From Glandiceps talaboti (taxonomy: Eukaryota > Hemichordata > Enteropneusta > Spengelidae), in NCBI RefSeq assembly GCF_964340395.1, contig NC_135556.1, positions 15,204,910 through 15,268,909 of the forward strand: DNA of 64,000 nt, in the 5' to 3' direction. This document shows, piece by piece, positions 1 through 64,000 of this stretch; the first letter of the stretch is position 1; each line of letters begins with the position of its first letter. Position numbers and translations under genes: made by a program. The notes under the pieces are model-generated. The model did not search any database and was not told the origin of the DNA. It saw only the letters and a program-made list of their open reading frames with translations.

Positions 1-18
1 CTATACCGCAGTGGCAGA

Positions 19-59
19 GTGTCTGATGATCGCAATATGCGTGAAACTCCGAGTTACAC
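19..59 (+). ncRNA. Hammerhead ribozyme motif, copy 1
   Basis: The core CTGATGA is at 23-29 and the core GAAA follows a short CGC/GCG helix (stem II). A short stem III (CTC/GAG) precedes the expected cleavage position. Stem I is closed by GTGT (19-22) with ACAC (56-59). Hammerheads with very short stem III are known in Penelope-like repeats, where they are thought to act as dimers. Activity is inferred only. Confidence 0.6.
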
Positions 60-85
60 CCAAGAAAGAGTTCCAGTACTACCAA

Positions 86-187
<102 letters not shown>

Positions 188-275
188 CTCGGTGAGTGTC
201 AATCTGCTAAGACAGTGCTCTATACCGCAGTGGCAGAGCGCAATAGTTTTGGTGGTGTACTGGAACTCTTTCTTG

Positions 276-317
276 GTTGTAACTCGGAGTTTCACGCATT
301 GCGCGATCATCAGACAC
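276..317 (-). ncRNA. Hammerhead ribozyme motif, copy 2
   Basis: Reverse complement of the motif at 1037-1079, inside the left inverted arm. The core CTGATGA and GAAA, the CGC/GCG stem II and the CTC/GAG stem III are all kept. Stem I has three of four pairs (GTGT against ACAA). It lies on the same strand as the endonuclease remnant, so it would be in the element's own transcript. Confidence 0.6.
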
Positions 318-500
318 TGCTGGTTTCTACTCTCTGGGTGTGTGTTTATATAGAGTGCAGACAATAGAAATATCATCACTATTGTCTGTGTTGGTGGGTT
401 GGTGTTGTGTGTGTTGAGGTGTTGGTTGTTATTGTGTGAGTTATTGGGTGCGGACAAGTAGGTGTTGGCGGGTTGTTACATGTTGGGCTTTGATGTTCCG

Positions 501-893
501 TTAGTTAACGGGTTTAGTTTTGGTGATAGATGCTCTATTGAAGTTGGACAAATAAAACTTATTCTCGTGTCGGCATTTGGATATCAACTCAGTTCTTTTT
601 GTTTAGTGTGGAGTTTTTGTCTGCTTTAATGATGGTTAGTTTTTCGGTTAAACACAGGTTGCATCGTTTTGTTTTATTGGTGTAAGCTTGGGCTGTCTTG
701 CTGATGGACCAGGATATGGAAAAGGGCTCGTTGTTTCTTTTCAGTTTCCAAATGTGTTTTGATAGTTCTGTGCTGTTTTCGTGTTTTTCATGTTTGAATG
801 ACTGTTTGTGGTTGGCGTATCTCAGTTTGAAGTTGTTCTCTGTTAGACCGATCTATACTTTGTTTTTTTCCGTGGACGGTGGCTTGGTATACG
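501..893 (-). pseudogene. Penelope-like GIY-YIG endonuclease domain fragment
   Basis: Reading the minus strand from 893 to the stop at 501-503 gives about 130 residues without interruption. They match the C-terminal GIY-YIG endonuclease of Penelope-like elements: VYIGLTE, then FKLRYANHKQSF, TELSKHIWKLK, the Cys-containing KRCNLCLTEK, and LNKKNELISKCRH. The Cys pair and the E of NEL are hallmarks of that domain. The reverse transcriptase that normally lies upstream is absent; the sequence runs directly into the right inverted repeat. Not a host gene. Confidence 0.8.
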
Positions 894-1036
894 ATATTTT
901 CCGCACCCAATAACTCACACAATAACAACCAACACCTCAACACACACAACACCAACCCACCAACACAGACAATAGTGATGATATTTCTATTGTCTGCAAT
1001 CTATATAAACACACACCCAGAGAGTAGAAACCAGCA

Positions 1037-1079
1037 GTTGTCTGATGATCGCGCAATGCGTGAAACTCCGAGTTACAAC
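1037..1079 (+). ncRNA. Hammerhead ribozyme motif, copy 3
   Basis: Stem I GTTGT (1037-1041) with ACAAC (1075-1079), core CTGATGA (1042-1048), stem II CGC/GCG, core GAAA (1062-1065), stem III CTC/GAG. Compared with copy 1 (GTGT/ACAC), both sides of stem I differ but pairing is kept, which favours a selected RNA structure. It is in the right inverted arm, antisense to the endonuclease remnant. Confidence 0.65.
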
Positions 1080-1112
1080 CAAGAAAGAGTTCCAGTACCA
1101 CCAAAACTATAT

Positions 1113-2008
1113 ATATATATATACACATATAATTATTACGTGCAATGTATAAGGTCAGGTTCGAATATTCTTTACTGTTCAGGTCTATTTATTCCTAAAC
1201 ACATGATCCAAGGTCCAAGCTTTGATTTATGCCTCGTTACGTCTCAATTGCACATGTTTTATGGAATAGCGTATATGCAGTGTTGCCAAATTCATACATT
1301 TTTTTGAGTTACAACCAAGATGTCATGTAATTCATTGTTGCCAAATAAATAAAAGTGAAAGCTGAATGGTTTGTGGAGAAGAACTCAAGCAAAACAAAAT
1401 ACGATCTACTGAGCGATTAAAATAATTGAAATTCTTAAATATTTCCCATGGTTGCAATAATACCGAACGCTTGATAAGCCGTGACAGGTTGCATCCAACT
1501 CTTCTACATCAGAAATAATGCAGAAACCTAACCCAAAAGAGCAAATGCTATCCTGTTTGCTTTGTTGATTTTCAAGAAAACAGTAATGATGAGAGCATCT
1601 GTTTATATGAGAAAAGGTGTGAAATGTATTTGACCAAGTTTGATTCACACATAATCAAAAGTATGTAGCAAGTAGCCTCATTAATGTTTATATATTGAAG
1701 TACATTTTTTTAGAATGTCATGGGGGTTTTGATAAATAAAGTCTATGGTTCCAGTTACACAACATACAATGTCTCGTATGCAGTTTATCATTTTACTACA
1801 AGTCTTGCTGATCTTAAAGATTTGATTATGTATTGTGACAGTTGATGACTTAAGACGATTATAACCATACATCAGATATAATTTTGGCCATTGTATATAA
1901 ATGGTTAAGGCTAAGTTATACAAGTAAATATCATCGCAACATTCCCTCACAGGATATATGAATATGTATAGTTTCACAGCCGTTATACGGTTAAAATTAG
2001 TCTCGCTG
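1113..2008. other. Spacer without recognised gene
   Basis: Open frames here are short and lack any family motif, and the base composition is AT-rich like the rest of the spacer. Nothing else recognised. Confidence 0.6.
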
Positions 2009-2159
2009 CCAGACTTGTGACTATCGTCCCTTAGCTTTCTAAGGCGCACGAAGTGCGCCCCGAGCTAGCAGCAAAGCCGCGAAAAGTGATCAGGAGTCCC
2101 TCACAAATGGAGTCCCTTGGTGCGCCTTACAAAGCTAGGGACGATAGTCACGAGTCTGG
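2009..2159. mobile_element. Short inverted-repeat MITE
   Basis: Arms of about 41 bp (2009-2049 and 2119-2159) pair with few mismatches and share the outer sequence CCAGACTCGTGACTATCGTC apart from a T in the left arm. The loop is about 70 bp. No coding capacity. No clear target duplication was seen. Confidence 0.7.
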
Positions 2160-2439
2160 AATGTGCTCTAGAACATTACTCTCTGCAGTTCTTTCTTTAA
2201 ATTTCTTTGAAATTCATTGTTTGGTCAGTGTACATAACTATCCATATTTTGCACTCTGTCAATCATTTTACCGGACGCACCCGATTAATATTATGCACGC
2301 TAGAGGTCAAAATAACAAGAGAGATATGCATTTTTCTCAGCCAATCCTTTATTACTCAATTGTTTTTAATACATTGTACTTTAGTAAACATATCTTCTGA
2401 AGGATCATATAAATCGAATAGGAATCACTTCTTATAATC

Positions 2440-2554
<115 letters not shown>

Positions 2555-2677
2555 AACAGAAAAGAAGAGAAGAGAAACAGAAAGAGGGCTTAATCATGAG
2601 ATACATTTAAATCTTTAATATTAATCTAAAACTCATTCGGTTCTTAAATTTGCTTTAGTCATTGACATAAATGCTTG

Positions 2678-2683
2678 TTTATT
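2678..2683 (-). terminator. Possible polyadenylation signal of the subtilase gene
   Basis: AATAAA on the minus strand, 223 bp past the subtilase stop codon. A good splice donor (GTAAGC) follows the stop at about 2887, so the 3' untranslated region may be spliced and the true signal could lie elsewhere. Confidence 0.3.
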
Positions 2684-2905
2684 TAGTAGAGAAAAATCAA
2701 GTCAAGGACGTCAACAAATGACGGTGTACAAATCCAAGACAAATTCACCGATCGAACAGAAGTGAAAGACAGAGAGCTCATGATTAGAATAGTTTTCTTG
2801 TACATCACTGTCATGTAGCTATTGTCGTTATAACCGTGGGTGTACTGTGAACTTCTGTAATATTATTGGGGGAGGGAGAAATGCTTACCTTGCTGTATTA
2901 ATGAA

Positions 2906-5900
2906 TTAATCACAATACAAGAGAAGATTTGGAGAGCCAACACCAGGATTGCTAACAACTCCACTGGTACCGTCATTTAGGATTCTGTTTCTACAGCTAG
3001 AGTTGCTGGAACATTGTCCGGCACCAAGATGCACAGCGGCAATACCTAGGTGAACAAAGTGATTTCCTTTAGGTTTCAGACAGCAATTGAATAATGTATA
3101 AATGCCAAGCCCATGAGACGTTTCATGCTCTATAATATCACATTTTCAGTTTGCCTTCCCCTGTACTTGATAAATTGTACAATACAAGAATATAGCAATA
3201 TCGCCAAAACAATGGTGGATATTGTATATAATTGTTCGTAGCATCTTCACCACAAGATAATGATAATTGATAATGATGCGAGATACCAACTTTTCTGAGC
3301 TATCCTAGACTCTCCCACCTACCCTCGGGAGCATCGCTATTAACTGTTTTGTATGTACCAGTCTGGTGCTATCCATGCATCTTTTCAATGTGATTTAGGT
3401 GAAACGTTACTCACCACTCACGTGGGGACAGGCCATAGAAGTACCACTGATGGTGTTGTAGCAACTGTTGCATGTATGCCATGAGCTTCTTACGCTAGAA
3501 CCTGGAGCAAAGATATCGACACAATTTCCCCAGTTGGAGAAGGATGATCTTGCATCGGTGCTGGTTGTAGAACCGACAGTTAAAGCCTGTATGTAGGAGA
3601 ACACACAAGTCATTTACACAGTAGCAATTGCATTTGAGATTATATAGTTCAACGATGAAATACATGTTAAATGTTATGTATGGTAACTGTTGAATGAAAC
3701 ATGCCATTGGTGCACTATGTCCGTATGTCTATGTCTATGTCTATGTCTATGTATGTATGTATGTATGTATGTATGTATGTATGTATGTATGTATGTATGC
3801 ATGTACGCATGTATGCATGCATGCATGATTGTATGTATGTATGTATGTATGTATGTATGTATGTATGTATGTATGTATGTATGTATGCATGTATGTATGT
3901 ATGCAAGAATATAAAAACAAGCACTAACGTTAGAATGTCTAGCGGGAGAGACATTGCAGGCATTTTGATCTTCGTTGCCAGCAGCAACAGAAACAGTGTA
4001 TCCGGCATTGACAACTCTGGTAACAGCATCGTCGAGGGCTGAGTTAGCACCACCACCCAGGGACATGGATACAACACTTCTGCTTGCAGTGGCACCACGA
4101 GCAACAATGTCGTCAAGACCTTCATTACAGGGAATACAATGAGATATTGAATTTGAGTTTTATGGAACATAAGGTTGTGTCATTACAGATTGATGCAAAT
4201 TAAAATAGCCCATGTAAGTATATCCAAAAAGGAATTCAGTCTGTTGAAACTTTATACCGCTAAAAAATGTGGTACAAATGATGACAAACAACTTGTTACA
4301 ATGTCAATCATTTTTAGCGATTGTATAATTGTTGCTAATAATATAGGTGTAACTTAATGTGTGGATATGCCGTAATAATGCCGTACATCAGAAATGGTCA
4401 CCAATTCCTAAAGGATCACAGAATTAATACAATAAGTAAGTTTAGGTTTAGGCTTTTACACATCGTATGCTCTTTCAAGTGTTTGAATGAGAATATGCAT
4501 TTATTTTCCCCCTTATTTGTATTTCTATCATGCAAGGTAATTCGTACACCTTTAACACAGCACGCCATGAGGAAAAACAGAGGGGAATTTCGTTGTTGTG
4601 TTGCCGTTGTACGTGAACACAAACCATATTTCATCGTAAATATTAAGCTAAGGTTTTCAAGCATGCAACTGTCCAGTTTAGACAGGGTATGCAATAATTG
4701 AAGTGTGATTTAATACTCCGAATATCTGAATTGTAAAATATAACATGATATACGTACCGGAAATAATATTAGCATTTGTACCAGAGCCTACACAGTTCAA
4801 AACTCTTACACTGTACAAGCTGGAAGATACGGAAGTGCCGACAGATGAACCAGAGGTAGTACCTCCGCAATGAGTACCGTGACCATTACAATCCTCACCC
4901 TGTGGATAACAATAACACAATTTCCGTTTTTAGTGTCCTAAAGATAAACATGCCTCAGCTTCATTATTTGACTTCAACATCTGTAAAAACAGCGATGGTT
5001 TCACTTTTTCTTTGTTGCGGACTGTATTGGGTGCGTGTTTTCAATACTTTTAGCACCCAAAGGTCAGAGTTACAAATACAAATTTAATACTTTAACATTG
5101 TGATATTTACCGTAGTATAAACTTTAAACAATTTCCAACACAAACAGTTTTAGAAAGCTGTGTCTAAAAGCTTTCGTCCTTTCACTAAGGACTAACATTG
5201 TCATATCATATATATCTATGTTAACCATTGAACTTGTGAGTTATGCGCACATCTGTTTCGTTAGAAAATGTATTCCGTATGAAACTGAATAAGAAACTTA
5301 CGCCGTTGGATGGTTGGTAGTCATGGAAATAACTGGCTCTGTTCCCATATTCGTTATGGGAGTGACGAAGACCGGTATCAACGATGTATACATGAGATCC
5401 TGATCCACTTCCTGTTTTGAGAAGAAACAAAACATAAGCTTATTTGAAAAAAGAAGAAACATAACGGTGTGAGGAAATGCATTCTAAAGTATACATTGTT
5501 TACTTCAAGAATGTAGACATAGCTCATATCATCATCGAAATATTATGATAAATAATATAGCATTAAATTATAAAAACTTACCATATACGTTATATACGCC
5601 ATTGAGGGGCAGGAATCTTTGATCGGTACGGTCCATACCCCATTCAACATCGATGGACAAAAACATATCTTCCTCAACGTATTCAACACCGGGGAGGAAC
5701 ATAAGCTACAAAATGAGAAAAATTATCATTTTAACAGAATTATCTTTACGGTCCGGATGTGGATTTTATAGACCGGGGTTGTACGACGGAAGGGCTCCGA
5801 CACCATAAGCCGTAAGGGACCGGTCAGTTTCTCCAGCTTGGGGGGGGGGAGGCGGTGGATTCTTAAATCGGGCTGACAAAAAGTCACTGACCCCCCTATC

Positions 5901-7495
5901 TGTAAAACCCAAAACAGGCTGACCCCCCTATCACTTAAATCTAAAACATGATGACCCCCCCCCATATATGATATTCGCATGAGTGACAGGTATGTTTTGA
6001 TCGTGACTCAGTGTAGACTGCTTGACTGTCTTGCATCTACTTTATAAGATCCCGGGTTAGTACTATCATAATTATAATTATTGACTACACAGGGTAAATA
6101 TATTTGAAAAGGAGTTTAATAGCATCTTGACAGTGAAAGGTAGGGGGAAAGCTTGAGAAGGGAATATGTACAGCTGTCATGGGGGGTCCTAGGGGGTCTC
6201 CCCCTAGAAGCCCAAGAGGTTTTTAACTCTGAAAAAGTCAATTTTGAGACTATTCAGACATTTTTAGAAAATCATTTCCAAGCTTTACAAGACAGCACCA
6301 ACATGTAAAAAGCAACTACATAAGGTTGAAATATTTTTGAAATATAGTTTGATAGGATCTTGATAGTAAGAGGTAGGGGGGAAATCTTGAGACTGGGATG
6401 TGTACACCTCATGGGGGGGGGGGGTCCTAGGGGGTCTCCCCCTAGAAGCCCTGGAGGTTTTTTCCCTGAAAAGTCAATTTTGAGACTATTCAGACCCTTT
6501 CAGACAATAATTTCCAAGCCTTACAAGACAACACCAACATGTAAAAAACAACTACATAGGGTTAAAATACTTTTGAAATATACTTTGATAGCATCTTGAC
6601 AGTAAGAGGGGAAGAGCTTGAGACTGGCATATGTCCACCTCATGCGGGGGGTCTGAGGGGGTCTCCCTCTAGAAGCCCTGAAGGATTTTTACTCTTATAG
6701 CCAATATTTACGCTATTTAGACCCTTCAAGCAATAACTTAATCCATGCTTTACAAGACAGCAAGTATCAGAAACTATTCTTTATAACTTACACTAAAGGT
6801 TGAAATATGTTCTTAAAAAGTTAAATGACATCATTATATACATGTAGTAAAGGTCAGCACATCTAATGGTAGTATCATTGGTAGGGGAGATTTGGAGTTT
6901 AAGGCAATTTTAGACTATCTTGGCAAACATTTCACATCTTGAAAAGACAATATCATCTCAAATTAGAATAGGGTGAAAGTATTTAAGAAAAGTTTAATAC
7001 CATTATGACAGTAAAAAGGTTGTTGGTGCATGAGTGACCTCTGGGGGTGAGGAAGTCCTTGGGATTTTCCCCCTGGGAAATATGGAGTTTTTTGCTTGAG
7101 ATACTAAGGCAATGTTTAGGTTATTCATAACCTTTGAGGTAATATTTCCAAGCTTCGAAAAGCTAACCTATATGTATAGTTATGTTTGAACTAATAAGTA
7201 ATATTAAAGAATTCATGTAAGAAACAGGGACAAGAACAAATATTGACATGTACCACATTTCAGACAAGGCTATATGCCATTGTAGAAAGGATTTTTTTCT
7301 TCCATCACAATTTAAAACACAGTGACCCCCCTATCCACAATTTTGAAAACAGCATGACCCCCCCTACTGCCAATTTCAAAAACAGGGTGACCCCCCTACC
7401 AATCCACCGGCCCCCCTAGGCTGGAGAAACTGACCGGTCCCTAAGCTTACTAGCGAGGTTCGCAAAATTCAAATCCGGGTACGTCTTAAAGGGTT

Positions 7496-7542
<47 letters not shown>

Positions 7543-10009
7543 CTGTTGTTGTTGTTGTTGTTGTTGTTGGGGGTTTTCTTATATATATATGTACAGGCAC
7601 AAAAACATAATTTGAATCACGTTTCACATAAATCGGCATTGACATATTATTTTACTTGCAAAAAACGTAAAATAGTGAAGAAATTAAGAAAGTCAAATCA
7701 CTGAGAGAACGGATATCGGTAATGTTAGCACACTACTTTCCATATTTGGGCAAAGTGTGGTGGGGCGTGATACGGAAATTTATTGTCCGGGTAAGTTGCC
7801 CGTGCTCTCGACTGAATTGCATTGGAAGCGATACTGGGTAGGTGATGCCGCTGGCGCGAACACTATGCACCGTCAGTCATAATAAACAACCATAAAACCA
7901 CTAAATAGATTAAGATATTTTCGGTGACAAGAAAACACACGTTTCAGCTGCTTTAGAGCAATAAAATGGTTTGTGTTCAATTGTTAATAATCTCAAATCC
8001 AAAACGTTTAGGCAAACACTTCGGCGTAATTACAGAACGATCTGGATTTCCAAGAGCACGATGCAATGTATAGATAGAATATTTCATATTATCATATTTG
8101 GATTAACGATAGCATTGATAATCGAATTGGTAATCGATACTTAAAAGTACGTGTAGTAAGCCTTATAAACAAATTAAAGAACCGTTGACTCATTCACTCC
8201 TAAAATGAACTACCGCTAATAAAGTACAGAACGAGGTCGGAACCTATATATATCCTTGCCTTAAGAAGGCTTGCTATTAATTATTTAACGACCCTACGGT
8301 TTTTCAAAATTTGTACAGGTCTAATCAAAGACTTGAGAAATCAAAATATGACAAAACAAATTTTGGGTCCCCGCACTAATTTTGAACATAACGCCCTCTA
8401 CTGACAGTAGTTTTAAAATGAGTTTGTGTATGATTTTAAATAGAAAAAACAAACATACTATTTCAGCACATAATATATTGAATCGTGTATTAATATATTA
8501 AACTGTGATAATTTTTGTTTGGAAATAAACGAAAGCAAGATATTTTGTCGACAGTTGATGAAAAATAGTAGATCCATGAATGTTGGTAAACTTATCGACC
8601 TAAGCAACTTTACATTTTTTGTGAACATTTTCTTCAAATTATATTCATTCGAAATTTGAAATAAAAAATTCGGGTTTCCATGTAAGTATTTTTGCTAATG
8701 CTGTCGAAGCTTGATTCTGACTACTGCAAAACCAAGATATCTGTGAACAGGAGTGGTTGCTATGGAAACGAATCTATTTCGAGTCAAACATTCTTTTATG
8801 GATTGTACGTTAAATTGTAGATGATGACATTTTTATTACATGAGAATTAGAAAGGTTACATCAAATTTTAGCTATTAGATTAAAAAGATGGTCGGAGAAG
8901 AAAGCTTCCGCCTCACTAAAACCTCAACCCACTGTATAAATAATGGTCTGAGTTAAACCATCACATTTTGGCTGCCAACATTTCTTGTTTACATTTTATT
9001 CTATGATGATCGGGTGTTGTTTTAAAAGTTACCTGGGAAATCTGTCTCAGCTCAATCCGTTTTTAATCCGTTGCGACAAACGTACCAACCGTCAGATGTA
9101 CAATAACTTTTTTTAGCCCATGACATTTATTCTTTTCATTCTATGATGATTGGTACTTTTTTAAAGATAGTCGGAATTCTGTCGAAACTAAACCAACTTT
9201 ATTGCCATTGCAACATGGTTTCCCAACGAGCATCAGTTGTTCTTCAAAATTTGATCAGTACTTTTTTTAGTTGTCAAGAAAATGTTGTCCAGAAGTTGTC
9301 TTCTGCCTGGTACTTTCATGTTTACACACAGCTATTGCATCGGACATCCTCGTTTCTAATGAACGGGATCTTCGTTTTCCTAGGTCAGAATAATTACGAT
9401 TGGCTCAAACTTTTCGCAGCTTTGTACGCAATTTTTATGCTCTTCACTGCAATAACTGGCGTGAGAACACACTTTATCAAAAGCCCGCGCTGATCTTCGG
9501 AACATTCGAACCAGAAGTGTGACGATAACAGAAAAGTACGCACAGCGAGTATTAGCCGTGACCCACCCCAAGGTTTGATTCCGGGGTTTGACTCAACAGA
9601 TATAAGTTTACTGTAATGACTGACTTACCTTCTGAACATTCATTGTCTCAACAGCCAAACCGTTCAAGGCATTGTTGTATACTTTAGTGACAGAAGCACC
9701 GAGGGCTGGCAGTTGTTTGGCGAATTGCAGTGGGACAATACTATCCTGGAAATGAAAAAGAAAAAGAAAAGACTTTCAATCCTTGTTTACGGTTCAATGC
9801 ATACATCTAAGAAATCATCAAATTCAAACGACAACAAAAACAACAATTCTTGGAACACTCAAGAGCTTCATTGTGGAATTTTCCAACTTATGACGAAAAA
9901 AAACCATATGTCATAATGCTAATGGTAATGGTTTTTACAACGATGCTAAGCAACCACTCTAAAATAAAGTGGCAGTTATTTCAGGTTGCCATTCGATCAT
10001 TTATCAGGC

Positions 10010-10040
<31 letters not shown>

Positions 10041-10276
10041 CATACATACATACACACATACATAAATGTACATACATACATACACACACATACATACATA
10101 CATACATACATACATACATACTCCTAAAACAATGTTTTTCTTCAATTTCATTTTATTTGATATGCTGCACATACCTTGAGTTTAACGATGTAGCTGTTTG
10201 GAACAGGCTTGTTAACTCTGAGGAAAGGTGCTGCAGCTGCGACAGCGATTAAAACGGCGAAAACCAAAAACCTCAT
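2906..10276 (-). CDS. Secreted proteinase K-like subtilisin (S8A), 8 coding exons
   Basis: Coding exons, minus strand: 10276-10175, 9745-9629, 5705-5582, 5411-5302, 4899-4758, 4119-3929, 3586-3415, 3045-2906. All joins are GT-AG and in phase, giving 365 aa. Residues 1-16 ([16 protein letters not shown]) are a signal peptide. Residues 17 to about 105 are an inhibitor I9-type propeptide ([18 protein letters not shown]). The peptidase domain has the catalytic triad Asp126 (VYIVDTG), His158 ([10 protein letters not shown]) and Ser312 ([11 protein letters not shown]). Asn247 (AAGNE) is the oxyanion residue. The tail ends in LLLYCD. Length and motif order fit the proteinase K branch of S8 serine endopeptidases. 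The many cysteines suggest a disulfide-stabilised extracellular or digestive enzyme; that role is inferred. The ATG follows a splice acceptor by 15 nt, and an upstream non-coding exon with a TATA box is visible. Intron 2 is 3.9 kb and carries a transposon. Confidence 0.93.
3719..3906. repeat. (ATGT)n microsatellite in a subtilase intron
   Basis: Starts as CTATGT repeats, then ATGT tetranucleotides with ATGC variants. It ends about 22 bp from the donor of coding exon 6. It creates spurious open frames on both strands made of Tyr-Ile-His-Thr or Cys-Met-Tyr-Val repeats. Confidence 0.95.
5815..7442. mobile_element. 1.6-kb non-autonomous TIR element in subtilase intron 2
   Basis: The left end AGGGACCGGTCAGTTTCTCC and its reverse complement at 7418-7442 are terminal inverted repeats. 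Next to them are C-rich arms built on GACCCCCCTA motifs. The interior is about four diverged copies of a 237-bp unit and encodes nothing. A second, inverted and truncated family member lies at 54745-55346. Superfamily not recognised; no clean target duplication seen. Confidence 0.7.
6115..7200. repeat. Internal tandem array, about 237-bp unit, four diverged copies
   Basis: Units begin near 6115, 6351, 6588 and 6990 with a shared AGCATCTTGACAGTAAGAGG-like start. Each then has a GGGGGTCTCCCCCTAGAAGCC block and an ACAAGACAGCACCAACATGT block. The array makes up the interior of the TIR element at 5815-7442. Confidence 0.75.
7497..7570. repeat. (TTG)n microsatellite
   Basis: About 24 TTG triplets with one interruption, just outside the right end of the TIR element. 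Confidence 0.95.
7571..9628. other. Rest of subtilase intron 2, no gene recognised
   Basis: Mostly AT-rich sequence. The longest open frame, 9143-9493 on the plus strand (116 codons), shows no recognisable family and lies inside an intron of the opposite-strand gene, so I do not call it a gene. Confidence 0.55.
10010..10122. repeat. (CATA)n microsatellite in subtilase intron 1
   Basis: Tetranucleotide CATA run with short CACA interruptions, between coding exons 1 and 2 of the subtilase. Confidence 0.95.
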
Positions 10277-10844
10277 GTTGAAATTTGGAGTCTATTAAGA
10301 AAACAAAATGATAAAGCACACTAGATTAGCAAACGTATGAATTTCCCAATGTGCTGATGTAAACTGGTACAGCCAACAGGCAGATTTGTGGTTTTCATTA
10401 ATTACATGTTGTTTCAGACCAAAAATGATGTTTTTAATAGAATTGCTCCTCCCCCAAAGTGTGGGTGGGGAGGGTGTTTAGCTGATCTTATGTGGCCTCC
10501 CACTGGTGAAGGATATCTGCCCTCATTCCATCCCACTTGATTTCAACTTGTCCACTGCCCACCCAAAATTGAGAATGATTTACCCACTCCCCACCAGGAA
10601 AAACACACCTGCAATGACTCTAAAACATTTATAGAAATGTAACATGAGTGAAATGTCAACTTCCCAAAGAAAATGAAGCGTGTTTAGCACTTTTTTAGAA
10701 CCTGGTAGGTTTTTTGTATCTTTGTATCCTAACTATGTTTCGGGTCGAAAGACGTTGCACACAGTTATACATCCACGGAGGAAACTCCTGTAAGTATACA
10801 TATACAAAAACGTTACAAACGTAAAAGTAAGGTTGCCAACTTAC

Positions 10845-10873
10845 CTAAACCTCTGACTTGACAAGTAGAAGAT
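10845..10873 (-). other. Non-coding first exon of the subtilase gene
   Basis: A strong donor (TTTAG followed by GTAAGT) ends this exon at 10845. The matching acceptor (a T-rich tract then TTAATAG) lies at 10292-10293, 15 nt before the ATG. The exon start is estimated about 30 nt from the TATA box. The arrangement is inferred from splice signals only. Confidence 0.55.
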
Positions 10874-10898
10874 GATTTTGTACGGAGTGTTACTCCTG

Positions 10899-10905
10899 TT
10901 TTATA
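10899..10905 (-). promoter_or_regulatory. TATA box of the subtilase gene
   Basis: TATAAAA on the minus strand, about 30 bp before the proposed first exon. A TATA box and short leader exon suit a tissue-specific, highly expressed secreted enzyme. Confidence 0.6.
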
Positions 10906-11337
10906 CATTTTAGGGCCTATCATATCAGTGGTGATAATCAGTGTTCAGGTGTGGTAAGATCTAAAAATATAAAAGTGTGTAAATCAATCAAATTCTGTCT
11001 AATCATCACGTTTTTGTCAATAACAAGTATTTCCGATTTTCTACTTGATTAGCAAAGTTCTCACATCTGATCATTCTCATGCTTGTGAAAAAAAAATCGA
11101 TTTTGTAAGCCCTTATTTCAGTCTCTACCAGGCGACTTGGCTGCCAAAGTGATAGGAAAGGAGTTCATATCAAGAGAACTGCGTAAGAATCAAATGCGGG
11201 TGGGTCACTATGATATGTAACTTTTCACTAAATTCAGAACCATTACAAACATAAAAAGTTTTACAGGGGTTTTATAGTGCACACGTACCTCTCAGTAAAC
11301 AGTCACTGTCTTACATTTTGGTCGTACACTTTTTTAG

Positions 11338-11541
11338 ATGCAATTTTGTCTTATGTACAACGGGTCTAAACTTTGCAGGAACAATCGATATATGACATTG
11401 ACAATAATATATTAAACATGGGACTGGATTATATCAAGAGAATAAGTGTCGTATACCTGTATAAAATGCAATTTTGTCTAATGTACAACGGGTCTAAACT
11501 TTGCAGGAACAATCGATATATGACATTGACAATAATATATC
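11338..11541. repeat. Direct repeat, two copies 127 bp apart
   Basis: Blocks 11338-11412 and 11465-11541 are almost identical and begin ATGCAATTTTGTCTTATGTA or a one-base variant. Confidence 0.85.
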
Positions 11542-12112
11542 AAGAGAACAAGATCATTTCAATTTGCACATGAAGTCGTAAAGAAGTGATGTAATGATCA
11601 ATTACGTCCATCTTAGCCCACATTTCTTTTGAGACACTTTTTTTTATGAAGTAAAGATATTGCCATAGATACAGGTTACGATGAAACAACATAAGGTAGT
11701 GAACGCTGATTAAACATGGAAATTAGGAATGGTTATCAATAAAATTCTCATCCGAGACAGACTTCACTATATTTTCTTTTTTTAACACCGGCATATTATG
11801 CACATTTGGTGAAGAATCGGTAAAGATGATTTGCGTCTCATTTATTTCAGGTTGTTCCCTGTTCTTAAGTTACACACACACGTAGTTGTAGCAAATCATG
11901 TTCTCAAGTTACATTTGAAATTGGTCTTAAAAGGTCAATTGACCCCATCACTGGCTTGAAGTATGATTCATTCAGTACGGGCATATTAATGCATTACCTA
12001 AAGATTTCAAGATGAACGCCCAAGCGAAAAAAGAGAGCATATTTTCTTTGAGTTGTGTGTGAGGTAACATTAAAAACGTTCTCGATGAATATATAAAATC
12101 CACGTATTAAGA

Positions 12113-12610
12113 GACTTTGAAGTGAGGAAGAAATATGGTTTTCATGCAAATACTGGTTGCAGACGTGTCCATGGTTTGATTGTTACTATTTGATAAGAAC
12201 ACTATCTCAAAAAGAGAGAGGTGACCATTACCATTATGTCATGGCATTATCAGTTTAGCAGATGTCCTGCACTCATGCCAGATAACGTATAAAATGCTGA
12301 TACAGGCGTACGTGCAGAATTTGGTCTCATCTCCCCGACTTTGAAGTGAGGAAGAAATATGGTCTTCATGCAAATACTGGTTGTAGACGTGTCCATGGTT
12401 TGATTGTTACTATTTGATAAGAACACTATCTCAAAGAGAGAGAGGTGACTGTTACCATTATATCATGGCATTATCAGTTTAGCAGATTTCCTGCACTCAT
12501 GCCACATAACAAGTCACTGACAGAATTGGTGTTTTTGAAATGTTCTGCTTGTCTCGAATAAAATGCTGATATTGGCGTACGTGCAGAATTTGGACTCATC
12601 TCCCTGACGC
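12113..12610. repeat. Tandem duplication, unit about 224-270 bp
   Basis: Unit 1 is 12113-12336 and unit 2 is 12337-12610; both begin GACTTTGAAGTGAGGAAGAA. Unit 2 has an extra segment of about 48 bp near 12509-12557. Both contain a reversed form of a motif that recurs near 15140 and 19100. Confidence 0.8.
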
Positions 12611-13019
12611 TTTTGTACACAAAACAACTCCTGATGCATTCAGAAATGACACTGAAGTTTAGCTTTGTCTATGTATTTATTCTTAAATTTATTTCGCACG
12701 CCATGCATACATCACATCATATTTCAGGGTCTGAGCCTTCATTTATTTTGAACCTTAACGGAAGAAGAAGTATTACTGTAGTTTTTTAACCAAACATGTG
12801 GCGCAATCTCGAAAGAATTTAATTAGCAGACTAGATGAACTCGATTAATCAATCAGAAACATTCAAAAGTGTCTGTTGCATTAGTAATGTTCAAAGGCAG
12901 TGTACAAGAAACACGCAAAGAGGATTCTCTTGCAAAAAAAAATGACATATTTAATGTCTGTACTAAAATCTTCAGCTTTATACTGAATGGAGTCAAACAA
13001 TGGGAACACAACGCCGAGA

Positions 13020-13520
13020 TATGCAACTGAGCAATTAATTGACACCAGACTTTGAAATGTCTTTCTGTACTGTCGTACCTTTGTGTAATCAATATCTGTA
13101 GCAAGTTCAATTGAATTTGGTGCAGTCCTGGCTATATATCCTTATTGCAAAAGTTCATTAAACATACAAATGAGCAATTAATTGACTCGATACCATCATA
13201 TCTTTGCTTATTGCCAAAGTTCATTAAACATGCAAATGAGCAATTAATTGACTCGATACCATCATATTTTTGCTCGGTCAATGTCTTTAGCAAGTTTCAT
13301 CGAATTTGGTGGTCTTTTTTGGTATAGGTGCTAATTGCCAAAGTTCGTTCATTATGCAAATGAGCAATTAATGGACAGCACTAAATTTCATTAAGAACTA
13401 TTATATCTCTGTATGATCAATATATGTAGCAAGTTTTATCAAATTTGATAAGCCCTTCAGGATGCATACCCTGAGTTACAAACATTCATCAATTATGCAA
13501 ATTAGCTCTTAATTAACTTA
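13020..13520. repeat. Tandem array of about 190-bp monomers
   Basis: Three to four diverged monomers built on ATGCAAATGAGCAATTAATT, followed by a GTAGCAAGTTTCATCGAATT block. The array abuts the 2.4-kb duplicated unit. The layout (array, then a microsatellite-rich body) resembles the Helitron-like 'pearl' repeats of marine invertebrates; that comparison is from memory and tentative. Confidence 0.55.
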
Positions 13521-14465
13521 ATTAAGTTCACGACTGATAATGCCACATTGTAAATCGCTGAACATTTGCTTCAGCACTTTTTGAGATATCAGTGGAACAA
13601 AATGTCTGCACAGACAGACACAGACACTCAGACAGACATAGTCACGACATCAGCTCCCATACGGGAGCTAAAAATCAGTGACATCAACATATCGAAAGAC
13701 AATTACTATATTCATCAGTGTTATATGTATTTTAGTTTAATATTCTTTGTCGTTTTCTTTTTTTGTGGGGGTGATTTACCATATCCATTGGGAGCTCTTC
13801 AGTGTACACAGAAACAATCAATATATCGATATTGCATACAGTCTTTCCTCAGGTGAAAATTACAAGCTGTACCGTTATACCAAAATATATCAATTTTACC
13901 TTTTGTAAGGAAGGAGGGTTAAATCCTTTTGTAGTGAGTCAGTCAGTCAGGCTTACTGAAGGCTCCCTTATGGCACATGTACCTGGCATCTGCTGAACTG
14001 ATAATGTAATATATGTCATATTACTGGTGATAACAGACTGAACGTGTCAGATACATGATGTTTTTTGTTGCAAAAGTAAAAGATTTTGGTAATTACGCAA
14101 TATCTTAAGAAAGAGAGCTTTTAATTTCTTATAATTTGGTACATACCTTGACAATAAGTACACATTCAATATAACTTAGTATTCTTTTTAAAGAGTCATT
14201 TGCATAGATAATGATTTTTTGGTGATTGGGTAAAACCTTTAAGAATGCAGGCTTAAAATTTCATATAATTTAGTGGTACTTTGATATGTCATGCATGGTA
14301 GCTCAGGCTCTTACATACTGATAATATGTGCAAGAAAAATAGACAATCTTTAGGCTTGTATTTTGTCCTTATGGAATAAATTCATTTTACATCTGGTTAT
14401 AGCTGTGCCACAATTACAAAGCCACGATTTTTATAGTTGTGCCATACATGTCATAGGTTGGGCTG

Positions 14466-14508
<43 letters not shown>

Positions 14509-14866
14509 TGACATGATGTCTCAAACAGTACTTCATGAATTCTGAGAAGGCATTGGTACATTGCTTAGTATTTTTGGAATTAAAGATTTTTGACCAAAAA
14601 GACACATTTTTAGCCCCGATTTGGATATTACTGAAGGAATCATAATGTCATGTACAAATCTTAATCTACACACCTCTAAGAACGTTCCCACCAAACTTCA
14701 GTAGTTTTGAGTTTAAGTTTTTTGACCAAACATCACATTTTTTGACTCGCCACATACAGTTGGTAAGATCATTTTGATTTGAACAATTTCCCAAATAGAC
14801 ACCAAAGGGTAATACATCCACCAAATAGCATGGCAATCGGTCCAGCCATTTTTTTACTTTAAGTTG

Positions 14867-14974
<108 letters not shown>

Positions 14975-15312
14975 TACACTTTGCCGTGCCTTTAGCACTA
15001 TTGAACCTTATCAGTTCAGTTGTGCTAAGAACTTGGGCCTCTTACAGACTGTCTCAGTCCATTGTAACTAGCTCCTTGGACATTTAAAAGAAGCAAATTT
15101 CAAAAACACCAATTCTGCCAGCCAATGTTAAATTGACGTGTTATATGGCATGAGTGCAGGACATCTGGTGAACTGATAATGCCAGGATGTAATAGCAAAC
15201 TGTGAATAATGATAACGACTAAAGACTGCACAGTCATCTCTTTATAAGATAGTATTCTTATCAAATACCTCAGACCACTATATATCATAAAGGATAATTA
15301 TATATAATCCAA

Positions 15313-15458
15313 TGAAATCAATGTTAGTTTTCCATCATAATGCTTCGCGTATGATTCCACGGACTAATACAAATTCGAGCTGGTATACGGTAGGCAAGAA
15401 TTTGTAGTCTGTGGAATCATACGAGGAGCATTATGACGTAAAACTAACATTGATTTCA
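15313..15458. mobile_element. Fold-back MITE, copy in duplication A
   Basis: Arms of about 62 bp pair almost perfectly around a 22-bp loop. The outer arm starts TGAAATCAATGTTAGTTTT. The same element sits at 19266-19415 in copy B, so it was present before the duplication. Confidence 0.8.
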
Positions 15459-16284
15459 TGGAAATATATGTTTATCACATAACTAAGTATTCCCCTGTAT
15501 TTTTCTAAAATTTTAAATTGTATTTTACAAATACTGCATCATTTCATCACACTATATTCTTCATCGCGTATTAAAAACTGGTGCCCGACGGCTATGCAAA
15601 TTACGTAATCTTGTGACCTGTCGCAAGGTCAAGCTTACTACAAACACGGTGTCAGTCATACTGTTCTATGGTTTCTCAACCAAAATTATCGGTTATAATC
15701 TTGCGATGTTCATGTTATACACTTTTTGTCATAAAACCTTAGCATTTGGGTGTTTGAGACACACACAATTCTTGTTTGAGACACTCACAATCCTTGTTTG
15801 AGACACACTGAATCCTGATCATAAGAGCTTAGCATTTGACGTTTTATGCTACAATTTACTCTAACACAGAACACATTAAAAGATGCGTTAGTCGGAGGTG
15901 ACTTCTTCAAAGCATCCTGCTTTACACACAGTTACAATTCCGTGTGGTGTCTAAGACACACTAACTTGTGGTCTGTCGGAACAGAGTAAATTGTTGACAT
16001 TAACTCTCAAATGCTAAGCATTTATGACCATCAAAAGATGCCGCTTTCAATGTTGAAGAGAGCGCTCGAGCAGTCAGTAGACGTCTACGCGATATCCAGT
16101 GTTTTCGGTGACCATCTCGCTTTCCACTGATGTTTCTCGTGTCTCCTTTTTCACCCCTCTCTCGCTGTGTCTTTTCGTAGAGTACATACGTCGAGTGTCT
16201 ACATCAAATTTTAAAAAGTGGTGTATAATACGCTCAAACTTCAATGATTCTTCATCCAAATTAGATGGTACTCTGCCGTGATAG

Positions 16285-16353
16285 TAGTCCTGTTTGCATA
16301 CGGAATAAGTCGTCCCTTGAGCGAAACGCGTACACCGTCTGCGAGCATGACTA
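16285..16353. mobile_element. hAT-type MITE nested in the TA element
   Basis: A short member of the TAGTCCTGCTTGCAGACGGA family. Flanks CCGTGATAG (16276-16284) and CCGTGAAAG (16354-16362) look like a target duplication with one mismatch. Confidence 0.65.
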
Positions 16354-16509
16354 CCGTGAAAGTGACTCGCAATATCACAATTTACGACCTGTTTTCTTGG
16401 TCGCGGTCCAATGGATGTTTCGCATATCTCGTCAGCTATCTAGGTCCGTGGAATCGTAAAAATGGGGTATTTTTTCAGATCACCCCCGAAAATATGGGTA
16501 CGATGCTCC

Positions 16510-16616
<107 letters not shown>

Positions 16617-17455
16617 CATATTCACTATATAAAAAAAGGGGGGTGTATTTCTCATTGAAATATTAACTGGAAAAGGGGTACATATGAAATTTCGCTAACA
16701 GGCCGGGTTACCCACCCATCCATGATCGAGCGACTGCCACCGCTGGGGCGTCGGAGAGTCAGAATTGTACGGGGTGTTGGTCACCGAAAACACCCGTCAT
16801 GTAGACTACCCGAACTGTCAATCCGTGTTGACGGCCCTTTGATGTGTGCTGTTTAAGAGTAAATTGTTGCAGAAAATGCCCAAATGCTAAGCTTTTATGA
16901 CCAGGATTCAGTGTGTTTCGAACACCTCAATTCTGGTCAAAAGACCTTAGCATTTGGTTGTTTTCTGCAAAAATTTACTCTAAAACATAAGACATCAAGG
17001 GTTCCGTCAATGAGAGTTGATGCAGACACAAGTTGGTGTGGTTTCGACTGGAGTGTTTGTTTTGTCGCCTGGAACTGACGCATCTTTTGATGTGACCTGT
17101 TTTAGAGTAAATTGTTGCACAAAACGGCAAATGCTAAGGTCTTATGACCATGATTGTGTGTGTTTCGAACAAGGATTGTGTGTGTTTCGAACAAGAATTG
17201 TGTGTGTCTCAAACACCCAAATGCTAAGGTTTTATGACAAAAAGTGTATCAAATTTAGTTTAAACGTAAGTAGAATTTGTCTGAATACGACTTTTCTTCT
17301 GTCATTTTAATCATATTTGCTCGGGCTGTGTAAGTTCGCAGATCTGAGCTCGACAGAAAATTGGAAGTAAGCTTGCAGGCTGCTACGTCGATAATGAACG
17401 TGACTTTTAGATCGAATAGAATTTATCAAATAAAAATAAAAGTACCTCTACACGT

Positions 17456-18899
17456 GATGTGTAGATGTAGCAAGTTTCATTGAATTTGGTGTAGCTATGC
17501 ATGTACAGGCATGCATATTAACATTAATTATGCAAGCTACTCCCACTAAAAACTAGTCAGCGCTAAGTTACAGCCTGATAATGCCACATAGTAAATCACA
17601 GAACATTTGCTTCAGCACTTTTTGAGATATCAGTGGAACAAAATGTCTGCACAGACAGACACACACACACACAGACAGACAGACATAGTCACGACATCAG
17701 CTCCCATACGGGAGCTAAAAATCAGTGACGACAACATATCGAAAGACAATTACTATATTCATCAGTGTTATATGTATTTTAGTTTAATATTCTTTATCGT
17801 TTTCTTTATTTGTGGGGATGATTTACCATATCCATTGGGAGCTCTTCAGTGTGCACGGAAACAATCAATATATCGATATTGCATACAGTCTTTCCTCAGA
17901 TGAAAATTACAAGCTGTACCGTTATACCAAAATATATATCAATTTTACCTTTTGTAAGGAAGGAGGGTTAAATCCTTTTGTAGTGAGTCAGTCAGTCAGG
18001 CTTACTGAAGGCTCCCTTGTGGCACATGTACCTGGCATCTGCTGAACTGATAATGTAATATATGTCATATTACTGGTGATAACAGACTGAACGTGTCGGA
18101 TACATGATGTTTTTTGTTGCAACAGTAAAAGATTTTGGTAATTATGCAATATCTTAAGAAAGAGAGCTTTTAATTTCTTATAATTTGGTACATACCTTGA
18201 CAATAAGTACACATTCAATATAACTTGGTATTCTTTTTAAAGAGTCATTTGCATAGATAATGGTTTTTTGGTGATTGGGTAAAACCTTTAAGAATGCAGG
18301 CTTAAAATTTCATATAATTTAGTGGTACTTAGATATGTCATGCATGGTAGCTCAGGCTCTTACATTCTGATAATATGTGCAAGAAAAATAGACAATCTTT
18401 AGGCTTGTATTTTGTCCTTATGGAATACATTCATCTGGTTATAGCTGTGCCACAATTACAAAGCCACGATTTTTATAGTTGTGCCATACATGTCATAGGT
18501 TGGGCTGTGTCTGTCTGTCTGTCTGTCTGTCTGCCTATCTGTTGACATGATGTTTCAAACAGTACTTCATGAATTCTGAGAAGGCATTGGTACATTGCTT
18601 AGTATTTTTGGAATTAAAGATTTTTGACCAAAAAGACATTTTAGCCCTGATTTGGATATTACTGAAGGAATCATAATGTCATGTACAAATCTTAATCTAC
18701 ACACCTCTAAGAACGTTCCCACCAAACTTCAGTAGTTTTGAGTTTAAGTTTTTTGACCAAACATCACATTTTTTGACTCGCCACATACAGTTGGTAAGAT
18801 CATTTTGATTTGAACAATTTCCCAAATAGACACCAAAGGGTAATACATCCACCAAATATCATGGCAATCGGTCCAGCCATTTTTTACTTTAAGTTGTTT

Positions 18900-18930
<31 letters not shown>

Positions 18931-19876
18931 TACACTTTGCCATGCCTTTAGCACTTCTGAACCTTATCAGTTGAGTTGTGCTAAAAACGTGGGCCTCTTA
19001 CAGACTGTCGCAGTCCATTGTAACTAGCTCCTTGGACCTTTAAAAGAAGCAAATTTCAAAAACACCAATTCTGCCAGCCAATGTTAAATTGACGTGTTAT
19101 ATGGCATGAGTGCAGGACATCTGGTGAACTGATAATGCCAGGATGTAATAGCAAACGGTGAATAATGATAACGACTAAAGACTGCACAGTCATCTCTTTA
19201 TAAGATAGTATTCTTATCAAATACCTCAGACCACTATATATCATAAAGGATAATTATATATAATCCCATGGAATCAATGTTAGTTTTACATCATAATGCT
19301 TCGCGTATTATTCTGCGGACTAATACAAATTCGAGCCGGTATACGGTTGGCAAGAATTTGTAGTCTGGAATCATACGAGGAGCATTATGACGTAAAACTA
19401 ACATTGATTTCATGGAAATATATGTTTATCACATAAATAAGTATTCCCCTGTATTTTTCTAAAATTTTAAATTGTATTTTACAAATACTGCATCATTTCA
19501 TCGCACTATATTCTTCATCGCGTATTAAAAACTGGCGCCCGACGGCTATGCAAATTACGTAATCTTGTGACCTGTCGCAAGGCCAAGCTTACTACAAACA
19601 CGGTGTCAGTCATACTGTTCTATGGTTTCTCAACCAAAATTATCGGTTATAACCTTGCGATGTTCATGTTATATCAAATTTAGTTTAAACGTAAGTAGAA
19701 TTTGTCTGAATACGACTTTTGTTCCGTCATTTTAATCATATTTGCTCGGGCTGTGTAAGTTCGGAGATCTGAGCTCGACAGAAAATTGGAAGTAAGCTTG
19801 CCGGCTGCTACATTGATAATCGATGTGATTTTTAGATAGAATAAAATTTATCAAATAAAAATAAAAGTACCTCTAC
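17456..19876. repeat. Large tandem duplication, copy B (empty site)
   Basis: Matches copy A end to end but lacks the 1527-bp element. Its (TGTC)n and (CA)n tracts are shorter (18508-18535, 18901-18926). Both copies end in the same sequence before CTCTAC, at about 17455 and 19876, which marks a head-to-tail tandem junction. Confidence 0.85.
19266..19415. mobile_element. Fold-back MITE, copy in duplication B
   Basis: Paralogue of 15313-15458. The arms have a few substitutions and a small deletion in the right arm. Confidence 0.75.
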
Positions 19877-19961
19877 GTATCAAACTCATGCCATCCATCC
19901 GATAAACTTGATCATAGCGTACGATTGGCAGGGCCAAGAGATGTTATTTATTGCTGAACAC

Positions 19962-20127
19962 GTGAACATAAAGTCGTAGGAAGTTATAATTCCTTAAAGC
20001 ATGATAGTTGCGTAAAAATTGAGTTGTGGTGTACTGTTTACTCTGTTGAACAGTTACCATGGCGAATGTTGATTTTTCCACAACTTATATTATAAGGAAT
20101 TATAACTTCCGACGACTTTATGTTCAC
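19962..20127. mobile_element. MITE with about 38-bp inverted repeats
   Basis: Left arm starts GTGAACATAAAGTCGTAGGA; the right arm is its reverse complement with one or two differences. Total 166 bp, no coding capacity. Confidence 0.75.
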
Positions 20128-20880
20128 ATTGGGTATCGCAAATACACCTCAGGCTGTAGTCGTGGCGCGTCTTTGTACGCGCTGAACACTGTATAAGACC
20201 CGGATGTTGTAAAGAGCTCGACCTCTGCCTGAACGTTCCTAAAATCGGCAAAAAAATGTATACATTTGAGCGTATCTTTTTAATTTGCGTCTTTGGTGTT
20301 CTCTATTTTAGTTGTGAGGTTACTCAATTATGTTGTCGATCGTAAGGTGTTGTGTATTTGGGGTTTGATTTTGTGGTTTTTGATTTGTTGTGGTTTGACT
20401 AGAATTGTTTGGCCTGGGAAGCTTCAACCCTTTCCTACATTTATATATTTGTGCACAGGTGACAGTGTTGTTGAAGCGCGTGCCCATTCCCCTGCCCATC
20501 ATCAACTGTGGAATGATGTCGGCGTTCTATAAATAGCTAACCCGTTGTGCACATGCGCCATTATTTGTACACACGTTTAATCCATCTAACTCATCAAGTC
20601 GCACATTCTCGATCTATCAAAAAAAAGAACCCAGACTAAGTATTAATTCATTTTATCTCATTTTATTGTATATTCTACATCACTTGTTTATTATTGCAAC
20701 TTATTCACTGTTGGAAGACGAGCCCCCTATGTTTTCACCTGCTGTGAACTCGTGGTAGTCACGTGACCATGTAATAGTTGATAGAACTACTAGTATTCCC
20801 CTAGGGAAATAGTCATTCTATTTTCCTATCACGTGACTGCTTCTAGCAAATCATGTCACAGCATTATCACTAGGTATATT
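20128..20880. other. Spacer without recognised gene
   Basis: An open frame at 20293-20532 has a mixed hydrophobic start but no family motif. A small palindromic block around CCCTAGGG lies near 20800. Nothing else recognised. Confidence 0.5.
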
Positions 20881-21195
20881 ATAATAAATACTAGCAGAAA
20901 TAACTAATATGCAAATGAGGCAGTCATAGACAAATCCTATATGTCATAAATCTAATGTCATGACATTGATTCAATATAACCATCAAGTAAGATGATCTGA
21001 TCTGCAATTGATGAGATATCAACAAATTGGTAAATTATGCAAATTATTTGAGTTATATTAGCCATACCACTATCTGAATATAATGAGCAAGTAGTAATAA
21101 TTGATTTCAACATGCACGAGTGCATGCACACACACACACACACACATACACCAACCTATGACATGTATGGCACAACTATAAAAATCATTTCAACA
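20880..21195 (-). repeat. Fragment of the 13-19 kb repeat family, reversed
   Basis: The stretch 21153-21186 is the reverse complement of 14425-14457 in duplication A. Next to it are (CA)n and an ATGCAAATGAG motif shared with the 190-bp monomers. This shows that the duplicated block is made of a dispersed repeat family. Confidence 0.6.
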
Positions 21196-21604
21196 CACAC
21201 AAACACACACATGCACAGAGGGTGGGACACTGTGTTGATATAAAATATAACTTGTTTTATTACATGTATTTTACAGATTTTACCTTGAATGTGCATATAT
21301 GTATACTTTACCTAAAGTCAAACATCTTTGGGACACTGTCTGTCATCTTCTGGGCAAAGTTTGTCTTATTTTGGGCAGTGTTCATCATTCTGGTTTTACC
21401 TCCAACTAACAACAGTTACTGTGTTATGCTTTCAGTCCAACATTTCTGTTTCACTTGATTCTTAATTCTCTGTCATTAACTTTGATCGACATACAGATTT
21501 ATTCTTTTACTGTAACCATTAAAACTGACACTACAACATCTAGTAATGTGATTGCGAGCCAAACAACAGTTGTTTCAGACTACCATATTGTACCAACAGC
21601 TGAC

Positions 21605-21610
21605 TTTATT
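21605..21610 (-). terminator. Polyadenylation signal of LCMT2
   Basis: AATAAA on the minus strand 45 bp past the LCMT2 stop codon. It implies a very short 3' untranslated region. Confidence 0.55.
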
Positions 21611-21654
21611 GTAATACGGCCAATGTTCTGGCAAGTTGTGTGATTCAAACATGG

Positions 21655-24600
21655 CTAATTTGAGATGTCAGGTACATGGAGAATAACTGGAGTTGTGTTA
21701 AAATGAGTTCCAAAGGAGAAACAGTTCCCACCTCCCCCAATGACACACACTTTAGTTTTGGATAGAAGATGACAGCTATGATTATGAAGCATTATGGGAT
21801 ATTCTGGTTCCAGTTGCTGAAAAAGAGTAGAGAAACACCATATCAAAATTTGACATTTAAAATAAGTACCAGGTTGGTGACAAATGTACAAACAGTAGCC
21901 CCATTAATGTTGACAATAATAAACACTTGCTAACAACCATTCACTAACAAACACTACACCTGACCACAATATTTTATCTTTGTTGAAAATACAGTCCCTA
22001 ACATTTCAACTTAAAGTGTATGTAAATAGGTTTCCAAACTTTCAGACTTTTTGCCTGCAAATGACGTAGTTTTCATAGGTGATTAAAGATTTGTGTGACA
22101 TTTTTGACAAAAGTACTATATTAATTATACGAGCGACCTATCGGTCAGAATAGCTCCGCTGTTCTTTTTAGTTGGTATTTTGGTAGCAATGTAATAAAGT
22201 GGTCAGTGGTTTCATATGATGTCTCACTATAAAACACATTTTACACACACACACACACAAAGGATTTTTGAGGTTGGCTATAAATAATTCCAGTGTCTTA
22301 CAGCTTTACCCCTGGAAAATTTTAATAATGAATGAAATAAACTAGGGATCTAAAATAATTTTGAGGCAATTCGAATTTCAATTTTCTAACAAATTTACCA
22401 AAAACACTGTCCATAAGCTAATTGTCAACAACATTCAACTTGTGGTAGACATAACATCGTCTAATATTTAAATTTACGGAGTGTCTTATGACCGGCGCAT
22501 GTCAGCAGACTCGGCCAATTTTTTTTCATCATTCCATTGTATTTAAACCTTGTACTTGACATTTCGCAATATTTATAATTCTCAACAAAATACCTCAACA
22601 TGCTTCACCTCGCTTGTACTCAAAGCAACCCCAGTATGATCACTGACATGACTAGGGAGAACCTTTTCAGATTTACATGTAAAACAGGGAAAGATACGCA
22701 AAACGTAATGCAAAGTCTGAAGCCAAATTAAAGTTGTAATTATTTTAATTATTTTTGCTTGCCAAATATTTGCATTTTGGAAATGGCAAGACATGTTCAT
22801 GTCGATACATCACAGATAACTAACACTAGTTATCTGTGTTTACATGTAAACTGTCGGCCAATAAACACAGTTTGGTCGATTCACTGTACGTACGTACTGC
22901 TCTTAACTTCACCCGCACGCCTTTATGGCCTCGGCATGCCTTGCCTTGTCTTCATTCTAGTTCACTGTCACTCAAAATTACATGACAATATAGAATTAAT
23001 CACAAGTTACATGTTATCTGAAAACATCAAACTTTTATAGTGGGTCTGAAGTGTGATTTTAGTGAGTACCAAGAACTGCCACATTAACTGGCTGTGGAAA
23101 ATCGCCTGGTCGAACGAGGCCAGCTTCAACTTCGGGTCAAATCAGTCATTTTCTAAAACTGATTAGAACTTCCAAATCTTTTGTGAGAAAATCAGTGTAG
23201 ACTCAATCATTGACGTCCCCCTCTACCACGCAACGTTCAGGCATGGTTAAAAAAACATGGACACCGCGATCGTGTTCCGGCTGTGACGCAATTTTCCAAA
23301 GACTCCCGAAGCAAAATGCTCATCGCAGATTTCCAAAAAAATCTATTTTTCATTATTAATATCGTAGCTTGTCAAAAATGTCATATAAATCTTTAATCGC
23401 CCATGAGAACTACATCATTTGCAGGCAAAAAGTCGGAAAAATTGGAAACCTATTTACATACACTTTAATAATTTATAATCTGAATTTTTACGACAAATAT
23501 GGCCACAGTCATTCACACGAACGTCATGAAACAGTGATGTGTATATGTGGACTACTGTATCTGATATTTACGCAGGGTTTGGTTGAAATGGGCCCATGCA
23601 CATCAGAGTTGTGCATGTGCAATATAGTGATTTTTGGCTACTTGACCTTGAAGATAGAGGTCAAGGTCAAAAGTGAAGGACTCATCACAAAGCTCAGTTG
23701 AGGTTAAAGCTACATTGTTTAGAACTTTTTGCTCAAATATGTACTGCTCGCAGCTGTGGTCATTATACAAAAAGAAGTGTTTTAACAACTTTAGAGTTGG
23801 TTACAACAATGCTTTCCATATTTTGATGACTTACTCGCATGATTGCAGCACTAGTCTAATGTTTGTACAGCATGCAACCCCACTTTTGGAGCCCAGATGT
23901 AAACTGGTTTACATTTTTTACAACATACTAGAAATAGTCATAAAAGTTTAATTGCAGCGGTACTTAACTCCGATACAATGCTATATTCAGGGATTTTCAA
24001 ATTGTATAGAGATCTGTTGTATTTTTAAATGCTTGTATTTGTTCATGTGTATATTTGTCAATTTTGTCTTTTTAAGTTCTGTTAAAATGCTGTTTTGTGT
24101 GTATTTTTATCTATGGGATGTTTATGAGTGATTTTGCGTTCTTTTCTTTCCCGAAATAAAGTTTAATACTGATAATGATAATAATAAATGTATACAGAGG
24201 TTTATGAGTTATTATCGATACTTACAGGAAGAGAGTAATTCTGGCATACCAAGGTCTGTAAATTTATCAATGTAAGTCCATCTGTACGAGAAGACATGTG
24301 ACTAACTCCACCCAGTAGTAATAAAATATTGTCATAAATGTCAGAGGAATGGGCATACCTGCAAGAAGATAGATCTTGTTATAGAAAGTGACTCTTCAAT
24401 ACAAGTAAATGATGCTAGGAGAAAGACAAAGGGAACCATTTCATGTTTATTGAGATGAGTATCTATGACTAAAGGAACTTTTTTTAATGTAATTTTCGTT
24501 TCCATAGAAATAAAGTCGTTTCATTTCATTTTATTCTATTATAGTTCTATAGCAGATAATGAACGAAATCCAGCAATGGCCACTACCAGGTTACAAAGTG

Positions 24601-27600
24601 ACAAGTTCACTGTCAGTTTATAGGTATAAGACTCTTAAATAGTGACTAGGAAAGCCAAGTTCATTATCAGCTTAGGGACTTTATTTTGGCAATTTGAAAC
24701 TACAAATTATGGCTTACAAAATTCTTGTGCTAGTTCAAAATTTAAGGAGCTCAAGAAGCCATATTTTGTGGGCAAATGAGATATTACATTCCTAAAGCAT
24801 TTACAAAAATATGTAGTCATATGAATCTAAATGTTTTGATGTTTTTGTTGTTGTTGTTTACTATGAAAAATTACCTAAGGCCTAAAAAAAAAATAATTGC
24901 TTGCTTCCAGTTACCCAATCCCACCTGGCTTTTCACTGCCGACCCTAGACTTTTTTTTGATTTGAGAAAAAAAATAATAAAATCGCAAAAATCCACACAC
25001 ACAAACAATGAATATGCACATGTATGTCATAGAACACTGTCCTAATACCAACTTTGAATGATTTGTTCAAGCATGTCTGAGTTATGGCTTTAGACAGGGA
25101 AAATTCGCAAACAAAATGGCTGCTTGGTGGCCATATTGGATCGTATGATGAAATAAATTGATGTGCATATGTATGCCATAGTATGTTGCCCCGTACCAAG
25201 TTTGAAAAAAATTTTGGTCCAAACATCTCCAAGAAATGGCTCTGGACAGACGGATAGAACCCAATCCATAAGTCCCCGTCCCGGACTTCATCCGACAGGG
25301 ACTAAAAACTACCTACCCCCACCTATTCTAAAATTGAGTATAATCGGAACCACACAATGTTTTTTTATTAGGCCTAATGACATTGTCTAATCCTGCTCAT
25401 ATTTACTCATCATTGGTAGGGTTAGATAGAGAGATATTGTGGCATCAGTTAGGTGACCTAAATGAATGATTGATGACTGATGCACCAAAAGATTGTAACT
25501 GACATAACGGATGATTGCATATTGTCACATCCACACACACACTAACACACAATAAAAAAAAATTCACGTCGTTACACCATTTTAGACAAAATGTCCTGAC
25601 CAGAAACAATTCTTTCCTTTTTTTGGCCTAATGAACCCACAAATTATCTATATCATGAAAACAATAACCAAAAGGTAATTCTCAATGATTTTGAATTCAT
25701 TGCACAAATTATTATGTGAGACATGATACATAGTGTGTTTAATGAACTACAAAATTCTCAAATTCAATCTTATTAAAATCTGGTGTAGTAATATAGCTAG
25801 ATTTCTTTTTACCTTCATTTTTCCTTCATTTTGAGTTGATCTGATGCAAAGGTGAAGTACAGGTAACCAAAAGAAATCTTGTTGTATTCTCACATCAGAT
25901 TTTAATGACACTAAATAAGTGTGTATTTCATATTTATTTACATAAAGAAATGGCATCTCATTGGACAGTGTAATTTCAAATCTTTTTCATAACCAAAAGA
26001 TAATTACATATAATTTGGAACTGACTTCAGATTCAGTAAGGCCAAATAAAAAAAATTGTTTGGGTCCAGTTACCCGACCCCAAATATCTTTTCATGCTGA
26101 CCCTAAATTTTGTTTTATGTATTTCAGAAAAAAATAATAGAATTGTGGAAATTGTGAAGTCTTCTCAAGAAATAGTGGATGCAGAAACTGACATCAATTT
26201 AAAAAGACAATATAAAACTGTTCTTGCAATCTGTAATGGCTGTACATCTGATGAGAAGAAGCCAATAACACAGAGACCATATGGAAAACAATGAAAAACA
26301 TACCTGAACCTCGACACTCACACTTGAAAAAAGAAATTAAAAAAAATAAATTTACAAATCTACCTACCCCACCTATTCTAAAATTGAGTGTAATCGGAAC
26401 CACACAATTTTTTTTTGTTAGGCCTATCTATGCTATTCCATCAGCTTTCATTTGCCAATATTGTTATTTTGCAATGAAAACCCTACAACTACTTCAAACC
26501 TTTAACTATTTGGATAATATAAAATCAAAATCAAAACACACCAAACTAACCATAATTAAAGGAAATGAAAGGAAGGGCAAGGAAAGGAAAGGAAAGGAAA
26601 AAAAGGAAAAAGAAAAGGAAATGAAATGAAATGAAATGAAATGAAATGAAACATTATAAAATGAAACAAGTGCATAACATCTACTGCAGTATTCTCTTGC
26701 CAGGCCATGAAACTCTAACCTATTGCTCATTATCAAATTATGGTGTAAATTGTTTGTGTTCATGTGAAAAATTGTCTATCATTTTAAAGTGGTTCCCTGC
26801 CAAAATTAAGCTACTCAATAAGGGGGAAACTCTAAGTTTTTTACTCTATATTTCCCCCTCTTCAGCATTCTAAAAACTTAGCACACACACTGATTTGACA
26901 TTTGAAAGTGTTCATACCTGGGTGGCATCTCTGGAGTGAGTAATAATTTCTCCCAAGACATTTGTATTTTATCACAATGTAAGATATATACTGAATTCAA
27001 GGATTTTTGGTCAGCATCTAGACCCCCTGCTATTATCATTTTACTCTTCTTATAAGTAGTTGCTGAGTGTGAATGTCTGGCTCTTGGACTTTGAGAATCA
27101 TCTTCAAGTGTGAGCTGTAAAAATATATGTTATTAAAAATCAAATCAAAATACAAAAACTATTGTTCACCTTCTTTTTGTGATATTCTGTTGAATATAAA
27201 GAGTTAGTCAATATGATGCAGCAAACATGATATTTTATTTATCTCAACAATACTTTAACTTGAACGCAATTGTTTTGTTCAATAAGTGATATATTGCTAT
27301 ATTTATCATAGAGACAGCAGAAGTGTCCCTGTCTTTTTACCAAAATCAAGTAAAAATCCATGAACTGAAAAGGAAATAATTGCATCACAACCCCTTTACT
27401 CTTTTAGGGAGTACACTTGCAGACATCAGTGGATGAACAGAACCTTTTACAAACAGGAAAATAAACAAATGAATTGGATTAATAACACCTGGTACAGCAT
27501 GTTGGAACAGCAGAGACTTGTATTACATTTCATCGCTTGACAAGAACACTTTTATGGCCTTTTTACATGTACATGAATTGCCAGGGGAACTTCAAATTTG

Positions 27601-30600
27601 TTTGTGAATGTGAACTATTTTGCAAAGAGGCCATACAACTGTTCTTATTTAAATAATGGAATGTAATATTTGTCTCTCTGTATTTCCAACATGCTGTGCC
27701 AAGAGTTTTTAATGCAATTCATTTGTTTACTTCCCCTGTTTGTAACAGGATCCGTTCATCTATAGTCTGAAGTCAAAATTGTATTTGAATTGAGTGCTTC
27801 TGGAAAACATTCAATTTTTGAACCACTGGCAGCACAGTCACTTGTGAACCAATATTCCATTCCAGGACTGTGATATTGTGATATGTGGCGAATAAACTGA
27901 CACAAAGACCGATAATGGTACCGTTATTTCTTGAATATCGTAAATACCTATAATACGTCATAATTTTGTATTATGATCACCCTAGACCAGAATATCACAG
28001 TCCTGGAATGGAATATTAGTTCACAAGTGACTGTGACTGGCAGCCAGTAATCTTACCTTTTGCCATATGAATTTTTTGCTGTTAAACATATAACAGTCTC
28101 CAAGAGTTCGTATCTCTGTACTCCTTCCTCCAAATATCACAACACATTCACTCTCACCTAAGGTAATTTTACATGCAGAATGTCGCCATCTTGGCATGGG
28201 AACATCCCCAGAACACTGCAACTTGTTGCAGTCATAACACCACCCTTCAATTTCCTTGCTTAAACAGATCAATTCATTATTTTGTACTGGTTTTGTAGGT
28301 GATGTTCTTCCACCAAAGATTAAAAGCTTATTCTCTGATAGAGCTGTTACAGTATGAAAAAGTCTTGTGTCTGAAAAAAGATGAAAATGTTGAAAAGTTA
28401 TCTTTTTTATTAGAATGTGCCTCAAAATAAATTTCCTCGAAAATTAAAATTCTTCACAACTCTCCAAACTTTGCCAAATGCAAATTTGTTCCTGGTGGTC
28501 CTTTTTAAAATAATGAAATAATTTTCCGAGTTAACACAGTCAGTGGTCATATTCTTTCATTGTGTATTTTGTGAATGATTATATTTTATAAATTCAAATT
28601 CGTTATGTTTTCTGACCTCGTTACATGTGCAGTAGTACATTTTGTCATATTCCTAAAAAACCTTCTGAAATATTTATTTATTAATTACTAATTGTGTGCA
28701 TATACATAACCTATAACATGCGATATAATAATCAGAATATAGAGTGCACATTCTATACTAGTCCTGCTTGCATACGGAGTCATTCGGGACTCGATTCTGA
28801 CAACTGTCGCTCCCTTCTCCATGTCAGTAATCTAGACCTGTGCACTGTCTGCAAGCAGAACTAATTCTATACAGAATGCGTGCTACTCGCCGAGTCGAAC
28901 AGATAAATATATAATCTGATGTCATCTTGAGTTCTACTAACATACAACGCACACCATATTTTAATTCTATTTTATCAACAAAAATAGTATTAATTTGATA
29001 AATTACAAGAAAGTCAACATGACTGTTGGCAGGCAGTCTACATGCACAGCTTCACAGGCAAGTTTACCGATACAACACAACTCATAGTGTATTGAGAGTA
29101 TCTAGTCATTATATCTATCAACATATTTTCAAAAATCGACCCAGTTGCAGCTAGCCATGCTTTAACGAAGTTCTTGTGAAAAAACCACTCACCTATTTTA
29201 TTGTGTTTAGGCTGTACACAACAAAGTTGTTTTTTCTCGTTATCAAGAATCAAGACATCGTCAAGTCTCACATGTTTTCCGTCATCACTTATTTCTCCAA
29301 ATCCACCAGTTACTACCAAATCACCACTCTGAAGCTGACAGCATGAATGACCAAATCTTCTGATCAGTTGACAAGCATCAGTCCTCTGCCAAGAGAACTC
29401 AATCTCAGGATCAGTACTTGTGTTGACGTTATTAATGCTCTGCAGTTCAGTTAGCATAGTGTCAAATGACTTGGCCAAATCTCCACGAAATGAACATACA
29501 ATTACATAGTGAGAACATTTCAAATGCCATTCCTGTAAAATAACACAGTAAGAAATAACAACACAAATTATCTTTCATGGTGATAATCATATATAAATGA
29601 GACACCAATTTACATAACAATTGAAAGGGTGCAATGTTTCAAAATGTTACAACAAACAAGATTGCAACAAGCTGGTTCTCTTCATTAAACAAGGAAGTAG
29701 TAATGGAATTCTAAGGAAAGAGATTTCTCGTTTTTCTGTGATACATTTAGACTCTCAATAACCTATCTTCAATAAAAATCTACAATAAATCATTCATATA
29801 ATTCTATATTTGATAATCTTTGCCTTGCTTACATGTACCCTATTATACTTTTATGCTTGAAGATAGATGTTTGATTCACTATTTGGATCAAGTAGGCAAA
29901 CTTTTATGCTTTGATCCAATGGTCATTTTCTCTATAAGATTGTGCAATCTTTTGGAATTACTAGAACATTACCTCAAACTCATCAAAAGGTTCAAGAGTC
30001 TCAATTCTTTGTCTTTCATCAGGGGACAAATACCTATTGTAGAGTTCATTCATATCCATTGCCATGGAAACCTGCCATCCCTGTAGTAGATAAAATTATA
30101 CAGAGAATCAGATAATACTGTATGCATGCTAGTTTGATGTATGTATGTATGTATGTATGTATGTACATGTATGTACATACATACATACATACATGTATGT
30201 ATGTATGGATGCATGCATGCATGCATGGATGTACGTATGTATGTACATTGTTCTTACATACGCACGCATGCACACACAGACGTACATGTATGTATGTGTG
30301 TACGTACGTATGTTATCACTTGTAACTCATGTATTGTGTCACTACCCATTATTGCATATTTTATATAGATTTTATTTCTGACAAGTCCTTGTCAGTGGGC
30401 TCTCCAAACAAACAAACAAACAAAAGAATATGAAAGATGAATAAGGCTGTCCACATGACCAAGTAAATGTTAACTATATGTGCTTGTATTGAGCATGAAC
30501 TGGAATGAGATATTGTTGTCCCAGCATGCTTTGCAGAATGACCCACACACTACCTGTGTAAAACAAGTCAATGATATAGGGTGGTCTTACACACACTTCA

Positions 30601-31923
30601 AGACAAAAAATGACATTATCACATAGCCATCATAGTAGATGAATTTGACATAATTTTTTTTGGCAAAAAATGGCGTTTCAAGTTGGACCACATACTTTTA
30701 ACTCACCTGAGTCAGATATCTTTGTCTTTGAGATTCAATTGTGGGATAGGACTCTATAGCTTGTAGTGCGGATCCTAATGATTTAAAATGACCACGCCTG
30801 GTATGGTAGAAATAAAACATCATTTTTTATCACCAACTGAACATTTGCTATTGTACAATCTGCATTACACTGGTGGCACATCGATCCAGCCAACATCAAC
30901 TAGCGATGAGAGTCATACTAGTATGTATATACATTTGTACTGTAGTTGTGAATCCTTTTTTGACTCGTGTAGACTTTTCATTCTTGATTGTATATACATT
31001 TGTACCGTGGTTCTGATTCCTCTTTTTTGACTTTTGATTCTTAATTTTTGAAGCACTATGTAGGGGTTTGACCCCGCTTTGAATGCATGCACAGTGCACG
31101 ACCTTTGACAACATATTTTGGAGAGAGTAGTTTCCAAGTTGCTGGTTTTCAAATTTTTCTGAAATTTTCTTTAGACATAGTTTCTATATTTTCCAGAAAC
31201 TAAATTTCAAAAATTTTTCCAAGGCTTTTGAATGCTATTTTCAGGCAAAATTTGACACAGACATTTGACCCTTAGTTTCTAACAGTCATGTACACTTCTG
31301 ACCCCATTTTTAACATTTTTTGTAGCATTTGTGCTTGAAATTTCAATCTGTCAGGATACACATGACTATCTATTACTTAGCCAAGTAACCCCCCCCCCCC
31401 CCACCCATTGGGGAGAGGGGTGAGGTATACATATGACTTACTGACTGACATTGAAATGCTAAGAGAATGAACATATTGACAAATTCATGTAGTGCAACTG
31501 TACATTTCATGTCTATCTTGGGACACTCTGTAAGGTATACTGTGACAAGGGCACCCTCATGCATTGGTGAAACCCTTTGAGTGTTTGCAGCTGTTAGGTG
31601 TGGCTTGACATGTCATATCTTATAGACAACATTTGGGAAAGAATTGTTTGACCAGAACAAAGACAAACAACTTACATGACAATGCCAAATGCATCATATG
31701 GTAAAATCTGTCAGGGAAACAAAGACAGGAAAAAAAAATGATACACAAAATGATCAAAAATAATTTCAATAAAACATAGTCAACTGAGAAAGCTGTAAAT
31801 ATCATGATCGAAGCTTCATTTTCATTCTAATTCAGTTCAATCAACATTAATGCATGACATATCCTCACAGCAGCTGCTGAAGATATCCTGTTGAAGACGG
31901 TGTGTGCGTGCGTGCGTGCGTGC

Positions 31924-31985
<62 letters not shown>

Positions 31986-34900
31986 CTATTTCCATGACCC
32001 TCGCCAGAATTCTGTTTTGTATTATTACTTTCAAAGAATGTATATTTTGTTTTCATTTTCTGGTGAGATAAATTTCAATTTCAATCTACTAACTCTCTAG
32101 ATGTATATCACTCTATCGACTACTCTCTAGATGTATGTGATAGTGCTAACTGTCTTACCTGTTCATAAGTAACAAACATAGAATTATTAAAGAATTTGGC
32201 AGCCCATGCAATTAACTCATCAGACCTGAATAAAATCATAAAGAAATCGACTCATTACTTCAACTCAATAAGATAATGAATGTATAAATATGGAAGTCAT
32301 GCAAAAATGAAAAATGTAAGAATTGTGTCATTATTGATGCAAATAACTTGTTGTTGTAAGACAAATTCTGATTGGCTACTCATCTCGGCTACTCATACAA
32401 GATTTGGTACAGGAACACCTATGGTGTTGTGTCTGATATATGTAACAAGCGCTCACGCAAGAACAAATGACAGTAAACCTACACAGCCAAAAAGAAATCC
32501 CAAAGCGTACAATACATCGGATTTTAATCATAGTGTAAATTTCCCTTACTCGACATTGTGTTAGAAGAGCCTTTGGCTCAGCAATTTATCAAGTTTAAAT
32601 AAAGTCAAACAAACAAACAAGAGTGGGAGTCACCAAATGGTACCGGTATGCTGTAGATAATAGGTGGAAGATTGAGGAATGGTCACGTAATCACTTAAAA
32701 CCAGACTTCAAAAAGTTAACTCTATTCCTAATACACATTATATTTTCAAAAACTATACAAACTAGATCAGATATCTGATATTCTAGTATTCTTACACTTT
32801 TTACCAAAAAGAACCATTGGATGAAAAAGAAGATTCATGAATTTGATTTGATAATTCCATAGGCAATTTTAAAGTTTCATTCAACACAGAAATGACCAAA
32901 CTTGATCCAAGTTTACAAAGCTCAACTACTATATAAATATATATTATACGAGTCACTGTTAAGTTGCATATGTTATTAATTGATACCATTCTTTTAATTA
33001 GCAGTGGATTTAAACTAGTTAGTTTATTCATTTTCAAACTTTTAGTTTGTTAATTCAATCTAGGGCATTTTTATATTCTGCTTGTAATTCATGCATGTTT
33101 TTTTCTTTTTAATAATTACAGTTCCATTCAATTTAATCCAAACTTCTTCAAGAAGCTCTCTCAGGTGCAAAACTAGATTCAAGACATTTTTGCACTCAGA
33201 TGCAACCGAAGTTGTACATATTTGAATATTGATTCATGAACACAAACTTTATTTTGTGAACTTACACATATAAGGACTTAACTATGAAACAAATCTTTTA
33301 GATGACCAGAAGAATACAAAATATCCATGTTTAAGTACACTGCTGATCAATCTGATGAAAATCTGATGTGGTGAAAGTGGCTAAATGTTTTTATTTACCT
33401 CTATTTCCTTCATTTTGTATCATTTATTTTGTTCCAGGTGATCACCACCTTCCCACGATCACTTGAAACAAAACAAACCACATAAAATGGTGGAAATAGA
33501 AGTTAAAATAAAAACCTTTAACCGCTTTCACCACATCAGATTTTAATCAGATTGACTACTGATATAATTCTTACCTTTTAACTGGCATATATGTCATTAC
33601 ACATTCAGATAAAAACAGTGTTGGTAAGTTGAAATTAATTCCACACAGTTGCAATGCATTACTTAGGCCATCTAGTTTTGTCATATCAATTCCAAGCAGG
33701 GTGTACTTTACTGACTTTAAAACCACACCTGAAATGGAAAAACAAAATATAAACATTACAATAAAGAGAGCAATGCAGTGACTGGGACACTGGCATCAAG
33801 CTCCCAGATGTACATCACTTTATCTCGCTTCATAACCATATGCCTCATCCATATGACATGAGCCAATAATTGTGGTACATTCATAATGATACTAACCAGA
33901 TGTCAGCAAAAATGATGTTTTTGACTCTATGAGTAGAAATTTCATTTGAAACTATGAACCCAGAGTCCATGAACTTTCTTTCTTGCATAAAGAGAAGCAA
34001 AGATTAAAATTGATAAAAATGGTGATACATATACCTACATTGGAAATACTTGTATCAACATAGATTCTTTGTATTTCAACACCTTGCTAATTTTTCATGA
34101 AGTTATGATATTTCCTTTTCCTTCTTTGTAACTTTCCCTAACAAGATGGAATTTTGAATGCAGGAGAAATATACTTATGCCCTTTATCTGTCATAATGTT
34201 GACACATTGTTCGACATGTACGGGATTAGCAGTCCTCTACTGGAGCTAATATTAAAGTTTGTGTAGCGGGTTATAACCAACTCCTTGTCTGAGTTGATGC
34301 TGAAGTCTTATCAGTATTGGATAGTGTAAGACAAAGGGGGATTTAGAAGGTGTGATCATTGGGTTGACCTTTGTAGTTCAAGTAAAACCAGTCCAGCAGA
34401 GTCAGAAACCATATGCCTGCACATGGAAGTATGTGGGAAGCCTCCATGGTCTCAAGAATGAAATGCAAGAGGACCAAAATAGTTTGCCAAAATTACGAGA
34501 ACTTAATTACGGAGAAAAATAGTTGTGGCGAAAATAAGTCATACTACTGTACCATGAATGGAGTAGTGACTGCACAGTAAGGGTTTAACGACGAAGGGCA
34601 CAACTGTTACCATTCAAAAGAAACGGTAAACATTTAAAAAACGAATTTTACACATATCTTCATATGAGCTACACTATAATATAAGACACGTCTCGTTGCT
34701 CAGCCCTATCAGGGCTTGTGAATGTTGTATGGCTTATTTGTTTCGCCGTGAACACTGCATGCTGTGTGTGTCCCCATCCGAATGTGTACACTTTTATCTC
34801 AGTATTATCATCACCTAGCCTGGCAAGGGGTGAGACAGTGTGTACTTTATCTTAATCTAGTCTAGCAAGGGTGAGATGGACTAATCCTGCCATCCTGTGA

Positions 34901-35089
34901 ACTTGTCAGGCATAAGTACAATAGACACCGGTGTCTATTGTATACTTCATTGACTTTTCACAAGACTCCTGCTTTAATGCAAAATAAGCAACATACATGA
35001 AATATTCATATATGCACAAAAACATCTATCTATAAATGTATATATGTATTGACATATATATGTATTTATATATATATGTGTTTGTTTGT

Positions 35090-35135
<46 letters not shown>

Positions 35136-35986
35136 CTATCTATATATATATTATTCTGTCAATAAGGCTGCTTAGGTCCCAAATCTACATGTACAAGTGG
35201 CGATCTGATGTATGTGAAATTGCGAGTACATCACTAACGAAGTAATTTTAAACTGTTGCTGCCATGAAAGTGAAATGCCCTATACACACACCAATTCAAA
35301 CTGAAACATGCAAACATTCTTCAGAAAAGTTCATCATACATTACCTTTGGTGAATTCTGCTTCATCTTTAACTAAATCTCTGATAAGTTTACTCAGATCA
35401 GGTTGGCATTCAATGATGTTTGCCTTCCTCTGAGCAACATCCATGAAGTCAACCTCAAAGAACTGACAGTGTTTCAGCAGTCCTTGTGCTTCCAGTCGGA
35501 AGTAGGCCGAATCAAAACCAGCTCCAAGTGAAACTATCTACAACAACAAAAATGCAAGTACAATTATTCTCTAAGGACGTATGAAGTCTGTGAAACTCAT
35601 GAAAGAAAGAAGTGTGCCATGTAGAAAAAAATGTCGCTAGGATATTCAATATATCTAACTTTCAAAAAAGCTTTGTTGGAATCATGTTTCCTTGGTTAAT
35701 ATATGCCACGATTATCATTAAACATAAAATTTCCTAGCATTTGAAAATGAAGGTTAGAAATATTAACCATGGATGTAGTATGGTGATTTACTGTATTTTG
35801 TTTTTTGTTTTGTGTCATCACCATCATCTCCGCTGCCGCCACCATTGTCATCATCGTTGTCACATCATTAATTATCATCATCACATCATCATCATCATCA
35901 TCACCATCCCCACCACCACCACCACCATCACCATCATCACCACCACCACCACCACCACCATCATCATCATTAATTATCATCATCAT

Positions 35987-36020
<34 letters not shown>

Positions 36021-39000
36021 TTCTTCTTCTTCTTCTTCTTCTTCTTCTTCTTCTTCTCAATTGCCTATTACAATGTAGATCTTTTGTGGGTGGCGTTGTT
36101 GGATAAATTTTAGACAGGGCTATGCCTCTAAGGTTTCAAACATCTACCCATTTCTAAGGGGCTTTTTGACAAAAAAAAAGATCACAGGACTATAATACTT
36201 AAACAAGATAGACCCATGAGTAAGGCTGGTTTGGCTGTTGGGGGCGCTATACAGGTTATTACCCAGGCATGTGGCCACCTACTTTTACAAATGATATGCT
36301 AGACATTTTGTGGATATGATTTGTGGACGAATCTTTGGAGGTAATTTTACCTTTTGCTTGAGGATTTCACAACATAGTCAATATTTGTACTTAAGTAGTT
36401 TTATAAATGAGTCTTTTTGGCATTGCAACCAATGTAGCAGGAGTGTCTTTACATCCAGATGAATGAAATAGAAGATAGATCAATAGAGATTGTTTATACC
36501 TGTTTAAACGGTTGCTTTGAGTCAACAGTTGTGTTCAAAAATTTCTTAAGGATGAGATTCACTGCTGCTGCCCTGATATAGTAACCTCTGTTAATGAGTG
36601 GGGATCGTCGTCTTGTCTTGCTGACAAAATGTCTTAGGAAATCATCTTGGAAATAGCCTTGTGCTATCATAGAACACTTGCTGACGACACTGCTGTCATT
36701 AGTTCCTTGAATCTGCCACACAAAAGAGAAAAGGAGTGAGCAAAACAAGGTAAGTATAAAAATCATATCCTGGCACTGTGCACATACGCTTCAGTAATAA
36801 TTATAGCTTTGTTTTTATTTGCAATACTTTTTATATTTTATGTTGTGTTACTCACCATTTTTCGTTTTATTTTTTATTTTCTTACGAGGTTTGCAAAGAC
36901 AAACAGAGAGCGACGTAGCGAAACCAATACAGTACTGAATCTATGTCCACATGTACTGTTTACACCTCTCAACCTTTAGTCATTCCCTACATACATGGAG
37001 CACTTTGCCAGGATAAACTGGGTAATGTTCCAATCTTAGTCTAGACTGTAAGATACGTCGTGACGTTTCGCCCTCATGGCCGATGTTTGAGGGCGCACTG
37101 TCACGGCGTACCTTACAGACTAATCTTAGTCCTGTGTCTATTCAAAAGTATTTCAAACACCACATGTCCTCTTTGAATACATCAAATATAACATCAAATT
37201 GTTTATTGAGAGCTGCCTACATGTCTTCTATGCGATATTCAAAATGGAGAATCGTATATAAGAAATTTACTTGATAAATATTGTGAGAACAGTATTTGGT
37301 CAAATCTTTGTTTGATTCTACAATCAAGAAGGTTCTTGGTACAGGGAATTACATGACACTAGAAAAAACAAAATGAAAACATATAGTCTATTTAAAACAG
37401 TTTTTGATTTTGACAAAATATCTTCTGCAAATTAAAAAATCCTGTTTGTAGAAAACTAGTGACTACATTTGAATTTCGGATTATAATATTCAAATTGAGT
37501 CGGGTAGACGGTGTACTCCTAAGATTCCTGTAGAGGAAAGATTCTGTAAATTTTGTCAAAATATGGTAGATGAATTCCATCATTTAATTCTTTGTTCTCA
37601 TATACAAATGAAAGGGCACTTTTTTCTTCTTCTGTCATTAAATAGTTCAAATTTTCATTCCTTAAATAACAAAAGTAATTTTTTTCATATTTTAGATGAT
37701 AAACTTCTTGTTGACGTAAATCAAAAAGTCCTCTACAGTGTATGCAGCCCTCTAAGCCAATTTGACGTGCCACTGATGTACACAATTTCTAGTGACGTAC
37801 CAAAATGTGGTGCTCCCCTATCTCTAACTATGTGGTGCACGGTGACTCAAAAGAAATCCCAGTTTTTCTCATTTTGACTCACAACAACAAAATTTGGCTA
37901 TCACTAGAGGGCACACTGGTCCTCCAGCAGTTGGCTTAAGGATTGTATTGTATTGTGTTGTTCAAAAAATCTCAAAGTAACAGCCTATATATCACTAGTC
38001 CGCTCTCTCCTAGACTACTCGTCAGTGGTTTGGGACCCCTACTTTAAGAAGGATATTGATCGACTTGAAGGGATACAACGTCGAGCAGCCAGGTTTGTTT
38101 ATAATGACTACAGCAGACACAGCAGTGTTACAAAAATGATACATGATCTTCACTGGCAACCCTTGGTAGAACGCAGGAGAGATCAGCGTTTAGTGCTCCT
38201 CTACAAGATTGTACAAAGCCTTGTAGCCATTCCTGCCGACACGCCATTTTCATTTAATACTAGACCATCTAGGCGATCACATCCAAAGGCAATTAAAATA
38301 CCTATGTGTAAAACTGAAACATGCAAACATTCATTCATACCATTAACTATTGTAGACTGGAACTGGTTACTGATAAACATTGTCACTAGCAACACAACAG
38401 AACAATTTTAGACTGCACTTGCAGCCCACAGGCACTAATGACTGAACTCACTTACCCTGGACAAATTTTGCTCAGTAGTGAGCTAGTTTCCAGTACTTAT
38501 ACAGATACAGATACAGATACAGATACAGATACAGATACAGATATTAACTTGACTTCTGTATATATGTTATTTTCGTATGCTTTACCAATACCATGCTTGC
38601 TATGGCATGTTGTTATGCAATAAGATTGATTGATTGATTTAGTTGGCTGATTGATAGATTTATTGATTGATTGATTGATGGCCCCCTCCACAAATTTTGT
38701 GTGACTAATGGTTGACATTTCTTACAATATGCCCTAGAAGGTCAAGGTCAATGATTCTAGCAAAGCTTACATTATTGGGACAGATACTCGAATATCAAAT
38801 TGAATGGCCTGTCAATACTGTTGTCGATAATTTTACAATTATAGATTATTATCATTATTATTATTATTATTTGACTTTATTTAATCTCGATAGACTGTTG
38901 AGCCAGTGGCTCTTCTCACACAGTGCAGTGTCGAGAATTACAAATTACATTCTGAAAACATCTCGGGTCCGGTCCCCGGTTTTGTGTCTGTGAACTAGAC

Positions 39001-39092
39001 CCGGTCGAAATTCAACATGTAAATTAAAAAGCACTTAGGAGAATATTAAAACGTACCGCCACATCACTTCTGGTTTTCGTGGTTTTAGCCAT
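21655..39092 (-). CDS. LCMT2: tRNA wybutosine-synthesising protein 4 (LCMT2/TYW4), 13 exons
   Basis: Exons, minus strand: 39092-39057, 36712-36500, 35537-35345, 33728-33575, 32225-32159, 31707-31676, 30797-30707, 30080-29973, 29532-29193, 28370-28057, 27114-26918, 24358-24226, 21816-21655. All are GT-AG and in phase, giving 679 aa; vertebrate LCMT2 is of similar length. The N-terminal half is a leucine carboxyl methyltransferase-type SAM domain: [31 protein letters not shown]-binding loop VSLGAGFDS (85-93), EVDF (111-114), [13 protein letters not shown], and [16 protein letters not shown]. The C-terminal half (about 360-679) has kelch repeats: [14 protein letters not shown] twice, [16 protein letters not shown], and the closing [16 protein letters not shown], which separates LCMT2 from LCMT1. 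TYW4 uses SAM to methylate and methoxycarbonylate the yW-72 side chain at G37 of tRNA-Phe. The gene shares a divergent promoter with the HNMT-like family. The introns are full of MITEs. Confidence 0.96.
22011..23468. mobile_element. TTAA-bounded TIR element in LCMT2 intron 12
   Basis: Both ends start TTAAAGTGTATGTAAATAGG in inverted orientation, and about 115 bp of each arm pair. A TTAA at each boundary would fit piggyBac-type insertion, but it could simply be part of the TIR. Length 1458 bp. The open frames inside show no transposase motif, so it is non-autonomous. Confidence 0.65.
23950..24190 (+). mobile_element. Possible LINE 3' tail
   Basis: T-rich sequence ending in an AATAAA-type signal and then TGATAATGATAATAATAA iterations. 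This is the usual form of a CR1/L2-like 3' end. No coding part is attached. Confidence 0.3.
24877..25376. mobile_element. MITE with AAGGCCTAA ends, long copy
   Basis: Inverted ends AAGGCCTAA plus an A-tract and T-tract plus TTAGGCCTA. Inside are CCAGTTACCCAATCCCA and CCACCTATTCTAAAATTGAG blocks that recur in the copy at 26037-26426. It lies in LCMT2 intron 11. Confidence 0.6.
26037..26426. mobile_element. MITE with AAGGCCTAA ends, short copy
   Basis: Same end blocks and the same CCACCTATTCTAAAATTGAG motif as 24877-25376, with a different, shorter middle. It sits about 660 bp from the longer copy in the same intron. Confidence 0.6.
27422..27770. mobile_element. MITE with about 100-bp inverted repeats
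   Basis: Arms near GGATGAACAGAACCTTTTAC (left) and its counterpart on the right pair over about 100 bp with scattered mismatches, including CAGCATGTTGGAA/TTCCAACATGCTG. Lies in LCMT2 intron 10. Confidence 0.7.
27823..28047. mobile_element. Fold-back MITE next to the exon 10 donor
   Basis: Arms of about 54 bp share CACAGTCACTTGTGAAC and ATATTCCATTCCAGGACTG in inverted orientation. The right edge lies about 10 bp from the end of LCMT2 exon 10 (28057), so a transcript hairpin would sit close to the splice donor. Confidence 0.75.
28759..28864. mobile_element. hAT-type MITE (TAGTCCTGCTTGC family)
   Basis: Ends TAGTCCTGCTTGCA and TGCAAGCAGAACTAA. An 8-bp target duplication TTCTATAC is at 28751-28758 and 28865-28872 and fits the nTnnnnAn preference of hAT transposases. 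Lies in LCMT2 intron 9. Confidence 0.8.
30139..30316. repeat. (GTAT)n/(CATA)n microsatellite with inversions
   Basis: Alternating blocks of GTAT and its complement, with ATGC variants, in LCMT2 intron 7. The switch in direction at about 30175-30200 makes the tract self-complementary. Confidence 0.9.
31899..31983. repeat. (GT)n microsatellite
   Basis: GCGT repeats grading into pure GT in LCMT2 intron 5. Confidence 0.95.
32530..32615 (+). mobile_element. Possible LINE or SINE 3' tail
   Basis: A segment with AGAGCCTTTGGCTCAGCAA and AATAAAGTCAAACAAACAAA. A related segment in reverse orientation occurs near 38853-38950 (AGCCAGTGGCTCTTC). No coding part is attached, so the assignment is weak. Confidence 0.3.
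33347..33555. mobile_element. MITE with about 60-bp inverted repeats near the exon 4 donor
   Basis: The ends TCAATCTGATGAAAATCTGA and the reverse complement at 33536-33555 pair well, with further pairing through GATGTGGTGAAAG. It ends 20 bp from LCMT2 exon 4. Confidence 0.75.
34917..34942. repeat. 26-bp perfect palindrome
   Basis: A gap-free palindrome centred on GACACCGGTGTC in LCMT2 intron 3. Function unknown; it could be a MITE remnant or a protein-binding site. Confidence 0.85.
35815..36058. repeat. Compound trinucleotide tract (CAT, CAC, CTT)
   Basis: About 240 bp of CAT, CAC and CTT triplets in LCMT2 intron 2. It yields His-, Pro-, Ser- or Met/Asp-rich frames that are not genes. Confidence 0.95.
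37043..37122. mobile_element. Short MITE, AGACTGTAAGATACG family, copy 1
   Basis: Inverted arms AGACTGTAAGATACGTCGTG and the counterpart ending CTTACAGACT. The flanks share AATCTTAGTC on both sides, a likely target duplication. A second copy is at 42629-42731. Confidence 0.7.
37350..37700 (+). pseudogene. Decayed LINE C-terminal fragment
   Basis: Plus-strand reading near 37502-37640 gives [18 protein letters not shown] followed by [11 protein letters not shown]. This CxxC...DEFH...C motif closes many invertebrate LINE ORF2 proteins. Upstream readings are interrupted by stops and frame changes. Family not resolved. Confidence 0.5.
37941..38543 (+). mobile_element. 5'-truncated CR1/L2-like LINE end
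   Basis: An open reading to the stop at 38409-38411 encodes the C-terminus of a non-LTR reverse transcriptase protein: [66 protein letters not shown] and a closing TIVDWNWLL. These are conserved in CR1, L2 and related clades. A short 3' region follows and ends in (ACAGAT)n at 38499-38541, as such LINEs often do. The polymerase domain is absent. Inserted in LCMT2 intron 1 on the strand opposite the gene. Confidence 0.85.
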
Positions 39093-39340
39093 CACGATGA
39101 CTGCGACAATATGTGAACGACGACGTTGTGTCCCGGGGTTGTCTCAAGCTCGATCGTCGATCGCGCTCATACGCGTACACATGGCGCCGCCATGTTGATG
39201 ATCTTGGGTCAAAGGTCACATCTCCGACCACTGTAGAGTCGTCTGAGGTCACATATATAAGTTGTATAACTGGAAACGCGGCTTTAGGTGGATCGCCGAA
39301 TTACAACCCTTATATCGTGTACATATCAACATTCTATCAT
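39093..39340. promoter_or_regulatory. Divergent promoter between LCMT2 and the HNMT-like 5' exon
   Basis: About 250 bp separates the LCMT2 ATG (minus strand) from the HNMT-like leader exon (plus strand). The interval is comparatively GC-rich, with several CG dinucleotides and no TATA box. It was copied to 44.07-44.29 kb. Bidirectional activity is inferred. Confidence 0.55.
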
Positions 39341-39408
39341 TAGTGTTCACCTTCGTGGCTGTAAGCCTTGCTGGTTTTGTTGACATAACAGATTTTGAAA
39401 ACGTAAAG
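39339..39408 (+). pseudogene. Orphan HNMT-like leader exon
   Basis: Homologous to 44300-44373 and 56748-56820, and keeps the donor GTAAAG then GTATGTC. No HNMT-like coding exon follows in this unit, so any transcript would be non-coding. Confidence 0.6.
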
Positions 39409-39449
39409 GTATGTCTACTGTCTAGGATAGCAGAACAACTATCGTCCAG

Positions 39450-39547
39450 GTACTCGAATCAATCTGGATGATTTTTAAAAAAAAATATGTATGGTAAATA
39501 AGACATATATTTTTTAAAAGAAAAATCATACAGATTGATTCGAGTAC
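39450..39547. mobile_element. Fold-back insertion with two sequenced empty sites
   Basis: Arms GTACTCGAATCAATCTG and its complement flank an A/T-rich loop. AGAACAACTAT occurs on both sides. Units 2 and 3 have the single-copy uninterrupted sequence (near 44390 and 56840), so this is a clean insertion in unit 1. Confidence 0.75.
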
Positions 39548-40424
39548 ATGTGAGAACAACTATGCATGGATTCCAGAACTAACGAGAACTTAAATAAGGG
39601 AGCCTTCAGTATTTACAAGGGGGAAGGGAAGGAGGAAATCACACATTCTCCATTCGTAAAAAGTGACCCTCCCCTTTGTCCCATTTTGTAAAATATGACC
39701 CTCCCATGACATTTGCATATACTGAACGTTAATCAATATTTCCATTATATGTATAAATACAAATTATCATGATTATAGTGTGCAGAGAAGGTGACATGAT
39801 ATGAGTGAGCGCGTCCGCGCCCTTAGAAACCAATTTGCAACAATGTATCACCCCGACACTCTCGCTACAGAAGTGAGCCACCAACGTTCATTTTGCCACG
39901 ATGTATTTCTCGAACTCACACATCACATGCATAACAGCAACACATAAATCTACCTCTACAATAGGAAAAGACTTGTTTTTTTGTTTCGTTTTTAAATTCT
40001 ATTTTCATTTTGTTATTTTATATATTCACAATCTTAGCTTTATTGTGCCATGATGCCCATGGCAGGACTCGTATCCTTTCAGAACGAACAGTCGACGAAA
40101 GGTAAACCAGGAAGCTACCGTGTACAGGCAGTACGGGGACATGGTGTTGTTCTACAGTGAGAAAGACTAGGTTTTCAGGGGTTTCACGTGTTTTTATTGA
40201 TATTCTCGTTGAATTTGAAGATTATTACATCAAAGGAAGGAGGTGAACACTGAAAATACACATCATGAGTAAGCTTTTTTGCAAAACTATACAGTCAACA
40301 ATCGTCCGCTCACTTCACACCTGTCAATTTCACGCACATACGTTGTTTACGCGTATTGTATTACATAGTGTTATTCGATTATAAATATCCATAATCTTAG
40401 CTTTATTGTTCCATGATGCCCATG

Positions 40425-40508
40425 GTTCTGCTTACAGGTGCACGCGTTTCACTCAACACCGTGACGGAGAAGGAAGGGCCGATTTACTCCGTATGCAAGC
40501 AGGACTAA
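40425..40508. mobile_element. hAT-type MITE (TAGTCCTGCTTGC family), degraded
   Basis: The right end GTATGCAAGCAGGACTAA is clear; the left end is diverged. No target duplication recognised. Confidence 0.55.
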
Positions 40509-41220
40509 CAGCCTAAACAGGATAATTGTTCATCACCGAAATTTTCGTTTGACTATATCATTTTATGTAAGGAGGTCTTTGTAATGAACGAGCCGACTAC
40601 AAATTTATTAATTAATGTTTAGCTTTTGACAATTATTAATACAATTAATACAATAATTTACAATATAGAGTGACTTTATTATTGAACCAAGGATATTCGG
40701 ACATCAACTATGATTTTCTCACTGTTACTCCACACGTTATCATGTATGTACCTTCAAACCAATCGGTGATCTGACAACAACGCGTACTTGGGGACTTCTT
40801 ATCTCTCGTGCTCTCAGTACTAGATCTATATGCCTAACAACCAAGCCCACAGCAACTGCCAAAATCCTTTTGCTAAGATAACAATATTAAGTCAAGCATT
40901 CAAATATTAACAAATCTGGTTAGCAACCATATGAGCACACACATAGCAACAACCAATAGTATATCTTGTGCGACAGTTCCAATATGTGGAATGGGTATGA
41001 ATCAATTTGCCAAGACAAAATAGTGTCCTACCAATCAAACCCTCTGAAAATTACATTACCAATCATTGCCCAAACACTTAACATGTAATTTCATTTTATC
41101 TAATTTTGATTAAAGTAGTGTATGTTTATTAACTGCACATAATGAGTTACTTATATGTATTTCATGTTGTCTTCCCTCTCTAACAATAACCATAATTGAA
41201 TTTTGTCAAAATGCATAAAC

Positions 41221-41222
<2 letters not shown>

Positions 41223-41293
<71 letters not shown>
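41223..41293. repeat. (AC)n microsatellite
   Basis: About 70 bp of pure AC placed where the unit 1 HNMT-like coding sequence would be expected from comparison with units 2 and 3. Confidence 0.95.
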
Positions 41294-41295
<2 letters not shown>

Positions 41296-42499
41296 CTTTG
41301 CATAACTTTTGTCTGCATCCACTGAAAACCTTGTATAGAATGAAATATCGTTTCAAGTCATTGTGAGTGTCTTTAAAGGGACATGTATCAATCCTTGGTC
41401 TTCTCATTAGTGTTATCTTACCATGAGGATTACTTTCAGATTATTGTTTTAAATGTTCAGGACCAACCTTATAGATCTACCAATCAACTGGTTTTCACAC
41501 CTAGAAATTCAGGCTAATCTGAAGTTGGCATTTAAAGTATCAGTTTCAAATCTTCACATAACTTCATAAGAGCTCTTTATCAATTCTAATGTTCCCACCT
41601 CTTTCAACAAGGACATTCTCCAAGCATTGTCCAACGTATATTAAGAGCTGCCCAAATAACCTGAATAGAGATGAGGGATAGTGTTTCCTCCCTAAGATCC
41701 ATGGGAACATTCTCCTTGATCATGTCGCTTTGTGATGTGATCATTAACATCACCGTCTATCTAGAGTGAACAACAGTCACGGGCAGTCAAAAGATCCTGG
41801 CTTATCAACAGCGCCCTCTATCATCGAGTGAACAACAGTTGCAGTCGAAAGCTCTTGGCTTATCAAATTACGTTATGTTTATTAGTTATAATTTTAGTAC
41901 TCATAACTTGGTATGATTTCAGTTATGAATTCATTCTTATTTCATTTTCATATTATTCAATAGTATGACATGTCATTACAAAACATCACAATAATAACTA
42001 GATAATTTGATAATTTGATGAATCTTCTTCAGTAGGTAAAATGGAAAACAACATGTAAATTTGAGTAATAAAATTGTATGGTATCATTATGATTTACACC
42101 TCCACTCACAGTATAGTCAAAGTCATTAATCTAGAAGTCCTAAAATGCATGAGATGCAATTTAAAATTCATCCACAGTCATTAACACCATGTCTTTGTTA
42201 ATCAATCACAAAATTCTAACCAATAAAACAGTCCCTCAATAGAAAGTTAGTGTTTACTGGGGCAGTTATGCAAAGTCGAAATATAGTATATTTGTCAGCC
42301 CAGGATGCTACTTATACACTGTCTATGTCACTCTAACAGTTGGAGTTCACTGATTGGATGAACAACATTTTGTGCCGATTGAAGGACTTTGACCAGACGT
42401 GGTTTAGTTAGAGACCACACTGGCATCCAGACTAACTTAGCATGTGCACCAAATTTCAGCTATTTTGAACCAGTTTCCTGAGAAAGTGATTGCATGGGA

Positions 42500-42552
<53 letters not shown>

Positions 42553-42628
42553 CACACACACACACACACACACACAAATGCACACACAGGTCGACAACAT
42601 CAAAACACAAGCAGCCCCTTTAGAGCAC

Positions 42629-42731
42629 CTAGACTGTGAGATACGTCGTGACGTTTCGCCCTCACTGTCAGAGTGTTAGGGGTTGGCCGATGTTTCAGTG
42701 AGGGCGCCCCGTCACGGCGTACCTTACAGAC
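42629..42731. mobile_element. Short MITE, AGACTGTAAGATACG family, copy 2
   Basis: Arms match 37043-37122; the loop is longer. Found inside the HNMT-like intron remnant of unit 1. Confidence 0.7.
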
Positions 42732-43407
42732 TAGATAATTGTCAACACCTGATTTTTTTTCTTAGCAAATTCTATAAATTTTACAACATATTTTTTAAGT
42801 TTTGGTTATCTCTTTCAAAACTTCCACTTTACAAGTGAAAATACTGGAAAACAATAATGTTATCCGAGAGTTTTTGAAATGTTGCATTTTTATCAGCAAA
42901 ATACCAAAAAAGTGTAAGAAAATGAAAATCCAAAACAGATCCGAAGACTAGTGTATGAATCGACGTAAAGTGCCAACGAAGAAACTCTGAAGTCCATATT
43001 ATGCATCTCAGTTTATGGCCGTGTACAACATATCACCATCGGAGAAGATCCTGAAATAACAATTGAAAAGTGATCAGCTAGAGTATCAAGAACTTAGCTT
43101 TCAACACTCAGACGACCAAGGTAAATGTTACATTGAATCCGATATCAGGTACATTTTAATATCATAATTCATGGTCGCCCCCCCCCCTCCACAATATTTC
43201 CTTTCTGTGTAACTAATGGATGAAATGGATTTATATTTTTTTTAAATATGACCAAGAGGGTCAAGGTCAAAGATTGTAGCAAAACAAGTTACAGCTGATA
43301 TTATTGGGACAGATACTCGAATGCCTGTCAACGATAAATTTACAATATCAAAATTACATTCTGAAAACATCTCGGGTCCGGTCACATCACAGGGCATGCT
43401 TTGTATA

Positions 43408-43444
43408 CTCTCTTGTTGAAGCTTGTCAGTATTTATTTATTTAT

Positions 43445-43496
<52 letters not shown>

Positions 43497-43671
43497 TTAT
43501 TTATTTAGTGTTTGTTTCTTTGTTTGTTTTGTGTTCGTAAACATAACTACGGTTTTAGTTATGTTTACGAAAACAAACAATCAAACAAACAAACAAACAA
43601 ACAAACAAACAAACAAAATAAATGAATGAATGAATGAATAAAGAAATACTGACAAGCATCAACAAGAGAGT
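43408..43671. repeat. Nested fold-back with tetranucleotide arms
   Basis: Outer arms ACTCTCTTGTTGAAGCTTGT (43408) and its near-complement ending 43671 enclose (TTTA)/(TCTA)n on one side and (AAAC)/(AATG)n on the other. An inner inverted pair sits around 43533-43570 (GTAAACATAAC / GTTATGTTTAC). Confidence 0.75.
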
Positions 43672-43767
43672 AGTTACAAATCATTATCAACTTCAAGAAT
43701 TGCTATATGTTTTCCTATGTGCGAAATGGCCAAAATTGTACATTTATATTGTTTGCTGGTTTATATT

Positions 43768-43772
43768 TGTAT

Positions 43773-43827
<55 letters not shown>

Positions 43828-43916
43828 TTCATTCATTCATTCATTCATTCATTTATTTTTGTTTGTTTGTTTGTTTGTTTGTTTGTTTGTTTGTTTGTTT
43901 GTTTGTTTGTTTGTTT
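43768..43916. repeat. (TTTA)n then (GTTT)n microsatellites
   Basis: Long tetranucleotide runs that can pair with the (AAAC)n and (AATA) blocks at 43570-43640. They end in a GTTTTCATAAACGTAAC motif like that inside the fold-back. Confidence 0.95.
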
Positions 43917-43984
43917 TCATAAACGTAACTATCTAAGCCTGAGTGCCATGTGGTCACAAGTGTCTGTGAACTAGACCCGATCAA

Positions 43985-44072
43985 TATATGCGAAATTCAA
44001 TAAAACGTACCGCCACATATCACTTCTAGAAGTTTCTGGTTTTCGTGGTTTTTGCCATCGCGATGACTGTGA
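43985..44072 (-). pseudogene. Copy of LCMT2 exon 1, non-functional
   Basis: Minus-strand reading keeps MAKTTKTR and the donor GCG then GTACGT. A small insertion after that point brings in a stop codon, and no other LCMT2 exon follows on this side. It is a by-product of the promoter duplication. Confidence 0.8.
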
Positions 44073-44299
44073 CAGAATAATGTTAACGACGTTGTGTCAC
44101 GTCACAGGCACTTGTTTCCAGAGAAACGTATCTTGGGAAACAAGTGCCTGTGTACGTGTGACACGATCACGCTATAAATACATGGCGCAGCCATGTTGAT
44201 TATCTTGGGTCAAAGGTCATATTGTAATTTGTAGGTCATTGTAAGTTGTGTAAATATAGAAACGCGACTGTGGGTAGATCCGCCGCACAGCCCTAAAAT

Positions 44300-44373
44300 T
44301 TACCATTTGTCTTCACCTTCGTAGCTGCAAGCCTTGCTGGTTTTCGTGTCATAACAGATTTTGAAACAAAAAG
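44300..44373 (+). other. HNMT-like gene A leader exon
   Basis: Conserved in three copies and ends in AAAAAG then the donor GTATGTC. The next acceptor (AACCTACAG) is at 45765, nine bases before the ATG. The 5' boundary is not defined by the sequence. Confidence 0.6.
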
Positions 44374-44644
44374 GTATGTCTAGGATCGCAGGACAACTAT
44401 GCATGGATTCCAGAACTAACGACAACCTAAATAGGCAAGCATTTCAGCAATGTAAACGAACTAGTTAGTATTAATTATAATATAACTGCACGCGTGCTTG
44501 TGAAGTAGCTACTTGAGACCGACGCGGAAGTACTGAGTAGCCGAGCTTGTATATTAGGAGTAAGGTGCTGATCTCTAATAACCCCGTCTATAACTTCTGA
44601 GCTCTCGTGCTCTCAGTACTAGAGGTATAGGAATCGCACACTAT

Positions 44645-44850
44645 CACAGGGGCGTGTATTATTGCTTAGATTTCCGTTTTCTTAGGAAAATATCATACGA
44701 ATCTTGCTGCTACAAATGTATCGATCTATAGTACTACGTATACTATCTCTCTTTCCCTATATACAGGTAGGAATATATATTCAAAAGGTTGTTATATTTA
44801 GTCTGTAGACCTGGAAAACAACAATCTATGCAATATTACACGCCCCTGTG
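44645..44850. mobile_element. hAT-type MITE (CACAGGGGCGTG family), simple copy
   Basis: Ends CACAGGGGCGTGTATTATTG and CAATATTACACGCCCCTGTG. An 8-bp target duplication CACACTAT is at 44637-44644 and 44851-44858. Lies in intron 1 of HNMT-like gene A. Confidence 0.85.
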
Positions 44851-45774
44851 CACACTATTAGCGCCATAGCACTTGAGTACGTACACCATCTCATAGTGGT
44901 TTGCAATGTAACGAATGATATATGTAGTATTATCTTCAGGCCAGAGGATAAATAATCCTGTCATACATTCTCACTCCAATTCTCAGTTTGCGTGATTGTC
45001 ACAATTGTTGTTGTCGTTTCCACCTTCAATGAGTGTTTAATTACCCCCCCCCCCCCAATATAGGAATATCAAGTGAACCAAGTTCAGTAATTCTTTCATA
45101 TCATATACTTTCTTTTGTACAACACGAATGGACTTGGCTAGTTGCTAGACAACTATTTTTCGTTCTCATCATTGGTATAACATAATTTACTTATTTTATT
45201 AGCTGAGTTTCTGAATCAGTATAGTGCCACAGTCATGGCAAAGTGTCTGTTTATGTCTCTGTCTGTCTGTCTGTCGTGTAAATTACTTAAACTAAAAAAA
45301 GCTGGGCAAAGTGCAGATGTTACTTTGGGTGTCTCGGGAAATTGATCAAATCAAAATTATTCTCAGCATAGGTGTGTGATTTGGGTCAGAAAATGTTAAT
45401 TTTCATTAATTTTTTAAAAATTGGCAAAATTGTCAAGTTATTCTTGAATTTTATTGTTTTTTAGATTTAATGAAACCATTAAAACTGTAATGGGGTAATT
45501 TACACCTTGTTTATAGGACCATTTACTATAATATTGTTGGTATTGCTTGATATCTGTTTTCAACACAGCCATGATAGACATGGAAGTGTCTGTGGCACAA
45601 CCGAACTAAAAGCTTCAGTCATACTATAGGCATGGTACATGATGTCTGTGCATCCATGGAGGTAGGAAGGTCACACACACATCACTAAAACATAACCTTC
45701 CCTTTAGAAGTTCAAAGTGTGCAGGAAAGAATAACTGTTCATAATGAATATTTGTTAACCTACAGAAATCCAAG

Positions 45775-47395
45775 ATGGCGACATTAGATTTGCAACTCAT
45801 TGAATCAGACCCTACATACTATCACAAGGTGCATAACAAATACAATGAAAACTTCAGCAGAGATGAAGAAGAATGGGAACGCATTTGGAAAGAGAACAAC
45901 AAGATGTATACCTTTGATGAAAGCAAAGAAGATGAAATTTGTATCCTCTCAGTTGGATCTGGAGAAGGTAGACCTTACTTCAACATTGTCTTTGTGTAAT
46001 TTGCATAACTTTTATCTACAGTATTTGCTGCATCCACTGAAAGACTTGTATAGAATGAACTATCATTTCAAGTCATTGTGAGTGTCTTTAAAGGGACATG
46101 TTGCAATCCCTGGTCTTCTCATTAGTGTTATCTTATCAGTGGAACCATAAGGATTACTTTAGGATTATTCTGTTGATCAGGACCAACCTTAAGCTTATAG
46201 ATCTGCCAAACAACTGGTTTTCACCCACAAGTAGGCATTTAAAGGATCAGTCTGAAATCTTCACATAACTTCATAAGGGCTGTTTATCAATTCATATGTT
46301 TCCACCTCTTCCAACAAGGACATTCAAGCATGACAAATAGTAAAGGAGATTAGATTTTGATTGAAGTCACAACAGCAACCACAAACATCTGTCCCAAACA
46401 GTCAGCACAGTTTATCAAGATATTTCATTTCTTTTTCACATCATCGATGTTAATTTGGCCATCTATTTGAAGAGCTGCCAAAATAACCTGAATAGAGATA
46501 GATGAGGGACAGTGTTTCCTCCCTAATTAGATCCATGGGAACGTTCTCCGCGATCATGTCACTATGTTATGTGATCATGAACATCACTGTCTATCATAGA
46601 GTGAACAACAGTTGCAGTCGAAAGCTCTCAGCTTATCAACAGCGCCCTCTATCATAGAGTAAACAACAGTTGCAGTCAAAAGCTCTTGGCTTTTCAAGTT
46701 ACGTTATGTGTATTAGTTAAAATTTTAGTACTCATAACTTGGTATGATTTCAGTTATGAATAAATTCTTATTTCATTTTGATATTATTTGATAGTATGAC
46801 ATGTCATTACAAAACATCACAATAATAACTAGATAATTTGATGAATCTTCTTTATTAGGTAAAATGGAAAATAACATGTGAATTTGAGAAATAAAATTGT
46901 ATAAATTTTGCCCTGATCAGTTCTCAGCATAACCACTTAGCATTAGTCTAGTTCCCATACGGTATCATTATGATTTATTTACACCGCCACTCACAGTATA
47001 GTCAAAGTCATTACTCTAGAAGTCCTGAAATGCATGAGATGCAATTTAAAATCACCCACAGCCAACCCATGCAATAATTAGCATCATGCCTTTGTTAATC
47101 AATCACAAAATTCTAACCAATAACGCAGTCCCTTATAAAGTTAGTGTTTATAGGGGCAGTTATGTAATGTCCAAATATGGTTTATATTTGTCAGCGCAGG
47201 ATGCTACTTATACACTTTTTATATCACTCTAACAGTTGGGGTTCACTGATTGGATGAACAACATTTAGTGCTGATTGAGGAACTTTGACCAGGCGTGGTT
47301 TAGTTAGAGACCACATTGGCATCCAGACTAACTTAGCATGTCCACCAAATTTCAGCTCATTTGAACCAGGTTCCTGAGAAAGTGATTGCATGGGA

Positions 47396-47430
<35 letters not shown>

Positions 47431-49100
47431 TGGATGGACAGAAATACACACAAATGCACACACAGGCTGACAACATCAAAACATAAACAGCCCCTTTGGA
47501 GCTAAAGATTATTAAATCTTGGGCAGAAGTCTGTTTTGCACTTCGGTGAGGCACCATGGGAGAGTGAAGGATGCTAGGCACTTCACCGATAATGCTTCAA
47601 CCACTCTACATTAAAGGTTCCTCCTATGCCAGATTTTTTTGATAACTCTGTTGTATAGAGATCGTGTCATGCTGAGTTAGTGAAAATGACATATCTGAGA
47701 TTCGTAAACATGACAATTGCTTCTTAACCAAAATCAGCTCCGCCTTTGTCCCCTTTTCAATATAACTTGTGTGCGTTGTTTTGTTTTGATAAAGTATGTG
47801 ATGCCAGATAGCATGATAATATCCATCTGTTTTCCCTCCCTCTAGGTACAAGAGAGGTATTTATCCTAGAATCTGCTCTGAAACGACACCCAAAGGTTTA
47901 CTTACGAGTTATTGAACCTGAGCAAACAGCAGCAGATATCTTCAAGGATAAATGCAGTAAACTACAGGAAACCTTTCCAGGCCTGCGTGTCGACTGGTAT
48001 GTCAAAACTTTTCAAGACTACATGAAAGATGATGGCAAGGAGAGTGAAATGGAAAAGTTTAATTTCATAACCTGTTTGCATAGCCTGTACTACATGGATG
48101 ATCTCTCAGCAGCAATGGATTTCCTCTATAAATACACCAAACCTGGAGGCATAATCGCAATAACTATGATTGACTCAAATAGTAAGGATATACTAGTGTC
48201 ATAAGTGTTTAAAATCCTAGGTTGGTACACAGTAGATCTATGTGTCAGTATTTGAAATGGAGCAAAGTTTGAAGGTGGTACATGCTGTGGAATAAGCAAC
48301 ATTACAGCAGTTTCAGAAACAAACCCTCTGCATTTTTGGTCTTTCTTAGTATAGTAAGGATACCATACCATATTGAAATGGTATGTGACAAACTTGAATG
48401 GAGTGTATAAACCCTAGCTTCTCTGAAAAATGTGCTAACTTGTTGTAATCCAGTGTGGATAAATACATTTTATCCAAAGTTTCAAAGAGAGTAGAGTAGA
48501 GTAGAGTAGAGTAGAATAGAGTAGAGAGAAGGTATAGACTGACAGATCAACCGTTGTGGATGTTGTCTAATCTCTCTTTTCCCAAACCTATCAAGGAAGG
48601 CTGATAAGCCCGGACCAATGACGTCATTACAGTCTAAGAGAAAGTATGGCTACGGCAGAAAATATTTGCTCTGCCAGGCAAAGATTATCAGTATGGATAA
48701 CACAAAGTATAGTTAATCATGTTATTGGTTGTTTCTTTCCCAAAAAATAGGTACACTTGGGAAGCTCTATGAGAAAAACTGGAAGAATGACAATTACCCT
48801 ATAAGTCTTAAGTCTGCAAGTGATGTCAGATTGGAGATAAAGAAGAAAGGATGGATATCAGAGACAAAGTATAACTGGGGTAGAGTAGACGTTACATCAC
48901 TTCTTGACAACCCTGAATCAGAAGACGGCAATATGGTGCTGGATTTTACGACACATATTATCAACTTCCGTAACACTGCCCCCAAAGCACTACTCAATGA
49001 GGTCCTGAGCTGTTTTGAAGAAAACTACGAAATGAAAGATGGGAGAAAACGAGTGTCTAATGACAGAGCAGAACTTGTCATCAAGAAACCTGCACATTGA
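45775..49100 (+). CDS. Histamine N-methyltransferase-like gene A, 3 coding exons
   Basis: Coding exons 45775-45967, 47846-48181 and 48751-49100, all GT-AG and in phase, encode 292 aa, the same length as human HNMT. The SAM-binding loop ILSVGSGEG is at residues 57-65. It is followed by VIEPEQTAADIF (the acidic ribose-binding position), FNFITCLHSLYYMDDL, KPGGIIAITM, and a C-terminal DGNMVLDFTTHIINFRNTAP segment that parallels the HNMT C-terminus. A small cytosolic SAM-dependent methyltransferase is clear. The substrate (histamine or another amine) is not, because HNMT-like proteins are expanded and varied in invertebrates. The ATG lies in AAG ATG GCG context right after a splice acceptor. A leader exon lies 1.4 kb upstream, next to an LCMT2 exon 1 copy. 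The 3' UTR carries two MITEs. Confidence 0.9.
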
Positions 49101-49279
49101 AATTCACTGTACATATTTACCCCAGCCATAGCCCATGTAATTACTGAGTCTCTCGTAATACTAGAGAACAAAATTGGTGCTGTATTATTCAGACAAATGT
49201 CCAGATTCTACATTTCTGCAACTGTGATTATTTATAGAAGCAATTGTATGTGTAACATTATAACATTATTAGTAACAGT

Positions 49280-49388
49280 TAGCCCTGCTTCCAGACGGAG
49301 TGAGTCTGGACTCCATTCTAACAATAGTCATTTCCTTCTGAGAATAGAATCACATCCGGATCCCATAACTCATCTGCAAGCAGGGCTA
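49280..49388. mobile_element. hAT-type MITE in the 3' UTR of gene A
   Basis: Ends TAGCCCTGCTTCCAGACGGA and CTGCAAGCAGGGCTA. Orthologous position to 61110-61219 in unit 3, so the insertion predates the duplication. Confidence 0.7.
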
Positions 49389-49493
49389 GAACATGGCAGG
49401 TTGTAGGTTATTTTAGGTCACAGGCATGTACAGACGACGAATTAACCAGCTGAATGTCAGGAATATGTTCATTACCACACACACGCTTCAAGG

Positions 49494-49606
49494 TAGTCCT
49501 GCTTGCAGACGATATCTATACGGACGCAATACTATGTCCCTCAACCAGGGGAATGGACAATTGTCAGAATAAGGTCCCAAATTACTCCATCTACAAGCAG
49601 GACTAA
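49494..49606. mobile_element. Second hAT-type MITE in the 3' UTR of gene A
   Basis: Ends TAGTCCTGCTTGCAGACG and CTACAAGCAGGACTAA. Target duplication CTTCAAGG at 49486-49493 and 49607-49614. Same position as 61331-61447 in unit 3. Confidence 0.8.
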
Positions 49607-49831
49607 CTTCAAGGCTGGTGGGCGAGCTCTTTGGGGGCTTCTCCAGTAACACGTCAACGAATGGTTAGCCCAATGTAGTCGATGATGGGCGTACAGTACT
49701 AGGATATACCAGTACTATTATGTGGTAGATGTCGGGACATACAGAACAGCGCTTTTGGCGAAGCTCCCGAGGACTGTGTAGAGTCATTTATGTGTGAAGA
49801 TTGACATATGTTTTTGACAATCATTATGTTC

Positions 49832-49837
49832 AATAAA
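49832..49837 (+). terminator. Polyadenylation signal, HNMT-like gene A
   Basis: AATAAA 730 bp past the stop, conserved at the matching place in gene B. Confidence 0.65.
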
Positions 49838-50103
49838 GATGGTAAATACATGTAAATGATGAGTGAATTTATTCGCAATGTTTACCTTTAACTGTTATCA
49901 GCTAGTGCAGTAAGTGTACAAGTAAGGTGTTAATTGCTCAGCCACGTTTCGATCCCTAGTGTAAACATTCGCCGTCTAGGTGGAGGGTCTATGGTGAGAA
50001 GGAGAATCCTTATATGCACAACTTGATATGCATATACATCGAAGGATACAGTTTTACATGCATACAATGAGGTACAGGTAGATGTTCATCTATAGGTGTC
50101 TTA

Positions 50104-50450
50104 TCCGGGGCAGTTGTCCTACGGAACAAATTGTCCGGAGGGAGGGAGCAATATTCCTAGAATCGTCCACAGATAAACACACACACACACACACACAAAC
50201 AAACAAACATAACATCTCTATGCGAGGTGAAAAACGACGGACTGGCATCATTCTTTGGTACATTGTTGAAAACAATAATGCCGACCTCAATCAACTTTTC
50301 GTTCCGTGAAATAATGTGAAAAAAAACCCTTAAGAAACACATCCAAAAAGTAGCCACTAGAAGCCCAATTTTTCTGGTTTATTTTTTTCACAGTTGTCCT
50401 ACAGAGTCAATTGGGAGGAGCAATAGTCCTAGAGTCGTCCAGAGACAGAT

Positions 50451-50493
<43 letters not shown>

Positions 50494-50650
50494 AACAAAC
50501 AAACAAACATAACATCTCTTTGCGAAAGGTGAAAAATGACGGACTGGCACCATTCTTTGGCACATTGTTGAAAAAAATGCCAACCTCAATCAACTTTCCG
50601 TTCCGTGAAATAATGTGAAAGGCCCCCCTAAGAAACACATCCAAAAAGTA
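50104..50650. repeat. Local tandem duplication at the end of unit 2
   Basis: Segments near 50104-50390 and 50393-50650 are about 90% alike by eye, and each carries a (CA)n/(AAAC)n tract. Unit 3 has one copy (62027-62340), so the second arose after the unit duplicated. Confidence 0.8.
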
Positions 50651-50940
50651 GATGAGTCGGAACAGACTAAGGAAAGCATTTTAAATGAGCAAGGTGCTGT
50701 CACAATGGTATTTATATAGCCTCAAGTAATTAAGTCTATCAAAACTGTGAAAGAGTGGTGTCATTTCTTTCAAGGCTGCATTGCGCAAAGTAAAATCTCT
50801 GTTTCTCATAGATGTGTACAATGCAATGTAAGTCATCATATCTGTATGTCTAGGATCGCATCGTGTATAAAGCCATGCCAGAATTTCCAGTTGCTGTTTT
50901 TCAATACTAATGTTTGTGTAAACTCTTCAAATTCTACCTC

Positions 50941-53900
50941 CTAATTAATATGTTTTACTTTCAGTTTCTCTCTTATGTCGGTGAAGCATGCAGTATTTTC
51001 CAGTAGATTGAAATGATCTGGCCATGGCTCAGTGTGTAAACTGTTAATGTATGCCTTACATATTTCCTTTTCAGACAGCACACATGATTCCTGTGAGCTA
51101 GAGGTCCTGTTTTTCATGAATCTATCAATGTGATCTATACAACGCTTCCAACACCTGAAGTAAATATATGTGGGTTCTATCAAAATTAGTAGCCTGGGCA
51201 ACTGAAATACCGGTCTTCCCAAAATGGAAGAGACTGGCAAGGTCCTTCAGCCCAGCATCAAGGTATATTTTCATGAGAACAGCTTCAAAGTTTTTAGAAT
51301 ATGCCAGTCTCTAGGAAAAGGTAAAAGCCATGCCAAGTCTAAACCATACTTTTTCTTTAATTTCAGTAAGTAGTCATAAATTTTTCCATCACCAACTACA
51401 ACCAAATAGTTGATGTACTTCCCAACACCAAACTTGGTATATATTTTATTTAGAACATCTTTCATTGTTTCAACATTGTGTTACGGATGAGAGAATACAA
51501 CTTTCTAATATTCGCTAAGTTTTTATGTTTTGCGAGGTCACCGTGAACTCTGTCATGAATTAACACTTAGAACAAATGTTTGCATTGCGCGAATAGTATT
51601 CTTCTAAGATGACAACATTAAGTTATTAAAAGATCAACAGTGTCAAATAATGACTGATTACAGACAGTTGGAAGAACAATGACGTGATCACATTGTTTAG
51701 CTAGTTTTCATATTTGTCAATATCATTCGCATTGAATTAAGGCGACGGCAATACTTCCGTTTTAGTCATTTATGGTGCTGATTATTTTATCACCCAATCA
51801 TTTGAGTATTGTATATTTTACGTTTATAAGAATTTAATGTAATAATAAAATTATGGATTGAGTTTTTGGAAGGGACGGTCCGAGGTCAGGAGCTTCGATC
51901 TGCTCCGTGGCCACTTCCAAATGATCCAGGTTAACCATGAACATTGTGTGTAGTTTGAGCTAATTTCTTATAAGTCCAAGTTGATCCCGAGTACAGAGTG
52001 GAGAGAGAGAGAGAGTAACATGGAGGAGGGTTACCTTAACAGTAGAGGTAACCCCCCGATTCATTACAATTGTCAGCAGGTAGGTCAAGCACAGCAAGAT
52101 AAACTACATTTGAAACCTCTGTGTCCTCATTTGTAAATATTGCTAGCCTTTCTTTCAGACCCGGAATAAAGATGTCTGGATCTTCAATTTGTATTGCCCT
52201 TTTTTCAAGTGCATACAAAAAGCAGTCTGACTGTAATCTACTATAGTGTAATTTCTCAACAGGTGACGCTTTAAAATCCTCCAAAGACAGAAGTGAAGAA
52301 TTCACATGATGACCACTTGCATCATCCATACCTGACAAGGCACTGTAGTAGTTTTCTATCATTACAGGTGCAATGGTTCGACGGGAAGACATAAAGGTAC
52401 AGTGGTTTGTTACAGATGTGTATGTTGGGCACAGGACTTCACTGAATGAAACACTTACTTTACTTTGTAGGCTATTTTGTTGCCAGGAGGAAAGTGTACT
52501 TTCATCAGTAAGAAATGATCTTTGATCATAGTACAAACTTTCACTTAAAAGAAGTTGACACATTTCAGCATCTTCATGATGTGATAGTAATCATTTATTG
52601 GCTGGATAGTATCAGGAAAGAGAGCAGTACCATATCTACATATTTCAATATATTGACCTTGCTCTTCTTTGTATACAACAACAGGTAAAGCTATGCAGTA
52701 ACACAGAGCTAATATTTCGGGAACACCACAACCAGCGCCTTTTCTGATTTCCCCACATCTGTGATCAAAGTTAAGATATTTCTTTTGACAATTATCTTTC
52801 ATCAGAAAATACTCATATTTAGAGGCTTCAAGGAGTTCAATATGTTGTTTGTTTTGTTCTAAGCAATCAACAATTTCATTTCTGATTTTTACCATTACTC
52901 TGTCCTCTAAAGATTGTAGTTCAGGCAATACTGCTTTTCCGGTATCATCACGGGTACAATGTCTCAATGAGTAAATACTGTGAGCTGTGATTGCCCTACA
53001 AAGGGAACAATATGAAAGTATTCTCCAGCTGTAGACCGCAGTGACTGTCTGCGAAATGGCGCAAGGTCCTATAGTGAGCGTTAGTGAAGGCTTACTCTCT
53101 ACAGCTTGAATAGATGTGCCATTGAATCCTCTCCCTAGCTGACTCGACTTTACTGTGGCATAACAACTAAGCTTGTCTACATTGTCTACAGAGACTACAG
53201 TAAAACATTGATTACTAAGCTTTGGTCCTTCCTGCATTATTTACTCACATATACCAACTTTATACCGCTGGAGACTATCTTTAGAGGCGACAGCGCCAAA
53301 TCTGTTCAGAATTTTTAAACATTCAGACGATGAATTGCTGAATTTATCAACAACGTCAGCTAAAGCTATGTGTACTGGAAAGTGACACTCTGTATTGTAT
53401 GAATAAACAATACAAGACACAATGAACAACCTCTTCATGAGATGACTAATATGATAATTTTGTGTTTTGTCATTGATATTTTGAGTGTAACAGTCATTCC
53501 AATCAAATGTATCAATCTCCTTTTGATTAACATCACCTTGCTCAGTGTTGTTCAGTGTCAATTGAAAAATAAAATTCCAGAGGTAGGGGGTCAATGTCGT
53601 GTGAAATAAAGTCTTTGAAATTATTTGAAGTAATGTCAAACTCATCTTTTGGTTGTTTTTCATCAAGTTCTGTGCCATTTTAATAATTTTAGATTTAAGA
53701 TATTCACAACCAATACGTAGATATGAGGTAATATCATAACTTGGCATAGAAGCAATCAAAGAATTCTGAAGTACATTTAGAGAAAGAATTTCCTTTTCTA
53801 AACTATCAACTTTATTGTTGGCAGCATAGAGAGTGAAAAGAAAACAGTCTTCAAGAGATGGCCCACACCTCCTTAGTAAAGTCCCAAGCTTGTTGTACAT

Positions 53901-54646
53901 AGGGTTAGAATAGGAAATCAAACAATCACCAAATACACTCTGGAGTTTCACCATCAGCCATCTCTTTTTTTTCTCAACAAATCCAAGGTATCTGACCTTT
54001 CATACTTTTCAATGTTTTTTTAAAGTTCTTTTAAGTAAATACCGTACACAGAAGAATTGAAAAATTGCCCTATCCTCTTCAAATTCTCTGCATACAAATA
54101 AAATTGCACAGGTTATAGCATACTCCTCAATGGAATTAATGTCACTAAAAGTGACATTCCTGTAACTATCACATAGAGATCTCGTGTATTCTTTAGAAGC
54201 TGCCTTGACCCTGCTAACTTCAAATTCTGAACGAACAAACTTTGAAAAAGCTGTATTACAGGAGCCACAAATTAGACTTTCATTAGTAAGACATTTAACA
54301 TGTAGTTTAATGTGATGAACATATTTCAACATTAACTCCAGATCACTTATGTTGTATTTCTGCTCATTAGATTTTGTTCTGAAATTTGACAAAACATACT
54401 GAACCAAACTGTCATTTTCTCTGCGACACAAATGATAATACCTTGTTTTTGAGTAACAGCCACATACAATACATGGACCACATGATGTACCAAATCAGAA
54501 GACTTCTTGCCACCACCATACCCAGTCATGTTAATGGACCGAGTTGAGTGAACCTTGTGATCAATTGTTGTCCCAGACAGAAATGGTTTACCATCATAAA
54601 TCAACTTGTATGCACTGCTAGGAATGTCCACTTTCTCTAAAAACAA
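50941..54646 (-). pseudogene. Decayed ubiquitin-like/OTU-like/DUF6589-like composite
   Basis: Minus-strand open pieces follow one another in family order. A ubiquitin-like segment (AYKLIYDGKPFLSGTTIDHK, about 54480-54646) comes first, then a Cys-rich zinc-ribbon-like piece (CGPCIVCGC, about 54430-54480) and a long helical region (53241-53954). Next is VVSVDNVDKLSCYATV with RGFNGTSIQ (about 53100-53200). An OTU-like peptidase region follows (CSLCRAI to IALPVVVYKE, about 52600-53010), then YLAVLDLPADN. Last come YLVVVGDGKIYDYLLKLKK and WLLPFPRDWHILK (51300-51430) and the KIYLDAGLKDLA block near 51230. The DNVD, GDGK and GDWH-like motifs match the repeated DUF6589-type proteins of cnidarians and deuterostomes, probably transposon-derived. 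Several interruptions and at least one inserted element show that it is broken. It lies between units 2 and 3. Confidence 0.65.
51479..52020. mobile_element. Solo-LTR-like insertion in the DUF6589-like element
   Basis: This non-coding block splits the composite element between its ADN and ETMKDVL segments. It begins TGTTACGG and ends GAGTAACA, so it has TG...CA ends with a short terminal inverted repeat, as LTRs do. An AATAAA lies near 51844. A clear target duplication was not found and the right limit could extend to about 52042. Fossil; family not assigned. Confidence 0.35.
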
Positions 54647-54744
54647 AGTTGGTAAGGTCAGAAGAAGATATAGCAGATGAAGGAGATTCAGCGTGGCCAG
54701 GTCAAGCAGAAATTGGTATTCACAGGGAAAGCTTGTTTTATAGT

Positions 54745-55346
54745 TTTCAGAGGTTAACCTAAAAATTGCCTAAATAGAAACAAAAACCCCAGATCTGACA
54801 GGGGGAAACCCCTTGGACTCCCTCACCCCAGAGGCTACTCATTCGTTAAACCAACAATAAGATTCACCACAATTGGTAAAAAAAAACTTCAAAAGCTTCT
54901 AGGGGAGACCCCCAGGATCCTCATAAGAGGTAGACATGTCCCAGTCTCAAATCAAAGTTCTTTACTCCACCCCTTACTGTCAACATGCTATGAAACTTTA
55001 TTTCAAAAATGTTTCAACCTTATACAGTTGTTTTCACATGTTAGAGCTGTCTCGTAAAGCTTGGAAATTATTGTCTGAAAGTGTCTGTGAATAGCCTAAA
55101 AATTGCCTTTAGGAGTAAAAATCCACAAGGGCTTCTAGAGGGAGACCCCTAGAACCCCCCCCCCCCCCCATGCACACATACTCACACAAGAGGTGAATAT
55201 ATCCCAGTCTCGAAAAAGCTCTTCCCTCTACAACTCTCAAGATGCTATGATACTTTATTCACGGGGTCAGTGACTTTCTGTCGGCCCAATGGAAAAACAC
55301 TGACCACCCCCTATCCCTGCCCCAGGCTGGAGAAACTGACCGGTCT
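54745..55346 (-). mobile_element. Second copy of the AGGGACCGGTCAG TIR element, truncated
   Basis: The right end GGCTGGAGAAACTGACCGGT is the family terminus. The interior is the reverse complement of the 237-bp-unit array at 6115-7200, with about two units. The left terminus is missing. Confidence 0.7.
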
Positions 55347-56740
55347 GTTTGAATGTTTGAGCTAACCAATTAAGTTTCCGATTTGCATTTTCAGTGTGTC
55401 GTCATACCATGGCATAAAAACTGTCAATGATGTTTATTTAATTTAAAATCAAACATGTATTGATCAGAAATATGTAGTTTTCTAAATATAATCTGTGCGT
55501 GATAGAACAACATCTTATTACGCTGTATTATCCTCTGCGAAAACCAAACGGAACATTGTGGCAACAAAAAGTAGGTGATTCAACATTGACGTAAAAAAAA
55601 TCTGGATATCTCAAAGAAGGAAAGAAAAAAAAGTTGCCCTCATAGGCGAGGGAGAAAAAAAATAAAAAAAATAACGTAGTGACGTTGCACCACCCCATTA
55701 ATTGTCTGTAATTGACTGGGAAACCACCATCATAGTCATAGGTTGAAGTGTTTCTGATGTAAAAAATGTACCGTTTATGATGTACTCAATACTACGTCAT
55801 AAATATATCATGCTAATTTAACGTAGTGAAGTTGCACCACCTCATTAACATAGCAAGTTGAACTGATTCCGCGGTATTTTCAAACTATGGGGGTATCGTT
55901 TCGGAAACGCGATCGTAAACGCATTTTAGATCGATGTTGTTGAAAATTATTGATCAGGTAGGTCCAGTGATACGCAAGCGTGGCATGGGTGGTTATGTTT
56001 TGGTTACATTTGGTGTTTTGGCAATCCTTTTGGATCGATGAAAAATGATGTAACCGTTTTGATACGTAATGGCTTGGTTACCCAACTTGTGTTGTATGTG
56101 TGTAAGGGGCGGGGGTATGACATCGCTACCGATGTTTATAAGAATATCGCCAATCCCTATAATAACGTCGTTGTTCTGTATCAGGACCGTCATAGACAAG
56201 AATAAAACCATTTAGGAAAGGAATAACAGTTTACAAGCGACTGTGGGTAACAAGAACACGTCTAACCCTTGGGATGACTGAACGTGAAATGTAGTTGCGT
56301 CATGCCAGGCTCAAAGTTGGGTTTCGCATATGCTTCTGGGAGTAGAAACAAGAAGTTTCCTAGACTTCTACAAAAAATAATAATTTTTTCAAAAATAATC
56401 TTAAAATGCAAAAATTACTGTTTATATAAAAGTGCTGCAGTTCTTAAAAAAACGGGAGTGCGACAAAAATTACTTTGGCTTGTTATTGGGTCAAGCAATT
56501 TATTTCTTCTTTTCACCAGAAAGATAGGCCAATTGGGCATGTCAATGCAGAAACATAAAGCTCAGTTATGAAATTGAATATATTGTAAATTTGAGTCGAA
56601 AATTTTCAACAGTTGTTTATAGTAAACGGCTTATAAAATTACGCGGGAATTTAACACGGTACTACCTGACGTTGAGGGCGCCAGCAAGAATAGAAATCGT
56701 GGTGAATAACATACTGTCAAATGGGTGACCTGCGTTCCGA
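55347..56740. other. Spacer without recognised gene
   Basis: Holds a short direct repeat (AACGTAGTGACGTTGCACCA at 55672, with a one-base variant at 55818). No open frame with a recognisable family. Confidence 0.55.
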
Positions 56741-56747
56741 CTCAATT

Positions 56748-56820
56748 TACCATTTGTCTTCACCTTCGTGGCTGCAAGCCTTGCTGGTTTTGTCGTCATA
56801 ACAGATTTTGAAACAAAAAG
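56748..56820 (+). other. HNMT-like gene B leader exon
   Basis: Nearly identical to 44300-44373 and ends in AAAAAG then GTATGTC. The coding exon acceptor is at 58439. The upstream promoter half that faces LCMT2 in the other units is absent here. Confidence 0.6.
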
Positions 56821-56978
56821 GTATGTCTAAGATAGCAGAACAACTATACATGGATTCCAGAACAGACGAGAACTTAAATAGGCAAGCAATGTAAACGAAC
56901 TAGTTATATAAGTATAACCCAAAGGAAGAACAACTGGGGACGGATCAGACACCATATGTTGAATGCCGCTGTTTGCAC

Positions 56979-57391
56979 CACAGGGGCGTGTAATATTGCT
57001 TAGATTTCCGTTTTCTTAGGAAAATATCATACGAATCTTGCTGCTACAAATGTATCGATCTATAGTACGTATACTATAAATATCACAGGGGCGTGTAATA
57101 TTGCTTAGATTTCCGTTTTCTTAGGAAAATATCATACGAATCTTGCTGCTACAAATGTATCGATCTATAGTACGTATACTATAAATATCACAGGGGCGTG
57201 TAATATTGCTTAGATTTCCGTTTTCTTAGGAAAATATCATACGAATCTTGCTGCTACAAATGTATCGATCTATAGTACGTATACTATAAATATCTTTTCC
57301 TATACAGGTAGGAATATATATTCAAAAGGTTGTTATATTTAGTCTGTAGACCTGGAAAACAACAATCTATGCAATATTACACGCCCCTGTG
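56979..57391. mobile_element. hAT-type MITE (CACAGGGGCGTG family) with internal triplication
   Basis: Target duplication GTTTGCAC at 56971-56978 and 57392-57399, matching nTnnnnAn. The left part of the element, about 105 bp including its terminus, is repeated three times head-to-tail. The right end is single. The simple copy at 44645-44850 has one unit. Confidence 0.85.
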
Positions 57392-57511
57392 GTTTGCACT
57401 GCACTCACTGGCTTTCCTAGCCATGTGTGAACAACTTCCGGGTGTCCTGAACGAGCTTAGCATATTAATGACGTAGTCCGGGTGTTGTCGCGGTTACTCG
57501 CCACACATAAG

Positions 57512-57625
57512 TCTGAGGTAGAAAGTATGGGAAATGAAAAGTCACATTGTAGTCAACAAGTTTAGCAATCTGAGGTAGAAAGTATGGGAAATGAAAAGTC
57601 ACATTGTAGTCAACAAGTTTAGCAA
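57512..57625. repeat. 57-bp tandem duplication
   Basis: Two identical units beginning TCTGAGGTAGAAAGTATGGG, in intron 1 of gene B. Confidence 0.9.
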
Positions 57626-58448
57626 CCACCACAGCAGTCAAATAATAGTCTTACTGACATCAAAACCACCTAAAAAAAAGTAATGAAAATGCTTCCCTGT
57701 ACAACACACACCGCGCATTTGTATATAAGTAAATGACAAAAAAGGGACACGAGCTTACGTGGTGACGTCAAGAAATCAAAATTTTCAACTCGCGTCTGCA
57801 CACTCCGCAACAAACCGCAACATGTAGACACAAATACCGTTGGAAAGCATGTAATCTGCGGTTCATTTTCTTCAAAGACAGTTTTTTGTTCTGATTTGTT
57901 GCACATATTGAAATCGAGAGTCTGTCTGCAGTGTAAATTACTTAAACTAAAAAAAAGCTGGGCAAAGTGCAGTGAATGTTGGGATGTTACTTGGGGTGTC
58001 TCGTTGCGTGTTGGGAATTGATCAAATCAAAATTATACACAGCATAGGTGTGTGATTTGGGTCAGAAAATGTTCATTTTCATTAATTTTTAAACAATTGG
58101 CAAAATTGTCCAAGTCATTCTTGAATTTTATTGTTTTTAGATGTAATGAAACCATTAAAAACTGTAATGGGGTAATTTTCACCTTGTTTATAGGACCATT
58201 ACTATAATATTGTTGGTATTGCTTGATAACTGTCTTCAGCACAGCCATGATAGACAAGGAAGTGTCTGACACAACTGAACTATATAAGCTTCAGTCATAC
58301 TATAGGCATGGTACATGATGTCTGTGCATCCATGGAGGTAGGAAGGACACACACATCACTAAAACATAACCTTCCCTTTAGAAGTTCAAAGTGTGCAGGA
58401 AAGAATAACTTTTCATAATGAATATTTGTTAACCTACAGAAATCCAAG

Positions 58449-60930
58449 ATGGCGACATTAGATTTGCAAGTCATTGAATCAGACCCTACATACTATCACA
58501 AAGTGCATAACAAATACAATGAAAACTTCAGCAGAGATGAAGAAGAATGGGAACGCATTTGGAAAGAGAACAACAACATGTATACCTTTGATGAAAGCAA
58601 AGAAGATGAAATTTGTATCCTCTCAGTCGGACCTGGAGAAGGTAGACCTTACTTCAACATTGTCTTTGTGTAATTTGCATAACTTTTATCTACAGTATTT
58701 GCTGCATCCACTGAAAGACATGTATAAAATGAACTATCATTTCAAGTCATTGTGAGTGTCTTTAAAGGGACATGTTGCAATCCCTGGTCTTCTCATTAGT
58801 GTTATCTTATCAGTGGAACCATAAGGATTACTTTAGGATTATTCTTTTGATCAGGACCAACCTTATAGATCTGCTAAACAACTGGTTTTCACCCACAAGT
58901 AGGCATTTAAAGGATCAGTCTGAAATCTTCACATAACTTCATAAGGGCTGATTATCAATTCATATGTTTCCACCTCTTCCAACAAGGACATTCAGACAGA
59001 CAGACAGATGGATGGACAGAAATACACACAAATGCACACACAGGCCGACAACATCAAAACACAAACAGCCCCTTTGGAGCTAAAGATTATTAAATCTTGG
59101 GCAGAAGTCTGTTTTGCACTTCGGTGAGGCACCATGGGAGAGTGAAGAATGCTAGGCACTTCACCGACAATGCTTCAACCACTCTACATTAAAGGTTCCT
59201 CCTATGCCAGATTTTTTTTGATGATTCTGTTATATAGAGATCGTGTCATGCTGAGTTAGTGAAAATGACATGAGATTCATGAACATGAGAATTGCTTCTT
59301 ATCTAAAATCAGCTCGACCTTTGTCCCCTTTTCAATATAACTTATGTGCGTTCTTTTGTTTTGGTAGAGTATGTGATGCCAGATAGCATGATAATATCCA
59401 TCTAGACTACACTATACATTAAACCCAAACAATTCTGTTTTCCTTCCCTCTAGGTACAAGAGAGGTAGTTATCCTAGAATCTGCTCTAAAACGACACCCA
59501 AAGGTTTACTTACGAGTTATTGAACCTGAGCAAACAGCAGTAGATATCTTCAAGGATAAATGCACTAAACTACAGGAAACCTTTCCTGGCCTGCGTGTCG
59601 ACTGGTATGTCAAAACTTTTCAAGACTACATGAAAGATGACGACAAGGAGAGTGAAATGGAAAAGTTTAATTTCATAATCTGTTTGCATAGCCTGTACTA
59701 CATGGATGATCTCTCAGCAGCAATGGATTTCCTCTATAAATACACCAAACCAGGAGGCATAATAGCAATAACTATGATCGACACAAATAGTAAGGATATA
59801 CTTGTGTTTTTAAGTGTTTAAAATCCTAGGTTGGTAGACAGTAGATTGAAGGGTGGTACATGCTGTGTAATAAGCTTCATTCCAGCAGTTCCAGAAACAA
59901 ACTGTCGGCATGTTTGGCCTTGTCCAGTATAGTATAGTAAGGGTACCATATCATATTGAAATGGTATGTGACAAACTTGAATGGAATGTATAAACCCTAG
60001 CTTCTCTGAAAAATGTGCTAATTTGTTGTAGTCCAGTGTGGATAGATACATATTCTCCAAAGTTTCAAAGAGAGTAGAGTAGAGTAGAGTAGAGTAGAGT
60101 AGAGTAGAGTAGAGTAGAGTAGAGTAGAGTAGAGGGCATAGACTGACCGATCGTATAGTATAGTAAGGGTACCATATCATATTGAAATGGTATGTGACAA
60201 ACTTGAATGGAATGTATAAACCCTAGCTTCTCTGAAAAATGTGCTAATTTGTTGTAGTCCAGTGTGGATAGATACATATTCTCCAAAGTTTCAAAGAGAG
60301 TAGAGTAGAGTAGAGTAGAGTAGAGTAGAGTAGAGTAGAGTAGAGTAGAGTAGAGTAGAGGGCATAGACTGACCGATCAACCGTTGTGGTTGCTGTGTAA
60401 TCTCCCTTTCCTCAAACCTATCAAGGCAGGCTGATAAGCCCGGACCAATGACGTCATTACAGTGTAAGAGAGGGTATGGTATGGCAGAAAATATTTGCTC
60501 TGCCATGCAAAGAATTATCAGTATGGATAACACAAAGTATAGTTAATCATGTTATTGGTTGTTTCTTTCCATATACTTAGGTACACTTGGGAAGCTCTAT
60601 GAGAAAAACTGGAAGGACGACAATTACCCTGTAAGTCTTACGTCTGCAAATGATGTCAGATTGGAGATAAAGAAGAAAGGATGGACATTGGAGTCAAGAT
60701 ATAACTGGGGTAGAGTAGACGTTACATCACTTCTTGACAATCCTGAATCAGAAGACGGTAATATGGTGCTGGATTTTACGACGCATATTATCAACTTCCG
60801 TAACACTGCCCCCAAAGCACTACTCAATGAGGTCCTGAGCTGTTTTGAAGAAAACTACGAAATGAAAGATGGGAGAAAACGAGTGTCTAATGACAGAGCA
60901 GAACTCGTCATCAAGAAACCTGCACATTGA
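58449..60930 (+). CDS. Histamine N-methyltransferase-like gene B, 3 coding exons
   Basis: Coding exons 58449-58641, 59454-59789 and 60581-60930, GT-AG and in phase, encode 292 aa. By eye about 17 residues differ from gene A, all in the first three quarters; from YNWGRVDV to the end the two proteins are identical. The SAM-binding loop reads ILSVGPGEG, with Pro in place of Ser in gene A. Other differences are mostly mild (Val/Leu, Asn/Lys, Asp/Gly, Ile/Thr). Splice positions and leader exon are the same as in gene A. Intron 2 of the coding part is 812 bp, against 1878 bp in gene A, because about 1.07 kb is absent next to a GACA tract. Both copies look functional. Enzyme class is secure; substrate is not. 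Confidence 0.9.
59930..60382. repeat. 226-bp tandem duplication containing (GAGTA)n
   Basis: Two near-identical units, each ending in an AGAGTAGAGT pentanucleotide tract (60068-60134, 60297-60361). Gene A has one unit (about 48345-48530), so this is private to gene B. Confidence 0.9.
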
Positions 60931-61109
60931 AATTCACTGTACATATTTACCCCAGCCATAGCCCACGTGATTACTGAGTCTCCCGTAATACTAGAGAACA
61001 AAATTGGGGCTGTATTATTCAGGCAAGTGTCCAGATTCTGCATTTCTGCAACTGTGATTGTTCATAGAAGCAATTGTATGTGTAACATTATAACATTATC
61101 AGTAATAGT

Positions 61110-61219
61110 TAACCCTGTTTCCAGACGGAGTGAGTCTGGACTCGATTCAAACAATAGTCCCTTCCTTCTGAGCATAGAATCACATCCGGGTCCCATAACT
61201 CCATCTGCAAGCAGGGCTA
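61110..61219. mobile_element. hAT-type MITE in the 3' UTR of gene B
   Basis: Paralogue of 49280-49388, same position relative to the stop codon. Confidence 0.7.
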
Positions 61220-61330
61220 GAACATGGCAGGTTGTAGGTTATTTTAGGTCACAGGCATGTAGAAACAACGTCTTATCAAGTTGAATGTCAGGAATATGTT
61301 CATTACCACACATGTACACATGCTTCAAGG

Positions 61331-61447
61331 TAGTCCTGCCTGCAGACAGTATCTATACGGACGCGATACTGACTATGTCCCACAACCAGGGGAATGGACA
61401 ATTGTCAGACTCGAGTCCCGAATTACTCCATCTACAAGCAGGACTAA
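61331..61447. mobile_element. Second hAT-type MITE in the 3' UTR of gene B
   Basis: Paralogue of 49494-49606. The target duplication CTTCAAGG is still intact at 61323-61330 and 61448-61455. Confidence 0.8.
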
Positions 61448-61741
61448 CTTCAAGGCTGGTGGGCGGGCAAGGTCCTAGGCACGTATGTACAATAGCTCAC
61501 AGGTGAATGTAGGCTCTCTGGGGGCTTCTTAATGAGACGAAGTATCTCAGTAACACGTCAACGAATGGTTAGCCCTATGTAGTCGATGAGGGCGTACAGT
61601 ACTAGGATATACGAGTACTATTATGTGGTAGATGTCGGGACATACAGAACAGCGCTTTTAGCGAAGCTCCCGAGGTCTGTGTAGAGAGTGAATGCACAGG
61701 GAACATTGAAGATTGACATGTTTTTGACAATCATTATGTTC

Positions 61742-61747
61742 AATAAA
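61742..61747 (+). terminator. Polyadenylation signal, HNMT-like gene B
   Basis: AATAAA about 810 bp past the stop, in the same sequence context as 49832-49837. Confidence 0.65.
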
Positions 61748-62102
61748 GATTATAAATACATGTAAATGATGAGTGTAATAAATTATTCGCAATGTTTACC
61801 TTTAACTGTTATCAGCTAGTGTAGTAAGTGTACACACAAGGTGTTAATTGCTCAGCCACGTTTCGATCCCTAGTGTAAACATTCGCCGTCTAGATGGAGG
61901 GTCTATGGTGAGAATGAGAATCCTTATATGCACAACTTGATATGCATATACATCGAAGGATACAGTTTTACATGCATACAATGGGGTACAGGTAGATGTT
62001 CATCTAGGTGTCTTATCCGAGGCCTTGGGCAGTTGTCCTACAGAGTCAATTGGCGGGGGTGGGGGGGGGGCAATAGTCCTAGAATCGTCCAGAGACAGAT
62101 AA

Positions 62103-62183
62103 ACACACACACACACATACATACATACATACATACATACATACATACATACATACATACATACATACATACATACATACATA
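62103..62183. repeat. (ACAT)n microsatellite
   Basis: CA run then about 80 bp of ACAT. The matching place in unit 2 has (CA)n and (AAAC)n instead. Confidence 0.95.
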
Positions 62184-63090
62184 ATTAACATCTCTTTGTA
62201 AAAGGTGAAAAACGACGAACTGGCATCATTCTTTGGTACATTGTTGAAGAATAATGCCGACCTCAATCAACTTTTCGTTCCGTGAAAACCCCCCGTAAGA
62301 AACACATCCAAAAAGTAGCCACTAGTAGCCCAATTTTTCTGGTTTATTTTTTTCACAATACAATTATTATTGGTAAATCGCTGCCATGAAATTAACCTTT
62401 GCCTATCTCCTTGATAAACGATGGTATAATCCAAGAAACGTGGTCATTCCATTTGTAAATATATCTTATAAAATATATCAACGCAATTCGAAAGCATGCG
62501 ATCATTGACAGGGTTTTGAAGTTTTCTTATTAAAAAAACCGTCACAAGAACCCTTTCAGCCCCCACCCCACCCCTGTGTATCTAAAAATATCTCTTTCTT
62601 TAAGCTTATTTGACAACCGGATAAATACAATTGAATGAAGTATGATAATTGTCAACACCTGATCTTTTTTTTCTTAGCAAATTTTATAAATTTTACATCA
62701 TACTAGTAATCTTCAAGTTTTGGTTATCTCTTTCAAAACTTACATTTTACAAGTGAAAATACTGCAAAACAATAATTGTTATCCGAGAGTTTTTGAAATG
62801 TTGCATTTTTATCAGCAAAATATCAAAAAAAAAGTGTAAGAGAAAATGAAAATCCGAAACAGATCAGAAGATGAATGTATGAATCGACGTAAAGTGCCAA
62901 CGAAGAAACTCTGAAGTCCATATTATGCATCTCAGTTTATGGCCGTGTACCACATATCACCATCGGAGAAGATCCTGAAATAACAATTGAAAAGTGATCA
63001 GCTGGAGTATCAAGAAGCTTTCAACACTCAGACGACCAAGGTAACTTGTTATGTACATTGAATTCGATATCGGGTACATTTTATAACGAA

Positions 63091-63840
63091 ATACAAATAC
63101 AACTTAGGCCAACTTTGATGTGCATACAAAACTAGTAGCCATCATTCTGTTCACACTCGAATGTAAAATTGCGCTACCTATACACTGGTTCTGTGATTTA
63201 CACACTTTTGTTATCACATCTTGAACGACTTTGACTGTTTTAACCTTGATGTCATGCAAAGTAATAGTTTTGACTAACCCGAGGTATATAAAGTTAAGCC
63301 CATCTCTATTTTGCCTCAGTTGGGGTAATGGTGAACGCAATACGCGACATTGGTACACGCACAAACCTTAGCTCAACCATGATTATTTTGTGTAGTGGTC
63401 TGAGGTTCAACACACTTTAGCGTCTACCACGGATTTTCATATTCAACGCAAGATGCACAAAATGATATTGTACATACAAGTCCCTGGTGGGATACTGACA
63501 TTACCGAGAGAAAGATAAGTTGGTCGCATTTTTTTCCTTTAGTCCACCATCACCGCTTTGACAAATAAAGTTTCACAAAATGTGTCCTTTTAAGAAATAT
63601 TTGAATATAACTGTGATGGGTTGGCAGGCAGACACAGGCAAACTAGTGTGAGCACAGACTGCCATACACGTATAGCCATACATACAGTGACATCCAAGAA
63701 ATTGTGATGATCTACTGCAGACTACAACGACTTCGAATTCGACAGCACGAACAAAAAGAATGATTATTTTCTCACCGCTTCTTCGCATAATCATGTGTTT
63801 ACCCACACCATATCGAGAGATGAAATTGCATACTTTTTAA
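63091..63840. other. Spacer or 3' UTR without recognised coding sequence
   Basis: Small minus-strand open frames (63104-63364, 63573-63806) show no family motif. The stretch could be 3' UTR or intron of the minus-strand gene that enters from the right. Confidence 0.5.
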
Positions 63841-63867
63841 ACTTACTTTTTGGATTTTCTTGTTCTT

Positions 63868-64000
63868 TTAATTCTTAAAACCACAGCAAACTGTAACGAT
63901 AGCTGTAACGAATATCAGAACGGTAACCACTACCACCGCGATGATAATGGTTTCTCCAGACAGCGCGCCATCAACGCCAACGGTTTTCTCGACAACTCCA
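63868..64000 (-). CDS. C-terminus of a single-pass membrane protein (partial)
   Basis: The minus-strand reading from the window edge to the stop at 63868-63870 gives 43 residues. A short extracellular-type stretch (VEKTVGVDGALSGE) leads into a strongly hydrophobic run (TIIIAVVVVTVLIFVTAIVTV), followed by CCGFKN and the stop. This looks like a type I membrane protein with a very short cytoplasmic tail carrying a Cys pair. A donor-like GTAAGT follows the stop at about 63841-63846, so the 3' UTR may be spliced. Family unknown; most of the gene lies outside the window. Confidence 0.5.
   Translation of the reverse strand, partial: GVVEKTVGVDGALSGETIIIAVVVVTVLIFVTAIVTVCCGFKN

Follow-up and report, generated by a model that had tools for sequence, protein, structure and literature searches.

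The window analysed here, a stretch of 64,000 nucleotides from contig C9 of the Glandiceps talaboti genome, carries on the minus strand of positions 50650–54743 a large transposase gene in a copy that is truncated and frameshifted. We put at about 0.8 the probability that this copy is the decayed remnant, truncated twice, of an AcademX-like cut-and-paste DNA transposon, whose plan combines a ubiquitin-like (Ubl) domain with an OTU-like domain set within the DDE core. Membership in Academ is likely, judged by the reported description of that group. Frame pieces on the minus strand run in the order Ubl-like part, CGPC cysteines, DNVD, OTU-like stretch, GDGK and DWH block; the first-pass annotation had proposed a composite in this order on one strand, and all the pieces that it named do lie on the minus strand. 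The extent that it gave, 50941–54646, cuts off the first Ubl strands at its 54646 end.

The frameshifted Ubl domain occupies 54503–54742 (minus strand, as for every coding feature that follows) and ends in GYGGGKK; tblastn aligns residues 380–467 of the protein of L012, a relative on contig C16, with 54742–54494, and the frame piece reads YKLIYDGKPFLSG...NMTGYGGGKK. A Cys-rich, zinc-binding-like region starts at 54360–54485 (CGPCxxC...; compared with L012), and about 110 codons of it are gone near 54360 relative to L012. The remainder of the zinc region and the stretch preceding the catalytic core lie at 53241–54365, as placed by frame pieces and the L012 alignment. The first of the predicted catalytic Asp residues, in the DNVD motif of the DDE core, is encoded at 53184–53186 (alignment with L013, L012, L015, L018, L038 and L042). 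Between it and the second catalytic Asp is inserted the OTU-like domain (52593–53040; profile, motif alignment and structure model), whose nucleophile position is a Ser codon at 53004–53006, with about 20 nt deleted directly ahead of it compared with L012. A stretch in a different frame (52069–52590; 91% amino acid identity with L012) leads on to the second catalytic block, where the second Asp, in GDGK, falls at 51388–51390 by alignment with relatives and is closely followed by FPRDWH. The rest of the DUF6589-like core, at 50650–51478, is broken, as comparison with L012 reveals, and there the copy stops, before the DEAHE glutamate and without the FEN-like nuclease and CXC domain. Likeness to L012 is confined to positions 3221–7072 of that locus, and stops and frame changes are scattered through the coding region.

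Taken by themselves, the frame pieces of the window all score below the Pfam cut-offs (OTU, E 0.06 and 14.3 bits, where 23.3 are required), with no match to DUF6589 or to ubiquitin. Hence, the composite is proven through its relatives and not by the window itself.

Other features of the window are later or separate. At 51479–52068, a 590-bp solo-LTR-like insertion with TG...CA ends and a 4-bp ATTG duplication interrupts the already broken transposase frame. Three identical 105-bp tandem units inside 39-nt inverted arms (56977–57393) resemble a small non-autonomous transposon, and a Kelch-type exon is found at 29041–29574 on the minus strand (Kelch_4, 4.7e-5).

DNA and protein searches covered one genome (590 Mb, 47 contigs), the locus counts being lower bounds. 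L012 belongs to the window's subfamily, aligning with the window in three blocks at 89.7–95.2% identity, and has open frames of 1,860 and 566 codons. L013 (contig C7) consists of one open frame of 2,240 codons and, alone among the copies seen, holds the complete plan in one frame: a Ubl domain, a Cys-rich zinc region, a DDE core with an inserted OTU-like domain, a FEN/XPG-like nuclease and a LIN54-type CXC domain. Its motifs follow in the order Ubl, zinc region, DNID, OTU-like part, GDGK...GDWH, DEAHE, FEN-like acids and CXC tail. Broken relatives are L014, L015, L016/L017 and L018, with smaller pieces at L056–L060. Copies of the window's subfamily lie on at least C9, C15 and C16, and a further match on C19 covers its 3′ part; partial L013-type copies lie on C11 and C17. 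Relatives with long open frames thus keep Ubl and OTU-like parts in one protein, as had been suggested, and in this genome the composite is neither missing from such relatives nor a single-copy host gene. A scan of viral contigs for relatives found none.

OTU-less relatives are also present. L038–L041 are four 5.55-kb elements on four contigs, 99.2–99.9% identical to one another, with a 1,553-codon frame in every one; their >99% identity, open frames and 3-bp target site duplications (TSDs) mark a transposon family that has been active in this genome recently. L042 is a further OTU-less relative. In L015, the core frame continues into reverse-transcriptase-like sequence (2437–4767, minus strand), a later insertion labelled by eye.

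The core corresponds to Pfam DUF6589 (PF20231), which matches L013 with 45.3 bits (E 6.3e-12) and L012 with 44.8 bits (E 9.2e-12) against a cut-off of 27; L042 reached just 16.3 bits, under the cut-off, and L038 had no Pfam match of any kind. The putative DDE triad aligns across relatives as DNID, then GDGK/MDQP/LDMQ (five loci), then DEAHE/DQAHE/DHGIE (six loci). Moreover, the triad and the FEN-type acids of OTU-bearing loci align with those of OTU-less L038 and L042, where the first two Asp residues are separated by 176 and 179 residues, respectively, versus 395 in L013 and 407 in L012. Scanned against L038 and L042, the OTU and Ubl profiles gave a best E of only 0.2. The DDE reading rests on this three-acid alignment with OTU-less relatives and on Pfam, and not on the structure model. 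On this alignment, DNVD and GDGK, suggested earlier to be metal-binding residues, would supply the first and second acids of a DDE-like triad, and DEAHE would supply the third. The enzyme is less novel than had been supposed: its core is DUF6589, and the whole fits what the available part of the literature reports of AcademX (a nuclease and a 3–4-bp TSD).

The structure model covers L013 residues 812–2011 and was built from 15 alignment rows, some of them fragments aligned by chance well away from where they belong (mean pLDDT 56, pTM 0.44). Its top Foldseek targets are FEN1 (E 0.02, probability 0.99) and Xrn1 (probability 0.97); no target reached E 0.001, and aligned ranges were not given. 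An RNase H-like fold, for which structure prediction had been proposed as a test, was not confirmed by this model, RNase H-like targets having a probability of ∼0.1. The likeness to FEN nucleases extends to a series of acidic motifs in L013 (EGM, VFD, ER.RR, HEESD, DTD and GCD). A profile of the nuclease–CXC region matched LIN54 (3.3e-9) and, weakly, Exonuclease 1 (E 0.04), and a PDB search with the L013 nuclease part by itself gave no match. The Pfam TCR/CXC domain is recognized in L012 (26.1 bits, E 1e-5) and, just under the cut-off of 23.5, in L013 (22.9 bits, E 1.1e-4).

At least seven Ubl places were found, C22:5129702 being left out of the reading. A six-locus Ubl profile matched eS31 fusions in the PDB at ∼1e-7 to 1e-5, single-ubiquitin chains at ∼1e-7 to 1e-4 and a 79-residue ubiquitin at 9e-5. 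With single Ubl sequences, E values as low as 2e-22 against PDB ubiquitin chains sum repeated weak matches, single chains starting from ∼0.01. Pfam ubiquitin scored 5.7e-4 in the whole L013 protein and 2.6e-5 in the piece (24.3 bits, under the cut-off of 25.4), and the Pfam scan of the L012 Ubl gave no match. GxGG precedes the CGPC cysteines in all six aligned Ubl loci, the L013 domain ending in GxGGG-KK. Four of the six are 30–36% identical to L013, two of these (L012 and L058) being from one subfamily. An AlphaFold2 model of the Ubl domain (pLDDT 49, alignment of 2) was discarded.

A five-locus profile of the OTU-like domain matched yeast Otu2 with an E of 5.6e-5, over 48 profile columns that lie outside the active-site loop; Pfam OTU stayed under its cut-off in every single sequence scanned. 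In the low-confidence L013 model, the Foldseek ranks after FEN1 and Xrn1 are mostly OTU domains, namely DUBA/OTUD5, OTUD1 and OTUD3 (probabilities 0.91–0.97) and a viral OTU, the OTU targets together spanning E 0.13–0.47 and probabilities 0.66–0.97, with unrelated low-probability targets interspersed. Seven OTU loci were read, drawn from at least seven OTU places minus C15:19883003 and with L016 added from a separate search. The DGxC and GHYD positions are what we take to be the canonical OTU catalytic residues. The nucleophile is Ser in the window, L012 and L016 (one subfamily) and in L013 and L015, Ala in L018 and Cys only in L014. Hence, Cys is replaced in six of the seven loci, including the longest intact frame, L013, in which a GHF motif remains close to the His position. 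In L014, a broken relative, GDGRC is kept at 5500–5600 (minus strand) and GHYD occurs further on, in another frame. A tree built from 329 columns of six loci to order the loss of the Cys, in which the outgroup branch is long, gives L014 no confident ancestral place. By these residues, the OTU-like domain of most copies read appears to be a pseudo-deubiquitinase. The proposed deubiquitinase region is borne out as an OTU likeness, but an active enzyme is not supported for the window copy or for most of the relatives read. Self-processing by the OTU, also proposed, is unlikely in the copies that have lost the nucleophile Cys.

The terminal repeats and target duplications sought around full copies are present in the OTU-less elements. 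L038–L041 have the terminal inverted repeats (TIRs) TAGTGCAGCAG...CTGCTGCACTA, and all four are flanked by a 3-bp TSD (CAA, GTA, TAA and TTA), whereas the site of OTU-bearing L012 gives only a 2-bp overlap. The flanks of L012 (1884–2528 and 9757–10000 of the locus) are contiguous at five other places, at 95–99% identity, and overlap by 2 bp at all five of these repeat copies, which are without the 7.2-kb stretch. Both flanks also surround a second copy on C15. L017 stops resembling L012 at this 3′ boundary, with no flanking repeat there, and the C19 match extends 22 bp beyond it. Alternatively, the five short repeats may derive from the element by internal deletion and not be a separate repeat into which L012 inserted; since L017 stops at the same place without the repeat, insertion (nesting) of the 7.2-kb stretch is favoured. 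Either way, five copies of the flanking repeat without the stretch indicate that the window's subfamily has moved, in line with its multiple copies and with its first description as a mobile element. For the OTU-bearing family, these comparisons give putative ends with a 2-bp overlap, and its presumed 5′ border falls inside the L012 open frame. A TIR search around L012 and L013 returned short or AT-rich arms only, with nothing convincing at L013.

Coding sequence comparisons gave dN/dS of 0.24 for L013 versus L057 (438 codons, dS 1.1) and 0.35 for L012 versus L058 (149 codons). Three segments of the window compared with L012 gave 0.45, 0.64 and 1.45, as expected of a decayed copy.

These data bear on three other explanations. 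The OTU-like domain could be active now or have been so recently, protecting the transposase or freeing it from its N-terminal Ubl, with the Cys-less copies as side branches. The pairing of GDGRC with GHYD in L014 and the GG kept at the Ubl end in all six aligned loci both favour this, and VTD deubiquitinases encoded by transposons show activity in vitro according to the part of PMC9741609 that was available. Set against them are the Ser or Ala nucleophile of six of the seven loci, L013 among them, and the lack of a confident ancestral placing for L014; we regard an active OTU as unlikely, though a serious contender. It is improbable that L013 and related loci are host genes domesticated from a transposon, with the window holding a pseudogene of one. 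Such an origin would suit the single frame of L013, unique among the copies seen, its dN/dS of 0.24 with L057 and the unconvincing TIR search. However, active transposase lineages are also under purifying selection, partial L013-type copies occur on C11 and C17, and the window's subfamily is spread over C9, C15 and C16, being present or absent at a fixed place in the flanking repeat.

That the Ubl and OTU readings are chance likenesses in a divergent transposase seems very improbable indeed. The window pieces alone, under every Pfam cut-off, would permit it, but independent profile and structure matches in the relatives, and motifs conserved across loci, argue otherwise. The decayed AcademX-like transposon remains the favoured explanation of this coding region.

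For the intact protein of that transposon, we infer the chemistry and both ubiquitin-system roles, those of the Ubl and of the OTU, from domain content. The zinc and CXC domains would bind DNA, the DDE core would cut and join the ends, and the FEN-like nuclease would trim flaps. The nucleophile-less OTU would most likely be a ubiquitin- or Ubl-binding domain or a structural insertion, possibly docking on its own protein's Ubl. Still ending in GG, the Ubl may stay in place as the docking partner of the OTU or may be cut off by host deubiquitinases. The position of an OTU within a catalytic core, beside the protein's own Ubl and with its nucleophile often lost, points to binding or gating and not to plain proteolysis. 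A more elaborate version, in which a Ubl with a cleavable GG is released or conjugated and read by the dead OTU as a ubiquitin-gated switch or a shield from degradation, is speculative and in our estimate quite improbable; if it were true, cutting activity would be controlled by ubiquitin signalling.

The nuclease of AcademX transposons is of the XPG type. Kojima (2020) is reportedly a study of the Academ superfamily and its AcademX lineage. Academ elements are not known to carry a Ubl or an OTU. From the available part of one source, AcademX has a 3–4-bp TSD and a nuclease (PMC10045372). As far as that partial description goes, the DDD/E transposase with a nuclease and the 3-bp TSD of OTU-less L038–L041 are shared, whereas the N-terminal Ubl and the OTU insertion are particular to the elements described here. 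L013 and L012 likewise share the core of DUF6589 (PF20231), into which this branch has placed an OTU between the first and second Asp. Literature searches found no paper on DUF6589 and none combining Academ, OTU and transposon. The combination of a Ubl with an OTU inside the core did not appear in the papers searched, a set that did not extend to the Academ primary paper.

OTU and related domains are known from other mobile elements. In animal Ginger1 transposons, as described in the accessible part of the source, a Gypsy-integrase-like core has gained the OTU at its C-terminal end (PMC2836005); a DDE transposase and an OTU are thus common to both, but here the OTU sits inside another core and is accompanied by a Ubl. 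Helitrons carry OTU and VTD deubiquitinase domains, of which the VTDs are active and the transposon OTUs were untested in the portion seen of that study, which also reports inactive VTDs in related insect genes (PMC9741609). Deubiquitinase-like domains are therefore shared with Helitrons, which in that account are rolling-circle RepHel elements without a DDE core. The ubiquitin–ribosomal fusions eS31 and eL40 also join a Ubl ending in GG to an extension, and the profile match passes the GG in eS31; here the extension is a transposase, with no ribosomal protein found after the Ubl. A part for the ubiquitin system in transposition has been proposed in the available portions of two of these sources (PMC2836005; PMC9741609), and the transposase described here offers a concrete system in which that role could be tested with isolated domains.
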